Below are positions 1-64,000 of a stretch of DNA of 64,000 bases, piece after piece. Position 1 is the first letter of the stretch. Every line of letters begins with the position of its first letter. The translations under genes and the position numbers were made by a program. The notes beneath the pieces were generated by a model. The model made no database searches and had not been told where the DNA came from. It was given only the letters and a program-made list of their open reading frames with translations. Source of the DNA: Luteitalea sp. TBR-22 (GTDB lineage: Bacteria; Acidobacteriota; Vicinamibacteria; Vicinamibacterales; Vicinamibacteraceae); contig NZ_AP024452.1 in assembly GCF_016865485.1 (NCBI RefSeq), forward strand, positions 4,052,501 to 4,116,500. The letters are read 5' to 3'.

Positions 1-497
1 GCGATGCGCTCGTCGGGCCGCGCCCACTGGGCGCTGCGCACCGTCTCCTTGTCGTGCAGGAGCTCGGCGGCCGCCTTGAACTTCTGGTGCTCGACGAGCC
101 GGCGTACCAGTGCCTCGCGCGGGTCCTCCTCGGGATCCTCCTGCTCGGGCGCCGGACGCGGCAGCAGGCTGCGCGACTTGATGTGGATCAGCGTCGCGGC
201 CATCACGAGGAAGTCCCCGGCGACGTCGAGCTGCAGTTCCTCCATCAGCCCGATGTAGTCGAGGTATTGCCTGGTGATGAGCGCGATCGGGATGTCGTAG
301 ATGTCGAGTTCGTGCTTCTTGATCAGGTGAAGCAGGAGATCGAGGGGGCCCTCGAAGACTTCCAGCCTGACCGGGAAGCGCTCGAGCGTCGACTCGAAGT
401 CCTTGCCCTGGACGAACTCCGGGCCACTGCCTGACGCATCGCCGGGCGTGCCGGAGGCCCCGGCGGTCCCCTTGCTGGGGTCGGAGGACTTGGCCAT
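1..497 (-). CDS. scpA: Segregation and condensation protein ScpA (3' end beyond window)
   Basis: This is the N-terminal 165 codons of ScpA, the kleisin of the bacterial SMC-ScpAB condensin complex that organises and segregates the chromosome. Translating the minus strand from the ATG at 497 gives a low-complexity leader of about 40 residues and then the ScpA core: [40 protein letters not shown] and [19 protein letters not shown]. The end is truncated by the window edge. The start is translationally coupled: the trpS stop and this ATG share one base (TGATG). In many bacteria scpA is followed by scpB, which would lie outside the window. The family assignment is firm. The Gly/Ser/Pro-rich leader is longer than usual and could instead indicate a downstream start. 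Confidence 0.93.
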
Positions 498-1486
498 CAG
501 TACGCCAGGTGCAGCGCCTCGCGCACGCGCTGCATGGTCTCCACGGCAATCGTCCGCGCCTTGCGGCTGCCCTCGTGGATGATCTCGCGCACGCGCTCGG
601 GATGCGCCTCGAGGGCCGCGCGCCGCTCGCGCAATGGCTCCAGCGTCGCGTTGACGGCCTTTGCGAGCTTCTTCTTCACCTCGACGTCGCCCACCCGACC
701 TTCGCGGTAGCGCGTCTTGAGATCCTCGACCTCGTCGCGATCCGGGTTGAACGCGTCGTGGTAGACGAACACCGGGTTGCCCTCGACCGTGCCGGGAATG
801 TCGGCGCGGACGCGCTTGGGGTCCGTGTACATCTGGCGGACCTTCTGCTCCACGGCCTCGGCGCTGTCGGACAGGTCGATGGTGTTCTGGTAGCTCTTGC
901 TCATCTTCCGGTTGTCGAGGCCCGGAAGGCGCGGGAAGTTGGTGAGGATGGCCTGCGGCTCGACGAAGATCTGGCCGTGCATGTGGTGCACGCGGCGCAC
1001 CACCTCGCGCGACAGCTCGAGGTGCGCGACCTGGTCCTCGCCGACCGGCACGAAGTGGGCGTCGTAGATGATCACGTCGGCCGTCTGCAGCAGCGGGTAG
1101 CCGAGGAACCCGTACGTGGTCAGGTCCTTCTCGGTGAGCTGCTCCTGCTGTTCCTTGTACGTGGGCACCCGCTCCAGCCAGGGGATCGGGATCATCATCG
1201 ACAGCAGCAGGTGCAGTTCCGCGTGCTCCGGCACGAGCGACTGCACGAAGATGGTCGCCTTCTCCGGGTCGACGCCGGCGGCAATCCAGTCGATGACGTT
1301 GTCGATCACGCTGGCCTGCACGCGACTGGTGTCGGCGTAGTCGGTCGTCAGCGCGTGCCAGTCGGCCGCGAAGTAGAAGCAGTCGTACTGGGCCTGCAGC
1401 TCCGCCCAGTTCCGCAGGGCGCCCACCAGGTGCCCCAGATGCAACTTGCCGGTCGGGCGCATGCCCGACACCACACGCTTGGTCAC
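497..1486 (-). CDS. trpS: Tryptophan--tRNA ligase
   Basis: Class Ic aminoacyl-tRNA synthetase that charges tRNA-Trp with tryptophan. The 329 residues match the usual bacterial length. The ATP-binding signatures are present: the HIGH-type motif as HLGH in [16 protein letters not shown] near residue 15, and KMSKS in [11 protein letters not shown] near residue 195. The start chosen is the GTG at 1486, which overlaps the stop of the upstream M50 protease gene by four bases (GTGA) and places the HIGH motif at the proper distance from the N terminus. An open frame continues upstream, but that sequence is antisense-like and overlaps the protease. The arrangement M50-trpS-scpA with overlapping ends indicates a single operon. 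The combination is seen in other bacteria, where site-2-like proteases often neighbour trpS and scpAB. Confidence 0.96.
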
Positions 1487-2115
1487 AACAGCAGTCCGAA
1501 CAGGAGGTTGGCGGGGGGGCCGATGAGGCGTCCCACGATGCCGGTGAACATCAGCCCGTACAGGATGAAGATGCCGTACGGGCGAATCTGATCCCACTGG
1601 TACGCCAGGTGACGGGGCAGCACGGCGGCCACCACGTTGCTGCCGTCGAGGGGCGGCACGGGGATCATGTTGAACACGGCCAGCAGCACGTTCACGCGGA
1701 AGAAGTTGAACGCGAACTGCAGCAGGGGCTCGACGATCGCGATGCCGCCCACCGCGACCGGCATGTGCGGCAGGGCGCGCAGGAGCAGGCTCGCGAGCAC
1801 GGCCAGCAGCAGGTTGCTGGCGGGCCCGGCGAGCGCGATCCACATGAAGTCGCGGCGGAAGTGCTTCAGGTAGCGGCCGTCCACGGGCACCGGCCGCGCC
1901 CACCCGATGATCGGTGCCCCGGTGGCGAAGGCCAGCAGCGGCAGCATGACCGTGCCGATCGGGTCGATGTGCACCGCCGGATTGAGCGACAGGCGCCCCT
2001 GCAGCTTGGCAGTGGGGTCGCCGAGCTGGAATGCGGCCCAGGCGTGCGCGGCTTCGTGCACGGTGAGGGCCAGCAGCAGCCCGATGAACGCGAGAACAAT
2101 GGACCCGATTTCCAC
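1483..2115 (-). CDS. Site-2 protease family (M50) membrane metalloprotease
   Basis: Polytopic inner-membrane zinc metalloprotease of the M50/S2P class (the short YwhC-like branch without PDZ). Visible features are the zinc motif HEAAH in [19 protein letters not shown], the conserved [11 protein letters not shown] loop, and the second-half motif [11 protein letters not shown], which supplies the third ligand. There are about five hydrophobic helices. I chose the GTG at 2115 because the protein then begins [21 protein letters not shown], the normal family start. The longer frame to 2223 reads through a GGGCACC repeat and is unlikely. It lies first in the operon with trpS and scpA. The substrate is unknown; members of this branch are only loosely tied to regulated proteolysis. 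Confidence 0.85.
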
Positions 2116-2153
2116 GGCAGGCAAAGAGATATAGGGTAGCAGACGCTCGGGGC

Positions 2154-2176
2154 GGGCACCGGGCACCGGGGCACCG
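2154..2176. repeat. GGGCACC short tandem array
   Basis: Three consecutive copies of a GGGCACC-type unit lie just upstream of the M50 protease start, in the gap after uvrC. This is the smallest example of a unit that recurs at 12.35 kb and 15.4 kb. Confidence 0.7.
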
Positions 2177-2241
2177 GCTCGGAGGTGGGCACAGGGCCGC
2201 CGACCGGTGGAAGGGGCCGACACCGCTCTCCGCGGCCCGGT

Positions 2242-4194
2242 CTAGCCCCCGTGGGCGAAGTGACGCAGGACCGCGTCGGCGGCCTTGGCCCCGACCACGG
2301 TGGTCAGTTCTTCGCGACTGGCGCGCCTGACGCCGGCCAGGCTTCCGAACGCGGTCAGCAGTTGCTTGCGGCGGCGGAGGCCGATCCCCGGGATGTCGTC
2401 GAGGTCCGATCGCAGGTCCCGGTTGGCGCGGGCCGTGCGGTGGAAGGTGACGGCGAACCGATGCGCCTCGTCGCGGATGCGCTGCAGCAGCCGGAGGGCG
2501 GGTGTCCCCTGCCCGAAGCCGATCGGCTCCTCCCGGTCGCGCGTGAACACCAGTTCCTCCTGCTTGGCCAGCCCGACGGCCACCAGATGGTCGAGGCCGA
2601 GCCTTTCGAGCGCCTCGTAGGCGGCGTTCAACTGCCCCTTGCCACCATCGATCACGATCAGGTCCGGCCACGGCCCATCGTCGTCGGCCACCTTCCGGTA
2701 GCGCCGCGTCACCACCTGGTGCATGGCGGCGAAGTCGTCGAGGAAGCGAGCCTCGGCGCCGCCTCGGCGCGGCACACGGGAGTCGGGAGTCGGGAGTGGG
2801 GAGTCGTGGCTCTCCCACCTGTCGGTACTCAACGGCGCCGGCTCTGCCCTATTCCCGATTCCCGACTCCCGACTCCCGTCTGTGTTGCCCGTGTGCCGAA
2901 TCCGGAACTTCCGGTACTCCGAGCGCTTCATGCGGCCGTCCTGGCAGACGACCATCGACGCCACGGTCTCGGCGCCCTGGAGGGTGGAGATGTCGAAGCA
3001 GTCGATCCGCCGCGGCAGCGCCGGGAGTCCGAGGGCGGCCTGCAGGGTCTCGAGGGCCTCGTGGTTGCTGGCGCCTTCCTCGTTGAACCGCGCGTCGTAC
3101 GACAGCGACGCGTTGCGCTCGGCCAGTTCGAGCAGGGCCTTCTTGTCGCCGCGCTGCGGCACGCTCATCTGGACCTGACGACCGGCCCGCGCCGACAACC
3201 ACTCGGCGAGCAGGTCCATGTCGGGCAGCGCCACGGGCAGCAGCACTTCCGGCGGCGGGGGCGTGTCGCCGTAGAAGTGCATCACGGCTCGTTCCAGCAG
3301 GTCGTCGAGGCGCGCGTCGCGCGCCTGGTCGGCGTTGGTGACCAGTTCCACACGGTCCACCACGCGCCCCGACCGCACCTGGAAGGCCTGCACCACCGCG
3401 CCGGCCGGACCGAGCTTCACGCCGATCGCGTCGCGGTCGCCCATGCGCGGGGTGGCCATCTTCTGCTGGCGATCCCGCAGCGTCTCGAGGGTCCTGATGG
3501 TGTCGCGCAGCTGCGCCGCCTGCTCGAAGCGCTCCTCGTCGGCCGCGGCGTACATCCGCGACTCCAGGTCGCTGACCAGTTCATCGGTGCGGCCGTCGAG
3601 CAGCAGGCGCGCGTCGCGGACGGCGTGCTGGTACTGATCGGCCGTGCAGATGGAGGCCACGCACGGCGCCAGGCATCGCTTGATGTCGTACTCGAGGCAG
3701 GGGCGGCCGCGCTGGCCGGTGATCACCTCGCGGCACGAGCGGATGCCGAACAGCTTGTGCGACAGGCTCCGCGTCTGCCAGGCCAGCGACGCCGGCATGA
3801 ACGGACCGGCGTAGTAGTCGCCGTCGGCAGCGACGCGGCGGACCACCGACACCCGGGGGAAGGGCTCGGAGACGCTGAGCCGCAGGTACGGGTACGTCTT
3901 GTCGTCACGGAGCTTGATGTTGTACTTGGGCGACCGCTCCTTGATCAGGTTGTTCTCGAGCGCCAGTGCCTCGACGACCGAGTCGGTGACGATGACGTCG
4001 AGCCCGGCGGCCTCGTCGAGCAGCGCCTCGGTCTTGGGCGAGGTCCCGCGCGCCCCGAGATAGCTCCGCACGCGGTCGCGGAGCGCCCGCGCCTTGCCGA
4101 CGTAGATCGTCTCGCCTGCCCGGTTGAGGTACAGGTACACACCCGGCTGCTCCGGCAACCGCGCGATCTGTGCTCTGAGGTCCTCGATGGCCAT
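2242..4194 (-). CDS. uvrC: Excinuclease ABC subunit C with an internal repeat-derived insert
   Basis: UvrC makes the two incisions flanking a lesion in nucleotide excision repair, working with UvrA and UvrB; uvrA is also in this window at 12.4 kb. Domains in order: GIY-YIG nuclease (residues about 12-95, with GVYLYLNRAGETIYVGKA), the UVR motif that binds UvrB (about 200-235, MYAAADEERFEQAAQLRDTI), the RNase-H-like 5' nuclease domain (IDCFDISTLQGAETVASMVV, then DLIVIDGGKGQLNAA), and C-terminal helix-hairpin-helix motifs (DIPGIGLRRRKQLLTAFGS). The protein is 650 residues, slightly long. Roughly residues 434-475 are foreign to the family. They are encoded by an inverted pair of GGGAGTC arrays inserted in frame between the two halves of the RNase-H-like domain. 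Whether the enzyme tolerates this is untested, but the frame is open throughout. Confidence 0.95.
   Translation of the reverse strand: MAIEDLRAQIARLPEQPGVYLYLNRAGETIYVGKARALRDRVRSYLGARGTSPKTEALLDEAAGLDVIVTDSVVEALALENNLIKERSPKYNIKLRDDKTYPYLRLSVSEPFPRVSVVRRVAADGDYYAGPFMPASLAWQTRSLSHKLFGIRSCREVITGQRGRPCLEYDIKRCLAPCVASICTADQYQHAVRDARLLLDGRTDELVSDLESRMYAAADEERFEQAAQLRDTIRTLETLRDRQQKMATPRMGDRDAIGVKLGPAGAVVQAFQVRSGRVVDRVELVTNADQARDARLDDLLERAVMHFYGDTPPPPEVLLPVALPDMDLLAEWLSARAGRQVQMSVPQRGDKKALLELAERNASLSYDARFNEEGASNHEALETLQAALGLPALPRRIDCFDISTLQGAETVASMVVCQDGRMKRSEYRKFRIRHTGNTDGSRESGIGNRAEPAPLSTDRWESHDSPLPTPDSRVPRRGGAEARFLDDFAAMHQVVTRRYRKVADDDGPWPDLIVIDGGKGQLNAAYEALERLGLDHLVAVGLAKQEELVFTRDREEPIGFGQGTPALRLLQRIRDEAHRFAVTFHRTARANRDLRSDLDDIPGIGLRRRKQLLTAFGSLAGVRRASREELTTVVGAKAADAVLRHFAHGG
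2771..2897. repeat. Inverted-repeat element inside uvrC built from GGGAGTC units
   Basis: The element is bounded by a perfect 10-bp inverted repeat, GGCACACGGG at 2771-2780 and CCCGTGTGCC at 2888-2897. Inside the left end are GGGAGTC units in tandem (2778-2805). Inside the right end are the complementary units CCCGATT/CCCGACT (2853-2878). The central 45 bases are unrelated. The transcript would fold into a long imperfect hairpin. It lies within the uvrC frame and encodes a Ser/Pro/Arg-rich insert. The same architecture occurs between tdk and efp. Confidence 0.8.
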
Positions 4195-4282
4195 GGCAGG
4201 TCGGGGGTGGGAGGCCGTGACGCCTCACGGTCGGGCAGGTTGCGGCCGGAAGGCCCGAACCCTCATTATTATCGCCGGGCCA

Positions 4283-4873
4283 ATGACCTTCACAGGCGCC
4301 GTCGGCGCGATTTTCTGGCTACCCCTGCGGGCGATCATCGCCCTGTGCGTCGCGCTCCGGATCCATCCGAACGTGCTCACGCTCATCGGCGTCTGCATCA
4401 ACCTGGCGGCGGCCTGGGCGCTGGCGCTGGGGCGGTTCACCCTGGGCGGGATCATCATGGTCGCCGCCAACATCTTCGACTTCATCGACGGCAAGGTCGC
4501 CCACCAGACCGGCACGGCCACCGCGTTCGGCGGCTTCTGGGACTCGGTGATGGACCGGTTCTCGGACCTGGCGCTGTTCCTGGGCCTGCTCTGGCTCTAC
4601 GCCTCGATGCAGCGGGCCGACTACGTGCTCATCACGGCGCTGGCGATGATCTTCACCGTGCTCACCAGCTACGCCCGGGCCCGCGCCGAGTCGCTCATCG
4701 ACAAGTGCAAGGTCGGCTTCATGGAGCGGCCCGAGCGGATCGTCCTCTTCATGATCGGCGCCTTCACCAACCGCTTCGCCGCCGTGCTCTGGGTGATTCT
4801 GGTGCTGTCGGTGTTGACCGTGGCCGGCCGCATCTTCCACACGTGGCGCGAACTCGAAGGGCGTCCCGCATGA
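4283..4873 (+). CDS. CDP-alcohol phosphatidyltransferase family protein
   Basis: Integral membrane phospholipid-type synthase that would transfer a phosphatidyl or related group from a CDP-linked donor to an alcohol. At 196 residues with about six hydrophobic segments it fits the family. The signature D-G-x2-A-R-x8-G-x3-D-x3-D is present as DGKVAHQTGTATAFGGFWDSVMD (residues about 74-95 in two stretches): all aspartates and glycines are kept, but the usual Arg after Ala is His. The start ATG at 4283 follows a short leader; the frame upstream is antisense to uvrC. The stop overlaps the next small gene (ATGA), so the two are co-translated. The product could be phosphatidylglycerol-phosphate, a phosphatidylinositol-type lipid or another headgroup; the sequence alone does not decide. 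Confidence 0.85.
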   Translation: MTFTGAVGAIFWLPLRAIIALCVALRIHPNVLTLIGVCINLAAAWALALGRFTLGGIIMVAANIFDFIDGKVAHQTGTATAFGGFWDSVMDRFSDLALFLGLLWLYASMQRADYVLITALAMIFTVLTSYARARAESLIDKCKVGFMERPERIVLFMIGAFTNRFAAVLWVILVLSVLTVAGRIFHTWRELEGRPA

Positions 4874-5076
4874 GCCGCCCGCGCATCGAAGACCGCCTGC
4901 CCCTCCCGCTGCTCATCCCGTTCCGGCTGATGTACTGGACCTACGAGCGGACGACGATCCCCTACGACATCATGGTCATCGCGATCCTGATGTTCGTGTG
5001 GCTGACGCCGCCCGACTGGCTCAAGGACCCGACGGCGCACGGGATGGGCCTGCTCGGCTGGCTGCTGGGCTGGTAA
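4870..5076 (+). CDS. Small membrane-associated protein coupled to the phosphatidyltransferase
   Basis: A 68-residue protein that starts within the stop of the preceding phosphatidyltransferase gene (ATGA overlap), the best argument that it is real. It has an amphipathic, positively charged N terminus (MSRPRIEDRLPLPLLIPF), a Tyr/Trp-rich stretch, one clear hydrophobic helix (IMVIAILMFVWL) and a Gly/Trp-rich C terminus. I recognise no family. The position suggests an accessory or regulatory partner of the lipid synthase, which is inference. Confidence 0.7.
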   Translation: MSRPRIEDRLPLPLLIPFRLMYWTYERTTIPYDIMVIAILMFVWLTPPDWLKDPTAHGMGLLGWLLGW

Positions 5077-5077
5077 T

Positions 5078-5208
5078 TCGAGATTCGAGATTTGAAATTC
5101 TCGCGGGCGCGGGCCTGTCGGCCACGCGCCCTCGTGACGCCATGCGCGAGCGAAGGCCGAAGGCCGAGCCGCCCGGAATTTCGCATGTCAAATTTCAAAT
5201 TGCATACG
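5078..5208. repeat. AT-rich inverted repeat pair in intergenic gap
   Basis: TTCGAGATTCGAGATTTGAA at 5078-5097 and its approximate inverse, ending in CAAATTTCAAATTGC around 5190-5206, flank about 90 GC-rich bases. The low GC stands out from the surroundings. It fills most of the gap between the small membrane protein and the next gene. Confidence 0.5.
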
Positions 5209-5236
5209 CCACGGGGGATTCGATAGAACCACTGGC

Positions 5237-5797
5237 GTGTCCCCGGCCTTCCTGTCCCACGTGCTGCTCCTGCTGGGGGCAGGCTTCCTCGTGGCGAACC
5301 TGCGGATTCTGGCCGACGTGGTGCGCTTCTTCCGGATGCGCCCGCGCGCCCTGCTGACCTGGCCGGGCCAGCCGCCCCGCTACTACACCCTGTTCCTGGC
5401 CATGGCCGCAGTGCTCGGCGTGGTGCTCATCGTCAAACTCGCCGTGCTGCGGTGGCCGCCGCAGGCGGTGTTCGGCGAGGCCATGATGTTGCTCTACTAC
5501 GGCTACCTGGTGCCGCTCAGCATCCGGATCGGGCGCGGGTTCTACGAGGACGGCGTCTGGGTGGACAACGGGTTCCTGCCCTACCACGAGATCGGCGGTC
5601 TCAGCTGGCGCGAGGGCGAGACGCTCACGCTGCTCTTCATTCCGCGGATGAAGCAGGTGGCCCGCAGCCTCGTGGTGCCGACGCAGTTCTACGGCGCGGC
5701 GCGACGCCTGCTCCGCGACAAGATCGCCGGCCACGACATCGACTTCTGGGGCAAGGCGCTCGACCTCGGCGCACACGATCAGCGGGACGATGCCTGA
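5237..5797 (+). CDS. Membrane protein of unknown function
   Basis: A 186-residue protein starting at a GTG. It has three hydrophobic helices in the first 110 residues (LSHVLLLLGAGFLVANLRI, YYTLFLAMAAVLGVVLIVKL, GEAMMLLYYGYLVPLSI), followed by a soluble tail in which GFYEDGVWVDNGFLPYHEIGG and LTLLFIPRMKQVARSLVVP look like the strands of a small PH-like domain. Such layouts occur in several DUF families of membrane proteins, but I cannot name the family. It is flanked by an intergenic repeat upstream and a convergent tdk gene downstream. Confidence 0.75.
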   Translation: MSPAFLSHVLLLLGAGFLVANLRILADVVRFFRMRPRALLTWPGQPPRYYTLFLAMAAVLGVVLIVKLAVLRWPPQAVFGEAMMLLYYGYLVPLSIRIGRGFYEDGVWVDNGFLPYHEIGGLSWREGETLTLLFIPRMKQVARSLVVPTQFYGAARRLLRDKIAGHDIDFWGKALDLGAHDQRDDA

Positions 5798-5889
5798 GGC
5801 TCGCTCGGCCTCGTCTACAGGCGCCGCGCGCAGTCAGGGCTCATGCCCACGGCCAAGGCCGAAGGCCGAATGACGAAGGCCGTCGAGAA

Positions 5890-6471
5890 TCAGCCAGCGA
5901 GCGTCGGGTCGAAGCAGCGGCGGCAGCGGGCCTCGTACGAGTCGGTGGCGCCCACCAGCACCAGTTCCTGGCTCTTCACCAGGCGTTGCGTGTGGTTGGC
6001 CGGCTCGCCGCACACCATGCATATGGCCAGCGTCTTGGTGATGTACTCGGCCACCGCGAGCAACTGGGGCATCGGCTCGAACGGGCGTCCGAGGTAGTCC
6101 TGGTCGAGGCCAGCGACGATGACCCGCTTGCCGCGGTCGGCCAGCGTGCTGCACACGGCCGGCAACTCGACGTCGAAGAACTGCCCCTCGTCGATGCCCA
6201 CCACTTCGGTCTCCTCGAGCACGCCGGCGAGGATGTCGTCGGCGGTCCTGACGGCCAGCGACGGCAGCTTCATCTCGCTGTGCGAGGTGATGTGCGTCTC
6301 GGAGAACCGGTTGTCGATGGCCGGCTTGAACACCTGGACACGGCGCTTGGCGATCTGGGCACGCCGCAGGCGGCGGATGAGCTCCTCACTCTTGCCGCTG
6401 AACATGCTGCCGACGATGACTTCGATCCAGCCGGACGACGGGACGGGGCGCTGGGAGCTCTGATCTGTCAC
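5890..6471 (-). CDS. tdk: Thymidine kinase
   Basis: Type II thymidine kinase that phosphorylates thymidine to dTMP in nucleoside salvage. The 193 residues show the P-loop [15 protein letters not shown] (residues about 21-35), the central IDEGQFF motif (Asp/Glu at the Walker B-like position, about residues 93-99), the substrate lasso region [21 protein letters not shown], and the zinc-binding cysteines CMVC and CRRC near the C terminus. The length is normal. It follows efp on the same strand, separated by a hairpin-forming repeat. Confidence 0.95.
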
Positions 6472-6482
6472 TGGCGGACGAC

Positions 6483-6579
6483 GGGAATCGCGAATGGGGA
6501 GTCGGGAGTCGACCGACGCGGCGATGGAGGCTGGCGGGAGCGCCGTCGGCGACTCCCGATTCCCGCCTCCCGACTCCCG
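6483..6579. repeat. Inverted pair of GGGAGTC/GGGAATC arrays between efp and tdk
   Basis: The left arm carries GGGAATC, GGGGAGTC and GGGAGTC units (6483-6511). The right arm carries the complements CGACTCCC, GATTCCC, CCTCCC and GACTCCC (6550-6579). About 38 unrelated bases lie between. The arms can form a long stem, like the element inside uvrC. In this gap it could act as a transcript-end hairpin, which is inference. Confidence 0.75.
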
Positions 6580-6586
6580 GAAGTGA

Positions 6587-7150
6587 CTACACCCTCGAGA
6601 GGTATTCCCCGGATTCGGTGTTGATGCGCACCACGGTGCCGACTTCCACGAAGGCCGGGACGGTCACGACGTAGCCGGTCTCGAGGGTGGCGGGCTTGGT
6701 CTGCGCGTTGGCGGTGGCGCCCTTGATGCCGGGCACCGTGTCGACGACCTTGAGGTCGACCGTCGCCGGCAGCTCGATGCCGACCGGGTTGCCCTCGTAG
6801 AACTCGACGTTGATCATCGCCTCGGGCAGCAGGAAGTTCATGGAGTCGCCGAGCGCCTCCTCCGACATGCCGATCTGCTCGTACGACGACGTGTCCATGA
6901 AGTAGAACGTGTCGCCGTCCTTGTACAGGTACTGCATCTCGCGCTCGTCGAGGTGCGCCCGCTCCACCATGTCTTCCGACCGGAAGCGGTGTTCGAACAT
7001 CGTGGCGTCCTTGACCTTGCGCATCTTGGCGCGCACGAACCCACGCAGGTTGCCCGGCGTGACGTGCTGCGTCTCGACGATGCGACACAGCTCGTTGTTG
7101 TGCTTGATCAGGTTGCCCTTGCGGAGGCGGGTGGCGGCGACGGAACTCAT
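6587..7150 (-). CDS. efp: Elongation factor P (tip residue Asn instead of Lys/Arg)
   Basis: EF-P binds the ribosome between the P and E sites and relieves stalling at polyproline. The 187 residues have the three-domain beta-barrel layout and the family signature near the C terminus ([20 protein letters not shown]). The start ATG at 7150 has AGGAG four bases upstream; an upstream frame to 7264 is antisense to the Hsp20 promoter region. The beta3-beta4 loop that reaches the peptidyl-transferase centre reads [15 protein letters not shown], so the residue aligned with E. coli Lys34 (lysylated) and with the rhamnosylated Arg of Pseudomonas is Asn34. The protein would therefore not be a substrate for either known modification at that site, if the alignment holds. 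Confidence 0.95.
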
Positions 7151-7253
7151 GACACTCCTGGCAGACCGGTCGGCTCGGACGTAGCCGTCGCGCACGCGCG
7201 ACGGGGCCGGGTCCGCAAACCGAAGGATGGTAGCACGTGGCCGGTTTGCTACG

Positions 7254-7649
7254 ATGGACCCCATGCGCTGGGAATCCCTTCGCGAGTACCGGACCCGGGC
7301 CAGTCAGGCCGACCGGCGCGGCGACTCCGGCTGGACCCCGCCGGCCGACGTCAGTGAGACCGAGGACGCCTTCATCGTCATGGCCGAGTTGCCGGGCGTG
7401 CGGCGCACCGACGTCGACGTCGCCGCCACGCACGACACCCTGACCATCCGCGGCCATCGCCCGGACCCGGGCTGCGAACCGGCATGCTACGTGCGCCTCG
7501 AGCGAGGGCACGGGCAGTTCGTCCGCCGCTTCACCTTCCCGGGCCGTCTCGCCGTCGACGAGGTCCAGGCCGATTTCCGCGACGGCATCCTCACCGTGAC
7601 GCTCCCGAAGGCACCCGAGACGCGGGGCCGCCGGGTCGAGGTCGGCTAG
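7254..7649 (+). CDS. Hsp20/alpha-crystallin family small heat-shock protein
   Basis: ATP-independent holdase chaperone. The 131 residues contain the alpha-crystallin beta-sandwich: TEDAFIVMAELPGVRRTDVD, then DTLTIRGHRP, RRFTFPGRLAVDEVQADFRDGILTVTLPK. The signature A-x-x-x-n-G-v-L appears as ADFRDGILTVTLPK. Two in-frame ATGs (7254 and 7263) could serve as the start; I give the first. It is divergent from efp, and its stop lies four bases before the DegP-like protease gene, so the two are probably co-transcribed as a protein-quality pair. Confidence 0.9.
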   Translation: MDPMRWESLREYRTRASQADRRGDSGWTPPADVSETEDAFIVMAELPGVRRTDVDVAATHDTLTIRGHRPDPGCEPACYVRLERGHGQFVRRFTFPGRLAVDEVQADFRDGILTVTLPKAPETRGRRVEVG

Positions 7650-7653
7650 CGCC

Positions 7654-8775
7654 ATGCGGCGCCTGCTCCTGCCTGCCGCCCTCGTGGCGGCCAGTTTCTT
7701 CGCGGGCATGGTCGTCACCGGGCGCCTCGGCCCCGGTGAGCAGGCCACCGCCCAGTCCGGAGTTCCCGCGCCAGCCACGCCGGCGCCGACGCGCCCGGCG
7801 CTGCCGAGTGGTCCGCTCCCCGAGCTGGCCGACGTCGCCGAACGCGCGATGCCGAGCGTGGTCAACATCTCGGCCGTCGGGTCACGGCAGGTGCAACTGC
7901 CCTTCGGGTACTTCGACGAGCCGACCCAGAGCGCCGGCTCGGGCGTGATCATCAAGAGGACCGGCGACACCGGCTACGTGCTCACCAACGCGCACGTCAT
8001 CGGCGACGCCACCGAGATGACGGTGGTGTTGTTCAACCGTCGCGAGCGCCCGGCCGAACTGGTGGGCATCGACCCGTACGCCGACCTCGCCCTGCTGCGC
8101 GTCAAGGATCCGACGCTGCAGCCCATCACCTGGGGCGACAGCTCCAGGCTGCGCGTCGCCGAATGGGTGATGGCCATCGGCAACCCCTACCAGCTCGGCG
8201 AGACGGTCACGCTCGGCATCGTGTCGGCGCTCGGCCGCACCAATCCGCAGATCTCGGTGGTCGCCGACTACATCCAGACCGACGCCGCGATCAACCCCGG
8301 CAACTCGGGCGGCGCGCTCGTCAACCGGCGTGGCGAGCTGGTCGGCATCAACACCTGGATCTACAGCCAGAGCGGCGGCTATCAGGGCATCGGCTTCGCC
8401 GTGCCGAGCAACCTGGCGCGCGACGTGGCGACGCAACTCGAGCGGTTCGGCAAGGTGCGGCGCGGCACGATCGCCGGGATCCTGCGGATTGCGCCCTTGA
8501 ACACCGCGCTGGCCGCCGACCTCGGCGTGCGATCGACCGAGGGCGTGGTGATCTACCGCATGCGGCGCGGCCAGGGCGACGCCTGGGCGGCGGGCATCCG
8601 CGCCGGCGACGTGATCGTCGGCTTCAATGGCACGCCGATCACCGACACCGAGGGCTTCGAGCGCGCGATGCTCACTGCCCCCGTCGGCTCGGTGGCCACC
8701 CTGCGCGTCCGACGGGGCCGCGAGGAGTTCGACATCAAGGTGCCGATCACGGACGCGCCGGTGAGGAACCAATAG
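7654..8775 (+). CDS. DegP/HtrA-type periplasmic serine protease
   Basis: Trypsin-like S1C protease with one PDZ domain, expected in the periplasm for protein quality control. The 373 residues start with a signal anchor (MRRLLLPAALVAASFFAGMV) and a Pro/Ala linker, then the catalytic domain with His in LTNAHVIGDA, Asp in IDPYADLALLRV and Ser in AINPGNSGGALV. The PDZ domain follows (WAAGIRAGDVIVGFNGTPI, about residues 280-365). This is the DegS/HhoA layout with a single PDZ rather than DegP with two. It sits immediately downstream of an Hsp20 gene. Confidence 0.95.
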   Translation: MRRLLLPAALVAASFFAGMVVTGRLGPGEQATAQSGVPAPATPAPTRPALPSGPLPELADVAERAMPSVVNISAVGSRQVQLPFGYFDEPTQSAGSGVIIKRTGDTGYVLTNAHVIGDATEMTVVLFNRRERPAELVGIDPYADLALLRVKDPTLQPITWGDSSRLRVAEWVMAIGNPYQLGETVTLGIVSALGRTNPQISVVADYIQTDAAINPGNSGGALVNRRGELVGINTWIYSQSGGYQGIGFAVPSNLARDVATQLERFGKVRRGTIAGILRIAPLNTALAADLGVRSTEGVVIYRMRRGQGDAWAAGIRAGDVIVGFNGTPITDTEGFERAMLTAPVGSVATLRVRRGREEFDIKVPITDAPVRNQ

Positions 8776-8778
8776 AAC

Positions 8779-8880
8779 GGGAGTCGGGAGTCGGGAGTCG
8801 GGAGTCGGCACCAGCATCCCCTTCTGAACTCTGAACCGGAGTTCATGCTCTCTCAGCCCTGAGTCTCGAGCCCTGAGCCT
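8779..8880. repeat. GGGAGTC array and GAGCCCTGAG units in convergent gap
   Basis: Four GGGAGTC units occupy 8779-8807 directly after the protease stop. Units of the GAGCCCTGAG type follow at 8851-8880 just before the converging glycosylase gene. Two different repeat families therefore share one 110-base gap. Confidence 0.65.
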
Positions 8881-8886
8881 TCTGCT

Positions 8887-9510
8887 CTACCGCGGCTTGC
8901 CCGACACCGCCGGATGGCCCGGCACGTAAGCGCGCCACAGGCGGTCCTGACCGACGCGGATGCCGATCCGCGGGCTCCAGGCGACGGGCCGTGACGGCCG
9001 GCGCGACGGGCGCTCGATGCGGAGCGCTCCCTCCCACAGCGGCTGGCAATTCTGCATCCCCGTGATGGCCAGGGCCCGCGTCAGGTTGCCCGGTCCCCGA
9101 CACAGGTCGGCGTCGCGCCCGACGAAGCCGCCCTCGCCCGCCGCACGGTGCGGCGCTCGGCGACTCCGCATCAGGTCGAGGCCCTCGACAGGCTCGAGGG
9201 CGCGGATGAGCACCGCCGCGGGCGCCCCATCGGCCTCGGTGACCGCGTTCACCAGCCAGTGCATCCCGTAGTTGAAGTACACGTAGGCGAGCCCCGGCGG
9301 CCCGTACAGCGGCGCGTTGCGGCGCGTCGGCCCGGGAGCGGCGTGGCAGGCCGGGTCGTCCTCGCCGATGTACGCTTCCACCTCGACGATCAGGCCGGCG
9401 GTCGTGCCGTCGGGCGCCTCGTGCCGCAGCCGCATGCCGATGAGGTCCGCGGCGACCTGCAGCGTGGGGCGGGCATAGAACGACGGCGGGAGCGGACGCG
9501 CCGGAGCCAT
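8887..9510 (-). CDS. DNA-3-methyladenine glycosylase (AAG/MPG family)
   Basis: Base-excision-repair glycosylase of the AAG fold that removes alkylated purines such as 3-methyladenine. The 207 residues include the N-terminal LPPSFYARPTLQVAADLIGMRL, the catalytic-region VEVEAYIGEDDPACHAAPG (Glu that activates water), the intercalating YVYFNYGMHWLVN and the end motif DLCRGPGNLTRAL. The length is normal. ATG 9510 is used; the much longer open frame upstream overlaps the M24 gene on the other strand. It is divergent from the peptidase-like gene, with only 27 bases between the starts. Confidence 0.93.
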   Translation of the reverse strand: MAPARPLPPSFYARPTLQVAADLIGMRLRHEAPDGTTAGLIVEVEAYIGEDDPACHAAPGPTRRNAPLYGPPGLAYVYFNYGMHWLVNAVTEADGAPAAVLIRALEPVEGLDLMRSRRAPHRAAGEGGFVGRDADLCRGPGNLTRALAITGMQNCQPLWEGALRIERPSRRPSRPVAWSPRIGIRVGQDRLWRAYVPGHPAVSGKPR

Positions 9511-9537
9511 CCGGCTAGCGTAGCCCGGGAGACGAGC

Positions 9538-10842
9538 GTGCGAACGAGCGCAACGATGGGACTGGCGCTGGCGGCGATGCTGCTGGCCGGCGTGGCGGAC
9601 GGGCAGGAGGCGCGCCGCCGCTGGGAGATGGAGCGACAGATCCGCCTGGACAAGTTCGATCAGGTGCTGCCGGCGGCGATGCGAGCCAGCGGCATCGACA
9701 TGTGGATTGTCGCGGTGAAGGAGAACCACCCCGACCCGCTGTGGAACGACCTCGGACGGGGCTACGTGACCGGCGTCGGCTACTACGTCTTCAGCGATCG
9801 CGGCGACCGCGTGGAACGCGTCGCGCTCGGGCCCAGCGGATACCTGCTGGAACAGTCCGGGGCCTACGACCGGCTCGGCGCGGCCTCGGAGTTGGCCGCC
9901 TACGTGAAGGCGCGCGACCCGAAGCGCATCGGCGTGAACATGTCCGACACCATGGGCGCGGCCGACGGACTGTCGGCGACCATGGCCATGCACCTGGCCA
10001 CCACGCTCGGCGAACCCTGGGCCTCGCGGCTGGTCAGCGCCGAACGGCTCGTCTCCGACTTCCGCGCCCGGCGGGTCGCGGGCGAGGTCGTCGCGGTCGG
10101 CGAGGCCGCGGGTATCGCGGTCCAGCTTGCCGAGCGGGCGCTCTCCAACGAGGTGATCCAGCCGGGTGTGACGACCCTCGAGGACGTCGCGTGGTGGCTG
10201 CAGGACCGGCTGCTCGAGCGGGGACTCGGGTCGGCCTTCGACATGCCCTCCGTGTACGTGACCGGCCCCGAGGGGATCGCCGCGGTGTCGACGTCGCGGG
10301 TCATCGCGCGTGGCGACGTCGTGATGATCGACTGGGGCGTCGAGGTGATGAACACCGCGACCGACGTCAAGCGGGTCGCTTACGTGCTGCGCGACGACGA
10401 GACGGAGCCCCCGGCCAGCATCAGGCGCGCCTTCGACCGCGCGATCACCGTGCGCCCGGTGCTGCGTCGTGCGCTGCGGGCCGGTCGCTCCGCCGCCGAC
10501 ACGATGACCGCCATGGACGAGGCGTTGCGCGCCGCGGGCTTCGGCGTGATCGAGTTCAACAAGCCCAATGCCGACGACAGGACCGACGTGGCCTACGGTT
10601 TCCATCCGGTCGGCAACGACGGCCACGACGTCGGCGCGTCGATGACCACGTGGCAGCCCGTGCAGCGCACCTTCGAGCTGCGCACCATGCAGATGTTCGC
10701 CTTCGAGTTCTTCGCCTACACGCCCCTGCCGGAATGGGGCGGCAAGAAGCTGCGCATCCCGATCGAAGACGATGCCATCCTGCTGGAGGACGGGGTGCAG
10801 TTCCTGCACCCGGCCAACCACCGCCTGCTCGTCATCAGGTGA
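9538..10842 (+). CDS. Secreted M24-family metallopeptidase-like protein
   Basis: Protein of the pita-bread (Xaa-Pro aminopeptidase/creatinase) fold, 434 residues from the GTG at 9538, which has GGGAGA upstream; an ATG at 9556 is an alternative. The N terminus looks like a signal peptide (MGLALAAMLLAGVADGQEA). An N-terminal creatinase-like domain is followed by the catalytic domain. Probable metal ligands are Asp in VVMIDWGVEV, Asp in ATDVKRVAY, His in GFHPVGNDGHD, and Glu in FAFEFFAY and IPIEDDAI. Substrate specificity cannot be read from the sequence; a role in peptide turnover in the periplasm is likely. Confidence 0.87.
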   Translation: MRTSATMGLALAAMLLAGVADGQEARRRWEMERQIRLDKFDQVLPAAMRASGIDMWIVAVKENHPDPLWNDLGRGYVTGVGYYVFSDRGDRVERVALGPSGYLLEQSGAYDRLGAASELAAYVKARDPKRIGVNMSDTMGAADGLSATMAMHLATTLGEPWASRLVSAERLVSDFRARRVAGEVVAVGEAAGIAVQLAERALSNEVIQPGVTTLEDVAWWLQDRLLERGLGSAFDMPSVYVTGPEGIAAVSTSRVIARGDVVMIDWGVEVMNTATDVKRVAYVLRDDETEPPASIRRAFDRAITVRPVLRRALRAGRSAADTMTAMDEALRAAGFGVIEFNKPNADDRTDVAYGFHPVGNDGHDVGASMTTWQPVQRTFELRTMQMFAFEFFAYTPLPEWGGKKLRIPIEDDAILLEDGVQFLHPANHRLLVIR

Positions 10843-10946
10843 GATGGCACCGTTGGCCGCAGGGGGTGAGCTGCCGCTCGTTGGCGCCGGGCGGTGACGC
10901 TGGACGGTGGCTCAGGGGCTTGCCCCGCCGAAGCAAGACGGAGGGG

Positions 10947-12209
10947 TCACGCCGTCTTGCGCAGGCGGGCGATGGCGCGCTCGGCGGCACGGACCACGCG
11001 CAGGTCGCCGTCGCCTCGTGCCCGCTCGAGCAGCACGAGCGCCTGTTCCCCGCCGATGAAGCCGAGGACCAGCGCGACGCGTTCGCGCGTCGCGGGGTCG
11101 GGCGACGCGAGGGCCTGATCGAGGCCGGGAATGGCCCGCGGCCCGAGCTCCACGAGGTAGGCCATCGCCTGCTCGTGGTGCGCCCCCTGGTCGAGCGCGC
11201 TGACCAGCGTCGCCACGCCGCCGCTCTGCACGCCGCTGCCCACCACGGCGGCGTACGCGCCGGCCAGCTTCACGTCGACTTCCTTGTCGTTCACCAGCGC
11301 GTTGCCGGCCTGCTGTGCGGCTTCCCGGTTGCCGCTGCGGGCCAGCCCCTCGGCGGCGAGCCGCCGCAGGTTCGGCTGCGACGAGGACAGTTGCGCGGTG
11401 AACAGCGATTGCGAGGAGGCGTGGGCGATCCGCGCCAGGGCATCGAAGGCGGCCTCGGCCCGTGGCCCCTTTCCGCCGTGGTAGTTGAACTGGTCGGTGA
11501 GTGCCTGGATCGACTGCCAGGCCTTGATGTCGCCCAGCGCCCGCATCGCCGCGGTGGCCACCCGCGTGCTCTTGTCGTTCAGCAGGGCGACCAGCGCGTC
11601 GCCGGCCGTGGCCACGCGCAGCCCGCCGATCACCCGCGCGGTGGCCTCGCGGATGTCTTCCACCGGGTCCTGCAACAGACGGGTCAGCGCCTCGGCGGCA
11701 TAGCCGTCGAGCGGCGGCCGGGCCATCACGCCGAGCGCGTAGACCGACTCGATGCGGACCCGCGGGTTGGCGTCGAACATCGACTGCGCGAGCCCGTTGG
11801 TGAGTTCGACCGGCACCGGCTGCGGAATCAGGCCGTAGGGTCCGAGGTCGTAGATGCGCTGCGCCGCGGCGGTCAGCCTGGAGGTCGGGCGCACCCGCAG
11901 GCCCTTGCGGTCGAGCACCTCGGGCTTCTCCACGTGGTAGAAGCTGAGCAGCGTGTAGATGGTCTCGAGCTGGATGTCGTCGAGCGGATCGGTGAGCAAC
12001 TGGCTCAGCGGGGCGATCGCTTCGGGATAGGCCGTCGCGCCGAGTGCCCGCAGCGCATCGCGCCGCACGTCGGGCTCGGGCGACCTGAGGTTGGCCACGA
12101 CCTGGTCGTAGGAGGCGCGCGGCGCCGCGGGCGCCGCCGCGGGTTGGGCGAGGGCCGGCGTGGCAGCCGCGAGCAGCGCCACGAGAACGCTCGTCTTCAG
12201 TGCAAGCAT
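10947..12209 (-). CDS. Secreted HEAT-repeat protein
   Basis: A 420-residue exported protein with a signal peptide (MLALKTSVLVALLAAATPALAQ) and at least six HEAT/PBS-lyase-type helical repeats, for example RSPEPDVRRDALRALGATA, QDPVEDIREATARVIGGLRV, DKSTRVATAAMRALGDI and SPDPATRERVALVLGFIGG. It forms an alpha-solenoid, presumably a protein-interaction scaffold in the periplasm. No enzyme motif is visible. ATG at 12209 is preferred over the GTG one codon earlier. It shares the strand with uvrA, separated by a 170-base repeat-filled gap. Confidence 0.82.
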   Translation of the reverse strand: MLALKTSVLVALLAAATPALAQPAAAPAAPRASYDQVVANLRSPEPDVRRDALRALGATAYPEAIAPLSQLLTDPLDDIQLETIYTLLSFYHVEKPEVLDRKGLRVRPTSRLTAAAQRIYDLGPYGLIPQPVPVELTNGLAQSMFDANPRVRIESVYALGVMARPPLDGYAAEALTRLLQDPVEDIREATARVIGGLRVATAGDALVALLNDKSTRVATAAMRALGDIKAWQSIQALTDQFNYHGGKGPRAEAAFDALARIAHASSQSLFTAQLSSSQPNLRRLAAEGLARSGNREAAQQAGNALVNDKEVDVKLAGAYAAVVGSGVQSGGVATLVSALDQGAHHEQAMAYLVELGPRAIPGLDQALASPDPATRERVALVLGFIGGEQALVLLERARGDGDLRVVRAAERAIARLRKTA

Positions 12210-12230
12210 CACGAACAGTCTACAGGGTGA

Positions 12231-12379
12231 GAGACAGGGCTCAAGGCTCAGGGCTCAGGGCTTCTGGCTCATGGCTCAGGACTCAGGGCTCAGGGAGCAT
12301 GCCGGAGCCTCTGGGCCGGCGCTGGTCCGGCCCGATGCCCGGATCCCGGTGCCCGGTGCCCGGATCCCGGTGCCCGCCC
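12231..12379. repeat. GGGCTCA and GGTGCCC tandem arrays upstream of the HEAT gene
   Basis: From 12231 to about 12296 there are nine or so variants of GGCTCAGG / GGGCTCA. From 12341 to 12379 there are CCCGGTGCCC-type units alternating with GGATCC. Both families lie in the gap between uvrA and the HEAT-repeat gene and show no open reading frame of their own. Confidence 0.75.
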
Positions 12380-12380
12380 C

Positions 12381-15353
12381 TTACGCCCGCTGCGCCGCCA
12401 GGAGCACCTCGCGCAGGTGCCGGCCGGTGTGCGAGTCTTCGATGCCGGCGATCGCCTCGGGCGATCCGACGGCGACGACGCGGCCGCCCTCGTGGCCGCC
12501 CTCGGGGCCGAGGTCGATCACCCAGTCGGCGGTCTTGATCACGTCGAGGTTGTGCTCGATCACCAGCAGCGAGTGTCCGGCCGACAGCAGCTTCCGGAAC
12601 GCCGCGAGCAGCTTCGCGATGTCGTCGAAGTGCAACCCCGTCGTCGGCTCGTCGAGGATGTAGAGCATGCGCTCGCCGCCCTGCGTCGACAGGTGCGAGG
12701 CGATCTTGATGCGCTGCGCCTCGCCTCCCGACAGCGTCGTGGCCGGCTGCCCGAGGCGCAGGTACCCGAGGCCGATCTCGTCGAGCACCTGCAGGCGGCG
12801 CAGCACCTTCGGCGAGCCGCTGAAGAACTGCAGCGCCTCGCGCACCGTCAGGTCGAGCACCTGGTGGATGTTCTTGCCGCGGTACTTCACCTCGAGCACC
12901 TGCGGGCGGAAACGCGTCCCCTCGCACACGTCACAGGGCACGAACACGTCGGCGAGGAACTGCATCTCGACGCGCACCTGGCCCTCGCCCTCGCAGGCGT
13001 CGCAGCGCCCACCGGGCACGTTGAAGGAGAAGCTCGACGCCGTGAGGCCGCGCGTCCGCGCTTCCTTGGTGGTCGCAAACAGCTCGCGGATCGGATCGAA
13101 CGCCTTGAGGTACGTCACCGGGTTGGAACGCGGCGTGCGTCCGATCGGCGCCTGGTCGACGAGCACGACGTCGGAGACCAGCTCGATCCCCTCGATGCGC
13201 CGGCAGGCGCCGACCGCCTTGTCCCAGTCCCCCTTGGCCTTCTTGATGCCGGCGTGGATGACGTCGTGCACGAGCGTCGACTTGCCCGAGCCGGACACGC
13301 CGGTCACCACCGTGAACAGGCCCAGCGGGATCTCGACGTCGACGACCTTCAGGTTGTGCTCGCTGGCGCCGAGCACGCGCAGCCGCTGGCCGGTCGGCTT
13401 GCGCCGCACGCCGGGCACCGGAATCGCCAGGTCGTCGCGCAGGTACTTGCCGGTCAGCGACCGCGGATCCTTGCGGAGCCCCTCGAGCGAGCCCGCATAC
13501 ACGACGCGACCACCGAGCTCGCCGGCCCCGAGGCCCATGTCGATGATCTCGTCGGCGACCGCGATCATGTCGGCGTCGTGCTCGACCACGAGCACCGTGT
13601 TCCCCTGGTCGCGCAGCTGCCGCAGGATGTCGATGAGTCGCAGGTTGTCGCGCGGGTGCAGGCCGATGGACGGCTCGTCGAGCACGTAGAGCGTGCCCAC
13701 CAGCGCCGAGCCCAGCGAGGTCGCCAGGCTGATGCGCTGCGACTCGCCACCGGAGAGGGTGGACGACAGGCGGTCGAGCGTGAGGTATTCGAGCCCCACG
13801 TTGCTGAGGAACGTGAGGCGCTTGACGATCTCCACCTGCAGCTTGTCGGCGATCGCCGCCTCGCGCTCCGACAGCTGCAGCGTGCCGAAGAAGTCGAGCG
13901 CCTCGCGCACCGTCATCGCGCCGACGCGGTCGATCGTCAGGCCCTGCACCTGCACGTCGCGCGCCTCGCGGCGCAGCCGCGACCCGCCGCAATCGGGGCA
14001 CGTCTGGTACCCGCGGTAGCGGCTCAGGAAGACGCGGACGTGCACCTTGTACTTCTTGCGCTCCAGCACCGCGAAGAAGCCGCGCACGCCCTCGTAGCCC
14101 TTGTCGCCGTCGACGACGAAGGCGCGCTCGGCGTCGGTCAGCTTCTCCCACGGCACGTCGAGGCGCACCTTGCCCTCACGCCCCTGCCGCTTCAGGTGCG
14201 TGTGGTAGCCCCGGTACTGCGGCTTGGTCCAGGGGTCGATGGCCCCCTGCGCGAGCGTCTTCGACGGATCGGGCACCACCAGCCCGAGGTCGAGTTCCAT
14301 GACGTTGCCGAAGCCGTGGCACGTCGGGCAGGCCCCGAACGGGTTGTTGAACGAGAACAGCCGCGGCTGCGGGACCTCGTACGGGATGCCGCACGACCGG
14401 CACTCGAAGCGCTCGGAGAACACGTGCCGGACCGCCTTGGCGACGCCGCCGGCATCCCCTTCCGCCTTCGCGTCCGCGGCGGCACCATCGCCCGCGGCCG
14501 CTTCGGCGGGACGACCTGCCCGCTGATCACTCGCGGGAAGTTCGACCGCGAATGCGGCTCCCCCGCCCTCCTGGTAGGCGATCTCCAGGGAGTCGGTCAG
14601 GCGCGCCACGACGTCGGGGCCGACCTTGACGCGGTCGACGATGACCTCGAGGGTGGTCCGGCCCTCGAGGGCGCTCACCGGCACGTCGGCCAGGTTCTGC
14701 AACTGGCCGTCGAGCAGCACGCGCGTGAAGCCGCGGCGGCGCAGGGTCTCCAGCGTGGCCTCGAGCGACAGCCGCACGTCCTGCTTCGTGGTCTTCCCGC
14801 TCCCGGTCGTCTCCTCGTCCTCGCCCGCGGGCTCGTCGCCGGCCGTGACGTGCATGCTCACGACGGGCATCTCGAAGCCGAGGAGCAGGCGCGCGCCGTC
14901 GGGCAGCGCGGCCAGGCGCTGGGCGACGACCTCGGCCGACTCGCGGATCACCTCGCGGCCGCAGTTGCGGCAGTACGTGCGGCCGACCCGCGCAAACAGC
15001 AGGCGGAGGTAGTCGTGGATCTCGGTGGTCGTGCCGACGGTGCTCCGCGGGTTGCGGATGCTGTTCTTCTGCCGGATGGCGATGGCCGGGGAGATGCCCT
15101 GGATGGAGTCGACGTCGGGTCGCTCCATCCGCTCGAGGAACTGCCGCGCGTAGGCCGACAGCGACTCGACGTAGCGGCGCTGCCCCTCGGCGTAGATCGT
15201 ATCGAACGCGAGCGACGACTTGCCCGAGCCCGAGACCCCCGTGATGACGATCAGCTTGCGCGCCGGCAAGGTGACGTCCACCTGCTTGAGGTTGTGCGTG
15301 CGGGCGCCCTTGACCACGATGTCGCGGATAGGCGCAGGCTTCTGGGTCGACAT
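12381..15353 (-). CDS. uvrA: Excinuclease ABC subunit A
   Basis: Damage-sensing ABC-type ATPase of nucleotide excision repair, acting with UvrB and the UvrC encoded at 2.2 kb. 990 residues from ATG 15353 ([20 protein letters not shown]). Motifs: first Walker [15 protein letters not shown] (about residue 35), zinc-type cysteines in CRNCG, CRSCG and [11 protein letters not shown] signature [16 protein letters not shown], second Walker [15 protein letters not shown], the second zinc finger CDACEGEGQ and CDVCEGTRF, and second signature [15 protein letters not shown]. It is about 50 residues longer than typical because of two low-complexity inserts, one acidic (EDEETTGSG) and one Ala/Gly/Asp-rich before CRSCG. 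An upstream extension of the frame is encoded by the GGGCACC array and is rejected. Confidence 0.97.
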
Positions 15354-15691
15354 CAAACAACCAGCATAACAAGACCGGGCACCGGGCACCGGGCACCGAA
15401 CACCGGGCGGCGGGCACCGGGCACCGGGCACCGGGCGGCGGGCGGCGGGCGGCGGGCAGTAGGCAACGGGCACCGGGCAAACGAATGGGACCGGGGTCGC
15501 GGGTCGCCGGGTAGGGCCGGGACGCGGCCGGGCTGCGCCTCACGCGCAGGCAGCTCGGCACTGTGCGCCTGCGCCACACCGGGCGTTTGATCGCTTACCG
15601 AGCACACAAGGCCCCTCAGCCGACTCATCCACAGGGTCGTGCGTGCTCATCCGCGCCCTCCCGCAGCCGGTCACGCCTGAAAGGAGTCGTC
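15354..15691. repeat. Gene-free stretch with a long GGGCACC/GGGCGGC array
   Basis: This 338-base gap separates divergent uvrA and the haloperoxidase-like gene. From 15375 to 15481 it is an almost pure array of GGGCACC and GGGCGGC units, about fifteen copies with small variants. The remainder (15482-15691) is GC-rich and would have to hold both promoters. The only clear signal is an AAAGGAGT ribosome-binding site at 15680-15687. Confidence 0.75.
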
Positions 15692-17014
15692 ATGTCTTGT
15701 CCTGCAGTGCGGCGCTTCACGCGTCACGCATCGGTTGGTCTCGCCTGCGTGGGGATGCTCGCCTTCGGCGCAGCCGTCGCGCCGCGCCCGGCCACCGCCC
15801 AGGGTGCGTCCTCCACCACCACGATGGTCATCGAGTGGAATCGCGTCCTGAACGAGGCGTTCGCCACACCCGGAGCCAACCCGCCCACCATCTTCTTCAC
15901 GCGGCCGTACGCGATCATGAACGTGGCGATCTTCGACGCGCTCAATTCCATCGAGCGGCGGTACCAGCCCTACCATGTCCGCGTGAACGCGGCTCCGGGG
16001 GCCTCGGCCGACGCGGCGGTCGCCCAGGCCGCCCACGACACGCTGGCGGCCATGATGCCGTCGCTGCGCGCGCGGTTCCACGCGGCGCTGATGGCCAGCC
16101 TGGCGCCGTTGCCGGCCGCGGCAGCCGCCGACGGCGCGGCCGTGGGCGCGGCGGTGGCGCGCGAGATCCTCGAACTGCGTCGCCATGACGGCTGGAGCCG
16201 CACGCCGCCGGACTACCAGTTGCCGACGATGGCGGGCTACTGGCAGCCGACGCCGCCCAACCTGCCCGGCCCGGCGTTCACCCAGTACCCCGATGTCATG
16301 CCCTTCGGCCTCGACGGCTCGCAGCACTTCGTCCCGGCTCCGCCGCCGTCGATGCTGAGCCAGCGGTACACCGATGACTTCAACGAGGTGAAGTCGCTGG
16401 GGGCCGTCAACAGCACGACGCGCACGGCCGATCAGACGCAGATGGCTCGCCTGGCGCAAGGGGTCGGCACGACCACCGGCCCCGCGCAGTTGTGGAACCT
16501 CGTGCTCAGCGACCTGGCGCGCAGTCGCTCCCTGTCGGGCCTCGAGACCGCGCGCGCCTTCGCGATGCTGAACATGGCGCTGCACGACGGCTTCCGCGTC
16601 ACCATGAACGGCAAGTACCTCTACGGACTCTGGCGTCCCGTGACGGCCATCCGCGAGGCCGACCGTGATGGCAACCCGGCCACCGAGGCCGATCCCGCCT
16701 GGCTGCCGTTGATCACGACGCCCCCGTACCCCAGTTACCCGGGCAACCTCGCCTGCGCCGGCATCGTGGGCGCGACGGTGCTGGCCAGGACCTTCGGACG
16801 CAACGACGTCCCCTTCTCGGTGACCTGGCCCGACGCGACCGGCGCGCCGGTCGCCACGCGGCAGTACAACGGCTTCCGCCAGCTGGCCGACGAGTGCTCG
16901 CGCGCCCGCATCTGGGGCGGGCTCCACTTCGAGTTCGACCAGACGGCCAGCAAGGGCGTCTGCGAGCAGGTGTCGAACTACGTGCTCGACAACCAGCTCC
17001 GGCCACTGCCCTGA
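15692..17014 (+). CDS. Secreted vanadium-haloperoxidase/PAP2-like protein with altered active-site motif
   Basis: A 440-residue exported protein with an N-terminal signal region ([25 protein letters not shown]) and a strong ribosome-binding site (AAAGGAGT). The helical layout and motifs match the vanadium-dependent haloperoxidase branch of the PAP2 superfamily: [15 protein letters not shown] (Arg-Pro vanadate-binding segment), [16 protein letters not shown], and [11 protein letters not shown] (third anion-binding and axial-His segment). In canonical members the middle motif is PSGH with a catalytic His; here it reads SYPGN, so that His is missing. The protein may be a non-canonical oxidase or phosphatase, or catalytically dead. 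It has no obvious partner in the neighbourhood; nagB lies 137 bases downstream. Confidence 0.8.
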
Positions 17015-17070
17015 CGGCCGTCGCCCGTTCGGACGGTCCGGTCGGAGACCGGGCCCTACCCGTAGCCTGC

Positions 17071-17100
17071 GACTCCCGATTCCCGACTCCCGATTCCCGG
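17071..17100. repeat. GACTCCC/GATTCCC array upstream of nagB
   Basis: Four alternating GACTCCC and GATTCCC units in tandem. This is a single arm of the family that forms inverted pairs in uvrC and at 6.5 kb. Confidence 0.7.
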
Positions 17101-17150
17101 ATCTTTGTCGCACGTTGAGGCATGCGTGCCCTGTGCTAGAGTCGCGCGCC

Positions 17151-17909
17151 ATGAACATCTCGGTCCATGCAGACGCCGTCGCGCTCGGCGCGGCGGCGGC
17201 CGCCGACGTCGCCGCCGCCATCAACGCCGCCGTGCAGGCGCGCGGCCGCGCCCGCATCATCGTGGCGACCGGTGCGTCGCAGTTCACGTTCCTCGACGCG
17301 CTGGTGGCGCGCACCGACGTGCCGTGGGCACAGGTGGACGCGTTCCACCTCGACGAGTACATCGGGCTCCCCGTGAGCCACAAGGCGAGCTTCCGGAAGT
17401 ACCTGCAGGAGCGGCTCTTCAGCCGCGTGCCCGTCGGCTCGGCGCTGCTGCTCGACGGCGAGGCCGACCCGGCCCGCGTGCTCGCCGAGGCGGGCGCCGC
17501 GATCTCGGCCGCTCCCATCGACGTGTGCTGCTGCGGCATCGGCGAGAACGGACACCTCGCCTTCAACGACCCGCCAGCCGACTTCGACACCGAGCAGCCC
17601 TACCTGGTGGTGAACCTCGACGAGGCATGCCGTCGCCAGCAGGTCGGCGAGGGCTGGTTCGGCGGGCTCGACGAGGTGCCGACGCAGGCGCTCAGCATGT
17701 CGGTGCGGCAGATCCTCAAGAGCCGCGCGATCTTCTGCATGGTGCCCGACGAGCGCAAGGCGGCGGCGGTGCAGGCCTCGCTCGAGGGGCCGGTGACCAA
17801 CATGGTGCCGGCCTCGATCCTCCAGACGCACGCCCACACGCAGCTCTACCTCGACCCCGCGTCCGCGTCGCGCCTGCAACCGGCGACGCTCGCGGCGGCG
17901 CGCGCCTGA
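17151..17909 (+). CDS. nagB: Glucosamine-6-phosphate deaminase
   Basis: Converts glucosamine-6-phosphate to fructose-6-phosphate and ammonia, the last step of amino-sugar catabolism. The 252 residues begin at ATG 17151. The phosphosugar-isomerase fold is recognisable from [16 protein letters not shown], the catalytic [11 protein letters not shown] (Asp of the active-site Asp-Glu pair), and the signature [19 protein letters not shown], where His is the ring-opening base. The C-terminal [22 protein letters not shown] completes the family. It is followed after 4 bases by an MFS transporter and then nagA, forming a three-gene amino-sugar operon. Confidence 0.93.
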
Positions 17910-17913
17910 TCCC

Positions 17914-19224
17914 GTGGCCAGCGCACCGCGCCCCATCAAGCACCTGCGGTGGTACATCGCGGTGCTGCTGTGCCTCGCGTCCGAGCTGAACTATCTCGAT
18001 CGGCAGGCGCTCTCGGTCCTCGCGACGCAGATCCAGAAGGACGTCGGCTTCACCGACGCCCAGTACGGCCAGATCACGTCCGCGTTCCTGATGAGCTACT
18101 CGGTGATGTACCTGGTCAGCGGGCGCATCCTCGACATGATCGGGACGCGTAAGGGCTACCTGTACTTCGTCGCGGCGTGGTCGGTGGCGGCGATGAGCCA
18201 CGCGCTGGCGCGCACGCCGTTCCACTTCCAGGCCGCGCGTTTCGCGCTCGGCGCCGCCGAGGCGGCGGTGATTCCGGGCGGCGTGAAGGCCGCCACCGAA
18301 TGGTTCCCGGTGCGCGAGCGCGCGCTGGCGGTCGGCATCTTCAACGCCGGGACGGCCCTCGGCTCGACGCTTGCCGTGCCGTTGATCGGCGCAATCAGCC
18401 TGTACTGGGGCTGGCGCGCCGCCTTCATCGTGTCGGGCGGGCTCGGCCTGATGTGGCTGCCGCTGTGGGCCTGGCTGTATCACCGGCCCGAGGACCACAA
18501 GCACATCACCGCCGAGGAACGGACGATGATCCTGTCCGACCGCGGGGCGACCGACGGCCAGCCGCCGCCATCAATGGGCGTGCTGCTGCGGATGAAGGAG
18601 ACATGGGGCTGCGTCGCGGCGCGGGTGCTGACCGACCCCATCTCGTACCTGCTGAACTTCTGGGTGCTCAAGTACCTCGAGGACCAGTTCCACATCCCCC
18701 GGACCACCCTGCTGGCCGTCGGCTGGCTGCCCTACGCGGCGCTGGCGACCGGCAACATCGCGTCGGGCGCGATTCCGCGCTACATGGTCAATACCCTCGG
18801 ATTCACGGTGAATCGGGCGCGCAAGCTGACGACGTTCACCGTCTCGGTGACGGCGCTCGTGCTGTTCCTGGTGCTGGCCCGCATCGACTCGGTCGCGCCG
18901 CTGGCGGCGCGCGTCGGCCTCGACATCACGACGCTGGCGATCATCTGCGTCACCGCCGTCATGTTCTGCCACGGCGCCTGGGGCAACGTGATCCTGCCGG
19001 CGGAGGTGTTCCCGGCACGCGCGGTCGGATCGGTCACCGGCCTGGGCGGCCTGATGGGCAGCGTGGCGGGCGTGATCACGCAGCGCATGATCGGCCACGT
19101 CGTCGAGGGCGCCGGCTACGCGCCCGTGTTCCTGGTGTGCGCGTCGGCGTACCTCATCGCCTTCTTCGCCGTGGTGGTCCTGATCGGAGAGCTGGGGCGC
19201 ATCCGGGAGGTGCGCGGTGCGTGA
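17914..19224 (+). CDS. MFS transporter, probable amino-sugar importer
   Basis: A 436-residue major-facilitator permease with 12 predicted helices and a GTG start 4 bases after the nagB stop. The opening RWYIAVLLCLASELNYLDRQ and DRQALSVLATQIQKDVGFTD are typical of the anion:cation symporter (ACS) subfamily, which imports hexuronates and other acidic sugars. The stop overlaps the nagA start by 8 bases. The substrate is inferred only from context: between nagB and nagA, so N-acetylglucosamine or a related amino sugar. Confidence 0.88.
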   Translation: MASAPRPIKHLRWYIAVLLCLASELNYLDRQALSVLATQIQKDVGFTDAQYGQITSAFLMSYSVMYLVSGRILDMIGTRKGYLYFVAAWSVAAMSHALARTPFHFQAARFALGAAEAAVIPGGVKAATEWFPVRERALAVGIFNAGTALGSTLAVPLIGAISLYWGWRAAFIVSGGLGLMWLPLWAWLYHRPEDHKHITAEERTMILSDRGATDGQPPPSMGVLLRMKETWGCVAARVLTDPISYLLNFWVLKYLEDQFHIPRTTLLAVGWLPYAALATGNIASGAIPRYMVNTLGFTVNRARKLTTFTVSVTALVLFLVLARIDSVAPLAARVGLDITTLAIICVTAVMFCHGAWGNVILPAEVFPARAVGSVTGLGGLMGSVAGVITQRMIGHVVEGAGYAPVFLVCASAYLIAFFAVVVLIGELGRIREVRGA

Positions 19225-20203
19225 GCACGCAGGCCCCGCGTTCGTCGACCTGCAGGTGAACGGCTTTGCCGGCGTCGACTACAACGCCGCCGAGGTCACG
19301 ACGGCGCAGATCGCCGAGTCGTTCGCGGCGATGGAGGCCACGGGCGTCGGCCTGTGCCTGCCGACGATCATCACCTCGACCACGGCGCACTTCGCGGCGT
19401 GCGCGCGCCGGATCCTCGACACGCGGCACCCGATCGTCGCCGGGCTCCACATGGAGGGCCCCTACATCTCGCCGGAAGACGGCTTCCGCGGGGCCCACCC
19501 GCTCGCGTGCGTCACCGAAGCCTGCGTCGACGACTTCCGTCGTCGACAGGACGCAGCCGACGGGCGGATCCGGTTGTTGACGCTCGCCGCCGAAGTGCCG
19601 GGCGCGCTTGCGGTCATCGAGGCCGCGGTGGACATGGGCGTGCGCGTCGCCCTCGGGCACACGCACGCGACGGCGGCGCAGATTGCCGATGCGGTCAGCG
19701 CCGGCGCCACGCTGTCCACGCACCTGGGCAACGGCTGCCCCGCGGTCCTGCCGCGGCATCCCAACGTGATCTGGGACCAGTTGGCCGACGATGCCCTGCA
19801 CGCCTCGCTCATCGTCGACGGCCATCACCTGCCGGCGAGCACCGTGCGGGCGATGGTCCGCGCCAAGACGCCGGAGCGCTGCCTGCTCGTGACCGACGCC
19901 ATCATGGCGGCCGGCGCGCCACCGGGACCGTACCGACTCGCGGGCCTCGACGTCGTCTGTTCCGAGGATGGGCGGGTGGCGGCACCGGGCTCGGCCACGC
20001 TGGCCGGGTCGGCCCTGACGATGCCGCGCGCCGTCGGGCTGGCGACCGCCTGGACGACCCTAGATGTGGGGGTGGTGTGGGCGATGGCCTCTACCCAGCC
20101 GGCTCGCTACATCGGACTCGAGCCACGCGGCCACACCCGGGTCCGCTGGAGCGACGATGGCGGACGAGTACTCGAGGTGGCGTTCAGCCCCACAAAGCCC
20201 TGA
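19217..20203 (+). CDS. nagA: N-acetylglucosamine-6-phosphate deacetylase
   Basis: Amidohydrolase that removes acetate from GlcNAc-6-phosphate to feed NagB. 328 residues from a GTG start inside the transporter's 3' end. Key motifs: FVDLQVNGFAGVDYN (an E. coli-like Gln-x-Asn replaces the usual HxH, as in single-metal NagAs), GLHMEGPYISPE (metal-binding Glu), ALGHTHATAAQI and STHLGNGCPAVLPRHP (metal-binding His residues), and LLVTDAIMAAG (catalytic Asp). It is about 50 residues shorter than typical NagA because the N-terminal beta-sandwich segment is reduced. A candidate terminator overlaps its stop. Confidence 0.93.
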   Translation: MREHAGPAFVDLQVNGFAGVDYNAAEVTTAQIAESFAAMEATGVGLCLPTIITSTTAHFAACARRILDTRHPIVAGLHMEGPYISPEDGFRGAHPLACVTEACVDDFRRRQDAADGRIRLLTLAAEVPGALAVIEAAVDMGVRVALGHTHATAAQIADAVSAGATLSTHLGNGCPAVLPRHPNVIWDQLADDALHASLIVDGHHLPASTVRAMVRAKTPERCLLVTDAIMAAGAPPGPYRLAGLDVVCSEDGRVAAPGSATLAGSALTMPRAVGLATAWTTLDVGVVWAMASTQPARYIGLEPRGHTRVRWSDDGGRVLEVAFSPTKP

Positions 20204-20217
20204 GACGGGCGTTTTTT
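20194..20217 (+). terminator. Candidate intrinsic terminator after nagA
   Basis: AAAGCCC, a six-base loop TGAGAC, then GGGCG and six Ts. The stem is short (four G-C pairs plus possible A-T pairs) and the nagA stop codon lies in the loop. It would end the nagB-MFS-nagA transcript. The short stem keeps confidence moderate. Confidence 0.45.
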
Positions 20218-20301
20218 CCTTGTTTCAGCGGAGTCCCGACGCGCACCATGATGCGGATGGCTCATCCGTCCGATAGTTAGGACGGAACTCACGGACTCCT
20301 G

Positions 20302-22596
20302 GTGCAGACGACCCGAACCCAGCGCTGGCTGCGCATCTACGTGGGCAGCGTCATTGCTGCCGGTCTGGCGCTGCTGGCGACCGCCATTCCCACCGTGGGC
20401 GAGCGGCCGTACGCCTTCGCGGGCCTGCTGGCGCTCGCGGCGGCGCTCTCCGCGCTCAAGATCCACGTGCCGCTGGCGCGCGGGTGGGCCACCATGTCCA
20501 CCTCCTTCGCTGCGCTCTTCGTGGCGATGCTGACGGTGGGCTTCGGCCCGGCGCTGGTCATCGCGGCGGTCTCGGGCTGGGTCCAATCGGCCTTCCACAG
20601 CAAGACGCGCTCGCCCGTGTGGCGGCACATGTTCAACAGCGCCATGCTGGTGCTGTCGGTCGGCGCGGCGGGCAGCACGTTCCTCCTGCTCGGCGGCCAC
20701 CTGGGGCAACTCGATCAGGCGCTCGACATCGGCCCGCTGATCGGCGCCACGGCGGCCTACTTCCTCACCAACTCGCTGATCGTCTCGACCGCCGTCGCGG
20801 TGTCGACCGGGCAGGGCCTGTGGCGCTGCTGGCACGACAACTTCCTCTGGACCGCCCCGGGGTACTTCCTCACGGCCGCCGTGGTGTCGCTCGCGACGCT
20901 GGTCACCAAGTACCAGCGGTGGGATCTGGTGTTGTTCGTCCTGATCCCGGTCGGGTTCATCTACCACTCGTACAAGGTCTACTTCGGCCGCCTCCACGAG
21001 GAACAGAAGCGCGTGCAGGCGATGGCCGACCTCGAGGCCAGCGCCCGCGAGGACCTGGCGGCCGAGAAGGAACGCCTGGCGGTCACGCTCCGCTCGATCG
21101 GGGACGCGGTGATCACCACCGACCTGCAGGGGCGCGTCACCATGCTCAACGTGGTGGCCGAGCAGCTCACGGGCCGGACGCAGGACAAGGCGGTCGGCAA
21201 GGCCATCGACGACGTGTTGTGCCTGTGGGATCCCGAGGGGACGACGGTGCAGGAAGTGCCGGTGTCACGGATCCTCGAGACCGGCCGCATGCCCGACAGC
21301 GAGACCAACGCCTCGCTCATCGCGCCCGACGGCGCGCGCCTGTCGGTCAACCTCACCGGCGCGCCGATGTCGGACGGCGAGGGCCAGAAGGTCGGCGTCG
21401 TGCTCGTGGTGCGTGACGTCACCGAGAGCGTGCGCCTGACGCAGGAACGCGTGCGGGCCAGCAAGCTCGAGTCGCTCGGGGTGCTGGCCGGTGGCATCGC
21501 CCACGACTTCAACAACGTCCTGACCGCCGTGGTCGGCAACATCGCGCTGGCGCGCAGCGACGAGACGCTGTCGCGCGAGACGGCGACCTGGCTCGAGGAA
21601 GCCGAGCGCGCCTGCCTGCGGGCCCGCACGCTCACCCACCAGTTGCTGACGTTCTCGCGCGGCGGCGACCCGGTGAAGCGGCCGATGCACATCGGCCCGC
21701 TGGTGGACGCGACGGTGCGGTTCGCGGTGAGCGGGTCCAACGTGCGGTGCAGCGTCGAGGTGGCGCCCGACCTGTGGGCGGTCGAGGCCGACGAGGGCCA
21801 GATCGAGCAGGTGGTGCACAACATCGTGCTCAACGCCAAGCAGGCGATGCCGCGCGGCGGGCAGGTGCACGTCTCCTGCAGCAACGCGCGGCTGGCGCCG
21901 ATGCCCGAGGTGCCGGGCGCGCCGCGCCAGTTCGTGCGCATCACGGTGCGCGACCACGGCGTCGGCATCCCGGCCGAGCACCTCGAGCGGATCTTCGACC
22001 CGTACTTCACGACCAAGCCGTCGGGCACCGGGCTCGGGCTGGCCGTGTCGCACGCGGTCATCAAGAACCACGGCGGGCTGCTGCAGGCCGAGTCGACGAT
22101 CGGCAGCGGCACCAGCTTCCACATCCTGCTGCCGCGCTCGCTCAAGCGGGTACCGGCAGTGACGGCGGCGCCGCTGGCCGCGATCCCGCACGGGTCGGGC
22201 CGGGTGCTGGTGATGGACGACGACCGGTCGATCGCGACGGTGACCGCGTCGATGCTCCGGACGCTCGGCTACACGCCCGACATCGTGTCGGACGGCGAGA
22301 TGGCCGTGGAGCGCTACCTGCAGGCGCTGGAGATGGACGAGCCGTACCGCGCGGTGGTGATGGACCTGACGGTGCCGGGCGGGATGGGCGGCGCCGAAGC
22401 GCTCGCCCAGCTGCGGGAGATCGACCCGCGCGTGTGCGCGGTGGTGATGAGCGGCTACGCCGACACGGGCCTGCTGGCCGACTACCAGCAGGTGGGCTTC
22501 GCGGGTCGGCTCGCCAAGCCCTTCTCGCTGCGCGACCTGGCGGTCACGCTGCACGACCTGCTGGCCGCCCAGGGCTCACGGATCCGGGCACATTGA
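20302..22596 (+). CDS. Membrane hybrid histidine kinase (MASE-like sensor, PAS, HisKA, HATPase, REC)
   Basis: A 764-residue sensor kinase from a GTG start. The N-terminal 225 residues are about seven hydrophobic helices resembling MASE-type integral sensors. A PAS domain follows ([20 protein letters not shown], about 260-375), then the HisKA domain with the phospho-acceptor His in [20 protein letters not shown], an HATPase with [37 protein letters not shown] and [13 protein letters not shown], and a C-terminal receiver with acidic DDDR, phospho-acceptor Asp in [11 protein letters not shown] and Lys in LAKPFS. No DNA-binding output is fused or adjacent, so the phosphorelay partner lies elsewhere. 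Confidence 0.92.
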
Positions 22597-22600
22597 AGTA

Positions 22601-22720
22601 GGGCTCAGGACGCAGGGCTCAGGGCTGTCGACGCGGGCTCAGGCCTCAGGGCTCAGGGCTCAGGGCTCAGAGATCTCTGTGAGTGGTTTCTGAGCCTCGA
22701 GCCTGTAGCCATGAGCCTGG
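22601..22720. repeat. GGGCTCA array with inverted right arm
   Basis: About ten GGGCTCA/GGACGCA/GGCCTCA units run from 22601 to 22670. After about 20 bases an inverted set follows (TGAGCCTCGAGCCTGTAGCC, ATGAGCCTGG). It fills the convergent gap between the kinase and the DUF1080 gene. Confidence 0.75.
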
Positions 22721-22726
22721 TCTGGC

Positions 22727-23383
22727 CTACCGCTGCGTCAGGTCGCGAATCCAGATCTCGCGGAACTTCATGTCGCCGTTGCCACCCGAGTGGAGCTGCA
22801 GCGCGATGCCGCCGTCGAACGACTTGGGCTGCGGGTCGGTGAAGTCGACCACCTGCACGCCGTTCAGCCGCGCGATGTAGCGGTTGCCGACCACCGTCAG
22901 CACGTACTCGTTCCACTCGCCGCGGCGGACCACCATCTCGTTCTCGGGCGCGGGCCACACGATCCAGTTGCGGCCGTCGCCGTAGAGGCCGCCGGTGTGG
23001 TGCATCGCCTGGCAGTCGATCTCGAACTGCAGGCCCTGCGTGATGGTGGGCGTGCCGGGCTTGAACTCGGAGTGGAAGAACACGCCGCTGTTGCCGTCGC
23101 CGTCGCACTTGAAGTGCATGGCGAGCTGGAAGTCCTTGTAGTTCTTCTCGGTCTTCAGGTAGCCGTAGGCCTTGGTCACGGCGACGCCGTGCAGGATGCC
23201 GCCGGGCTCGACGTTCCACTGTTCGTCGCCGATCTTCTGCCAGCCGGTGAGGTCCTTGCCGTTGAAGATCTGGACCCAGTCCTCGCCGGGCAGCTTCGGA
23301 CGGGCCGCCGGCTGGGCGGCGACGGTGGACGCGAGGACGGCGGAGACCGCCAGGGCGAGCGGAAGGGTACGGAGCAGTCGCAT
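22727..23383 (-). CDS. Secreted DUF1080 (3-keto-disaccharide hydrolase-type) protein
   Basis: A 218-residue exported beta-jelly-roll protein of the DUF1080 / 3-keto-disaccharide hydrolase family, common in Acidobacteriota and Planctomycetota. Signal peptide MRLLRTLPLALAVSAVLASTVAAQ. Family features: VQIFNGKDLTGWQKIGDEQW at the start of the domain, ILHG, KDFQLAMHFKCDGDGNSGVFF, GLQFEIDC, GGLYGDG and KFREIWIRDL at the end. ATG 23383 is chosen; a longer frame reads GCAGTCG repeats. Members bind or cleave modified sugars outside the cytoplasm; the actual substrate is unknown. Confidence 0.9.
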   Translation of the reverse strand: MRLLRTLPLALAVSAVLASTVAAQPAARPKLPGEDWVQIFNGKDLTGWQKIGDEQWNVEPGGILHGVAVTKAYGYLKTEKNYKDFQLAMHFKCDGDGNSGVFFHSEFKPGTPTITQGLQFEIDCQAMHHTGGLYGDGRNWIVWPAPENEMVVRRGEWNEYVLTVVGNRYIARLNGVQVVDFTDPQPKSFDGGIALQLHSGGNGDMKFREIWIRDLTQR

Positions 23384-23408
23384 GCGCCGGACTATACCGC
23401 ACGGAACA

Positions 23409-23466
23409 CGGCAGTCGGCAGTCGGCAGTCGGCAGTCGGCGCCGGCGGTCAGCGCTCGGCGGTCGG
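23409..23466. repeat. GGCAGTC tandem array
   Basis: Four perfect GGCAGTC units followed by degenerate GGCGGTC and CGCTCGG variants, in the 143-base gap between the divergent DUF1080 and bpt genes. Any promoter for either gene must sit beside or within it. Confidence 0.75.
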
Positions 23467-23526
23467 CCGTGCGCGGCCGCGCCTGGTGGCTCGACGCGCT
23501 GGCGCGAGGCGTTACCATAACGAAGC

Positions 23527-24282
23527 GTGGTCGCGACCTTCATCGTGTACGACGAGCTGGACCGGTGTCCCTACCTGGCCGGCCATGTGGCGCGGCTGCC
23601 GTTGCGGGTGCCGGCGCGTCCGCTGACGCGTTCCGAAGTGGACGCCGCCCTCGCCGCCGGCGACCGTCGCCAGGGTGTGTTCCTGTACCGCCCGAGCTGC
23701 CCGGCCTGCCAGGCGTGTGAGCCGATCCGGATCCCGGTGGCGGAGTTCGCGCCCTCGGCGACGCACCGGCGCACGCTGCGCGCCGGGGACGCGAAGTTCC
23801 GCCTGGAGGTGGGGCGGCCGGTCGCCGACGACGACCGCGCGGCGTTGTACGCGCGGCACAAGTGGGGCCGTGGCCTGACGACGGCCGAGGACAACGACGA
23901 GACGACCGACGTCGAGACGTATGCGGCGTTCCTGGTCGAGACCTGCTGCGAGAGCGTCGAGTTCGCGCTCTACGATGGCGACAAGCTGGTGTCGGTGGCG
24001 GTGGCCGACCGCGGCGACCGGTCGCTCTCGGCGGTGTACTGCTGCTTCGACCCGGACTACGAGCGGTACAGCCCCGGCACGTACACGATCCTCAAGCAGT
24101 GGCAGTACTGCGCGAGCGAGGGGCTCGAGCACCTCTACCTCGGGCTCTACGTCGCCGACTCGGCGCACCTCTCCTACAAGGCGACCTTCCGTCCGCACGA
24201 ACGGCGGATCGAGGGCTCGTGGCGGCGCTTCGATCGTTCGGGGTCGTCGACGCCGTCCGACGACGAGGCGCGGGCGAGCTGA
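23527..24282 (+). CDS. bpt: Aspartate/glutamate leucyltransferase (Bpt-type N-end-rule aminoacyl-tRNA-protein transferase)
   Basis: Transfers Leu (or Arg) from charged tRNA to N-terminal acidic residues, marking proteins for ClpAP-type degradation. The 251 residues start at a GTG. The N-terminal ATE domain has the cysteine pair in YRPSCPACQACEPIRIPV. The C-terminal GNAT-like domain has YARHKWGRGLT, VYCCFDPDYERYSPGTY and the characteristic YLGLYVADSAHLSYKATFRP. The length is typical for bacterial Bpt. Whether the transferred residue is Leu or Arg cannot be decided here. Confidence 0.93.
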   Translation: MVATFIVYDELDRCPYLAGHVARLPLRVPARPLTRSEVDAALAAGDRRQGVFLYRPSCPACQACEPIRIPVAEFAPSATHRRTLRAGDAKFRLEVGRPVADDDRAALYARHKWGRGLTTAEDNDETTDVETYAAFLVETCCESVEFALYDGDKLVSVAVADRGDRSLSAVYCCFDPDYERYSPGTYTILKQWQYCASEGLEHLYLGLYVADSAHLSYKATFRPHERRIEGSWRRFDRSGSSTPSDDEARAS

Positions 24283-24297
24283 GCGGCGGACTGGGGC

Positions 24298-24400
24298 TTG
24301 CGGCTCGAGGCTCAGGACGCAGGGCTCAAGGCTCAAGGCTCAGGAAGGAGCTCACGGCTGGGGCTGGGGCTGGGGCTGGGGCTGGGGGCTGGGGCTGAGC
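24298..24400. repeat. GGCTCAAG units followed by GGGGCT hexamers
   Basis: GGCTCAGG/GGCTCAAG units lie at 24303-24342. They are followed at 24357-24397 by about six copies of a CTGGGG hexamer. Two distinct array types abut directly downstream of bpt. Confidence 0.75.
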
Positions 24401-24528
24401 GTGTAGCCGTCGGCCTTGGCCGACGGTGATTCGCCCGCCTTCAGGGTAGGGCCGGCTCGGAAGCCGCCCGCCGGCGTGGTATACTCGCGCGGTTGTTCGC
24501 CGGCGCCCGCCGGCCGCCCTCCTCCAGG

Positions 24529-24604
24529 GCCGACGTAGCTCAGTTGGTAGAGCAGCTGATTCGTAATCAGCAGGTCGCCGGTTCAAGTCCGGCCGTCGGC
24601 TCCA
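24529..24604 (+). tRNA. tRNA-Thr (anticodon CGT)
   Basis: A complete cloverleaf: acceptor stem GCCGACG with CGTCGGC, D-arm AGCTCAGTTGGTAGAGC, anticodon stem GCTGA/TCAGC with loop TTCGTAA (CGT at positions 34-36, reading ACG = Thr), and T-arm CCGGTTCAAGTCCGG. The discriminator T is followed by an encoded CCA. It stands alone between the bpt gene and a hypothetical gene on the other strand. Confidence 0.97.
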
Positions 24605-24618
24605 CGTTCCTCGCAGAC

Positions 24619-25197
24619 TCAGGGAACCGCAGCGTCGTCGATCGTCTGCTCGACGTGGCGCCGTAACGCCTCGTGGCAGTCGCCTCGGCTGCCCCACACG
24701 CGCACCCAGAGTCCCTTGCGCCGGTAGACGTCACTGCTCGAAGGCGCCGTGGCGCGGCCGACCGCGAAGTCGCCGCGCGGACCCGCCTCGAGCCGCGGCC
24801 ACTGCAGCGCGTACACGAACGTCAGCTCGTCGCTACTCCGGTAAGCCGCCGCGTACGCACGTGCGCCCTCGAATCGCTGCGCGCGCATCGCCTGCAACTG
24901 ACCTCGGTCCAGGGGCGGTCCATCAGGCAGGCGCGGGGCCTCCTCCGGCCCGACGACCACCTCACCGATCGCGATCACCCTGTCGCGGTCCTCCCCGACC
25001 CACGGGTTGCTCGGGAGGATCACCGGTCCCCAGAAGCCGGAACGCACGCGATCGCCGCCCAGGCGCTCGGAGGGTGCTGGCGCGAGGACACAGGACGGTC
25101 CGAGTGCGGTGCGCGGTGCGGTCAGCCTCGACAGCGCCTCGTCGTGCCGGGGTGGCGCAGCCTGCATGACGATGAGCAGCAGAAGGACGAGGCCCAT
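24619..25197 (-). CDS. Hypothetical exported protein
   Basis: A 192-residue protein with a short hydrophobic N terminus (MGLVLLLLIVMQAAPP) compatible with a signal peptide, and no recognisable domain. The body is charged, with conserved-looking stretches such as GFWGPVILPSNPWVGEDRDR and YRRKGLWVRVWGSRGDCHEAL. It ends 15 bases from the tRNA gene, tail-to-tail with it. Coding capacity is supported by the signal-like start and the absence of a better frame on the other strand; function unknown. Confidence 0.6.
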   Translation of the reverse strand: MGLVLLLLIVMQAAPPRHDEALSRLTAPRTALGPSCVLAPAPSERLGGDRVRSGFWGPVILPSNPWVGEDRDRVIAIGEVVVGPEEAPRLPDGPPLDRGQLQAMRAQRFEGARAYAAAYRSSDELTFVYALQWPRLEAGPRGDFAVGRATAPSSSDVYRRKGLWVRVWGSRGDCHEALRRHVEQTIDDAAVP

Positions 25198-25318
25198 GGT
25201 GTGCCCTTTCTCCGGATGCCGCGATCATACCGGCCGCCAAGGATGCACGGCCTCGGCCGCCGCGCCATCATCACGCCGTCGTCACCTGTCGAGGCGCGGC
25301 GCTCTTTCGCGGAGACAT

Positions 25319-27076
25319 CTACGAACCGGCCTGGTTGCGGGACGGGTCCGTCGACGTTGCCGCGGGCAGCGTGATGCGGAACGAGGCACCGCGTCCGGGC
25401 TCGCTGTCCACCGCAATCCGTCCGCCGTTCTGCTTGACGATCCCGAACACCATCGAAAGACCGAGCCCCGTACCTTTCCCCGGCTCCTTGGTGGTGAAGA
25501 ACGGCTCGAAGATGTGCGGCATCACGTCGGGCGGGATGCCGGTGCCCGTATCGGTGACGACGACCTCGACCTCGTCCGCGGCCGGTCCCGGCCGTGTCGC
25601 CACGCCGAGCACGCCGCCCCCGGGCATCGCGTCGCGGGCATTCACGCACAGGTTGAGGAGCACCTGGTCGATCTGCCGACGGTCGGCCATGACCCACATC
25701 GGCCCTGCGGCGAGTTCGACCTTGGCGGAGACGTCGGCGCCGAGCAGGGGCAGGAGTAGACGCTCGAGTGACCGCACCCGCTCGTTCAGGTCGAGGACCT
25801 CGGGCGCCCGTGGCTGACGCCGGCTGAACGCCAGCAGTTGCTCCGTCAGTTGGGCCGCACGCTCTCCCGCCTCCGCCACCTGCGCCAGCCAGAACGACCG
25901 CTCGTCGTCGGCAGGCAGTTGCAGCGCCAGCAGGGAGGTGTACCCGTTGATGATCGTGAGCAGGTTGTTGAAGTCATGCGCCACGCCTCCCGCGAGCCGG
26001 CCAACAGCCTCCAGGCGCTGGACCTGCTCCACGGCGGTCTCCCACCGACGACGCTCGCTCTCGTCGGCCACTGTGCCCACCCATTCCAGCGTGCCATCAC
26101 GGTGCGTCACCGGTGTCGCTCGCGAGGTCACGAACGCCCACGTGTCGTCACGGCGACGCAGGCGAAACGGGATGACGAACGACTGGCGATTGCTGAGCGC
26201 TTGCTGCCACACCTCCAGCACGGCTGGGCGGTCGTCGGGATGCACGAGGTCCAGCCAGCCCTCCCCGGACGCCTGCGCCTCCGCGAGGTCGTGGAATTCC
26301 GGCGACGATGTCACCTGACGGCCGCGCCCGTGCTCGTCGGAGACCCACACCAGTTGGGACGTCGCGTTGACGAGCGTGCGGAACCGCTCCTCGCTGCGCT
26401 GGAGCTCCCGCTCGGCGGCGACCTGTGCCGTGACTTCCTGCAACTCCACACCGAGCGCCGTCACGCGCCCCTCATCTGTCACCGGCCATACGGTGAGGAG
26501 CCAGTCCCTGGGCGTGCCAGGCTGCGAGCGCGTCTCGGTGGCGAGCACGAGTCGCGTCACGGACTCCCCGGCGGCAGCCACGTGCCGGTAGATCGCCTCG
26601 ACGTGGGGCCAGACCATCGGCAGCACGTCCGCGACGGTCCGGCCGAGGTGTGCCTCCACGGACACGCCGTTGAACGCCGCGAGTTGCTGGTTGACGAACA
26701 GGAAGCGGAAGTCGATGTCGACCAGTGCGAAGCCCGTCGGAGCGCTGCGCAAGGCACTCGTCAGCCACGCGAGCGCCGGGTCGCCCCCTGCCAGGGGATC
26801 GCGCGGGGCCGTCAAGGCCCTCCTCGCTGCAGAGCGGACGGTGTGGAGTGAGGCATCGTGGAACCAGCGTCTTCGCCGACGCCTGCGTCCGAGCGGGCCT
26901 CCTATGTATACCGGATCGCCACACCCCTCGCCAGCAGGGCCCCGTACATTCTCGGCCCAGGCCGAGTCGGGGCTCCGCCGGCAGGCCGACACCGTGGGGA
27001 GCGACCGCGTGGGTCCGGTGCCATCCTTCGGCGCCGCCCCCCTTCTTCGCGGGCGGCGTCTGGCACCCTGCGTCAC
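25319..27076 (-). CDS. PAS-domain sensor histidine kinase (start uncertain)
   Basis: Two PAS domains, the first around ALRSAPTGFALVDIDFRFLF and the second around LVNATSQLVWVSDEHGRG with the PAC segment DTWAFVTSRATPVTHRDG. These are followed by a HisKA domain with the phospho-acceptor in RLAGGVAHDFNNLLTIINGY and an HATPase with NLCVNARDAMPGGG, VTDTGTGIPPDVMPHIFEPF and KGTGLGLSMVFGIV. There are no membrane segments and no receiver. The first 80-90 residues of the 585-residue frame are Arg-rich and unlike a PAS domain, so the true start is probably internal, but no convincing ATG or GTG with a ribosome-binding site is visible. It is the first of a block of minus-strand kinases. Confidence 0.85.
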   Translation of the reverse strand: MTQGARRRPRRRGAAPKDGTGPTRSLPTVSACRRSPDSAWAENVRGPAGEGCGDPVYIGGPLGRRRRRRRWFHDASLHTVRSAARRALTAPRDPLAGGDPALAWLTSALRSAPTGFALVDIDFRFLFVNQQLAAFNGVSVEAHLGRTVADVLPMVWPHVEAIYRHVAAAGESVTRLVLATETRSQPGTPRDWLLTVWPVTDEGRVTALGVELQEVTAQVAAERELQRSEERFRTLVNATSQLVWVSDEHGRGRQVTSSPEFHDLAEAQASGEGWLDLVHPDDRPAVLEVWQQALSNRQSFVIPFRLRRRDDTWAFVTSRATPVTHRDGTLEWVGTVADESERRRWETAVEQVQRLEAVGRLAGGVAHDFNNLLTIINGYTSLLALQLPADDERSFWLAQVAEAGERAAQLTEQLLAFSRRQPRAPEVLDLNERVRSLERLLLPLLGADVSAKVELAAGPMWVMADRRQIDQVLLNLCVNARDAMPGGGVLGVATRPGPAADEVEVVVTDTGTGIPPDVMPHIFEPFFTTKEPGKGTGLGLSMVFGIVKQNGGRIAVDSEPGRGASFRITLPAATSTDPSRNQAGS

Positions 27077-27148
27077 CGCGCCCAGACACCTGCGGGCGCC
27101 TGTCCGGCCGCGAGCCGGGTGGTGACCCGGCCCGCATGCCGTATCGCG

Positions 27149-27535
27149 TCAGTCGGAAATGAACGTCGAAGTGTAGATCCCGCTGGGCGTGATGGTCTCG
27201 CGCACCGTTCCGCAGACGATCTGGTCGTAGCCGCGCAACCGCAGACACTGCTCGTAGGTGTTCCGCACGGTGCTGGTGGGCACGGCAGCCCCGGCGGGTA
27301 GCTGGCCCACGTCCTGGTAATGGAAGAAGGCGACGATGCCCTCGTCGTCCAGCTTGAGGACACGGTGGGCCCGGCACCCTTCGTCGAAGTAGTTGTCGCC
27401 GACCGCATCGGTCACGAGGCAACCGTCGCCGCGCGCGGGATCGGCGGGCGTGGCGGCGCCGCGGGTGGCACCGACCAACAGGAGTACGCCCGCCAGTGCG
27501 GTCGCAAACGTCGCTCGTTTCATCATCGTCGTCAT
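27149..27535 (-). CDS. Small secreted protein of unknown function
   Basis: A 128-residue protein with a clear signal peptide (MTTMMKRATFATALAGVLLLVGATRGAA). The mature part has four cysteines (GDGCLVTD, EGCRAH, YEQCLRL, IVCGTV), suggesting two disulphides in the periplasm. An ATG at 27535 places the signal peptide correctly; the frame continues 13 codons upstream without supporting features. It is unrelated by sequence to the kinases on either side. Confidence 0.65.
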   Translation of the reverse strand: MTTMMKRATFATALAGVLLLVGATRGAATPADPARGDGCLVTDAVGDNYFDEGCRAHRVLKLDDEGIVAFFHYQDVGQLPAGAAVPTSTVRNTYEQCLRLRGYDQIVCGTVRETITPSGIYTSTFISD

Positions 27536-27831
27536 CGGTCGGGCTCCTCGGTCAAGAGGACGGCGGCCGCGCACCCGGGCGCGATCGGACGTCCGGTCAC
27601 ACGGGACGGTCGACGGCCCGAGCCCTGACGGGCTTCCGAGGCAATCGAACGAAGGCTGGACGGCTCAGCTTGGATCCGGCACTTGGAGGAGTCAACTCAA
27701 GGCACATGTCAGCCGGCGGGCTTCCACGAGTCTCGGCACCTGGATGCAGAGCTCTGCGCGATGGCCGGCTGGCGGCGCGTCCGCCCCGAGGCGCCCGGGG
27801 TCGGTAGGCCTGCACGCCCACGGCGTGGGCC

Positions 27832-30800
27832 TCAGGCAGCGCCGCGAGGCGCGAGCGCCGCCTTCACGGCCCGGTCGAGGTCCTCGGCCAGGAACGGCTT
27901 CTCGAGGAAGTGCGTACCCGCGGCGAGCAGGCCGCGATCGGCGATCACGTCGTCGGTGTATCCCGACATGAAGAGCACTTCGAGGCGCGGCCAGCGGGCG
28001 CGAATGGCCCGCGCCAGCTCCTGCCCGTTCATGGTGGGCATGATCACGTCGGTCAGCAGCAGTTCGATCGGCTCGTCCTCCGCCTGCGCGAGGGCGATGG
28101 CCTCTACGGGGTCCGACGTGGCGAGCACCACGTACCCCAGGTTGCCGAGCATGTGGGTGACCAGTTCGAGGATGTTGGCGTCGTCCTCGACGAGCAGGAT
28201 CCTCGCCCTCGGCGCCTGCCGTGGCGCCTCGGCAGGCGTGATCACCGCGTGCGCCTGCATCGCCCCGACATACCGGGGCAGGTGGACGTCGAACGTCGCC
28301 CCGTGCCCCGGCTGGCTCGACACCGTGACGAAGCCGCCGTTCTGGCGCACTGCCCCATCCACCATCGCCAGGCCGAGGCCCGTCCCGGTGCCGACCGGCT
28401 TGGTGGTGTAGAAGGGCTCGAAGATGTTGGCCAGGGTCGCCTCGTCCATCCCCTGCCCCGAGTCCGACACGCGCACCACGACGTAGTCGCCCGCGGTCGC
28501 GCCGCCCGCGACCTCGGCCGGCCCGAGCGACACGTTGCGGGTGCTGATGGTGATCGTCCCGACGCCGCTGATCGCGTCGCGCGCGTTGACGCACAGGTTG
28601 GTGAGGATCTGGTCGAGTTGCGTCGGATCGAACCACACCGGCCACGCTCCGCCGGGTTGCCAGTACAACGTGATGTCCTCGCCGAGCAGGCGTCGCAACA
28701 GCGACAACGTGCCGGCGATGGCGTCGTCGATGCCGAGGGGACGCGGCATGACGGCCTGCTTGCGGGCGAAGGCGAGCATCTGGCGCGTCAGGCCCGCCGA
28801 CCGCTGCGCCGCCTCGCGGATCTCGGAGAGGTCCCGGTGCAACGGGTGCGAGGGCGGCGCCTGTCGTAGCGCCAGTTCGGCGTGTCCCAGGATCACCGAC
28901 AGCATGTTGTTGAAGTCGTGCGCCACGCCGCCGGCCAGCCGGCCGATCGACTCGAGCTTCTGCGCCTGGGCGAGGCGTCCCTCGAGCGCCAGCCGCTCCT
29001 GCTCGGCCTGCCGACTCGCCGTGATGTCGACCATCAGCCCGCGCAGCCAGCGCGGCCGCCCCTCCTCGACGACGACCCGCACGATGTCCCGGAGCCACAG
29101 GTACCGACCATCGCGGGCGAGGAAGCGGTACTCGAAGTCGTGCGCCTCGGCGCGGCCGGTGCAGGCCACGCAGTACTTCACGGCCCACTCGCGATCGTCC
29201 GGGTGGATGTGCGAGGCCCAGAACCCCGGTTGGAGCCAGTCGCTCGTCGGGTACCCGAGCAGGCGCTCGGCGTAGTCGCTGACCGACGTGAACTCGAAGG
29301 TCGCGGCGTCGGCCTCCCACACGATGCCGTCGGTCGAGGCGACGACGTCCCGGAGGCGCTGTTCGCTGGCGCGCAGGGCGTCCTCGGCCGCCTTCCGCTC
29401 GGTGATGTCCTGGAACGTGCCGTAGAGGCGCACCGGGCGCCCGCCCTGGCGCTCGGCGAACCCCTGCGTCTGCACCCACCGGTGCCGGCCCTTGGCCGTG
29501 ATGATCGGCAGTTGCAGGTCGTAGGGCGTGCCGGTGTCGGAGGCCGCCTGCACCGCCGCGGCGATCACCGGTCGCGCCTCGGGGGCGAACAGGTTGATGC
29601 CTTCCTCGAGCGACGGCTCGACGAGCGAGTCGATCTCGGCGATGCGGAACGTCTCGCGGGTCCACGTGAGCCGCATCGTCTCGAGGTCCACCTCCCAGCC
29701 GCCGACGCGCGCGAGCTCGCCGGTGCGGTCCAGCAACTCCTTGGCGCGACGCAGCGCCTGCTCGGATCGGTACCGCTCGGTGACGTCGCTGAACACCATC
29801 ACGACACCGACGACCGCCCCGGTGACGTCGCGGATCGGCGCGGCGCTGTCGGCGATGTGCCGCTGTTCCCCGTCGCGACGGCGCAGCACCGTGTGGCTGG
29901 CCAGCCCCACGACCTCGCCGCGCGCCAGCACCTCCTCCACCGGATTCGGAGCAGGCGTGTTGGTGAGCGCGTCGACGATCGTCAGCACGTCGGTCAGCGG
30001 CCGGCCCAGCGCCTCGGCCAGCGGCCAGCCGGTGAGCCGCTCGGCGGTCGGGTTCATCCGGGTGATGACGCCCTGCGCGTCGGTGGCCACGACCGCGTCG
30101 CCGATCGACTGCAGCATGGTCGCGAGGTTCTGCTCGCTGACCCGAAGCGCGGCGGTCGCGAGCCGGCGGACCGTGATGTCGCGGTGGGCGACCACCGCAC
30201 CGGGACGCGGCCCGCCCAGTCGGGTGATCGAGATGCTGAACCAGCGCGGCGCGGTCGGGCTGTCGCAGGGGTACTCGAGCTCGACGTGAGTGCTGTCGCC
30301 ACGCAGCACCGCGGCCAGGCCGTCGGCGACGACCGCCGCCTCGCCGCCCGTCGGGGTCGCCGCAGCGCGCCGGCACACGTCGAGGTAGTTCATGCCGACG
30401 TGATCGACGGCGGGCTGCGCCCCGTTCTCCGTGCCGAACGTCCGCCAGGCCCGGTTGACCGCGGTGATGACCCCGTCGGCGTCCAGCACCGCAATCTCGT
30501 CGGCCACCGAGTCGAGCACCTCCGCGTGATACCGGCCGGCAGCCGCGCGGTCACGCGCCAGCCGACGCGCCACGTCGATCCGCCACGACAGCAGCGCCAG
30601 GTACGCCCCACCGTCGTCCTTGACGAGCACGTCGACGGTCGCGTCGCGGAGCAGGTCGGGCGCCATCGCCTCCTCGCCCGGCGCCAGCAGGACGAGGAGA
30701 GGTACGGCGGCCGCTTCGGTCGTGAGATCCACCGCGAGGCCGTCCGGCAATCGAAGGCCCGACACGATCACGTCGGTGGGTACGGTGGCCAGGCAGGCGC

Positions 30801-30942
30801 GCGCCTCGGCGAGCGTCGGGACGGCGATCACGGCGGACGAGGCCCCCGACGAGCCCGCCAGCAGGACCTGCTGCACGAGGGGCTCGTTCCCGACGAGGAG
30901 GATGCGACGGGGCGCGACGGGGAGGGCCGCTGCGGCTGCCAT
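27832..30942 (-). CDS. Multi-PAS hybrid histidine kinase with an N-terminal degenerate receiver
   Basis: A 1036-residue soluble kinase. Residues about 10-130 resemble a receiver (RRILLVGNEPLVQQVLL, then TDVIVSGLRLPDGLAVDL), but the acidic pocket and the phospho-acceptor Asp are absent (Gly at the aligned site). Four PAS domains follow: SVADEIAVLDADGVITAVN, MLQSIGDAVVATDAQGVITR, a PAS with GGWEVDLETMRLTWTRETF, and VVASTDGIVWEADAATFEFT, each with a PAC tail. HisKA carries LAGGVAHDFNNMLSVILGH, HATPase carries NLCVNARDAISGVG and GTGLGLAMVDGAVRQNGG, and a C-terminal receiver is intact (VEDD, LLLTDVIMP, EKPF). No membrane helices. Signal unknown; the many PAS domains suggest several inputs. Confidence 0.93.
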   Translation of the reverse strand: MAAAAALPVAPRRILLVGNEPLVQQVLLAGSSGASSAVIAVPTLAEARACLATVPTDVIVSGLRLPDGLAVDLTTEAAAVPLLVLLAPGEEAMAPDLLRDATVDVLVKDDGGAYLALLSWRIDVARRLARDRAAAGRYHAEVLDSVADEIAVLDADGVITAVNRAWRTFGTENGAQPAVDHVGMNYLDVCRRAAATPTGGEAAVVADGLAAVLRGDSTHVELEYPCDSPTAPRWFSISITRLGGPRPGAVVAHRDITVRRLATAALRVSEQNLATMLQSIGDAVVATDAQGVITRMNPTAERLTGWPLAEALGRPLTDVLTIVDALTNTPAPNPVEEVLARGEVVGLASHTVLRRRDGEQRHIADSAAPIRDVTGAVVGVVMVFSDVTERYRSEQALRRAKELLDRTGELARVGGWEVDLETMRLTWTRETFRIAEIDSLVEPSLEEGINLFAPEARPVIAAAVQAASDTGTPYDLQLPIITAKGRHRWVQTQGFAERQGGRPVRLYGTFQDITERKAAEDALRASEQRLRDVVASTDGIVWEADAATFEFTSVSDYAERLLGYPTSDWLQPGFWASHIHPDDREWAVKYCVACTGRAEAHDFEYRFLARDGRYLWLRDIVRVVVEEGRPRWLRGLMVDITASRQAEQERLALEGRLAQAQKLESIGRLAGGVAHDFNNMLSVILGHAELALRQAPPSHPLHRDLSEIREAAQRSAGLTRQMLAFARKQAVMPRPLGIDDAIAGTLSLLRRLLGEDITLYWQPGGAWPVWFDPTQLDQILTNLCVNARDAISGVGTITISTRNVSLGPAEVAGGATAGDYVVVRVSDSGQGMDEATLANIFEPFYTTKPVGTGTGLGLAMVDGAVRQNGGFVTVSSQPGHGATFDVHLPRYVGAMQAHAVITPAEAPRQAPRARILLVEDDANILELVTHMLGNLGYVVLATSDPVEAIALAQAEDEPIELLLTDVIMPTMNGQELARAIRARWPRLEVLFMSGYTDDVIADRGLLAAGTHFLEKPFLAEDLDRAVKAALAPRGAA

Positions 30943-30997
30943 CTGATGGGACGTTATCGGTTCGTCAGTCTACAGGCACCAGCCCTGCCCGTGCCGG

Positions 30998-33900
30998 TCA
31001 CGCCGTGGCCCTCAGACGATCGCTCCACTGATCGAGCATCGCCGCCAGTTGCTCCTGCCGGATCGGCTTCGACAGGTAGTCGTCCATGCCGGCGGCGAGG
31101 CACCGTTCCCGGTCTTCCTGCATCGCGTTGGCGGTGAGCGCCACGATGACGTGCCGCCGGTCGCCTTCGCCCTCGCGGATCCGCCGGGTCGCCTCGAAGC
31201 CGTCGCACTCGGGCATCTGGCAATCCATGAGCACCACGTCGTAGGGCACCCGTGCGGCCAGCGCGATGGCCTCGAGGCCATTGGCCGCCACGTCGACGTG
31301 GTGCCCCAGTTTCTGGAGCATCCGGGTCGCCACCCGCTGGTTCACCGCGTTGTCCTCGGCCACGAGCACGCGCAGATGCCGGCCGCCCGGCTCGGCCGGC
31401 GAGACGCGGCGGTTCGCCGTGCCACGCCCCGCGCCGAGCGCGAGCGTCACCGCGTCGAGGAGGGCCCGCCGTCGCGCCGGCTTGGCGACCAGGGCGACGA
31501 AGCCCTGCGCGCGCGCCTCGTCGGCAGCGCCGGCCCGGACGCCAGGCGCCACGAGCACGAGCGGTACCTGGCCGTGCGGCTCCCGCAGCTGACTCCGAAG
31601 CACGCGGGCCGCGTCGTGCGACACGCCCGCACCGAGGAAGACCATCGAGACGAACTGTCCCGCCGCGCCCATCCGACGTGCGACGTCGAGGGCGTCCTCG
31701 ACCCCCGCGACGCAGGTCACGTGCACGCCCCAGCCGTTGAGGACGGACTCGATCGCATGCCGGTTGATCGCGTGCGCGTCGACGCAGATCGCCCGGTGAC
31801 CCTCGACGATCGCGGGCACCGCGAGTTCATGCGGCGCCTCGGAGACCCCCATCCGACAGGTGAACCAGAACGTGCTGCCCTGCCCCGCCGCACTGCTCAC
31901 GCCGACGCTGCCGCCCATCGCCTCGACGATCTGGCGGCTGATGGCCAGCCCCAGTCCGGTGCCGCCGTACTTACGCGTCGTCGAGGCATCGGCCTGCGTG
32001 AACGGCGTGAACAGCCGTGCCTGCGCCTCCGGGTCGATGCCGATGCCGGTGTCGCTGACCTCGAAGCGCAGCACGACGTCCGCGTCGCCCTCGACGTGGC
32101 CGCTGACGTGGACGTGCACCGTGCCGCTGGACGTGAACTTGACGGCGTTGCCGAGGAAGTTGGCCAGCACCTGCCGCACGCGCCCCGGATCGCCCATGAC
32201 CATGGCCGGCACGCCGGGCTCGATCACCAGGCCGCACTCCAGGCCCTGGCGGCGGGCGCCGTCGGCCACCAGATCCAGCGCGTCCTCGATCACCCCCGCC
32301 AGGTCGAACGACACGACCTCCAGGGAGATGCGCCCCGCTTCGCCCTTGGAGAAGTCGAGGATGTCGTTGATCACGCCGAGCAGGTGATCGGCCGACGACC
32401 GCACCGCCTCGGCGCACTCGCGTTGCTCGCCGGTCAGCTCGGTGTCGAGCAGCAGGCCGGTCATCCCCACGACGCCGTTGATCGGCGTGCGGATCTCGTG
32501 GCTCATCGTGGCGAGGAAGGCGCTCTTGGCCGCGCTCGCCTCTTCCGCGCGGCGCGTCGCGTCGGCCAGCGCCGCCGTGCGCCGGCGCACCCGCGCGTCC
32601 AGCTCGCCGACCAGTTCGTTGAGCGCGTGGTTGGCCCGCTCGCGATCCTGGAGCGCCGCCTCGAGTTCGACGCGGCCGTCGCGCAGGCGCTCGAGCATCG
32701 AGTCGAAGTCGGCCGCGAGCCTGGCCACTTCCGCAGGCGCGCTCTCGTGCACGTCGGTCCTCGCCACGGGGCCGTCGGCCGTCACCGTGCGCGCCGCCGA
32801 CACCAGTTGCTCCAGCGGCGCGGTGACGCGACGCGAGGCGAACCCGAGCAGCGGGAGCGCGAGGGCCAGGCTGCCGAGCACACCCAACGTCGTGATCACG
32901 TAGTACTCGGCCACCGGCACCTGCACGGTGGTCACCGGGATGCGGGTGAGGACGGTCCAGCCGAGGCCGGGAATCGCCTGCCGCGCCGACCAGAACGACT
33001 GACGCGCCCCGCCATCAGCCTGGTGCGGCCTGCCGTCGGCGCCCGCCACTCGCACCCACGACGAGTCTGCCGCCGAGGCGAGCAGGCGCAGCCCGTCGGG
33101 GCCCTCGGACGCGACCACGTGCTGCCGTTCGTCGAGGATGACCGCCGACTGCGACGGCATGAGGATCTCGCGCATCCGGAGGGCGAGCCGTCCCAGGTCG
33201 AGCGAGCCTTCTGCAACGCCGTCAACGACGCCGTCGTGCCGCCGGCTGATCGGCGCGCTCAGCGCGACGATGGGATCGGAGCCGAAGCCACGGCCGCGGA
33301 ACACCTCGGAGCGGTAGCCGGCTCCCGTGCGGAGCGGCACGCGGAAGTACTCGCGGTCGCCGACCGACCGGCTCCCGGTCGTGGCGATCGGCCGTGACGG
33401 CCCGCTCAGGCGCGACGACCCGGCGCGCGTGAGGCCATCGCGCCCGGCCACCAGCATCGTCAGGAAGCCGTCGTGCAGGCCGTGGTGCTCGAGCAGCACC
33501 GCCTGCACCTCCCCGTGGTCGAGGCCGACGTGCTCGAGCCGCTGCGCCAGCGACGCGACCGCGAGTTCGTGCAGACGGACGTACTCGCCGACGCGATGCG
33601 CGATCAGCGCGGCGCGGTCCGCGAGCGCCGCCCTCGCCTCCTGCTCGGCCCGCCGCATCTGCAGGCCGCCGAGCCCGAGTCCGAGCAACACGAGGGGGAT
33701 GGTCACCAGCGGGACGGTGTGCACGAAGATGGCCGATCGGAGCCCGGGACGCTCCGTCGCCGGCGCCACGCCACCGAGCCAGCGGCGCACGGCGGGCTGC
33801 GCCCCGACCAACTGCGCGATGCCGATGTTGAGCAGGCCGTTCAGCGGCTGCTTGGCCAGCACCAGGAGCGTCGCCGCCGCCGTGACGCCCTGGGTCGAGC

Positions 33901-34318
33901 GATGCACCAGCAGGATGAGCGGGATCCCGAACAGCACCCAGTAGCCGACGCCGGCCAGCAGCGGCGACACCCGACGACGCGCGAGGCTCACGACCGCGAG
34001 CACCTCGCCGGCCGCGAGCACGGCCATCAGCCACGAGTGATACGCGAGGCACGTGCGCGCCGTGGCGAGGACCGCCGTCAGGGCGCCCCACCACGGGCCG
34101 AGGACCAGGCCGATGACCAGCGACACGGCGCCGTCGAGGCGCAGGACCATGTCACCGGCCAGCGGCGGGCCCCACGCGATGAGCGCGTCGCCGGCGGCGG
34201 CGCCGACGAGCGCTATCGCGAGATAGCGCGCCGACCGGATGCTGCCGCGATACGGCCGGAACAGGGAGCCCGGGGCGCCTGTGGGCTGAAGGTCCTGCGC
34301 TGTTTCGCCCCGGGTCAC
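30998..34318 (-). CDS. Membrane hybrid histidine kinase with Cache-like sensor, pseudo-receiver and receiver
   Basis: 1106 residues from a GTG at 34318 that has GGAAGG just upstream; the frame runs further but reads the antisense tail of the next gene. Domains: an integral membrane block of about six helices (residues 20-190), a TM helix, a large extracytoplasmic sensor of Cache type (about 200-440), a second TM ([20 protein letters not shown]), HAMP, a coiled coil, HisKA ([19 protein letters not shown]), HATPase ([27 protein letters not shown]), a degenerate receiver lacking the phospho-acceptor ([13 protein letters not shown]), and a canonical receiver ([25 protein letters not shown]). Close paralogue of the adjacent gene, with different input domains. 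Confidence 0.92.
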
Positions 34319-34389
34319 CCCCCTTCCATCGGCAGGGGGGAGAGGAACTGGAGGCGCGAAGGGCCCGGGCCTGCCGGCAAGAACCGGCG

Positions 34390-37300
34390 CTAGACCGCGA
34401 GACGCGTCGGCCCGTCGGTCACGTCGCGCGGCTGCCACTGCCGGAGGGCGTCGCGCAACTGCTCCTTCCGGATCGGCTTGGTCAGGTAGTCGTCCATCCC
34501 GGCGGCGCGGCAGCGGTCCCGATCCTCCTGCATGGCACCCGCGGTGAGCGCGATGATGACCTGGTGGCGCCCGTCGTCCTCGCCGGCCCGGATCCGCTGC
34601 GTCGCCTCGAAGCCGTCACACTCGGGCATCTGGCAGTCCATCAGGACGACATCGAACGGCAGGCGTCCGAGCATCTCGATCGCCTCCCAGCCGTTGCTGG
34701 CCACGTCGACGTGGTGCCCCAGCTTCTCTAGCATCTTCGTCGCGACCCGCTGGTTGACCGTGTTGTCTTCGGCCAGCAGGATCCGGAGCGGCGGCCCGAT
34801 GGGCGCATGCTCGGCGGTGACGGTCGCCGATTCGGGGCGGGCGACGCCGAGCGCATCCGCCAGGGCGGCAAGGAGGTAACGCCGTCGGATCGGCTTGCTC
34901 ACGAAGGCACTGAAGCCTGCGGCGCGCGCCTGCTCGGCGGCGCCCGGCTTCACGGTCGGCGCCACGAGCACGAGCGGGACGATGCGGCCGGCGGCATGGG
35001 TGCGGATGCGATCGCGCAACTCCAGCGCCGCGTCGAGGCCGTGCGGGGTGCCGACGAACACGACGTCGACCTGCTGGTCCGTCGTCGCCGCGGCGGCGAG
35101 GACCTCGACCGCGTCCTCGGCCGTCTCGACGCACGTCACCTGCATGCCACAGGCGGCCGCCGTGACGGCGATCATGTGGCGGTTGATGGGATGCGGGTCG
35201 ACGCAGACCGCCCACCGGCCGGGGGCGAGTGCCGCCGGGGTGAACTCGCGCGGTGCGTCGGTCAGGCCCAACCGCGCGGTGAACCAGAAGGTGCTACCGA
35301 CGCCCGGAGCGCTGTGCACGCCCACCGCGCCGCCCATCGTCTCGGCGATCTGCTTGCTGATCGCCAGGCCCAGGCCCGTGCCACCGTACTTGCGGGTCGT
35401 GGAGGCGTCGGCCTGCGTGAAGGGCGTGAACAGGCGAGCCGCGGCCTCGGGCGCGATGCCGATGCCCGTGTCGGTCACCTCGAACCTGAGGCGCGCCGCG
35501 TCCTCGTCGACGACGTGGCTGCTGACGTGCACGTGCACGGCGCCTGCGGCCGTGAACTTGACCGCGTTGCCGAGGAAGTTGACCAGCACCTGGCGCAGCC
35601 GGCCCGGGTCGCCGACCAGCATGTCGGGGACGTCCGGCTCGAGGATCACGCCACACTCCAGGCCCTTGCGGCGGGCGGCATCGGCCACCAGTTCGATGGC
35701 CTCCTCGACGACGGTCGGGAGGTCGAAGGGCACCGACTCCAGCGTGATGCGACCCACCTCGCCCTTCGAGTAGTCGAGGATGTCGTTGATCACGCCGAGC
35801 AGGTGGTCGGCCGATCCGCGCACCGTCTCGACGTACTCCCGCTGTTCGCGCGTCAGGTCGGTGTCGAGCAGGAGTCCGGTCATCCCCACCACGCCGTTGA
35901 TCGGCGTCCGGATCTCGTGGCTCATCGTCGCCAGGAAGCTGCTCTTGGCGGCCGTGGCCGCCAGCGCCATGTCGCGGGCCCGCGCCAGCTCCACGGCCTG
36001 CAGCTCGATCTCGTACAGGTACTCGTCGCGCGCGCGCTCGGCGGCCGCCCCGGCGGCGTTGTCCTGCAGGAAGACCCACTGCATCGGTTCGCCCTCGGGG
36101 CTGAACACGCGCAAGCCGCTGACGACCACCGGCACGGACTGGCCGCTCGCGGCGCGCAGCTCCGTCGTGAGCGGCCGGAACATGCCCGTGGTCTCGAGTT
36201 CTTGTCCATGCGCGGTGATGGCCTCAGCGGGCACGCCGACCGCCTCTGGCCTCAACGAGTCGAGGGCGCCATCTTCCACCTGCAGCAGGGCGAGCGCCGT
36301 GCGGTTGGCCAGCACGGGCCGGCGGGCCGCGTCGGAGAGGATCATGCCGATCGGCGCGTTCTCGAACAGTTCCCGGAAGCGTGCGGACGCCAGCGACTCC
36401 TCGCGTCGGGCCTGGTCGCGTTCGTCGAGCAGCCGGCTCAGGTCCCGGTTGGTCGCCTCGATCAGGTCGGCCTGCCGACGACTGGCGGCGACATGCCTGA
36501 CGCCCCCGCCGAGCGACGCGGCCAGGAGCACCCCGAGCAGCAGGACCAGGTGCGGCAGCGCCGAGGTCTGCTGGTCGAGCAGTTCCGGTGTCGGGGCCAT
36601 GGCCAGGTCGACCGGGACGCGCCCCATCAGCAGGATCCGGCGAGCCGCGACGGGCGCGCCCGCGGCGAACTGCCCGTCGGCGCCGATGGCCACGCCGCCA
36701 CTCCGGACGTGGTAGGCGTAGGACGCGTCGGCGAGTGGGGTCCGCAGCAGGCGGGCGAGCGCGAATGCGGTGGCCAGGAAGCCGGCTGGCCGGCCCGAAC
36801 GGTCGAGGCGCTGCAGGAGGGTGAACCCCATCTCGCCGTCGAGCAGTTGCGTCGGTCCACGCAGGACCGGCTCGTGCGTGTCCAGCATGCCCGCGAGTGC
36901 GACCCGTTCTGCCGGGGTGAGGACCGCCAGCGCAGCGCGCACCCTGCCCTCGGCGGCCTGCGGCCGGACCCACGGGTTGGACAGGTCGTCGAAGCGGGCC
37001 AGCGTGATCGCGTTGATCCGGCCCTCTGCGTCGACGACGTGCTGGTTCGCGTCCGACAGCCAGAGCGCCGCCTCGAGTTCGTTCCCCGTCTCGATGCGCT
37101 TGCGCATCCGTTCGAGCGACCTGACCATGCCTCGAAGCTCCTCGTGCAGGGCGGCCTCGATGCGATCGAGCCTGGTCTCCTGCAGATGCGCCACGGTGGC
37201 GCGCTCCTGGGCAATCAGGACCAACGTCAGCACACCGCTCACGGCCACGGTGTAGGCGGCCACCGTCAGCGGCGCCCAGGCGCCCCAGTGCACCAGGCCG

Positions 37301-37935
37301 CGGCGCACCTCGTAGTGGAGCATCGCCAGGGCCACCAGAATCGATGCGCCGGCCATCTGCGGCGACATGCTCAACCGATGCAGCCACGGGTCGCCCGTGG
37401 TGTGCCCGGCATAGCTGGCGATGGTCGTCAGCGCCAGCAGGCCCAGGACCAGTGCGGTCGCAAGCGGCAACAGTCGCAGCCACAGCCAGAGCCGCGCCAG
37501 GCGGCCCGACCCCAGCCTGAGTCCCACCAGCGATACGAGGAAGATGGCGAGCGCCGATTGCGGATGGCTGCGCTGCAGCGGGTCGGCCGAAAGGCGCGCA
37601 TCGAGCCACGTCACGGTGCCGGGCGACACCATCGAAGCCACGTGCCACACCAGGGCCGATGCCGCCAGCACCAACCCGATCCCGGCGGCGCCACGCGCCA
37701 GCGTCTGCCTCCCTCGTGCTGCCGCGAGCAGCCCGATGATGCCGAACGAGAACCCGAGGGCCGATTGGAGCCGGAACTGCTGCACGCCCGGCAGCGTGGG
37801 GACCAGTGCGGGCACGTGCAGGACGTGCCCGACCACGCCGGCCACGCAGACCAGGAGCGCGAGCGCCAGCAGGACCGTACTGACCAGATGCGGGCCCTGG
37901 CGCATGTCGGTGGCGGTCGGCGGTGGCATCGGCAC
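34390..37935 (-). CDS. Membrane hybrid histidine kinase with CHASE-like sensor, PAS, pseudo-receiver and receiver
   Basis: About 1181 residues. The GTG at 37935 follows GGAGG at 5 bases; an ATG lies two codons later at 37929. The frame extends to 38259 but there overlaps the divergent kinase. Domains: six or seven N-terminal helices, an extracytoplasmic CHASE-like region (about 240-470) closed by a TM helix ([20 protein letters not shown]), PAS ([20 protein letters not shown]), HisKA ([19 protein letters not shown]), HATPase ([27 protein letters not shown]), a degenerate receiver ([11 protein letters not shown] in place of the Asp strand), then a canonical receiver ([25 protein letters not shown]). 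The kinase and receiver modules closely match the downstream paralogue, so duplication with sensor swapping is likely. Confidence 0.92.
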
Positions 37936-38080
37936 GTCAGCCTCCACCCCGGAGGTGGAAACCGTATTGTCGGGAGCAATCGGCCCTCCACGGAGTTTCT
38001 TCAGGAATTGGCCGCGATTGGCGACACTCCACTTGCGACTGTCTCCATACCCCTCGGCCTTGCTACAGTGCTTGGCGCCG

Positions 38081-40144
38081 ATGTTCCTTTCCTTGCCTGC
38101 CGCCGCGCTTCTCCTGGGCGCGGCACTTGCTGGCGCCGCGCTGGCCATGCTCGGGTGCCACTGGGCCGGCCGCGTCCGGCGCGCCCATGCGGCGCGCGTC
38201 GAGGCGATCGTCGCCCACTCGATCGACGCCGCGTACCGCCGCGACCTCCGCACCGACACGTACGACTACCTGAGCCCGGCCCTCGAACGTGTCATGGGCG
38301 TGCCTGCACCGGTCCTGCAGGCCATGCCCCTCGACGAGTTGATCGACAGGATCCACCCGGAGGACCGCGCCCGCGTCGGGACCGTGGTCGAAGCCAGCAC
38401 CCGCATGCAGCGCGGCCGGGTGGAGTACCGCTTCCGCGCCGACTCGGGCGAGTACCGGTGGATTGCCGACCACTGGGCGGTGGAACCCGATGCCGAGGGA
38501 CGCCCCGCGTTCCGCAGCGGCATCCTCCGCGACGTCTCCGAGCAGAAGGCCACCGAGGCGGCGCTCCGCGCCAGCGAAGCCCGGTATCACATGCTGTTCG
38601 ACTCGATCGAGGACGGCTTCTGCATCGTCGAGGTGCTCCTCGACGCGCAGGGGGAGCCGCGCGACTATCGCTTCCTCGAAGCCAATCCCGCGTTCGACGG
38701 CGCGACGGGCCTGCGGGAGCCGGTCGGCCGCACGGCGCTCGAGCTGGTCCCGGGCCTCGACCGGTGGTGGGTACGCGCCTACGGCCGGGTGGCGCTCACC
38801 GGCGAGCCGGCGCGCTTCGAGAACTACGCGGCCGCGATGCAGCGCTGGTTCGACGTGTATGCGTTCCGCTTCGGCGATCCCGAAGCACGGCAGGTGGCGA
38901 TCTTCTTCAAGAACGTCACCGAACGAAAGCGCAACGAACTCGAGCGGGCCGCCCTGCTGCAACGCGAACGGCACGCCCGCACCGAGGCCGAGCGGGCGAG
39001 CCGGCTCAAGGACGACTTCCTCGCTACTATCAGCCACGAGTTGCGCACGCCGCTCAACGCGATGCTGGGGTGGGCGCAGATCCTCGCGCGTGGTGCCGAC
39101 GAGACGACCATCGCCCAGGGCCTAGGCGCCATCGAGCGCAACGCGTTGGCGCAGGCGCGGCTCATCGAGGACCTCCTCGACATGAGCCGGATCGTCACCG
39201 GCACGATTCGCCTCGACGTGCAGCCGGTCGACATGCGCCGGGTGATCGCCAACGCCGTCGAGACGGCGCGCCCGGCGGCCGAGGCCAAGGGGATCGGCAT
39301 CGCGATCATGCTCGACGAGGGCGCGACGGCGGTGCGCGGCGACGCGACGCGCCTGCCGCAGGTCGTGTGGAACCTGCTGAGCAACGCCGTGAAGTTCACG
39401 CCGCGCGGTGGCGAGGTGCACGTCCGCCTCGAGGCCGCCGGCCCCGACGTCCGCCTCACCATCACCGACACGGGTGAAGGCATCGCCGGCGATTTCCTGC
39501 CGCACGTCTTCGAGCGCTTCCGGCAGGCCGACGCGTCGACCACGCGGATGCACGGCGGCCTGGGACTCGGCCTGGCCATCGTCAAGCAGATCGTGGAACT
39601 GCATGGCGGCCAGGTGAGCGCGCGCAGCGAGGGCGCCGACCGAGGCGCGACGTTCGTGGTGACCCTGCCACGGCAGCCGGTGGCACCGCCGGCGCCGCCG
39701 GACGATCACGAGGTCGGCGGGTTGCAGGCGTCGCATCCGCCGTCCACGCAGCCCGAGGTGAGCCTGGCCGACGTCACCGTGCTGGCGGTCGACGACGAAC
39801 CGGACGCGCTGGCGGTGATCCGGCGGGTGCTGGAGGACCACGAGGCACGGGTGCTCACCGCGACCTCGGCCCACGAGGCGGTGACGCTGTGTGCGCGCGA
39901 GCACCCGCACGTGCTGCTGGCCGACATCGGCATGCCGCACGTGGACGGCTACGACCTGATCAAGCAGGTGCGGGCGCTGGGCGCCGAGGGCGGCGGCAGC
40001 GTGCCGGCCGCGGCCCTCACGGCGTTCGCGCGATCGGAGGATCGCACCCGCGCGCTCCTGGCCGGCTACCAGACGCACCTGGCCAAGCCGGTGCAGCCGG
40101 TCGAACTGGTGGCCGCCGTCGCGAGCCTCGCAGGACGCGTGTGA
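38081..40144 (+). CDS. Hybrid histidine kinase with two PAS domains and a C-terminal receiver
   Basis: 687 residues from ATG 38081. A single N-terminal helix ([20 protein letters not shown]), PAS 1 ([20 protein letters not shown] with PAC segment [19 protein letters not shown]), PAS 2 ([19 protein letters not shown]), HisKA ([19 protein letters not shown]), HATPase ([45 protein letters not shown]) and an intact receiver ([25 protein letters not shown]). It is divergent from the paralogous kinase pair, about 145 bases apart, and convergent with the sialic-acid lyase gene. Confidence 0.93.
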
Positions 40145-40198
40145 CGCCCAGGCAGGGCGCGGCCATGGCAGCTGACGGCGGGGTGGGGCACCCAAGCC

Positions 40199-41122
40199 CT
40201 ACCCGGTCCACTCGTCGGGCAACACCGCGCGGATCTGCGGCGCCGCGAGGGCCTTGCGCAGCGCATCCTGCTGCTCCACCGACAGCCCCGCGCGCGGGAC
40301 CAGGCACGGCCCGCAGGGGATGCCCGACCACGTGAGCACCTGCTTGATGGCCGGGAACAACGGAAAGCGCAGCACCGCGGTGATGAGCGCGTTGACCGAG
40401 TCCTGCCGTTCGCGCACCTCGCTCCAGCGGCCGGCGCGCGCCAGCGCGTCGATGTCCACGAACTGGTCGGGGACGAGGTTGTAGAAGGAACCGATTCCAC
40501 CGTGCGCGCCCATCAACAGGCCGGCAGCGAGCACCTCGTCACGGCCGTTGAACACCACCCGTCCGGGCTTGGCGATCGCCGACAGCACCGACAGGTCGAA
40601 GTCGGTGAACTTGACGCCGGCGACGTTGGGCAGCGCGCAGATCTCCTCGAGGTGGTCGAGGGTGCGAATCGCCGGGTACGCCTCCGGAAAGTAGTAGACG
40701 ACCAGCGGCAGCGGGCTCGCCGCGGCGAGCGCCGCGTAGTACCGGCGCGCCTCGGGGAACCCGAAGCCCGGCCCGGCGGGCGGCAGGCTGCTGATCGCCG
40801 TCGCGCCGATGCGTCCGGCGTGCGTCGCGAGGTCGCGCGCGTCCTCGAACGACGCCGCCCCGACGTGGACGATCGCCGAATGCCCCGGCGGCGTGTTGGC
40901 GACAGCGATCTCGGCGACCCGGCAGCGTTGCTCCACCGACATCAGCAGCCCCTCGCCGGTCGTGCCGCAGATGTACGTGCCGTGCACGCCGGCGTCGAAC
41001 AGGCGCGCCAGAAGGCGCTCCAGGCTCGTCGTCGCCACCCGCCCGTCTTCCTCGAAGGGCGTGATGAGCGCCGGCAGGATCCCCTTCAGTGCGTCCACGG
41101 TCGTGATCTCCTTGTCTTCCAC
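40199..41122 (-). CDS. N-acetylneuraminate lyase-type aldolase (DapA/NanA family)
   Basis: A 307-residue TIM-barrel class I aldolase. It would cleave N-acetylneuraminate to pyruvate and N-acetylmannosamine. The pyruvate-binding motif is GTTGEG (residues about 53-58), the catalytic Tyr lies in LVVYYFPEAY, and the Schiff-base Lys lies in NVAGVKFTDFDL. GVKFTDFDL and GGIGSFYNLVP resemble the lyase branch more than dihydrodipicolinate synthase. It lies 46 bases downstream of the sialidase on the same strand, which supports the assignment. A related 2-keto-3-deoxy-sugar aldolase remains possible. Confidence 0.85.
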   Translation of the reverse strand: MEDKEITTVDALKGILPALITPFEEDGRVATTSLERLLARLFDAGVHGTYICGTTGEGLLMSVEQRCRVAEIAVANTPPGHSAIVHVGAASFEDARDLATHAGRIGATAISSLPPAGPGFGFPEARRYYAALAAASPLPLVVYYFPEAYPAIRTLDHLEEICALPNVAGVKFTDFDLSVLSAIAKPGRVVFNGRDEVLAAGLLMGAHGGIGSFYNLVPDQFVDIDALARAGRWSEVRERQDSVNALITAVLRFPLFPAIKQVLTWSGIPCGPCLVPRAGLSVEQQDALRKALAAPQIRAVLPDEWTG

Positions 41123-41168
41123 AGAGGCAGGGCGGCGTGGTCGACCTCGATGGATGGGATGCCTTACC

Positions 41169-42332
41169 CTACCTGCCCTGCCTCACCCACGCGAGGTCGA
41201 CGCGCGCGAACGTGAGGCGCTCGTACGCGCTCTGCTGCCCGCGCTCGTAGAGCACGCCGATGGTGCCATCGCGCAGCACCACGAGGCACGAGTACGCCGC
41301 GGGGCCCTCGTGCAGCACGCGCCAGAACGGCCAGGTCTCACCCTCGTCCTCGCTCAGGCGGATCGTCATGCGCTCGCGGCCACGCCCCGACGGGTTGGTG
41401 AACAGCAGGAGGGCGCGACCACCCGACTCGGTGGTCGAGTACCGTAGCAGGCTGGCCTGCGCCGGCGGCTCGGGCAGCGCCTCGTCGAAGCGCAACGGCC
41501 CGAGCGTCCGACCACCGTCGCCACTCACCGCGACGGCCCGCAGGTTACGTGGCCGCGGCGGGTGGTTGCGCATGTTCAGCATCAGGCGACCGTCGGCCAG
41601 TTCCACCGCCTGGCTCTCGTTGGTGCCCTCCGGGGCAATCGCCCCGATGCGCCACGAGGCGCCGTGGTCGTCGCTGTACACCACGTGCGACCGATGCGCC
41701 TGCGTGCCGGCCACCGCGTGGTTGGCCGGGATGACGAGGCGTCCGCCCTGCAACTGGATGCCGATGCCGGGGCCGGTGGCGTACCACGTCCAGTCTGCCT
41801 GCTTGGTGCTCGCCGTGATCTCCACCGGGGTGGACCAGGTGCGGCCCTCGTCGAGGCTCTTCAGCACCCAGACGGTGCGCGTGCCGGCCGACGTGCCCGC
41901 CAGGATGTCGCGCTCGCGGTCGGTGCCACGGTTGTGCGTGGTCAGCAGCCAGATGGTGCCGGTGTCGCGGTCGATCACGGGACACGGGTTGCCGAACGTG
42001 TTCGGGCCGTTGTCGCCGACGAGCATCATCGGCCCCCACGTGCGCCCGCCGTCCTCGCTGCGCCGCGACACGAGGTCGATGTCGCCGGCGTCGCCGGCGC
42101 CGCCCTTGCGCGCCTCGGCGAAGGCGAGCAACGCACCCGACGAGGTCGCGATGATCGAGGGGATGCGGTACGTGTGGTAGCCGCCCTCTCCCGACACGAA
42201 CACGTCGACCTGCTCCGGATCGCGCCACGTTGCCGCGGCGGGCGGCTGCCCCGTCGGGGGCCGGGCCGGCTCGACGCCCACACCGCCGCCGAATGCCAGA
42301 CAGGCAAGGAGCACGCCGGCCAGCTTGGTCAT
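41169..42332 (-). CDS. Secreted sialidase (exo-alpha-sialidase, GH33 type)
   Basis: A 387-residue six-bladed beta-propeller neuraminidase that releases terminal sialic acids from glycans. The arginine-triad motif is YRIP in GYHTYRIPSIIATSSG (about residue 60); the acid/base Asp lies in EARKGGAGDAGDIDLVSRR. Five Asp-box motifs mark the blades: SEDGGRTWGP, SLDEGRTWSTP, SDDHGASWRIG, SGDGGRTLGP and SEDEGETWPF. The N terminus MTKLAGVLLACLAFGGG fits a short signal peptide; the LLAC could be a lipobox. The start overlaps the stop of the symporter gene by four bases (ATGA), so translation is coupled. Confidence 0.92.
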   Translation of the reverse strand: MTKLAGVLLACLAFGGGVGVEPARPPTGQPPAAATWRDPEQVDVFVSGEGGYHTYRIPSIIATSSGALLAFAEARKGGAGDAGDIDLVSRRSEDGGRTWGPMMLVGDNGPNTFGNPCPVIDRDTGTIWLLTTHNRGTDRERDILAGTSAGTRTVWVLKSLDEGRTWSTPVEITASTKQADWTWYATGPGIGIQLQGGRLVIPANHAVAGTQAHRSHVVYSDDHGASWRIGAIAPEGTNESQAVELADGRLMLNMRNHPPRPRNLRAVAVSGDGGRTLGPLRFDEALPEPPAQASLLRYSTTESGGRALLLFTNPSGRGRERMTIRLSEDEGETWPFWRVLHEGPAAYSCLVVLRDGTIGVLYERGQQSAYERLTFARVDLAWVRQGR

Positions 42333-44851
42333 CGTGCCTCCGCGGCAGGCGCCGGCCAGGCGAGGCTCGCCAGGTAGCCGAGCGCGAAGGCCGCCCCCGT
42401 GCCGATGCCGGCGTACAGCAGGAAGTGCACGGGCGTGCGTTGCTGCACCCACCCGAGCACCAGCGCGCTGGCCACCAACCCGACGACAGCACCGGCGGCG
42501 TTGGCCCGCCGCGTGAAGATGCCGAGCGCGAAGATGCCCGCCAGGCCGCCGCCGAACAGGCCGAGCGCCTGCAGGAACACGTCCCACAGCGAGCGCACGT
42601 CCCAGGTGGCGAGCCCGAGCGCGCTGGCCGTGCCGGCAAGGCCGATGACGAGGGTGAGTTGGCGCGCCAGCCGCATCTGCGCCACTTCGGGGCGCGGCCC
42701 GCCGAGCCGTGCCGTGAAGTCGGTGATGATGGCGGTCACGATGCTGTTGATGCTGCCGCTCAGCGTCGACATCGCCGCCGCGAACACGCCCGACACGACC
42801 AGCCCCGACACTCCGGGCGGCATCTGCTGCGCGATGAACCAGGCGAAGGTCGCATCGGTGGGGGTGGAGGGATTCAGCAGGCCGGGGTGCGTCCGGTAGA
42901 AGGCGAAGAGCGCGCTGCCGACGCCGAAGAACAGCAGCGAGCTCGGCACGGCCATCGCGGCGCCCAGCCAGATCGCGCGCCGCGCCTGCCGCTCGTCCCG
43001 CGTCGTGAAGTACCGCTGGACCACCGCCTGGTCGGCCGTGTAGGGGACCAGGTGCGACACCAGGTTGCCGAAGAACACCACCCAGATGGACGCGATGGTG
43101 AGGTCGGGCGTCCACGTGACCATGTGGAACTTCCCTGCGGCCCGGCCGACCCCGATCACCTGTGCGGGATCGCCGCCGGTGCCGATCACGATCAACACCA
43201 GCGCGACCACCACGGCGCCGAGCAGCACCACCGACTGCAGCACGTCGGTCCAGATCACGGCGTTCATGCCACCGTGCAGCGTGTAGACCGTGCAGAGCCC
43301 GCCCATCAGCAGGATCGACAGGCGGATGTCCATGCCGGTGGCGGCCGCCAGGGCGAGCGCCGGCAGGTAGAGCACGATCGCCATGCGCGCCCACTGCAGT
43401 GCCACGAACGACGCGCTGCACAGCAACCGCACCGCGAGGCCGAACCGGTGCTCGAGGTACTCGTACGCCGTGGTCACCTGCAACGCGCGGAACCGCGGCA
43501 GGTAGAACAGGATCACCACCGGGGCGATCAGCACGATGCTCAGGTTGCCCGGCAGGTACGTCCAGTCCTCGGCGTACGCCTTGGCCGGGATCGCCAGGAA
43601 CGTGATGGCGCTCAACTGCGTGGCGTAGATGCTCAGGCCGGCCGCCCACCACGGGACGCGCCGCCCGCCGAGGAAGAAGTCCTCGCGCGTGTCGTCCTGC
43701 CGGGAGAAGCGCCTGCCGATCCAGACCAGCGGGAGCAGGTATGCGGCCAGCACCAGGTAGTCGAGCCACCCGAAGGCCCGCGCCGTGACCACCAGCGTGG
43801 CGCGCGATACCGTCGCCGCGCGGTGCCCGGGCCGATCCTCGCCACCGGCCACGACGAGGCCTTCACCGTCGCGCACGGCGGCCGTGGTCACCAGCGGCGT
43901 GGGAATCTCCCCGATCGACGTCCAGGTGTCGGTGATGGCGTGGTACGCCAGCACCTGGCGGCTGAACCCGGGGTGCCGCTCCCGCAGCGTCGCCACCTGC
44001 GAGGCGAGCCCGCCATCGTCGCCTCCCAGCACGAAGACGTGCGACTGTCCCCACGGGACGGCAGGCGCCGCGACGACTGGCCTGGGCACCGGCGCGATGG
44101 CGGTCCACCCGGTCCGGGGCGTGAACCGCCAGGCGTCCACCAGGTACGTGCGCGCCGCGCGGCCGTCGGCCCCGGGCGCCAACGCGGCCCCGCTCATCAC
44201 GTGGAGGGCGCCGGCCTGCGCGACGACGACGGGCAGGATCCGGCCGTCGCCGGGCAGCGGCGCGACCTCGCGCCACTGGGCTCCGGGGATGTCGAGGTCG
44301 AGCGCCCAGACGCGGCGGCTCGCCGCAGTGTCGGCGGGCGACACCTGCCCGCCGACCACGAACAGCGAGCGCCCGAGGACGGCGCCGCCGGCCATGGCGA
44401 GCGGCGTGGGCAGGGCCGGCAGTGACGCCCGCGTCACCCGCCCGTCGGCCAGCGTGAGCGCGAACGTGTCGGCAAGGTGCCTGGTCGCGTCGTTGCCGCC
44501 GACCACCACCAGGCGTGATCCGTCCTGGGCGACCGCGGCGTAGCCGAGTGGGCGAGGCAGCACGTCCGACGGCAGACGCTGCCACGCGGTGGCGCCGCGT
44601 GGCAGCAGGAACGCGTCGGCGTGCCACGTCTTGGTGCCGCCCGCGAACGGGCTGACGGGAAAGTCGGTGCCACCGGCAACGAGCAGGGCGCCGGCGAGCA
44701 GGCCCGTGACGTGGCCGCTGCGCGGCACCGGCACCGGCGGCAGTGACTCCCAGGCCAGAGTGGTGACCGGCGCCTGTGCGCGCGCCGTGCCGGCCAGCAC
44801 GACGAGGGCGAGGATGGCAGCCGCGCCCGGCAGCAGAGCCCGGCAGGTCAT
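42329..44851 (-). CDS. Kelch (NanM-like sialic-acid epimerase) fused to sodium:solute symporter
   Basis: 840 residues from ATG 44851. A signal peptide (MTCRALLPGAAAILALVVLAGTARAQ) leads into about 300 residues of kelch propeller repeats (RSGHVTGLLAGALLVAGGTD, RLVVVGGNDATRHLADTF, GRSLFVVGGQVSP, HVFVLGGDDGGLA, GLVVAGGEDRPG), similar to N-acetylneuraminate epimerase NanM. A helix-rich SSS-type sodium symporter follows from about residue 350 (FGWLDYLVLAAYLLPLVWIGR, then ISGRR-like FLGGRRVPWWAAGLSIYATQLSAITFLAIPAK). The epimerase would face the periplasm and convert the alpha anomer released by sialidase to the form taken up by the porter. The sialidase gene overlaps its 3' end. Confidence 0.88.
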   Translation of the reverse strand: MTCRALLPGAAAILALVVLAGTARAQAPVTTLAWESLPPVPVPRSGHVTGLLAGALLVAGGTDFPVSPFAGGTKTWHADAFLLPRGATAWQRLPSDVLPRPLGYAAVAQDGSRLVVVGGNDATRHLADTFALTLADGRVTRASLPALPTPLAMAGGAVLGRSLFVVGGQVSPADTAASRRVWALDLDIPGAQWREVAPLPGDGRILPVVVAQAGALHVMSGAALAPGADGRAARTYLVDAWRFTPRTGWTAIAPVPRPVVAAPAVPWGQSHVFVLGGDDGGLASQVATLRERHPGFSRQVLAYHAITDTWTSIGEIPTPLVTTAAVRDGEGLVVAGGEDRPGHRAATVSRATLVVTARAFGWLDYLVLAAYLLPLVWIGRRFSRQDDTREDFFLGGRRVPWWAAGLSIYATQLSAITFLAIPAKAYAEDWTYLPGNLSIVLIAPVVILFYLPRFRALQVTTAYEYLEHRFGLAVRLLCSASFVALQWARMAIVLYLPALALAAATGMDIRLSILLMGGLCTVYTLHGGMNAVIWTDVLQSVVLLGAVVVALVLIVIGTGGDPAQVIGVGRAAGKFHMVTWTPDLTIASIWVVFFGNLVSHLVPYTADQAVVQRYFTTRDERQARRAIWLGAAMAVPSSLLFFGVGSALFAFYRTHPGLLNPSTPTDATFAWFIAQQMPPGVSGLVVSGVFAAAMSTLSGSINSIVTAIITDFTARLGGPRPEVAQMRLARQLTLVIGLAGTASALGLATWDVRSLWDVFLQALGLFGGGLAGIFALGIFTRRANAAGAVVGLVASALVLGWVQQRTPVHFLLYAGIGTGAAFALGYLASLAWPAPAAEAR

Positions 44852-44898
44852 GTGAGCGGGATGGTACTCCCGGGTCTCGGCTAGCGGGTATCGGATGC

Positions 44899-45198
44899 CT
44901 ACTCGCCTCGCCGAATCCTGGCCAGCTTCTCCTCGTGCTCCCGCTCGAAGCGATCGAGGTCGCGCTTCAACTCGGCCTCGCGCTCGAGGGTCGCCTCCGG
45001 ATCGAAGCGACCGGCCACGGCGGCCTGGTGCATGATGCGGCGCTGGGCGACACGGGCCTCGTGCTGGCGCCGGGCCTCGGCGATCTGCTCGCGTTGGGCG
45101 TCGGTCAGGGTCACCTGCGTGATCCCCCTGGCCTCGTCCTGCTGGCGCAGCTTCTCCATCACGAGTTCGAGTCGGCTCTTGGGAGGTCCATCGGTCAT
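44899..45198 (-). CDS. Small charged coiled-coil protein of unknown function
   Basis: A 99-residue, strongly charged protein (MTDGPPKSRLELVMEKLRQQ at the N terminus, then DAQREQIAEARRQHEARVAQ and LKRDLDRFEREHEEKLARIR). It is almost entirely helical with a heptad-like Glu/Arg/Leu pattern, so a coiled coil. It has no signal peptide or membrane segment. The family is not recognised by name; short helical proteins of this kind occur near many loci. The gene lies divergently from the LOG-family gene, 88 bases away. Confidence 0.7.
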   Translation of the reverse strand: MTDGPPKSRLELVMEKLRQQDEARGITQVTLTDAQREQIAEARRQHEARVAQRRIMHQAAVAGRFDPEATLEREAELKRDLDRFEREHEEKLARIRRGE

Positions 45199-45286
45199 CC
45201 CCGCATCGTACTCCGGTGACGCCAGTGACATGCCGCCATGTCGCCCACCGCGACAGTGGAACGGGAAGCGCGGTAGCCTTGTGCGC

Positions 45287-46078
45287 ATGGATGCGCCAGT
45301 CGTGGACCGTCCCTCTTCGCCTTCCCTGCCGCGGGCGCCGAGGAGCGCCGGCGCCGATCGCGTCCTCCTCGAAGGGCCGCACTCGCGCCTGAGGGAGCTT
45401 CGCCTCGTGCTCACCTCGGTGCGCGACTTCGTGCATGGCTTCCGCGTGCTGCACTTCGCGGGGCCGTGCGTCACCGTGTTCGGGTCGGCGCGCTTCGACG
45501 AGCACCATCGCTATTACCAGCTGGCGCGCGAGGTCGGGGCGGGCCTGAGCACGCTGGGGTTCACCGTGATGACCGGCGGCGGGCCGGGCGTCATGGAAGG
45601 CGCCAATCGTGGCGCCAAGGACGTCGGGGGCTTTTCGGTCGGCTGCAACATCCGGCTGCCGTTCGAGCAGGCGCCCAACCCCTACCTGGACCGGTGGCTC
45701 ACCTGCGAGTACTTCTTCGTGCGCAAGGTGCTGCTCCTGAAGTACTCGTACGCCTTCGTGGCGCTGCCCGGCGGCCTCGGGACGCTCGACGAGCTGTTCG
45801 AGGTGCTGACCCTGATCCAGACGGGCAAGGTGCAGTCCTTCCCGGTCGTGCTCATGGGCCGGGACTACTGGGCGCCACTCGTCCGGCAACTCACCGAGAT
45901 GGTCGGGGCGGGGACCATCGGCGCCAAGGATCTCGACCTCCTGCTGGTCACCGACGACGTGCAGGAAGCGCTGGCCCACGTGAAGGACCGGGCCATCACG
46001 CCGTTCGGGCTCAAGCCGCGCCAGTCGCCGCACCCGTGGGCGGTGATCGGCGAGCGCGGGCGACCGAGGCCCGCCTGA
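45287..46078 (+). CDS. LOG-family nucleotide 5'-monophosphate phosphoribohydrolase (TIGR00730)
   Basis: A 263-residue Rossmann-fold protein of the lysine-decarboxylase-like LOG family. Diagnostic motifs are MTGGGPGVMEGANRGAKD and the catalytic PGGLGTLDELFEVLTLIQTG. Members cleave the N-glycosidic bond of nucleoside monophosphates (in plants, cytokinin activation; in bacteria, nucleotide salvage or detoxification), and some were misannotated as lysine decarboxylases. ATG at 45287 is used; an N-terminal 55-residue leader precedes the core. No operon partner is obvious. Confidence 0.9.
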   Translation: MDAPVVDRPSSPSLPRAPRSAGADRVLLEGPHSRLRELRLVLTSVRDFVHGFRVLHFAGPCVTVFGSARFDEHHRYYQLAREVGAGLSTLGFTVMTGGGPGVMEGANRGAKDVGGFSVGCNIRLPFEQAPNPYLDRWLTCEYFFVRKVLLLKYSYAFVALPGGLGTLDELFEVLTLIQTGKVQSFPVVLMGRDYWAPLVRQLTEMVGAGTIGAKDLDLLLVTDDVQEALAHVKDRAITPFGLKPRQSPHPWAVIGERGRPRPA

Positions 46079-46209
46079 GGCGGCGTCGGCCTGGCCCGGG
46101 AGCGCCGGCCTGTCAGCGTCGGCCTACACGGGCATTTTCGCGGCTGCATCCCGGCCGGGCGGGCGTATATTTGGGAGGATTTCCCCATGGGGCCCAGGAG
46201 GGCGACACG

Positions 46210-47664
46210 ATGAGTGGTGAGCAAGGCGAACTTTCACGGCGCGGGTTCGGGCAGCGCCTCGGCCAGGTGGCAGCGGCGGCGTCGGCACTCTCGGCGCTGA
46301 ACGCCCCGGCGGTGCACGGCGCGGTCGGCGACACGATCCAGTTCGCGATCGTCGGCTGCGGCGGCCGCGGGACCGGCGCCGTGGTGGACGCGATGGCGAC
46401 CAAGAACGGGCCGCTCAAGCTCGTCGCGATGGCCGACATCTTCGAGGACAAGCTCACGCGCAGCTACAAGTCGCTGCAGAACCGCATCGCCGAGAACATG
46501 GCCGTCAAGGAGGAGCACAGGTTCCTCGGCTTCGACGGCTACCAGAAGGCGATGGACGTGCTCAAGCCGGGCGACGTCGTGATCCTGGCGACGCCGCCGG
46601 CCTTCCGCTGGGTGCACTTCGACTACGCGATCAAGAAGGGCCTCAACGTCTTCATGGAGAAGCCGGTCACCGTCGACGGGCCGACCTCCAAGCGGATGCT
46701 CGAACTCGGTGAGCTCTCCGTGAAGAAGAACCTCAAGGTCGGCGTCGGCCTGATGTGCCGTCACTGCGACGCGCGCAACGAGTTGCTCCGCCGCGTGCGC
46801 GACGGCCAGGTCGGCGAGATCATCTCGATGCGGGCCTACCGCATGCACGGCCCGGGCGGGTCGGCCTTCACCAAGAAGCAGGTCAAGGGCGGCATCACGC
46901 CGCAGGTCGTCGGCGACGCCACGCAGCCGATGTCCGAGGTCATGTACCAGCTGCGCCGCTTCCACGGCTTCCTGTGGGCGTCTGGCGGCATGTACTCCGA
47001 CTTCTACATCCACAACATCGACGAGTGCGCGATGATCAAGGAAGCCTGGCCGATCAAGGCGCAGGCGGTCGGTGGTCGCCACTACCGCGAGGACTACGTC
47101 GACCAGAACTTCGACACGTACGCCGTCGAGTACACGTTCCCCGACGGCACCAAGATGCACCTCGATGGCCGGACGATGACCGGTGCCTGGAGCGAGTTCG
47201 CCTCCTACGCGCACGGCACCAAGGGCCTGGCGGTGATCTCGTCGAAGGAGCACACCCCGGCCCGCAGCCGCATCTACAACGGCCACCTTCCCGAGGCCGG
47301 CAACCTCGCCTGGGCGTACCCCGAGAACGAGCGCAACCCGTACCGCGTCGAGTGGATCGACCTGCTCGAGGCCATCCGCAACGATCGGCCGTACAACGAG
47401 GTCAAGCGCGGCGTCGAGGCCAGCCTCGTGACGAGCATGGGGCGCATGGCCGCCCACACGGGCCGCGTGATCACCTACGACGAGATGCTGAACTGCCCGC
47501 ACGAGTTCGCGCCCAACGTCGACAAGCTGACCGAGAACGGCCCCGCGCCGGTGATCGCCGGCCCCGACGGCCGCTACCAGGTGCCGATGCCTGGCCTGAT
47601 CACCGACCGCGAGTACGGTCCGTTGCCCACCACGCCCACCACGACGGCGTCGGCGCAGCAGTAG
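46210..47664 (+). CDS. Tat-exported Gfo/Idh/MocA-type oxidoreductase
   Basis: A 484-residue NAD(P)-dependent oxidoreductase-like protein. An AGGAGG ribosome-binding site sits 8 bases before ATG 46210. The N terminus has a twin-arginine motif (LSRRGFGQRLGQVAAAASALSAL), so export of the folded protein is likely. The Rossmann domain begins IQFAIVGCGGRGTGAVV; the family catalytic motif is FMEKPVTVDG. The C-terminal domain contains GGMYSDFYIHNIDECAMI. This large family is expanded in Acidobacteriota and Planctomycetota and acts on sugars such as inositols or glycans. The substrate is unknown. Confidence 0.9.
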   Translation: MSGEQGELSRRGFGQRLGQVAAAASALSALNAPAVHGAVGDTIQFAIVGCGGRGTGAVVDAMATKNGPLKLVAMADIFEDKLTRSYKSLQNRIAENMAVKEEHRFLGFDGYQKAMDVLKPGDVVILATPPAFRWVHFDYAIKKGLNVFMEKPVTVDGPTSKRMLELGELSVKKNLKVGVGLMCRHCDARNELLRRVRDGQVGEIISMRAYRMHGPGGSAFTKKQVKGGITPQVVGDATQPMSEVMYQLRRFHGFLWASGGMYSDFYIHNIDECAMIKEAWPIKAQAVGGRHYREDYVDQNFDTYAVEYTFPDGTKMHLDGRTMTGAWSEFASYAHGTKGLAVISSKEHTPARSRIYNGHLPEAGNLAWAYPENERNPYRVEWIDLLEAIRNDRPYNEVKRGVEASLVTSMGRMAAHTGRVITYDEMLNCPHEFAPNVDKLTENGPAPVIAGPDGRYQVPMPGLITDREYGPLPTTPTTTASAQQ

Positions 47665-47740
47665 GGCACGGCGGCACCGAGAGCCGCCGTTGCCAGGACA
47701 CCGACGGGCGCGTTCCTCACGGGGCGCGCCCGTTGTCGTT

Positions 47741-47862
47741 CTTGGGCCTTGGGCCCTGGGCCTTGGGCCCTGGGCCTTGGCCTTGGGCCTTGGGCCTTGG
47801 CCTTGGGCCTTGGGCCTTGGGGCCTTGGCCTTGGGCCTTGGGCCCTGGCCTTGGGCCTTCCC
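47741..47862. repeat. GGGCCTT/GGGCCCT tandem array
   Basis: About 120 bases made almost only of CTTGGGC and CCTGGGC-type units with few substitutions. It begins downstream of the Gfo/Idh stop and ends two bases before the left inverted repeat of the IS481-type element. Any open frame through it is low complexity. Confidence 0.85.
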
Positions 47863-47864
47863 CC

Positions 47865-49025
47865 TGTGCAACCGGAAGCATGGGTAACAGCTCAGACCGG
47901 ATAGATGGGTGACACGTTCATGAGTGTGTGGGGGCGACGCGGCGCCCGTGCCACCCAGGCGTGAAGCGGCGCGTCTGCCGCCCTATGCGGCCCAGTTCGA
48001 CCTGGAGAAAGCGGACGGTCCAATCCCCGCGGGGCGTTTCAACCAGGCCGACGAGCTCGCCCCGGAGGGCTTCGCTGACGAAGACCAGCCCGCCCTGCCA
48101 CTTGATCTGCCCCGTGGGCCTCACGCGGCGAACCTGGTGCTGCGCGTCGTACCACGGGTCTTCGAGGCGCGCGGGGTAGGGCCGGGGCGAGGCGCGATAG
48201 CGCGTCGCGGGAGGCTGCAGGTCCAGGGCTCATGCGGACGCTCGTCGTTGAAGAGCCGCCGATGCGCATCGATACGCCGTTGCTGCGCGCCTGGGGTTCG
48301 CGCGGGCGGGGTGCTGGCGTCCTGCTGCAACGTCAGATGAAAACGCTCATGGCGGCCATTCTCCTGCGGCGCCCCGGGCGTGATGCGGTCGAGGGCAATG
48401 CCCGGCTTCAGCTACCACACCGCGAGCTGGGACAGGCGGCCCGCGCCCGTCGTGGCAAAGGGCGGCCCGTTATCGCTGCGCAGCGCCCGCGGCAGCCCGT
48501 ACTCGCGAAAGGTGCGCTCCAGCCACGGGCGCACGCCGCGCGCATCCGGCGACGTCATACGACAGCACAGCACATCGCGACTCCAGGCGTCGGTGACGGT
48601 GAGCGGGTTGCAGCGCGTGCCGTCTTGCGTCCGAAACCAGCCCTTGAAGTCGATGCACCACACATCGTTGGGCGCGGTGGCGTCCGCCAAGGGCTGCGTG
48701 AGCGGCACCGGGTAGCGCGTCCGGCGCTGCGGCGGGGGCCATGGCGCGCCCGTGCTGGTGCGGCGCCCGCGAGCGGTCGCCGAGCCCCGTCGCCGGCGCG
48801 GGCTCGTACCGCTCGACCCACTTGTAGGCCGTCTTGCGACTGATGCCGTACCGGGCGGCCAACCCGGTCATCGTCCAGTCCTCGCGCAGCCAATCCGCGA
48901 TGAACGCCACACGCTGATCCGTGGGACAGGTCTCTTTCCAGGGCATCGCAGGACCGACCTCCTGCCTCCCTCGTACCTGTCACCCATGCATCCGGTCCAC
49001 TCTGTTACCTATGTAACCGGTTCAG
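47865..49025 (-). mobile_element. Degenerate IS481-family insertion sequence
   Basis: The element is bounded by imperfect inverted repeats of about 46 bases. The left end (47865-47917) carries AACCGGAAGCATGGGTAACA, then GACCGGATAGATGGGTGACA. The right end (48975-49025, inverted) carries AACCGGTTACATAGGTAACA, then GACCGGATGCATGGGTGACA. Inside lies the remnant transposase on the minus strand. The length of about 1.16 kb fits the family minus an internal deletion. No clear target duplication is visible because both flanks are C-rich. Confidence 0.85.
47930..48946 (-). pseudogene. Broken IS481-family transposase
   Basis: The first frame (ATG 48946) encodes the helix-turn-helix end, MPWKETCPTDQRVAFIADWL and MTGLAARYGISRKTAYKWVE, up to DRSRAPHQHGRA. 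After a frameshift near 48730 and an apparent loss of about 50 codons compared with intact relatives, a second frame resumes with the catalytic core (APNDVWCIDFKG carrying the first Asp, LRSDNGPPF the second). A TAG at 48412-48414 replaces the Trp expected after LAVW, then the frame continues with ENGRHERFHLTLQQD, which holds the catalytic Glu. Another frameshift follows near 48200 before the C-terminal IKWQGGLVFVSEALRG. The gene cannot make a working transposase. Confidence 0.85.
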
Positions 49026-49112
49026 CCCCCCCTTCCCCCTTCCCGCTTCCCCCTTCCCCCTTCCCGCCCTGCCTTCTTTCCTTCTCCCCTTCTACTCTTC
49101 TACTCTTCCCCT
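49026..49112. repeat. Polypyrimidine (CCCTTCC) tract
   Basis: About 85 bases of nearly pure C and T on the plus strand, including repeats of CCCCCTTCC and two TCTACTC units. It lies between the right end of the IS481-type element and the SDR start. A homopurine-homopyrimidine tract of this length could form triplex DNA. Confidence 0.7.
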
Positions 49113-49113
49113 C

Positions 49114-49902
49114 ATGTCTTCACTGCGCGGTCACCGCGCCCTGATCACCGGCGCCACGCAGGGCGTCGGCCGCGCCATCGCGGTGGCGATGGCGCGCGCC
49201 GGCGCCGACCTCGTCCTCCACGGCCTCCGCATCGACGCGCAGGCCGAGCAGACACGCGCGCAGTGCCTGGCCGCGGGCGTGCAGGTGGCGATGGTCGAGG
49301 GCGACCTCTCGTCACAGCCGGTCGAGGCCGCCACGCGCCTCGCCCGCGACGCTCACGCCGCAATGCCGGGCATCGACCTGCTCGTGAACAATGCCGGGGC
49401 GTACCTCGAGGACGCCCACTTCCTCGACGTCACGCCGGAGGCCTTCGCGCGCACCATGCGGCTGAACGTCGAGGCGCCGTTCTTCCTCACGCAGCAGTAC
49501 GCGCGACGCTGGGTGGCCGAGGGCACGCAGGGGCGCGTGCTGTTCACCGGCTCGATCAACGGCCGGCTGGCCGAGCAGAACCACGCCGCCTACGACACGT
49601 CGAAGGGCGCCGTGGAGATGATGGTGAAGACCCTGTGCGTGGCGCTCGCGCCACACGGCATCCGCGTCAACGGCATGGCGCCCGGCCTGGTGCGGACCCC
49701 GCTGACCGACGCCTTCCTGTCCGATCCGAAGGCCATGGCCTGGATGCAGATGCACACGCCCAACGGCGCGGTGCCGGGGCCGGACGTGTGCGGCGATGCG
49801 GCCGTGTTCCTGCTCAGCGACGGGGCCTGGCACGTCCACGGCCAGATGCTCCTCGTCGACGGCGGCATGAGCGCCTGGCAGCAGCCCGACGTCCCGGCCT
49901 GA
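49114..49902 (+). CDS. Short-chain dehydrogenase/reductase
   Basis: A 262-residue NAD(P)-dependent oxidoreductase of the classical SDR type. The nucleotide-binding TGATQGVG (residues about 12-19), the structural NNAG (about 91-94), the catalytic Ser in LFTGSINGRL, the Tyr and Lys in YDTSKGAVEMM, and the C-terminal VNGMAPGLVRTPLT and VDGGMSAW are all present. The substrate cannot be inferred. It lies directly after the polypyrimidine tract, so its promoter may overlap that region. Confidence 0.92.
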   Translation: MSSLRGHRALITGATQGVGRAIAVAMARAGADLVLHGLRIDAQAEQTRAQCLAAGVQVAMVEGDLSSQPVEAATRLARDAHAAMPGIDLLVNNAGAYLEDAHFLDVTPEAFARTMRLNVEAPFFLTQQYARRWVAEGTQGRVLFTGSINGRLAEQNHAAYDTSKGAVEMMVKTLCVALAPHGIRVNGMAPGLVRTPLTDAFLSDPKAMAWMQMHTPNGAVPGPDVCGDAAVFLLSDGAWHVHGQMLLVDGGMSAWQQPDVPA

Positions 49903-49941
49903 ACGTCCCGAGGTCAGCCCTGCCGCCAACGCCGCCGGGCG

Positions 49942-50280
49942 TCACTGTTCCTTGACGATGCCCTTCGGTGCGCCGGTGGTGCAGTCGATGCGCAGCAACT
50001 CGTTGGCGCCCACCCCGTACTTGCCGGCGGGCACCCGATAGTCACCCTGGCCGTTGCGCGACCGCACCAGTTGCACGGTCGTCTTGTCCTGCAGGTCCAT
50101 CATCGGCGAGAGGCAGGCGGTGCTGAGGTTGGGCGTCCCGTCATCGCGCACGAACGTGCCCGGCGTCCCCGTGGCCGGCCGCACGATCGTCTCGGGCGTC
50201 GTCTTCAGGCCGTCCTTCACCGTGGCACACCCCCCGGAGGCCGCCAGGAGCACCGTAGCGGCAAGCACGCGTACACGCAT
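49942..50280 (-). CDS. Small secreted lipoprotein of unknown function
   Basis: A 112-residue protein with a lipoprotein signal (MRVRVLAATVLLAASGGCATV; lipobox SGGC, Cys at about residue 18). The mature part is short and hydrophilic (TFVRDDGTPNLSTACLSPMM, YRVPAGKYGVGANELLRIDC) with two further cysteines. No family recognised. The frame runs on upstream to 50601, but only the ATG at 50280 gives a signal peptide. Confidence 0.7.
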   Translation of the reverse strand: MRVRVLAATVLLAASGGCATVKDGLKTTPETIVRPATGTPGTFVRDDGTPNLSTACLSPMMDLQDKTTVQLVRSRNGQGDYRVPAGKYGVGANELLRIDCTTGAPKGIVKEQ

Positions 50281-50412
50281 CGTCGTCTCTCCCTCTGTTG
50301 GTCGGTCAGGCGCGGTGGCCCGCCTCGTGGTCCGCGCAAGGAAGAATCGGCCAGCAGGCGGCGCGACTGCAACCCCGAGGCCCATCGGCCCGCCTCGCCG
50401 GTCGGCGCGCGC

Positions 50413-50443
50413 TCGCCAGGGCCGGCCCAGGGGCCGGCGGGCG
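50413..50443. other. GC-rich perfect hairpin in divergent intergenic region
   Basis: GCCGGCCC (50421-50428) and GGGCCGGC (50431-50438) form an eight-pair stem, with further flanking pairs (CGCC/GGCG). It sits between the divergent lipoprotein and transporter genes and could be an operator or merely a structural palindrome. Confidence 0.4.
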
Positions 50444-50525
50444 ACGGCCGGCGCGGGTGTCCGGCCACGGTCGGCGGCTCGCCGTGCAACGCAGGGGAGG
50501 GTCAGTGTCGTTACACTAGCCGACC

Positions 50526-51818
50526 ATGCCTGAACGACGGGGAGTCCTCCAGCGCCTGATCGACGTGCGCCCTGGCGAGGTGGCAGCGCTGCTGTGGGCA
50601 TCGCTGTTCTATTTCTGCGTGCTGTGCGCGTACTACGTCATCAGGCCCATCCGGGACGACATGGGCGTCGCGGGCGGCGTCGACAACCTCCCCTGGCTGT
50701 TCACGGGGACGTTGCTCGGCATGGCGCTCGCCAATCCGCCGTACGCGGCGCTGGTGTCCAGGCTGCCCCGCCTGCGCTTCATCACGCTCACCTACCGGTT
50801 CTTCGAGACCAACCTGCTGGTCTTCTTCGGGCTCCTGCTCGTCACGACGGCCGCGCAGCAGATCTGGGTCGGCCGGGTGTTCTTCATCTGGACGTCGGTC
50901 TTCAACCTCTTCGTCGTCTCGGTGTTCTGGGCCTTCCTCGTCGACGTCTTCACGCGCGAGCAGGGCGCGCGGCTGTTCGGCTTCATCGCCGCCGGCGCGA
51001 CCGTCGGCGCGATGAGCGGCTCGGCAATCACGGCCTCGCTCGTGTCGGTGCTCGGCTCCACGCCCCTGTTGCTCGTCTCGGTGGCGCTCCTCGAGGTGGC
51101 GGTCTTCTCGATGCGTCGGCTCTCGGCCATCGCCACCGACCTGCGCACCCGCACGGGCACGGCGGCCGAGGAGGCGCCGATCGGCGGGGGCATGCTCGCC
51201 GGCCTGTCGCACGCCGTCGGCAACCCGTACCTGCTCAACGTGAGCGTGTACATGCTGCTCTTCGCGATCACGTCGACGCTGCTCTACTTCCAGCAGGCCG
51301 ACATCGCGTCGAAGGCCTTCACCGACCGGGCGGCGCGCACCGCCTTCTTCGCGCGCATCGACCTCGTGGTGAACGCGCTCACCCTGGTCACCCAGCTGTT
51401 CCTCACGAGCCGGATCCTCAAGGCGCTCGGCGTCGCGCTCACCCTGTCGATCCTGCCGCTGCTCAGCGTGATCGGGTTCGCGTGGCTCGGTGCCACGCCG
51501 ACCATCGCGGCGATCGTCGTCCTGCAGGTGGCCCGACGCGCCGGCAATTTCGCCATCGCACGGCCGACCCGCGAGGTGCTGTTCACCGTGCTGCCGCGCG
51601 AGGACAAGTACAAGGCCAAGAACTTCATCGACACGGTCGTGTACCGGCTCGGCGACCAGGTCGGCGCGTGGGCGTACGCCGCCCTGGGGTGGCTGGGCCT
51701 CACGTTGTCGGGCATCGCCTGGGTCGCGGTGCCCGTGTCGGCCGTGTGGCTGGCCAACGCGTTCTGGCTGGGGCGCCGGCAGGAGCGCCTCGCCCGAGCC
51801 GCGGAACCGCCGCGATGA
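50526..51818 (+). CDS. NTP/NDP-carrier-like or MFS membrane transporter
   Basis: A 430-residue polytopic protein with about 12 helices. The opening ASLFYFCVLCAYYVIRPIRD and the segments FFETNLLVFFGLLLVTTAAQ and ARPTREVLFTVLPREDKYKA with the following YRLGDQVGAWAY resemble the ATP/ADP translocase-like (Tlc) branch found in intracellular bacteria, but also occurring in free-living ones as poorly characterised MFS proteins. YYVIRPIRD is the most indicative. The substrate is unknown; nucleotides are only one possibility. A GNAT acetyltransferase gene follows at 82 bases. Confidence 0.78.
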   Translation: MPERRGVLQRLIDVRPGEVAALLWASLFYFCVLCAYYVIRPIRDDMGVAGGVDNLPWLFTGTLLGMALANPPYAALVSRLPRLRFITLTYRFFETNLLVFFGLLLVTTAAQQIWVGRVFFIWTSVFNLFVVSVFWAFLVDVFTREQGARLFGFIAAGATVGAMSGSAITASLVSVLGSTPLLLVSVALLEVAVFSMRRLSAIATDLRTRTGTAAEEAPIGGGMLAGLSHAVGNPYLLNVSVYMLLFAITSTLLYFQQADIASKAFTDRAARTAFFARIDLVVNALTLVTQLFLTSRILKALGVALTLSILPLLSVIGFAWLGATPTIAAIVVLQVARRAGNFAIARPTREVLFTVLPREDKYKAKNFIDTVVYRLGDQVGAWAYAALGWLGLTLSGIAWVAVPVSAVWLANAFWLGRRQERLARAAEPPR

Positions 51819-51900
51819 CCGGCGCCGATGCCACTCGGTCTTCCTGCGTCCGGTAGGGGCGGCGGCCCAGGCCCCGCCCCTGCCTCGCTCCTGGTGTCCC

Positions 51901-52371
51901 ATGGTGATTCGTGCCGCCACTCGTGATGACGTGCCGGCCCTCGGCCGGCTCGGCGCGCAGTTGATGCGCCAGCACCACGCGTTCGACCCGCAGCGCTTCC
52001 TCGCGCCCGGTGACGCGCCGGAGGCCGGCTACGGGAGGTTCCTCGGCAGCCAGCTCGACGACCCTGACGCCTTCGTTCACGTGGCCGAGGACGAGGGACG
52101 CGTCGTCGGGTACGTGTACGCAGGCATCGAGCCGCTGTCGTGGAAGGAGCTGCGCGACGAGTGCGGGTTCGTGCACGACCTGCTCGTCGAGGAATCGGCG
52201 CGCGGACAGGGGGCAGGGCGGGCCCTGCTCGAGGCGGCGGCAGCGTGGTTGGTGTCGCGCGGCATGCCACGCGTGATGCTGTGGACGGCGTCGCAGAACC
52301 AGGCCGCGCAACGCCTGTTCGCGCACGCGGGCTTCCGGCCGACGATGATCGAGATGACGCGCGAGTCGTAG
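51901..52371 (+). CDS. GNAT-family N-acetyltransferase
   Basis: 156 residues from ATG 51901. The GNAT fold is recognisable from VIRAATRDDVPALGRLGAQL at the N terminus, the central strand VHVAEDEGRVVGYVYAG, the acetyl-CoA-binding motif A (VEESARGQGAGRALLEAA, with R/Q-x-x-G-x-G/A), and the C-terminal strand NQAAQRLFAHAGFRP. The acceptor is unknown. The start of the next gene lies 5 bases after its stop, so the two probably share a transcript. Confidence 0.93.
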   Translation: MVIRAATRDDVPALGRLGAQLMRQHHAFDPQRFLAPGDAPEAGYGRFLGSQLDDPDAFVHVAEDEGRVVGYVYAGIEPLSWKELRDECGFVHDLLVEESARGQGAGRALLEAAAAWLVSRGMPRVMLWTASQNQAAQRLFAHAGFRPTMIEMTRES

Positions 52372-52376
52372 CGGCC

Positions 52377-53435
52377 ATGCGCCTCCCCTCGCTGCCCGGC
52401 CTCGTCATCGCCACTGGCATGGTGGCCGCCTGGCTGGTCGGCTGCGCGGCACCGGTGCGCATGACGACCGCGTCGGCGCCGTCGCATGGCTGTCGCGCGG
52501 CGCCCGACGGCGCGGTCGCCTGGGTCCATCCCGTCGATCCGGAAGAGCGCGAGGCGCTCGACGCCCGCTGCGCGCCCCTGGCGCCGCCACTGGTGCGCGT
52601 CGGGTCGACGCCGGCAAGGCCCGCCTCACGGGTCATGGTCGCTACCTGGAACATGCACGACGGACGGGGCGACATCGTCTCGCTGGCCCGCGACCTCCTG
52701 GCAGGCGCTGGCGAGGCGCCGCCCGACGCCGTGATCCTGCTGCTGCAGGAACTCGTGCGCGCCACCGCGGTCGCCACCGCCGGCGGAGGCGGCCGGGACA
52801 CCGGCGTGCGCGACGTGCCCACGGTGGTCGTCGACCTCGGCTGGCACCTGGCGTACGTGCCGGCCAAGCGGAATCGCCTCGAGCCGGCCGGCGCCTCGGC
52901 CGCCGATCGCGGGACGGCGATCATGTCGACCCTGCCCATCGCGGATCTCGCCGCCATCGAGCTGCCCGTCGAACGCCAGCGGCGCGTCGCGCTGTCGGGC
53001 CACGTGCGCGCGACGACGCGCGACGGACGTCCGTGGCGCCTGCGCGTCGTCAGTGTCCACCTGGAGAATCGCTCCGGCATGCGCCGCGTGTGGGTGCGGG
53101 CCGGCGCGAGCCGCACGCGCCAGGCGGAGGCCCTGCTCGAGGCGATCGGCTTCGACGCGCATCCTCCCGAGGCGGCCGACGACGGCGTCGTCCTCGCCGG
53201 CGACTTCAACACCTGGCTCGGTGACGACGAGCAGGCCTTGCGCCTGCTCAGGGAGGCCTTCCCCCACGGGCCACCGAGTGACCCTCGCCCGACGATGGAG
53301 AACGGCTGGCGACTCGACCACGTCTTCGTGCGACTGCCGGCGGGTGTCACCGCCGCGCATCGCCGCCTGGAGTCGACGTACGGCTCCGATCACTTTCCCG
53401 TCGTGACGACCCTCGACTTCCACCGCCTCGATTGA
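52377..53435 (+). CDS. Lipoprotein of the endonuclease/exonuclease/phosphatase family
   Basis: 352 residues. The N terminus has a lipobox (MVAAWLVGCAAP; Cys at about 24), then a linker and the DNase-I-like hydrolase fold: VATWNMHDGRGDIV, VILLLQELVRATAV (metal-binding Glu), ADRGTAIMSTLPIADL, VSVHLENRSGMR, VLAGDFNTWLGDDE (catalytic Asp-x-Asn), LDHVFVRLP and GSDHFPVVT (catalytic His). All metal and catalytic residues are visible, so it is likely active outside the cytoplasm. The substrate, a nucleic acid, phospholipid headgroup or phosphate monoester, is unknown. Transcribed after the GNAT gene. Confidence 0.9.
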   Translation: MRLPSLPGLVIATGMVAAWLVGCAAPVRMTTASAPSHGCRAAPDGAVAWVHPVDPEEREALDARCAPLAPPLVRVGSTPARPASRVMVATWNMHDGRGDIVSLARDLLAGAGEAPPDAVILLLQELVRATAVATAGGGGRDTGVRDVPTVVVDLGWHLAYVPAKRNRLEPAGASAADRGTAIMSTLPIADLAAIELPVERQRRVALSGHVRATTRDGRPWRLRVVSVHLENRSGMRRVWVRAGASRTRQAEALLEAIGFDAHPPEAADDGVVLAGDFNTWLGDDEQALRLLREAFPHGPPSDPRPTMENGWRLDHVFVRLPAGVTAAHRRLESTYGSDHFPVVTTLDFHRLD

Positions 53436-53471
53436 CCGCGGCCCGCCGCCGCCCTGACCCGGAGTGCACGA

Positions 53472-54644
53472 GTGAGACGACCGCCTGCTTCAGCCCTTGC
53501 CGCCCTTGTCCTCGCGCTGGCGTGCGCCACTCCGGCCCTCGCCCAGGCGCCTGCCGAGGCGCCTGCCGCGCCACCGGCTGCAGCACCTGCGCCGCTCGTC
53601 TCGCCCGAGGTGCACGCCGACGGGCGCATCACGTTCCGTCTCCGCGCCCCGAACGCGACTGCCGTCGCCGTGTCGCGCGCTGGCGCGCCGCGCCTGCCGA
53701 TGGCCCGCGACGACCAGGGTGTCTGGACGGCGACCACGGCGGCTCTCGAGCCCGACATCTACCAGTACACGTTCAACGTCGACGGGCAGTCGCTGCTCGA
53801 CCCGATGAACGGCTGGATCGCGCCGAACCTCCTGAACCCGTCCAACATGGTGCGCGTGCCGGGCCCCGCCTCCGGCCAGGACCAGCGGCCGTGGGATGTC
53901 GCCGACGTGCCGCGCGGCCAGTTGCATCGTCACTTCTACAAGTCCGCGCGGATCGGCGACCACCGCGACTACTACGTCTACACGCCGCCCGGTTACGCCA
54001 CGGCGCGCGCCACCACCTACCCCGTGCTGTACCTGCTGCACGGGTTCAGCGACGATGCCAGCGGGTGGACGTCGGTGGGCCAGGCGCACGTGATCTTCGA
54101 CAACCTGATCGCGCGCAAGGCGATGGTGCCGATGGTCGTCGTGATGACGCTCGGCTACGGCGCACCGGAGATCGTGACGCGCGGGGCACGATCGCCGCAG
54201 CTGCGCATGAAGAGCATGGAGGGCTATCGCGATGCGCTGTTCTCCGAGGTGATCCCGGCGATCGAGCGTGACTACCGGGTCGATGCCCGTCGCGAGGCGC
54301 GGGCCATCGCCGGGTTGTCGATGGGCGGCGCCGAGACGCTCTTCGTGGGCCTGAACGCGATCGATCGCTTCGCCTGGATTGGCGCGTTCAGCGCCGGTGG
54401 GCTCGGGCAGCCGTCGGAGCTGCCGCAGATGTTTCCCTCGCTGAACGCCGCCGCCGGCAAGCGGCTGAAGCTGCTGTGGATCGCGTGCGGCACCGAGGAC
54501 GGCCTGATCGAGGCCAACCGCCAGGTGCATGCGTTCCTCACCGAGCGCGGCGTCGCCCACGAGTTCGTCGAGACGCCCGGCGCGCACACGTGGATGGTGT
54601 GGCGCCGCTACCTGAGCACGTTGGCGCCGCTGCTCTTCCGGTGA
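53472..54644 (+). CDS. Secreted esterase (alpha/beta-hydrolase, CE1-type)
   Basis: 390 residues from a GTG start with a signal peptide (MRRPPASALAALVLALACATPALAQ). An N-terminal immunoglobulin-like E-set domain (RITFRLRAPNATAVAVS, residues about 50-150) is followed by a CE1-type esterase domain: YYVYTPPGYATARATTYPVL, LLHGFSDDASGWT, nucleophile in AIAGLSMGGAETLFVGL, the acidic residue in CGTEDGLIEANR and His in TPGAHTWMVWRRYLS. This is the layout of feruloyl and acetyl-xylan esterases. Probably plant-polysaccharide side-chain removal; the substrate is unproven. Confidence 0.9.
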   Translation: MRRPPASALAALVLALACATPALAQAPAEAPAAPPAAAPAPLVSPEVHADGRITFRLRAPNATAVAVSRAGAPRLPMARDDQGVWTATTAALEPDIYQYTFNVDGQSLLDPMNGWIAPNLLNPSNMVRVPGPASGQDQRPWDVADVPRGQLHRHFYKSARIGDHRDYYVYTPPGYATARATTYPVLYLLHGFSDDASGWTSVGQAHVIFDNLIARKAMVPMVVVMTLGYGAPEIVTRGARSPQLRMKSMEGYRDALFSEVIPAIERDYRVDARREARAIAGLSMGGAETLFVGLNAIDRFAWIGAFSAGGLGQPSELPQMFPSLNAAAGKRLKLLWIACGTEDGLIEANRQVHAFLTERGVAHEFVETPGAHTWMVWRRYLSTLAPLLFR

Positions 54645-54650
54645 GGCGCG

Positions 54651-54690
54651 CCTCCTGACGCCTGACGCGTCACGCCTGACGCGTCACCGG
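54651..54690. repeat. CCTGACGCGTCA tandem repeat
   Basis: Three to four copies of a CCTGACGC/GCGTCACG unit fill the gap between the convergent esterase and SDR genes. The sequence is partly palindromic (GCCTGACGCGTCACGC). Confidence 0.6.
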
Positions 54691-55751
54691 ATCTCGTTGT
54701 TGGCCCGGGCGGCGGCGTTGGGCAACAGCGGCGTCAGCCATCCGAACCCCACCTCGCTGGTCGCGCGACGGACCTCGCCCGTCGCGCGATCGCTCGGGCC
54801 GGGCAGCAAACGCCCGGCGATGATCGCCTTGACGCCGGCCGCCAGTTGCGGGACGAGCGTCTCGGCGATCTCGGCCAACCGGAACTGCAGGCCCGGCGTC
54901 GCGTGCGCGCGGCCGGCGACGCACGCGTCGACGAGTTCGCGTGCGGCCCGGGTGCCCGACATCGACGTGAGCGGCGTCGCCACCCCGGCGCCGAACCAGA
55001 GCGCCTCCTTCTCGTGCTGCCCTCGCACCAGAATCTTGCCGTGCGAGCCCGTCCGCATCAGGCCGGGCGTGGCGGTCGTCACCAGGACGCCGTCCTTGTG
55101 GAGTTCGGCGCGCAGCGTCTCCGACAGGCCGACCAGCGCGAACTTGCCGGCCGAGTAGGCGGCCAGGTGCGGGACGCCGACGCGTCCGCCGAACGACGAG
55201 ATGTTGAGCAGTCGCGCCCCGCCCGGCGCCCGCCGCAGGAACGGCAGCGCCTCCCGCGTGAGGTACAGCGGGCCCCAGAAGTGGGTGTCGAGCGACTCCT
55301 GGAAGTCCTCGAGCTGCGCGTGCTCGAACGGCGCGGCCTGGATCACGCCGGCGTTGTTGACCACGACGTCGAGGCGACCGGTGCGGCCGACGACGAGCCT
55401 GACGAGGTCGGCGACGGCGCGCGGATCGCGCACGTCGCAGCACTCGGCGATCACGTCCAGGCCGCTGGCGCGCAGTTGGTCTTCGGCACGGCCGATCTCG
55501 GAAGGAGTTCGCGACACGATCGCCAGGCGGGCGCCGCGGCGCCCGAACTCGCGCGCCAGCAGCAGGCCGAGACCGCGGACTCCGCCGGTGATGAGGACGG
55601 TGCGGCCCCGCAGTTGGTAGGCGTGCGCCGCGCGCCACCATGCGGTGGCCGCGACGGCCGCGGCCAGCCCGCCGAGCGCGACCAGGGCGGCATGGTCGGA
55701 CCCGTGCGGACGCGATCCGGAGCCTGTCGACCGAGGTGCGTCGGCGGCCAT
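54684..55751 (-). CDS. Short-chain dehydrogenase/reductase with N-terminal membrane anchor
   Basis: 355 residues. A hydrophobic anchor segment (ALVALGGLAAAVAATAWW) precedes a classical SDR domain: TGGVRGLGLLLAREFGRRG, NNAG, the catalytic Ser in LLNISSFGGRVG and YxxxK in AAYSAGKFALVGLSE, followed by a C-terminal extension. Such membrane-tethered SDRs may act on lipids. The ATG at 55751 is given; an ATG eight codons upstream (55775) is also possible. Convergent with the esterase, divergent from the YdcF gene. Confidence 0.88.
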   Translation of the reverse strand: MAADAPRSTGSGSRPHGSDHAALVALGGLAAAVAATAWWRAAHAYQLRGRTVLITGGVRGLGLLLAREFGRRGARLAIVSRTPSEIGRAEDQLRASGLDVIAECCDVRDPRAVADLVRLVVGRTGRLDVVVNNAGVIQAAPFEHAQLEDFQESLDTHFWGPLYLTREALPFLRRAPGGARLLNISSFGGRVGVPHLAAYSAGKFALVGLSETLRAELHKDGVLVTTATPGLMRTGSHGKILVRGQHEKEALWFGAGVATPLTSMSGTRAARELVDACVAGRAHATPGLQFRLAEIAETLVPQLAAGVKAIIAGRLLPGPSDRATGEVRRATSEVGFGWLTPLLPNAAARANNEIR

Positions 55752-55829
55752 GTCGTGTGCAATGCCGGAGATCATGATGGGGGTCGTGAAGCAAACCCAC
55801 GGCCAGTGGTATGGTGCGGCTGCTCGACC

Positions 55830-56438
55830 GTGATTGCCTTCGTCGCCCTCAGCTGCGCCCTCCTCCTCGCCTTCGTCCTCTGCTGCGTCGTGCTCGGCTG
55901 GAGCCTCGACGTGTACAACCCGCCGGCGATGCCCGCCGACGTCGCGCTGGTGTTCGGCTGCGGCGAACCGTGGAAGGCGGACGCGCGCCTTCGACAGGCG
56001 CTCGCGGTCCATCAGGCGGGCCTGGCGCCCCACCTGATCGTGAGCGGGGGCGTGCGCATGCCGGGTCGCGCCACCACGGAAGCCGAGTGGTTCCGTGACT
56101 GGCTCGTCGAGCGAGGCGTGCCTCCCGAGCGCGTCCACCTCGAGAACCGCGCGACCAACACCGCCGAGAACGCCGAGTTCAGCTGGCCGATCCTGGAGGC
56201 ACACGGCTGGCGCCGCGTGATCCTGGTGATGTCGGACTTCGAAGGCCTGCGTGCCCATCTCACGGCGCGCCGCGCATGGCTGGGGAAGGACGTCACCCTG
56301 TACGACATGCATGCATCGTCGGCACCACGGTGGTCGCGCTGGGGGTGGTGGACGTCGGCCGAAGGCTGGCGCCTGACCAACCACACCGTGCCCAGGCTCT
56401 TCCGGTACGGACTGCTGCCCTATCTCTGGCGCCGCTGA
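55830..56438 (+). CDS. YdcF/DUF218-family membrane protein
   Basis: A 202-residue protein with one N-terminal helix (VIAFVALSCALLLAFVLCCVV) and a DUF218 Rossmann-like domain: ADVALVFGCGEPWKADARLR, LAPHLIVSGGVRMPGR, ENRATNTAENAEFSWPIL and RVILVMSDFEGLRA. Related proteins take part in cell-envelope or vancomycin-tolerance functions in other bacteria, but no enzymatic activity is firmly assigned. The GTG at 55830 is chosen; another GTG at 55806 is possible. A strong hairpin lies 40 bases after the stop. Confidence 0.85.
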   Translation: MIAFVALSCALLLAFVLCCVVLGWSLDVYNPPAMPADVALVFGCGEPWKADARLRQALAVHQAGLAPHLIVSGGVRMPGRATTEAEWFRDWLVERGVPPERVHLENRATNTAENAEFSWPILEAHGWRRVILVMSDFEGLRAHLTARRAWLGKDVTLYDMHASSAPRWSRWGWWTSAEGWRLTNHTVPRLFRYGLLPYLWRR

Positions 56439-56477
56439 TCGGGATCCGACCAGTCCATCCTCCACGCCAAGCGAGGA

Positions 56478-56505
56478 GCCAGCGACGCCCGTGGGCGTCG
56501 CTGGC
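56478..56505 (+). terminator. Strong hairpin between convergent genes
   Basis: GCCAGCGACGCC (56478-56489) pairs with GGCGTCGCTGGC (56494-56505) around a CGTG tetraloop, a perfect 12-base-pair GC-rich stem. No T run follows, so it is not a textbook intrinsic terminator; it may stop transcription in both directions between the YdcF and PEGA genes. Confidence 0.5.
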
Positions 56506-56659
56506 CGGGACTGCGGTAAGAACTGCGTATGAGGAAGGGCTCGGTCGCGATGATGAGCCGCGAACGCTGCACGCGTCCGCGTTCACTACGCGAGAGAGCT
56601 CACGCGCCCGGACGGGGGCAGGACGCCTCCGTCCGAGCCGTGGGGCGGGGAGGGTTCGA

Positions 56660-57730
56660 CTAGAGCTGCTGTCCCCGCGACGGCAGGCTCACGTTCAGCG
56701 GCGTCACCTCGCCTGCGGTCACGGTGACCTCGGTCGAGAACGGCGCAAAGCCGGGCTTGCGGATGTCGATGCGCACGCGCCCCGCGGGCACCCGCACCTC
56801 GAGTGGACGACCGTTGCCGGGAAGCGTCCACGGCTGGCCATCGATCACCACCTCGGCGTCGGCCGGCTGCACACGGATCACCAGCAGGCCGGCATCGCCG
56901 GCGACGCGATCCGACTCCTGTGTACGAGGCGCGCGCGTCGGCGGTTCCTGGCCCTGGGGCGCATTCGGATCGCCGGGCAGTCGATTGGTCGCCGGCTGCG
57001 GGCGCGCCGGCGGCGACGGCCGCTCGTCCTCCGGCGCACCAGCCGGCAGCTTCTCCATCGTGTGCTTCACCTTGAGCGTCGTGCCAGGCGCGACGTACGC
57101 GTTCATCACCTGCTTCTTGTGACCTTCGAGATAGAACGCGATCTCGTGCGTCCCCGGCGACAGCGTGAGGCTCTGGAACACCCCGTCGTACTGGTCCACG
57201 ATGCCAGCGAGTGCGCCGTCGATGTACACCTCGGTGTTGCGGGGCTGCACCATCAGGCGCGCTTCACTGGTGATGCCCCAGATGGCGTACGGCGGGGCGT
57301 AGAGCGCCGGCGCGCCCCACCACCCGAACCCGGGCCACCACATGCTGCTCGCGTAGCCGGGCCCCCACCAGCCAGGTCCCCACCAGCCCCAGGCGCCGTA
57401 GCCCCAGTAGCCGCCCCAGCCCCAGCCGAGGCCCCAGCCGCCCCAGTAGCCCGGATACCCGTAGACCGGACGGTAGCCGCCGCCATAGTGGCCCCCTCCG
57501 CCGGGGTAGCCGGGACCACCGCGGGGCACCGCCATCCGTCCCGTGCCTCCTCCGGGGGGCATCGCGTGGCCACCGCTGGGTCCACCGCCAGCAGGCCCGC
57601 CACGAGGAGCGGCGCCACCCCCACCTCCACCACCGCCGCGGCCCCCTCGCTGCGCCAACGCCTCGTCGGCGACGAGCGCGAACGAGGCCACGACGGCAGC
57701 AGTCACCACCAGACGTCTGATGTTGTTCAT
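56660..57730 (-). CDS. Secreted Gly/Trp/Tyr-rich protein with PEGA domains
   Basis: 356 residues. A signal peptide (MNNIRRLVVTAAVVASFALVADEALAQ) precedes an exceptionally Gly-, Pro-, Trp- and Tyr-rich stretch (residues about 28-155, with GGYRPVYGYPGYWGGWGLGW and AWGWWGPGWWGPGYAS). Two PEGA domains follow: EVYIDGALAGIVDQYDGVFQ to HKKQVMNAYVAP, and VVIDGQPWTLPGNGRPLEVR to PFSTEVTVTAGEVTPL. PEGA domains are small beta modules linked to surface or S-layer proteins. A Gly/Trp-rich linker of this length is unusual. The function is likely cell-surface structural, which is inference. Confidence 0.85.
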   Translation of the reverse strand: MNNIRRLVVTAAVVASFALVADEALAQRGGRGGGGGGGGAAPRGGPAGGGPSGGHAMPPGGGTGRMAVPRGGPGYPGGGGHYGGGYRPVYGYPGYWGGWGLGWGWGGYWGYGAWGWWGPGWWGPGYASSMWWPGFGWWGAPALYAPPYAIWGITSEARLMVQPRNTEVYIDGALAGIVDQYDGVFQSLTLSPGTHEIAFYLEGHKKQVMNAYVAPGTTLKVKHTMEKLPAGAPEDERPSPPARPQPATNRLPGDPNAPQGQEPPTRAPRTQESDRVAGDAGLLVIRVQPADAEVVIDGQPWTLPGNGRPLEVRVPAGRVRIDIRKPGFAPFSTEVTVTAGEVTPLNVSLPSRGQQL

Positions 57731-57964
57731 CACGGGCGTGCTCCAGGAAGAAAGCATCGACCAGTGCAGAGCAAGAGCGATACCAGCTGATGTGTCACCG
57801 CGGGCAGACACCGCGGCGTGTACGCGAGCGAATGCGGCAGCCATCGCTCCTCGCGGTGTCCCTTGTGGGCGACGGGCCCACCGGCGTGGCAACCATGAGG
57901 AGACGCTCTTGGGCGCGGGCGAGGCGCCGCTGGCCGGGCATGCCCCCCGCGCCAGGGAAGGGCG

Positions 57965-59077
57965 TCAGTCGTTGCTGAATGTCAGCACGTACTCCGAGAC
58001 GCCGGCCATGAAGAAGCGGACCACCTCGCCGGCCTCCTTGTCCGTGCCCACGCCGGGCTCGAGACCGACCACCTGCGGGTACCACTCGCCGCCCGCGAGG
58101 ATGCGCGCCGGGGCCGTCCACTTCTCCGGCTCGGCGAGCGTCGGCGAGAACGCCACGTAGATGCCTTCCTGTCCGAAGCCGGGCGTCCGCGCGCGGTTGA
58201 GCAGCATCACGTACTGCCCGAGGTGAGCGTTCCAGTGCACCGACGGCCCCCAGAAGACGTCGGCGCTGTCACCATCGTGCAGCGAATCGGTAGCCTCGAA
58301 GATGGAGATGCCGGTCGGATAGGCATACCCCGCGAAGTCACCCTCGTCGGTCCAGGTCGACTCGACCGGTCGCCACACATGTCCGTCCCAGATCGACGGA
58401 CGGCCCGTCGGCGCGTCCCGATCGGCCCAGGGCAATCGGGCCAGCGCCACGCCCTGCCCTTCCAGACCCGGCGTGTACTGCGAGTAGAGCAGGTACACGT
58501 CGGCGCGGTCGGGCGAAAGCAGGACGCTGAAGTCGCCGACACCGCCGGTGAAGTACTGGTTCGTGCTGCCGCAGTCTGCGGCCGGCGACTCGAGCACGAT
58601 GCCGAGATTGGTCCACGAGCGTCCCTGGTCGGTCGAACGGGCCGCACCGATGCGTGGCTGCACGCGGCCATCGGCCGGGCACGCCGTCGCCACCTCGTTG
58701 TGGTAGTACCCGTACCAGGTGCCGTCGTCTGCCTTGACGACGGCTTCCATCCAGGCCCCGCCGTCGGGCCATACGTCCCACTGCGCTGCCTCACCCACCA
58801 CGATCTCGCCGATGCGCTGGCCCGAAGACACGCGGGCCGCGCCGGCGAACGAGGTCATCACGAACACGCGCGACTCCCCGTCCACGGCGTCCCACACGAC
58901 CGGGCTGTTGCTGTCGACGATGGGTTCGCCGGCCAGCACGAGCGCCTGCCTCGCAGCCGCCCCGAGCGTGGCCTTCGGCGGATGACGCTGCCCCTGCGCC
59001 GCGGCCGGGCCGACGGCGAGCACCGGGAGGAGGCCGACGAAGGCGAGGGTGCGGGGGCGGGCGAACGCGTGGGTCAC
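57965..59077 (-). CDS. Secreted beta-propeller-like protein of unknown function
   Basis: 370 residues from a GTG at 59077 with GGAAGG six bases upstream. The signal peptide is FVGLLPVLAVGPAAAQG. The mature protein reads as repeated beta blades with Asp-box-like segments (RSTDQGRSWTNLG, VLLSPDRADVYLLYSQ, FSPTLAEPEKWTAP), reminiscent of GH33/GH43-like propellers or sialidase-like folds. Trp/Tyr-rich stretches such as WYGYYHNEVATACPADGR could line a sugar pocket. No catalytic triad can be assigned. I consider it a glycan-binding or hydrolase-like protein of unproven activity. Confidence 0.72.
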   Translation of the reverse strand: MTHAFARPRTLAFVGLLPVLAVGPAAAQGQRHPPKATLGAAARQALVLAGEPIVDSNSPVVWDAVDGESRVFVMTSFAGAARVSSGQRIGEIVVGEAAQWDVWPDGGAWMEAVVKADDGTWYGYYHNEVATACPADGRVQPRIGAARSTDQGRSWTNLGIVLESPAADCGSTNQYFTGGVGDFSVLLSPDRADVYLLYSQYTPGLEGQGVALARLPWADRDAPTGRPSIWDGHVWRPVESTWTDEGDFAGYAYPTGISIFEATDSLHDGDSADVFWGPSVHWNAHLGQYVMLLNRARTPGFGQEGIYVAFSPTLAEPEKWTAPARILAGGEWYPQVVGLEPGVGTDKEAGEVVRFFMAGVSEYVLTFSND

Positions 59078-59343
59078 GTGGAGCCTTCCAAGTCGAGGGC
59101 GGGACAATGCGCCCCGGGGCACGGGGGCAGTGGGTCTGGGAGTCACTACGACTCACACGTGGCAATCGTGTGGCGAGCGGATGAAAGCCCACGGTGACCC
59201 GACAGCAGCGGCCCTGCCCGTTCGCCCTCTTGCGACCGGCCGCGGATCGCTGTACGTTGCTATCTCCGCTTCAAGGCTGGCGTGACGGAGGGACGGGGAC
59301 CCTGCGCGGCCAGCGCGTCCACGCGTCTTCGGGATGGTGTGTC

Positions 59344-59838
59344 ATGGGTACACGCGTTTCGGCGTCGATGCTGCGGCCGATGGCAGTGATGGGATGGTTG
59401 TGCGTGATGGCGTCACCGGTGCTCGCCCAGGCCCCGGCCGCGCCCGCCGAGGCCCAGGTGGCCGAGGCCACGCCGACGTCCCGGCTGATCCAGTCGGTCT
59501 CGTTCTCTCCGGTGGTCGCCTTCGCGGGCTCCGACATGCGCATCGTCGTGCGCGTGCAACCGGAGGCTGGCAACCGGCGCCTGCAACTCTCGGTGGACGC
59601 CGCGACGTTCTACGCCAGCACCGAACGCCAACTCGATGGACTCGACGGGGCGCGCGCCCACACGTTCAACCTGAAGGAACTGCCGGCGGGCGATTACCAG
59701 ATCGTGGCGACGCTCGAGGGTTCCGATGGCGTCCGGTCCCGGGTGACGCGGTCCTTCAAGGTCATGGGCGAGGACGACACCCAGTTGCAGGCCGACCCGC
59801 GGCCGACGCAACAGCGCCGGCGCGGGCGCACCAACTGA
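59344..59838 (+). CDS. Small secreted immunoglobulin-like protein of unknown function
   Basis: A 164-residue protein with a signal peptide (MLRPMAVMGWLCVMASPVLAQAP). The remainder reads as about one beta-sandwich (MRIVVRVQPEAGNRRLQLSV, TFNLKELPAGDYQIVATLEG, VTRSFKVMGED), compatible with an Ig-like or CARDB fold, and ends in a basic tail. No family assigned. The ATG at 59344 gives the signal peptide; the frame upstream is unlikely to be coding. It ends five bases before the stop of the converging DUF2231 gene. Confidence 0.65.
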   Translation: MGTRVSASMLRPMAVMGWLCVMASPVLAQAPAAPAEAQVAEATPTSRLIQSVSFSPVVAFAGSDMRIVVRVQPEAGNRRLQLSVDAATFYASTERQLDGLDGARAHTFNLKELPAGDYQIVATLEGSDGVRSRVTRSFKVMGEDDTQLQADPRPTQQRRRGRTN

Positions 59839-59842
59839 AGGA

Positions 59843-60385
59843 CTAACGCTCACTGGCCAGGGCCGGGGGCACCTGCTGAAGGTGTCCCCGACCCCGACCG
59901 CCAGCGACGGGCGTCAGCAGCGTCGCCTCACGCTCCCGCCGGCGCGCGCCTGCGTCCTCGTCCACCCCGATGTGGTGGTGATAGACGAGTTCCCCGCCGA
60001 GCCAGCCTCCGGCACCCAGCAACGCCGTGCCGAGCAGCGAGAGCGCAAGGCCGGATCGACTCGTGGCGCCGTCACGTCCTCGCTCACGTCGGGCGAGCAG
60101 GAACGCCAGCAGGGCCGAGCCGTTGATCGCGGCGTGCCACGTCGCCTGGCGCGATGCCGAGGTGCCGCGCGGGACCGTCCCGACGTAGTCGATCAGGCCG
60201 GGGACGGCCGCGGCAGCACCGGCGAGCAACCCGGCGTCCAGCAGGTGCCCGGCCGTGCGACCGTACGCGCCCCGCGTCCGGGAATCGAGCACGTCGAACA
60301 TCGTCGACACACTCAGCAGCGCGAACGGATACGGAATCAACATCGGATGGACCGGGTGACCTGCCAGGCGGGCGGTACTGCGCAT
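59843..60385 (-). CDS. DUF2231-family membrane protein
   Basis: A 180-residue inner-membrane protein with about four helices. It starts STARLAGHPVHPMLIPYPFA, typical of the DUF2231 family (the GHPVHP motif is diagnostic), with FALLSVSTMFDVLD, AGAAAAVPGLIDYVG and LALSLLGTALLGAGGWLGG. The function of the family is unknown; genes sometimes neighbour cytochrome or copper genes, but not here. The C-terminal Arg/Glu-rich tail lies in the cytoplasm. Confidence 0.85.
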   Translation of the reverse strand: MRSTARLAGHPVHPMLIPYPFALLSVSTMFDVLDSRTRGAYGRTAGHLLDAGLLAGAAAAVPGLIDYVGTVPRGTSASRQATWHAAINGSALLAFLLARRERGRDGATSRSGLALSLLGTALLGAGGWLGGELVYHHHIGVDEDAGARRREREATLLTPVAGGRGRGHLQQVPPALASER

Positions 60386-60514
60386 GGTTGTGCCTCCTCG
60401 TTGCGGGCAGCCTCAGCCGGCTGCCCGTCGCCAGGGTCCTCTGGTGCACGACCCGTACCCACGCCGCGGCTCGGTGTGGCCCGCACCTTGTATGGAGGAG
60501 GGCAGGAGATCGAC

Positions 60515-61462
60515 ATGCACTCGAGTCGAGAAGCTGCCCCTGGCGTCGCGTGGATGCGCACGGGCATCGTGAACGTGGCCTTCGTCGAGCCGGAACCGCG
60601 GGATGGAAGGTGGGTGTTGGTGGACGCCGGACTGCGCGGCTGGGGCGAGGCCATCCTGTCGGCAGCACGGGCCAGGCACGGCGATCGCCCGCCGAGCGCC
60701 ATCGTCCTGACCCACGGGCATTTCGATCACGTCGGCGGACTGGACACGTTGCTGCGCGTCTGGGACGTGCCGGTGTACGCCCATCGGCTCGAACTCCCGC
60801 ACCTCACCGGGCGCCGTGCGTATCCGCCGCCCGACCCGACCGTGGGAGGCGGGCTGCTGGCGTGGAGCGCGCGCCTGTTCCCGACCCACCCGATCGACAT
60901 CCGGACGCGTGTGCTGACGTTGCCCGAGGACGGCAGCGTCCCACCGCTGCCGGGTTGGCGCTGGTGGCACACGCCCGGTCACACCGATGGACACGTGTCG
61001 CTGTTCCGCGACACCGATCGCGTGTTGCTGTCGGGCGACGCGCTGATCACCGTCAGGCAGGAGTCGGCGCTGGCCGTCCTCGGGCAGACCCCGACACTGC
61101 ACGGGCCGCCGGCGTACTTCACGTCGAACTGGAGCGATGCGCTGGGGTCGGTGCGCGACCTCGCCGACCTGTCCCCCAACGTACTCGTGCCGGGCCACGG
61201 TGTGCCGATGAGCGGCCCCTCGCTCACCCACGGACTGCGTCGGTTCGCGGACGGTTTCCACAAGGAAGTGCCTCGCCATGGCCGGTACGTGCAGACGCCC
61301 GCCTGCCGTGCCGAGGACGAGTCCTGGCGATTGCCACCCGACCCCTGGCCCGACGCGCTGCGCCGCGGAGTCGCCGGTGCGGCTGCGGCAGCCGCCGCGG
61401 CATGGTTCTGGTACGGCCGACGGACGCGGGCCGCGAGCCGGCGTCGGCGGGTGACCCCATGA
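60515..61462 (+). CDS. MBL-fold metallohydrolase with C-terminal membrane anchor
   Basis: 315 residues with GGAGGAGGGCAGGAG before the ATG. The metallo-beta-lactamase fold has HxHxDH as THGHFDHVGG (residues about 71-80), later metal ligands in WWHTPGHTDGHVSLF and LLSGDALITV, and VLVPGHGVPMSG. The C terminus has a hydrophobic helix (VAGAAAAAAAAWFWYGRR) and an Arg-rich tail, so a tail-anchored form is plausible. The stop overlaps the egtB start (ATGA), placing it in the ergothioneine operon. Possible roles include hydrolysis of a thiol ester, sulphur chemistry or detoxification; none is shown. Confidence 0.87.
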   Translation: MHSSREAAPGVAWMRTGIVNVAFVEPEPRDGRWVLVDAGLRGWGEAILSAARARHGDRPPSAIVLTHGHFDHVGGLDTLLRVWDVPVYAHRLELPHLTGRRAYPPPDPTVGGGLLAWSARLFPTHPIDIRTRVLTLPEDGSVPPLPGWRWWHTPGHTDGHVSLFRDTDRVLLSGDALITVRQESALAVLGQTPTLHGPPAYFTSNWSDALGSVRDLADLSPNVLVPGHGVPMSGPSLTHGLRRFADGFHKEVPRHGRYVQTPACRAEDESWRLPPDPWPDALRRGVAGAAAAAAAAWFWYGRRTRAASRRRRVTP

Positions 61463-62841
61463 GGGGCGGACCCGTCGCGCGGCCCGAGGAGTCTGAAGAG
61501 TCGATGTCCACCTCCACCGCCGCTCGCGGTATCGACAGGTCGTATGCGCTGGCGTGGTACGCGCGCAATCGCGCCCGCACGGCGGCGCTGTTCGACGTCC
61601 TGGCTCCGGGAACGCTGTACCAGCAGCCCATCAGCCAGCGCCATCCCATCGTGTTCTACGTGGGACATCTGCCGGGCTTCAGCCTGAACACGCTGGTCAA
61701 GCGCGGCCTTGGACGACCGGGAATCGATGAGGCGCTCGAGCGCCTGTTCGCGCGCGGGATCGACCCTGATGACGCCGGGCACGATGCGTCGGCGTTCGTC
61801 TGGCCCGACGAGGCGACGGTGGCGGCGTTCGTGCGCGAGGCGGATGCGCGGGTCGTCGACGCGCTCGAGACCGCGGACCTCGACCAACCCGGGCACCCGC
61901 TCATGGATCGCAGCGAGGCGGTGTACGCGATTCTCGAGCACGAGGCGATGCACCAGGAGACGCTCCTGTACATGTGGCATCGCCTGCCCCACGACGCCAA
62001 GCGCGCGCCGCACGACTACGCCCTGCGCACCACGCCAGGCCCCGTCGCCCAGGGTGACGTGCAGGTCCCGGCCGGGATGGCGAGGCTGGGCGCGCGGCGT
62101 GGCGAGATTCCCTTCGGCTGGGACAACGAGTTCCCCGGTCCCGAGGTGGAGGTCCCCGCCTTCCGCATCCAGCGCCTGAACGTGACCAACGGCGACTATC
62201 TCGCCTTCGTCGAGGGCGGCGGGTACGCCGACCCGCGCTGGTGGACGCCGGAAGATCGGGCCTGGCTCGAGAGCGAACAGCATCGTCACCCGATCTTCTG
62301 GGAAAGGCGCGGCACGGCATGGCACTGGCGCGGCATGTTCGAGTCGTTCCCGTTGCCGCTCGCCTGGCCCGTGTACGTGAGCCAGGCCGAGGCCGCGGCG
62401 TTCGCGCGGTGGTCGGGGCGGCGACTGCCCACCGAGGCCGAGTTCCAGCGGGCGGCGTACGGCACACCCGACGGGTCGCTCCGGACGCACCCGTGGGGCG
62501 ATGCCGCGCCAGCACCCGCGCACGGCGTGTTCGACTTCAGCGGATGGGAACCCGAGCCGGTGGGCACGCACCCGGCGGGACAGTCGGCCTGGGGCGTGCA
62601 CGACCTGGTGGGCAACGGCTGGGAGTGGACGACCACCGTGTTCGCGGGCTTCCCGGGATTCGTGCCCATTCCCTCGTACCCGGAGTACTCGGCCGACTTC
62701 TTCGACGACAAGCATGTGGTGCTGAAGGGCGGGTCGCCCGCGACCGCGCGCGACCTGCTGCGTCCGAGCTTCAGGAACTGGTTCCGTCCACGCTATCCCT
62801 ACGTGTACGCGACCTTCCGCACCGTGGAGTCACAGGCATGA
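61459..62841 (+). CDS. egtB: EgtB-like hercynylcysteine sulfoxide synthase
   Basis: Non-haem iron enzyme that joins hercynine to cysteine or gamma-glutamylcysteine in ergothioneine synthesis. 460 residues from an ATG overlapping the MBL stop; ATG 61504 (MSTSTAARGIDRSYALAWYA) is a possible alternative. An N-terminal DinB-like domain carries the first ligand in FYVGHLPGF and the HEAMHQE metal motif (H-x3-H-x-E) near residue 157. A C-terminal FGE-sulfatase domain follows: FRIQRLNVTNGDYLAFVEGG, LPTEAEFQRAAYGTP, LVGNGWEWTTTVF, KHVVLKGGSPAT. The egtD start lies within its stop (ATGA). Confidence 0.93.
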   Translation: MRGGPVARPEESEESMSTSTAARGIDRSYALAWYARNRARTAALFDVLAPGTLYQQPISQRHPIVFYVGHLPGFSLNTLVKRGLGRPGIDEALERLFARGIDPDDAGHDASAFVWPDEATVAAFVREADARVVDALETADLDQPGHPLMDRSEAVYAILEHEAMHQETLLYMWHRLPHDAKRAPHDYALRTTPGPVAQGDVQVPAGMARLGARRGEIPFGWDNEFPGPEVEVPAFRIQRLNVTNGDYLAFVEGGGYADPRWWTPEDRAWLESEQHRHPIFWERRGTAWHWRGMFESFPLPLAWPVYVSQAEAAAFARWSGRRLPTEAEFQRAAYGTPDGSLRTHPWGDAAPAPAHGVFDFSGWEPEPVGTHPAGQSAWGVHDLVGNGWEWTTTVFAGFPGFVPIPSYPEYSADFFDDKHVVLKGGSPATARDLLRPSFRNWFRPRYPYVYATFRTVESQA

Positions 62842-63842
62842 GTCCAGCGCCGATGCGCCTCGTTCCTCCGCGCGGTCTGCGCCCGCGCCTGTCGGCCGAC
62901 ACGACGACGCTGGGCGGCGAGATCGCCACCCTGCTCGGCACGAGGCCGCGCCGCCTGCCCGCGCACGCGTTGTACGACGCGCTCGGCTCGGCGTTGTTCG
63001 AGGCGATCTGCCACCTGCCGTGGTATCCGATCACCCGCGCCGAGACGGCCCTCCTGCGGACGCATCGGCGGTCGATCCTCGAGGCCGCCGGGCGGCGCGC
63101 GCGCATCGTCGAACTCGGCCCCGGCAATGGCGACAAGCTCGCGACGCTGCTGCAGGGGGCGGCGGCGACGCGGATGCAGCCGCTCGACGTCCACCTCGTC
63201 GACGTGTCGGCGAGTGCCCTGGAGGTGGCCACGGCGCGGTTGCGGCGCCAGCCTGGCGTGACGGTGCAGACACACGCGGCCCTGTATCAGGCGGGCCTGC
63301 ATCAGGTGGCCGCGCAGCGACAGGCCGGCGAGACGATGCTGGTGGCCTTCCTCGGCTCCAACATCGGCAACTTCGACCCACCGCAGGCCGAGGCCCTGCT
63401 GCGGGACGTGCGCGGGGCGATGCGCGCGGGCGACACGCTGCTCATCGGCACGGACCTGGTCAAGCCGCTGGAGCAGCTGCAGTTGGCCTACGACGACCCG
63501 CTCGGCGTGACGGCGGCGTTCAACGCCAACCTGCTCGTGCGGCTGAATCGGGAATTCGGCGCAGACTTCCAGCTCGACACGTTCGCCCACGATGCCCGCT
63601 GGAACGCCGCAGCGCAACGGATGGAGATGCACCTGGTGAGCCTCGCGACGCAACGCGTCACGATTCCGGGCGCCGGCCTGGTCATCGACGTCGAGGCCGG
63701 CGAGACGATCTGGACGGAGAGCTCCTACAAGTACGAGCCGTCAGGCGTCGATGCGATGTTGACGACGGCCGGCTTCACTCCCGCTGCCGCGTGGCAGGAC
63801 GAGGACGCCGGCTTCCTGCTGACGCTGGCCGTGGCGCGCTGA
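62838..63842 (+). CDS. egtD: L-histidine N-alpha-methyltransferase EgtD
   Basis: SAM-dependent enzyme that trimethylates histidine to hercynine, the first step of ergothioneine synthesis. 334 residues. The SAM pocket has IVELGPGNGDKLATLL (ELGxGxxxK form), HLVDVSASALEVAT and FLGSNIGNFDPPQAEALL; the histidine-binding C-terminal half has TDLVKPLEQLQLAYDDPLG, AAFNANLLVRLNREFG and TIWTESSYKYEPSGVDAML. Together with the preceding egtB it makes a minimal ergothioneine cassette; no EgtA, EgtC or EgtE is visible here. Confidence 0.95.
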   Translation: MSPAPMRLVPPRGLRPRLSADTTTLGGEIATLLGTRPRRLPAHALYDALGSALFEAICHLPWYPITRAETALLRTHRRSILEAAGRRARIVELGPGNGDKLATLLQGAAATRMQPLDVHLVDVSASALEVATARLRRQPGVTVQTHAALYQAGLHQVAAQRQAGETMLVAFLGSNIGNFDPPQAEALLRDVRGAMRAGDTLLIGTDLVKPLEQLQLAYDDPLGVTAAFNANLLVRLNREFGADFQLDTFAHDARWNAAAQRMEMHLVSLATQRVTIPGAGLVIDVEAGETIWTESSYKYEPSGVDAMLTTAGFTPAAAWQDEDAGFLLTLAVAR

Positions 63843-63902
63843 GCGAGGGACACGGGAGGCCTCCCCGGTGACTTGCGTACGCGTCCCTGGTCCCTCGACC
63901 CG

Positions 63903-64000
63903 CTACACGGCCTTCGGCTCCGGGTGCACCCACGGCGCGCGGTAGGGCCGCGCGAGCAGGCGGTTGGCCTCCTCGTCGCCGACGACGCGGCCGGCCGCGT
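63903..64000 (-). CDS. C-terminal end of an unidentified protein (possibly Gfo/Idh type)
   Basis: Only the last 31 codons are inside the window: GRVVGDEEANRLLARPYRAP, then WVHPEPKAV before a TAG at 63903-63905. The EANRLL and RPYRAPW pattern resembles the C-terminal ends of Gfo/Idh-type oxidoreductases known from Acidobacteriota and Planctomycetota. That is a resemblance only, and the gene continues beyond the window. Confidence 0.45.
   Translation of the reverse strand, partial: AAGRVVGDEEANRLLARPYRAPWVHPEPKAV

Follow-up and report, generated by a model that had tools for sequence, protein, structure and literature searches.

To our knowledge, tandem arrays of seven-nucleotide units have been known from scattered bacteria for decades, with no agreed mechanism. 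The STRR heptanucleotides of cyanobacteria were reportedly described by Mazel and colleagues in 1990, and the Rickettsia palindromic elements (RPE), attributed to Ogata and colleagues in 2000, are said to be conserved palindromes of ~100-150 bp that fall into few families. Arrays of GGGNATC in Xanthomonas and of GGGGAYT in Nostoc were characterized by Rehm et al. 2015 (PMC4692102), who found that they form convergent pairs and lie close to the ORF on their 5' side, and who proposed G-quadruplex roles. Arrays of TAACTGA have been reported in Beggiatoaceae (MacGregor 2015, PMC4679880). According to a 2025 survey (PMC12699852), short tandem repeats are not generally enriched in bacteria.

In Luteitalea sp. 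TBR-22, an insert of this type lies in frame within uvrC; it is one representative of the heptanucleotide arrays that are spread over the whole genome and fill weakly constrained DNA. It belongs with the heptanucleotide-array class: a strict 7-nt period over at least 2-3 units, dispersal mainly in intergenic DNA, convergent pairs and 5'-ORF proximity were all found. As in the GGGNATC repeats (PMC4692102), a near-identical unit of period 7 occurs at hundreds of dispersed, mostly intergenic sites, and convergent pairs always take one orientation, with the 5' side nearer the ORF whatever the direction of the latter. Unlike those repeats, the Luteitalea arrays belong to numerous unit families that coexist in one genome (most of those in the sister species G001 lack GGG, and several of these are polar too); some stand in frame in conserved genes, and orthologous sites exchange one unit for another. 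With STRR and TAACTGA (PMC4679880) the arrays share tandem heptamers, a mostly intergenic and strain-specific distribution, 7-nt indel steps and mixtures of related heptamers; TAACTGA differs in being oriented mainly toward start codons and in having few ORF copies, mostly at protein ends, with no recurring internal loop of one gene. The tolerance of in-frame repeats as exposed insertions in ordinary protein genes is a property shared with RPE, but the insert is not an RPE: the Luteitalea arrays lack a conserved palindromic consensus and have a heptamer period with changing units. Finally, REP/REPIN elements are likewise short, inverted, intergenic and present in high copy number; unlike the heptamers, they are GTAG-type palindromes, which TBR-22 possesses separately, next to its RAYT gene. 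Searches of the open-licence literature gave no account of such arrays in Luteitalea or of the UvrC loop; apparently new are the hotspot in a coding loop, the turnover of units and the large number of units that are not of the G-quadruplex type.

The window, that is, the whole 64-kb stretch of DNA analysed, corresponds to G000:C1:4052501-4116500 of the 6,468,984-bp TBR-22 genome (features in Table 1). Apart from the repeats, it contains at 30998-38259 two long hybrid histidine-kinase genes (HATPase plus receiver domains) side by side, whose DNA is 72-80% identical in blocks spaced ~3.4 kb, apparently as the result of a tandem duplication. The ORF at 2242-4194 is uvrC, the GIY-YIG, UVR, both UvrC RNase H and HHH_5 domains all being matched in Pfam. 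The sequence-only reading had described an insert foreign to the family and tolerated within an open frame, and this description holds: the UvrC Pfam and PDB matches lie on both sides of the insert, and the Thermotoga maritima structure 2nrt aligns with residues 378-433 and 485-637 of the TBR-22 protein, with 3 residues between the aligned blocks in 2nrt and 51 in TBR-22. The insert comprises ~50 codons, with two GGGAGTC heptamer arrays facing each other around a 42-bp spacer. In an AlphaFold model built from 33 UvrC sequences, residues 436-481 are the sole long low-confidence segment (pLDDT ~30), flanked by a well-predicted strand and helix, and the loop is therefore predicted to be disordered. 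The insert is presumably selfish or neutral, no function being needed to account for it, and peptides such as RESGIGNRESG are accounted for as repeat-derived rather than as functional domains.

Table 1. Position of uvrC, its insert and further GGGARTC-family arrays in the 64-kb window
Feature	Position	Strand	Remarks
uvrC, host gene of the insert	2242-4194	-	650-aa ORF, open throughout
In-frame loop insert in uvrC	2746..2895	-	residues ~434-483; in the RNase H-like domain, between strand YRKFRI and helix DDFAAMHQVV
Left inward-pointing heptamer array	2770..2806	+	CGGCACA, CGGGAGT (three times), GGGGAGT, CG
Spacer between arrays	2807..2848	.	42 bp, single-copy; outside the arm matches elsewhere
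Right inward-pointing heptamer array	2849..2898	-	CGGCACA, CGGGCAA, CACAGA, CGGGAGT (twice), CGGGAAT (twice)
Intergenic GGGAGTC-family array	6482..6511 (units 6483-6510)	+	~10 nt upstream of the start of a thymidine-kinase-like gene, inward
Convergent partner array	6549..6580 (units 6551-6578)	-	just past the stop of an EF-P-like gene
GGGAGTC array	8778..8807	+	starts 3 nt after the stop of a trypsin-like (DegP/HtrA-type) gene, 7654-8775
Further GGGARTC array	17070..17099	-	

The architecture of the insert bears on whether it is a miniature inverted-repeat mobile element that entered uvrC with terminal repeats of its own. A perfect terminal inverted repeat and oppositely oriented GGGAGTC units had been claimed, and both are present: the GGGAGTC units occupy 2778-2805 on the plus and 2850-2877 on the minus strand, and the inverted repeat (CGGCACACGGG at 2770-2780, CCCGTGTGCCG at 2888-2898) is 11 bp long, so that it exceeds the claimed repeat by a base on either side. 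This perfect repeat and the many related arms in the genome are what a mobile element would offer. However, the repeat consists of the outermost heptamer plus CGGG in register, so there is no separate terminal repeat, and the idea of an element with its own ends fails. An 11-bp inverted repeat at such spacing is not rare in itself; 21 pairs exist in the window, nearly all within heptamer arrays. When the whole insert was searched against the seven family genomes, the one full match was itself, and the remaining matches, apart from a few hairpin-like hits with gaps and ~70% identity, were nearly all confined to the arms; no second copy of the 42-bp spacer was found in TBR-22 and the relatives' sequence searched. 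The expectation of other genomic copies was thus borne out for the arms and not for the element as a whole. Other inverted pairs have interiors unrelated to one another, many arrays are single, and relatives carry other units at the uvrC site. Comparison of the insertion site for a target duplication met relatives with other arrays or with diverged flanks. Neither conserved full-length copies nor terminal repeats distinct from the interior were thus found, and a mobile element of this kind is very unlikely. From the proposal of a mobile or self-copying repeat, self-copying survives as ectopic copying of heptamers, while mobility as one element is contradicted by the single-copy interior and the lack of a second full copy.

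Movement of the insert as a unit finds no support in a target duplication or in a transposase either. The REP/RAYT elements, which depend on a Y1 tyrosine transposase for their movement, are one candidate, since two Y1_Tnp matches exist in the TBR-22 genome and REPINs likewise form inverted pairs, but the intact RAYT gene is flanked on either side by GTAG REPs and not by heptamer arrays. In addition, no Y1_Tnp match was obtained in the drafts of G003 and G004, yet the uvrC of G004 has an array, and a single transposase could not serve units of such diversity; the heptamers are extremely unlikely to be elements of this type. The intact RAYT-like gene (L127, G000:C1 ~6430954-6431163) is bordered by REPs of the GTAGGGCGCGGTG... 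type. Similar GTAG REPs stand next to heptamer arrays in numerous intergenic regions of both TBR-22 and G001, which points to two independent repeat systems in the same space.

Other genomes, too, have heptamer arrays in this UvrC loop. Its units are GGGAGTC in G001, GGGAACC in G002, CCGGCAA in G004 and GGGAATC in G005, while the loop is short in G003 and G006, and also in G002 and G005 in the loop comparison. The prediction that some relatives would lack the insert was therefore correct as to the short loops of these four genomes, but arrays of other units occupy the same loop. The outer CGGCACA of TBR-22 resembles the CCGGCAA of G004 and, judging from this likeness of letters, may be a relic. 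Among 80 UvrC loci of Acidobacteriota, the loop measures 7 to 77 residues where it can be delimited, and a strict period-7 array lies within it in 18 of the 80, with at least 17 different units. When all periods from 4 to 15 were considered at these loci, 24 arrays of period 7 were found against at most 2 for each of the others, except for the double, 14. A unit of 7 does not consist of whole codons; the process therefore operates at the DNA level and not on codons, even within coding sequence, and expansion of the loop at the protein level was ruled out on the same ground. All five inverted pairs in the UvrC loci run G-rich then C-rich, that is, inward, like the pair in the window; the left/right bias of G- versus C-rich arrays in UvrC is modest (p = 0.012). 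Thus, the UvrC loop is filled repeatedly, in frame and with different heptamers across the genus and the class, which is the mark of a recurring DNA-level process and not of a single jumping element, and the view that an element simply landed in the uvrC of this strain has to be abandoned.

The population to which the insert belongs was surveyed in 1.26 Mb of TBR-22 (one block of 864 kb plus 400 kb around GGGAGTC sites) and in 800 kb of G001 syntenic with TBR-22, gene edges being taken from a home-made gene finder. Period-7 arrays numbered 103 in the 864 kb of TBR-22 and 139 in the 800 kb of G001, any other period from 4 to 13 giving at most 13 and 20 arrays, respectively, and shuffled sequence none; in 464 kb, 44 period-7 arrays compared with 0 after shuffling. 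Array density amounts to ~1,140-1,400 per Mb of noncoding DNA versus 14-20 per Mb of coding DNA, or ~70-80 times more in the former, and the repeat class, as had been supposed, is otherwise intergenic, at hundreds of places in the genome, the convergent pair at 6.5 kb included. Triples of GGGARTC (overlapping places) occur 417 times in TBR-22, 84 in G001, 114 in G002, 5 in G003 and 0 in G004. The leading units are GGGAGTC, GGGCACC, GGCTCAG, GGCAGTC and GACGTTT in TBR-22, and GGGTACC, ACCTGAG, AACGCCG, CAGGCTG and others in G001, with tens of units per genome and mixed units within single arrays. Even the 64 kb of the window shows this unit diversity, with arrays of ACCGGGC, GGGCCTT, GGCTCAG and CGGCAGT at 15374-15457, 47741-47849, 12237-12306, 22635-22683 and 23409-23440. 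In a class sample of 20 genomes, whose sequence is largely N-masked and short, period-7 arrays were met in several families.

If local heptamers slipped during ordinary replication, each locus independently of the others, the variation in copy number and the mixed units within arrays would result. However, one unit is present at dozens of unrelated loci per genome and a different set in the sister species, and the polarity at gene borders is left unaccounted for, so that local slippage is quite unlikely to suffice. Another explanation, put forward for the GGGNATC repeats, is that the arrays are selected regulatory or structural elements, such as G-quadruplexes or hairpin terminators. The uvrC arrays contain 4 G-tracts, GGGAGTC units could by their composition form G-quadruplexes, the insert as RNA folds far beyond chance (z = -6.4), and arrays do lie near gene ends. 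Against this, the unit has neither GGG nor CCC in 35 of the 103 arrays of TBR-22 and 87 of the 139 of G001, most G001 families having no G-tracts, which rules out the G-quadruplex as a general driver; moreover, the unit at the same site differs between species, and arrays occur inside coding loops. Selection for such roles is thus unlikely as the general explanation, a role for some arrays being possible.

The arrays are also oriented with respect to genes. Within a unit family, one strand tends to have its 5' end nearer the gene edge and the array heads inward; the anchor is usually placed 0-6 nt beyond a stop codon or 10-30 nt ahead of a start. This arrangement was found in 64 of 76 arrays of TBR-22 (null 46.7 +- 2.7) and 82 of 103 of G001 (null 67.1 +- 3.1), and was reached in 0 of 20,000 simulations in either species. 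A universal rule based on the G-rich strand was rejected, the counts being 79 to 27 in TBR-22 but 68 to 69 in G001: polarity is family-specific. Within the GGGARTC arrays of TBR-22, 45 of 65 start exactly between C and GGGART (p = 1e-23), with 3' ends spread over phases; the fixed 5' phase of this family is absent in G001. An enzyme dedicated to adding heptamers to 3' ends from an internal template (telomerase-like, another reverse transcriptase or an unknown polymerase) would leave a fixed 5' start, a variable 3' end and inward polarity. Nevertheless, no reverse transcriptase (RVT_1) match was obtained in the genomes of TBR-22 or its three congeners G001, G002 and G003, and tens of units per genome would require many templates, which makes such an enzyme a rather unlikely source of the arrays, although an unknown polymerase may be at work.

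Comparison of the two species has shown that array sites persist at orthologous borders while their units turn over. Gene edges with an array in TBR-22 also have one in G001 in 28 of 77 cases, versus 55 of 499 otherwise (odds ratio 4.6, p = 1.3e-7), and the unit is identical in only 1 of the 28 common edges; at the border of the trypsin-like gene (window 8778), G001 has a CATGCCT/GATGCCT array instead. The phenomenon extends to other coding loops: a BirA-like and a glycosyltransferase-like gene carry different units in the same loop in TBR-22 and G001, and at least six more genes have an in-frame array in one of the two species. In the BirA-like gene (TBR-22 ~4021377-4022348; chunk 168877-169848), an AAGCGGG array directly follows ELKWPNDVMV, and the G001 ortholog has AAGGCCG in the same place. 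The glycosyltransferase-like protein (TBR-22 ~4607057-4608634; chunk 754557-756134) has 525 aa and a loop after SMGVPDPW with three GGCTCAG-type arrays; in that of G001 (chunk 693902-695821; 639 aa), a composite of AACGCCG and GGGTACC has been amplified as a long higher-order repeat. Furthermore, some of the GACGTTT / AACGCTT arrays at gene ends of G001 and TBR-22 (sites 11265 and 311896) provide the adjoining gene with its stop codon (TGACGTTTGACG..., TAACGCCTGACG...), the gene end itself having apparently been rewritten by the array.

The reading we favour, to which we give roughly even chances, is that the arrays arise by recurrent, inward regrowth of 3' ends copied from arrays elsewhere in the genome. 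Dispensable DNA would break or lose a strand; at the border that survives, the trimmed 3' end would anneal by a few bases (CGGG, for example) to a distant array, be extended along it with slippage, and then be rejoined, the currently common unit being written inward from each border in this way. In coding loops, selection would keep only in-frame, stop-free products. Repair of breaks by such extension would give inward polarity at both borders, a common unit among loci, unit turnover and restriction to dispensable DNA, the uvrC loop included. Ku, and with it the means of end joining, was found in all seven family genomes. An age gradient, with older units at the 5' end, was not detected: ortholog identity stays at ~0.58 whatever the position of the unit, random partners giving 0.47-0.55, and the examples at sites 321547 and 576488 are anecdotes. 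Regrowth by itself does not account for the period being always 7, and its copying and rejoining steps are inferred.

The rule that emerges is a period fixed at 7 with a changeable unit, a 5' end at a functional border, an inward course and a site that is kept, and it narrows the mechanism to directional growth of 3' ends. The uvrC loop, with its at least 17 units, is a natural reporter, in which a DNA-level process can be traced in frame within coding sequence. As a speculative and rather improbable extension, the Vicinamibacteria, and perhaps Xanthomonas and Nostoc, may possess an undescribed enzyme system that builds seven-base units onto the 3' ends of DNA, working from both edges of a dispensable stretch. 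If this were true, seven-base synthesis would be an analogue of telomere addition in bacteria without a reverse transcriptase, continually rewriting their intergenic DNA and some of their protein loops.

Follow-up and report, generated by a model that had tools for sequence, protein, structure and literature searches.

The window analysed here is a stretch of 64,000 nt from the genome of Luteitalea sp. TBR-22. On its reverse strand there is a tight operon, whose first gene joins a kelch propeller and a sodium:solute symporter (SSS); a sialidase and an N-acetylneuraminate lyase belong to the same operon. A sequence-only reading had proposed a frame of 840 residues with a signal peptide, a NanM-like kelch domain and a full SSS transporter in one chain. 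The frame has exactly this length plus a stop codon, and the Pfam and NCBIfam matches bear out its composition: the NANM/kelch matches cover residues 33–324 and the SSF match residues 392–793. The N-terminal segment (residues 1–25) is hydrophobic and ends in TARA-QA, as found in signal peptides when judged from hydropathy and by eye. All features are collected in Table 1.

Table 1. Features of the fusion gene and of its operon, with positions in the window
Feature	Position	Strand	Basis
Kelch-SSS fusion protein gene	42329..44851	(-)	Single open frame, 840 aa + stop
Predicted signal peptide, residues 1-26, MTCRALLPGAAAILALVVLAGTARAQ	44774..44851	(-)	Hydropathy; cleavage site by eye
Cyclically permuted NanM-like kelch propeller, residues 27-355	43787..44773	(-)	Pfam NANM, NCBIfam TIGR03548, 2UVK, model pLDDT 91.8
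GE..P..R motif, Glu338 to Arg344, directly before first symporter helix	43820..43840	(-)	Aligned to 2UVK 209 and 215
SiaT-like sodium:solute symporter core, residues 359-829	42365..43777	(-)	Pfam, NCBIfam, 5NV9 alignment, fold search
Unwound TM1 segment QLSAIT, residues 412-417	43601..43618	(-)	Alignment to 5NV9
Arg489 = SiaT Arg135, carboxylate salt bridge	43385..43387	(-)	Alignment to 5NV9
Sialidase, GH33-type, BNR repeats	41169..42332	(-)	Pfam BNR_2; best solved relative 1w8n/1eur
N-acetylneuraminate lyase-like aldolase (NanA)	40199..41122	(-)	NCBIfam NanA models, sequence search

A chance frame, such as a spurious ORF in GC-rich DNA, was rejected, because a full-length fusion with 76% identity is present in a genome of the same genus (L010/L029) and fusions with the same domain order are also found in other phyla. 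The start of the sialidase gene and the stop of the fusion gene share 4 bases (42329–42332). Among solved structures the Micromonospora sialidase 1w8n/1eur comes closest to this sialidase. For the aldolase the NanA models of NCBIfam rank first, yet they remain below their cut-off; the best 36 matches of this protein are all N-acetyl- or acylneuraminate lyases, and the lyase match scores 152 bits, whereas the best dihydrodipicolinate synthase reaches 93. Elsewhere in the genome NanE is encoded together with a BadF-family kinase gene. Searches of the same genome found no second NanM-like protein, so that the fusion is the only one, and found neither YhcH nor a GlcNAc 2-epimerase.

The symporter half is matched by TIGR00813 with 230 bits (cut-off 184), over positions 1–411 of the 411 in the profile, and by PF00474 with 137 bits (cut-off 22.8). 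Its closest solved structure is SiaT (5NV9), with 348 bits; the one that follows reaches 172. Foldseek with the full model gives 5NV9 and 5NVA as top matches (TM 0.92–0.94 by target), and in trees this half groups with SiaT. The sequence-only reading had been wary of a match to a family for other solutes; what we find is SiaT as the closest relative, with its carboxylate-binding residues kept and with a sialidase and a lyase in the operon.

In the unwound segment of TM1 residues Ser414, Thr417 and Gln412 align with Ser60, Thr63 and Thr58 of SiaT. The roles of this segment and of the Arg135 carboxylate site have been described in PMC5931594. All three residues of the carboxylate site (Ser60, Thr63, Arg135) are kept in the fusion protein. 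At the Na2 site Ser342 is kept and Ser343 is present as Thr. The Na3 site, defined by Asp182, Ser345 and Ser346 with Thr accepted at both serines, is incomplete: the Asp and the first Ser are kept, while Ser346 is replaced by Gly. Proteus SiaT with the change Ser346Ala still transports (PMC5931594). Further changes from the Proteus protein are Thr58 to Gln, Asn247 to His and Gln250 to Pro. At SiaT positions 78, 82 and 243 we find Tyr, Asn and Asn, the residues of S. aureus SiaT, which is a functional transporter with a preference for Neu5Gc (PMC6039549); therefore the fusion protein may take Neu5Gc at least as well as Neu5Ac. The first symporter helix is followed by a stretch of 20 residues with six Arg, so that this helix should enter from the outside and the propeller would lie on the periplasmic side.

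The kelch half had been read as a propeller with five repeats, but the structure model has six blades, with 24 strands counted. Its homology to NanM stands; its blade order is not that of NanM. A profile of nine kelch halves (A2) matches 94 solved sequences, among which E. coli NanM (2UVK) ranks first (E 6e-36); its match falls in two swapped pieces, which corresponds to a cyclic permutation. PF24996 (NanM/YjhT) scores 81 bits, above its cut-off of 45. TIGR03547, also for NanM/YjhT, gives a permuted match of 59.9 bits, below the family cut-off of 256, as the blade order of NanM is absent. TIGR03548, a family of permuted mutarotases, follows the permuted order in one piece (residues 45–278 on profile positions 5–232), with 95 bits against a cut-off of 243. 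By these alignments the kelch half is related to NanM, with its blades cyclically permuted. In fold searches generic kelch domains rank first, not 2UVK: the propeller model aligns with Keap1 and other kelch domains over 264–280 residues, and 2UVK is not among the best 50 matches in either Foldseek or VIA-align, for which the permutation may be the cause. The alignment with Keap1 and similar structures also fits the count of six blades.

In the A2 profile Glu338 and Arg344 align with Glu209 and Arg215 of 2UVK, which we take to be the catalytic residues of NanM. Glu338, Pro341 and Arg344 (E312, P315 and R318 of the domain) are invariant in the nine A2 sequences. A kelch half lacking the active-site residues of NanM would have placed the sequence-only reading in doubt, and here the pair is kept.

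Sequence and models make it probable that the protein combines, in one chain, a sialic acid mutarotase tethered to the membrane and a Na+/sialic acid symporter. The exported sialidase of the operon would release alpha-sialic acid and the periplasmic propeller, through Glu338 and Arg344, would speed its conversion to the beta anomer. A symporter of the SiaT type, which binds the beta anomer in Proteus, would then import this anomer with Na+. In the cytoplasm the lyase would split the imported sialic acid; NanE and the BadF-type kinase from elsewhere in the genome may continue to GlcNAc-6-P. The catalytic activity, the substrate, the periplasmic side of the propeller, a benefit of the tethering and the coupling of anomerisation to import are what we infer for the fusion protein.

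Full-length fusions with the Glu/Arg motif are found in five phyla, often adjoining nanA. Nine of the 14 have nanA within about 5 kb: it is adjacent or one gene away in eight of them (the window, L093, L091, L086, L087, L030, L034 and L039) and at about 4 kb in L035. At the other five loci nanA was not found within the stretch examined. A GlcNAc 2-epimerase gene comes directly after the fusion in two loci (L030 and L039). Arg at the SiaT-135 position is present in all 21 fused ORF rows, which include L010 and L029, copies of each other, and in 2 of the 61 other SSS ORF rows. Its value as a mark of fusions only is weakened by the unfused L014, L015, Rufibacter and Spirosoma symporters, which also carry it. 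The apparent invariance of the peptide YHAITDTW was discarded as evidence because this peptide was one search seed; later loci show YHTITNTW, YNAITN and similar sequences. The family also includes a possible triple fusion, a kelch-SSS-sialidase frame at L091. Some fused relatives have no Glu/Arg motif (two in Pseudoalteromonas, and also L036 and L045), which indicates that the domain can persist without mutarotase chemistry; in another group only a short remnant of the propeller is left. Members of the motif-less clade differ from the window protein at SiaT position 63, where they have Ser, and at 58, where Gly or Asn is found.

These motif-less fusions and the group with a short remnant would suit a propeller which is not, or no longer, an enzyme but a periplasmic lid for binding or gating, by which the symporter would be supplied with captured sialic acid or sialoglycans. 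We consider this unlikely for the window protein, which keeps Glu338 and Arg344, and in whose genome no other NanM-like protein was found. The only motif-less locus where the nan gene set is complete has a separate mutarotase keeping the Glu/Arg pair. This is what one would expect if some protein has to supply the enzyme function.

It is even less probable that the substrate is another nonulosonic or carboxylated sugar (KDN, Kdo-like, uronides) instead of Neu5Ac or Neu5Gc. Several pocket residues are indeed unlike those of Proteus SiaT, and the motif-less fusions L036 and L045, with the same Arg, adjoin a gene of the PcRGLX type or one for an arabinofuranosidase. However, the motif-less clade differs from the window protein at positions 58 and 63, the operon sialidase and lyase match sialic acid enzymes best, and the three key pocket differences are those of S. 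aureus SiaT. Hardly any weight is left for a transporter of 2,7-anhydro-Neu5Ac or Neu5Ac2en, with the propeller serving another step. SiaX, an SSS transporter that likewise belongs to ST5, accepts both Neu5Ac and Neu5Ac2en (PMC10955332), but the operon sialidase most resembles 1w8n, a hydrolytic sialidase (186 bits), and is far less like the anhydrosialidase 4x47 (88 bits). By eye, no NanOx/YjhC-like gene adjoins the operon at this locus.

For a mutarotase joined to its symporter, further steps can be imagined which we find doubtful: a direct hand-over from propeller to symporter, a contact with the anomer that changed with the fusion, and a fusion ancestral to ST5, from which SiaT would have lost the propeller. 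Thr at the SiaT-58 position is found in 4/5 unfused SiaT-like proteins versus 0/14 motif-bearing fusions. The SiaTs nest among the fusions in the tree; monophyly of the fused proteins is not rejected (p-AU 0.062). If all this were true, alpha-sialic acid would go through ring opening, closure to the beta form and import with no release from the protein in between.

The debate on whether mutarotation in the periplasm limits the import of sialic acid has relied on NanM knock-outs, whose effects are modest. Since enzyme and importer form here one chain, the link between mutarotation and import can be tested by point mutations in a single gene. The family offers natural variants, with the motif present, the motif lost or the propeller shrunk, and it may be a clue to the origin of SiaT, a drug target in pathogens. 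It also places gear for sialic acid scavenging in free-living bacteria, the host here being a soil bacterium. Both parts of the protein are of known kinds; the fusion is what may be new, and a full-text literature search, with a scope outside Severi 2008 and Severi 2021, did not find a description of it.

Among known systems, the nan locus of Pseudoalteromonas sp. HL-AS2 (L098) has a kelch-SSS fusion adjoining sialidase, TonB receptor, nagA and lyase genes, with NanR, NanE, a ROK kinase and NagB nearby. It differs from the window in that both its fused propellers have no Glu/Arg motif, while a separate mutarotase keeps the pair. The TIGR03548 family has the same permutation as the fusion propeller, which differs by being joined to a transporter and by scoring below the family cut-off; a gene of this family in Parabacteroides merdae is induced by Neu5Ac, according to PMC12893687. 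NanM/YjhT of E. coli (2UVK) is also an exported kelch propeller with the Glu/Arg motif, but the blades of the fusion are cyclically permuted and joined to a transporter, whereas NanM is a soluble homodimer. The SiaT proteins of the ST5 family (Proteus mirabilis 5NV9, S. aureus) share with the fusion the LeuT-fold SSS core, Ser60, Thr63 and Arg135 and the Na2 site, and that of S. aureus also three pocket residues. Thr58, which contacts the anomeric hydroxyl in SiaT, is Gln in the fusion, and Ser346 of the Na3 site is Gly. The main addition of the fusion protein is its N-terminal part of 355 residues, predicted to be periplasmic.

The single frame joining a kelch propeller to a sodium:solute symporter (SSS), claimed by the sequence-only reading, is real, and residues 1–26 resemble the signal peptide also claimed. 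Pfam places NANM/kelch matches at residues 33–324 and an SSF match at 392–793. From NCBIfam, the cyclically permuted mutarotase TIGR03548 matches residues 45–278 with 95 bits (cut-off 243) and TIGR00813 residues 392–795 with 230 bits (cut-off 184). The stop of the fusion and the start of a sialidase gene share 4 bases, and 46 bases separate the latter from a lyase gene; the next gene downstream is convergent and terminates at 40144, so that the operon appears to have three genes. The best matches of the sialidase are the hydrolytic sialidases 1w8n/1eur (186 bits, versus 88 for the anhydrosialidase 4x47). N-acetyl- or acylneuraminate lyases make up the best 36 matches listed for the aldolase of the operon (152 bits, versus 93 for the best dihydrodipicolinate synthase). 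On the downstream side two putative large hybrid sensor kinase frames are apparent by eye on opposite strands. Elsewhere in the window, low-complexity repeats in frames of both strands (KAQGPRPKAQG / WALGPGPWP) suggest a short intergenic tandem repeat.

Nine kelch halves (that of the window fusion and those of loci L029–L035 and L039 of other genomes) were combined in a profile, which was run against PDB sequences. Its top match is 2UVK, NanM of E. coli (E 6e-36), split and with the order swapped: profile positions 126–340 correspond to chain 3–221, positions 10–126 to chain 228–350. The window isGEvrPgvR is aligned with INGEAKPGLR of NanM. The Glu/Arg pair of this motif is present: Glu338 and Arg344 of the fusion align with residues 209 and 215 of 2UVK, reportedly the catalytic residues mutated by Severi 2008. 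All nine sequences have the same residues at the positions of Glu338, Pro341 and Arg344. The propeller model (AlphaFold, pLDDT 91.8, pTM 0.90) aligns to kelch domains, those of Keap1 and NS1-BP among them, over 264–280 residues, which indicates six blades; the NanM-like propeller of the earlier reading stands, its five repeats do not. Generic kelch domains rank first for this model (Foldseek, VIA-align) and 2UVK is absent among the best 50 matches listed, we infer because the blade order is permuted.

The symporter half was checked for its family, and SiaT of Proteus mirabilis (5NV9) is the closest by phmmer, with 348 bits; SMVT follows with 172. The full-length model (pLDDT 82.3, pTM 0.82) has the SiaT structures 5NV9 and 5NVA as top Foldseek matches (TM 0.92 and 0.94 by target length). 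Roles of the SiaT residues are described in PMC5931594, with Ser60, Thr63 and Arg135 at the carboxylate. In 5NV9 numbering the fusion keeps these three, Asp182, Ser342, Ser345 and, as Thr, Ser343; the changes Thr58Gln, Phe78Tyr, Gln82Asn, Phe243Asn, Asn247His, Gln250Pro and Ser346Gly are found. At positions 78/82/243 S. aureus SiaT has exactly the same Tyr/Asn/Asn, so these changes are no argument against sialic acid. That protein is a functional transporter which binds Neu5Gc better than Neu5Ac (PMC6039549); by analogy these residues suggest that Neu5Gc may be a substrate. Among 82 SSS ORF rows, Arg occupies position 135 in all 21 fused ones (L010 and L029 being copies) and in 2 of the 61 others. 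Unfused symporters of Rufibacter and Spirosoma likewise have it: it is a mark of carboxylate binding, not of fusion. Position 58, the anomeric hydroxyl contact, is Thr in four of five unfused SiaT-like proteins and in none of the 14 motif-bearing fusions.

Relatives come from one scan of genome contigs seeded with query peptides; since YHAITDTW was a seed, the resulting 57 loci are biased toward that motif. Fourteen fusions, that of the window included, carry the Glu/Arg motif GE..P..R; L047, truncated by a contig end and similar to L030, was excluded from the count. nanA lies within about 5 kb in nine of them, adjoining or one gene off in eight of these. L030 and L039 have the order nanA, fusion, GlcNAc 2-epimerase; L034 neighbours nanA, SusC/SusD-type genes and a sialidase gene; in L031 genes for a SASA-family sialate esterase and a GH20 hexosaminidase precede the fusion. 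With the queries used, nan genes were not found in the stretch examined at L032, L033, L088 and L089. TIGR03548 matches (E up to 1e-12) occur in 7 of 297 Acidobacteriota genomes drawn, so the trait is patchy.

Locations of the fusion gene, related loci and other features
Feature	Location	Strand	Remarks
Kelch-SSS fusion gene	window 42329-44851	-	840 residues
Hybrid sensor kinase frames (putative)	window 34390-40144	both	
Low-complexity repeats	window about 47700-47870	both	
Full-length fusion, GE..P..R	L029		Acidobacteriota; = L010 and L093 of G004
Full-length fusion, GE..P..R	L030		Pirellulales
Full-length fusion, GE..P..R	L031		Salegentibacter
Full-length fusions, GE..P..R	L032, L033		Kiritimatiellae
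Full-length fusion, GE..P..R	L034		Rikenellaceae
Full-length fusion, GE..P..R	L035		Alistipes
Full-length fusion, GE..P..R	L039		Verrucomicrobiales
Fusions, GE..P..R	L086, L087, L088		Acidobacteriota
Fusions, GE..P..R	L089/L012, L091/L011		Acidobacteriota; frames broken
Kelch frame; symporter-sialidase frame	L091:5339-9504		G005, family of the window genome; also L011
Stand-alone kelch protein	L092:4511-6978		G059
nan locus	L098:19686-41395		Pseudoalteromonas sp. HL-AS2
NanE, BadF/BadG-family kinase gene	L096:7885-10185		own genome

In L091/L011 the kelch has its own frame, while symporter and sialidase form one frame of 951 residues; it is possibly a triple fusion, or else the assembly has indels. 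The stand-alone kelch protein of L092 has 54% identity to the window kelch half, and its gene is directly upstream of a sialidase with 63% identity to that of the window; no symporter was detected within the 12 kb examined.

Ten other loci lack the motif. L036 and L045 have an N-terminus of propeller length, and adjoin a PcRGLX-type and an arabinofuranosidase gene, respectively. In L037, L038, L040–L044 and L046 only about 140–210 residues precede the symporter; these are verrucomicrobial, of the same clade, and the remnant retains YHAITDTW. nanA was found at none of the ten in the stretch examined. The nan locus of Pseudoalteromonas sp. HL-AS2 has two long symporter genes of the fusion family, annotated merely as symporters, together with sialidase, TonB receptors, nagA, lyase, NanR, NanE, ROK kinase and NagB. 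Neither long symporter has the motif; in a separate kelch protein (GEVKAVQR) a Glu and an Arg are spaced as in the motif. The N-terminus of the second has no NCBIfam kelch match, so it is called a fused propeller by length and position only. Loss of the motif beside a separate mutarotase, and its retention where the fusion is the sole one, fits an enzymatic role in this one case.

Trees of 36 SSS rows were built with FastTree and with IQ-TREE in a careful run; the branches of EcaSSS and of two outgroup rows are long. The window fusion groups with L029, L011 and L086 (100/99). Four classical SiaTs (Proteus, Plesiomonas and two lactobacilli) are placed beside the fused L039 (95/86), within the fused set. 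A constraint uniting all fused rows is not rejected (p-AU 0.062), so that it is only suggested that the SiaT lineage lost its propeller. A single group of motif-bearing fusions and Pseudoalteromonas is rejected (p 0.0002).

In the single 6.47 Mb contig searched for the own genome, TIGR03548 (E up to 1e-12) matches in one place, and all three PF24996 places are inside the fusion. NanE and the adjoining kinase may provide what the pathway needs for its later steps; neither GlcNAc 2-epimerase nor YhcH was found in this contig, and four ROK-family matches lie elsewhere.

According to the positive-inside rule, the positively charged side of a helix faces the cytoplasm. Six Arg occur within 20 residues after the first symporter helix (360–378), so this side would be cytoplasmic and the propeller outside, with which the putative signal peptide is consistent. 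Arg344 is 16 residues ahead of this helix, so the motif-bearing blade would be held directly at the membrane. SiaT binds the beta anomer (PMC5931594); retaining sialidases produce the alpha anomer, and periplasmic NanM accelerates equilibration (PMC3658417, PMC10017367, PMC8141875). Among the mechanisms considered, the one proposed from sequence, conversion of sialic acid anomers coupled to import, is the best supported.

We did not find a description of a kelch-SSS fusion in the literature searched; Severi 2008 and 2021, outside it, may mention one. A 2021 review of prokaryotic SSS proteins treats those fused with sensor-kinase domains, and "kelch", "propeller" and "mutarot" are absent from it (PMC7918813). 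The nan cluster of Pseudoalteromonas haloplanktis includes the SSS genes PSHAb0151/0160, and "kelch" is absent from the paper that lists them (PMC2693436). The architecture is widespread and apparently little noticed. The propeller of the window fusion differs from that of NanM (2UVK) by the swapped order of two pieces; the Glu/Arg motif is common to both. The parts were already known, and their combination is apparently a new variant.
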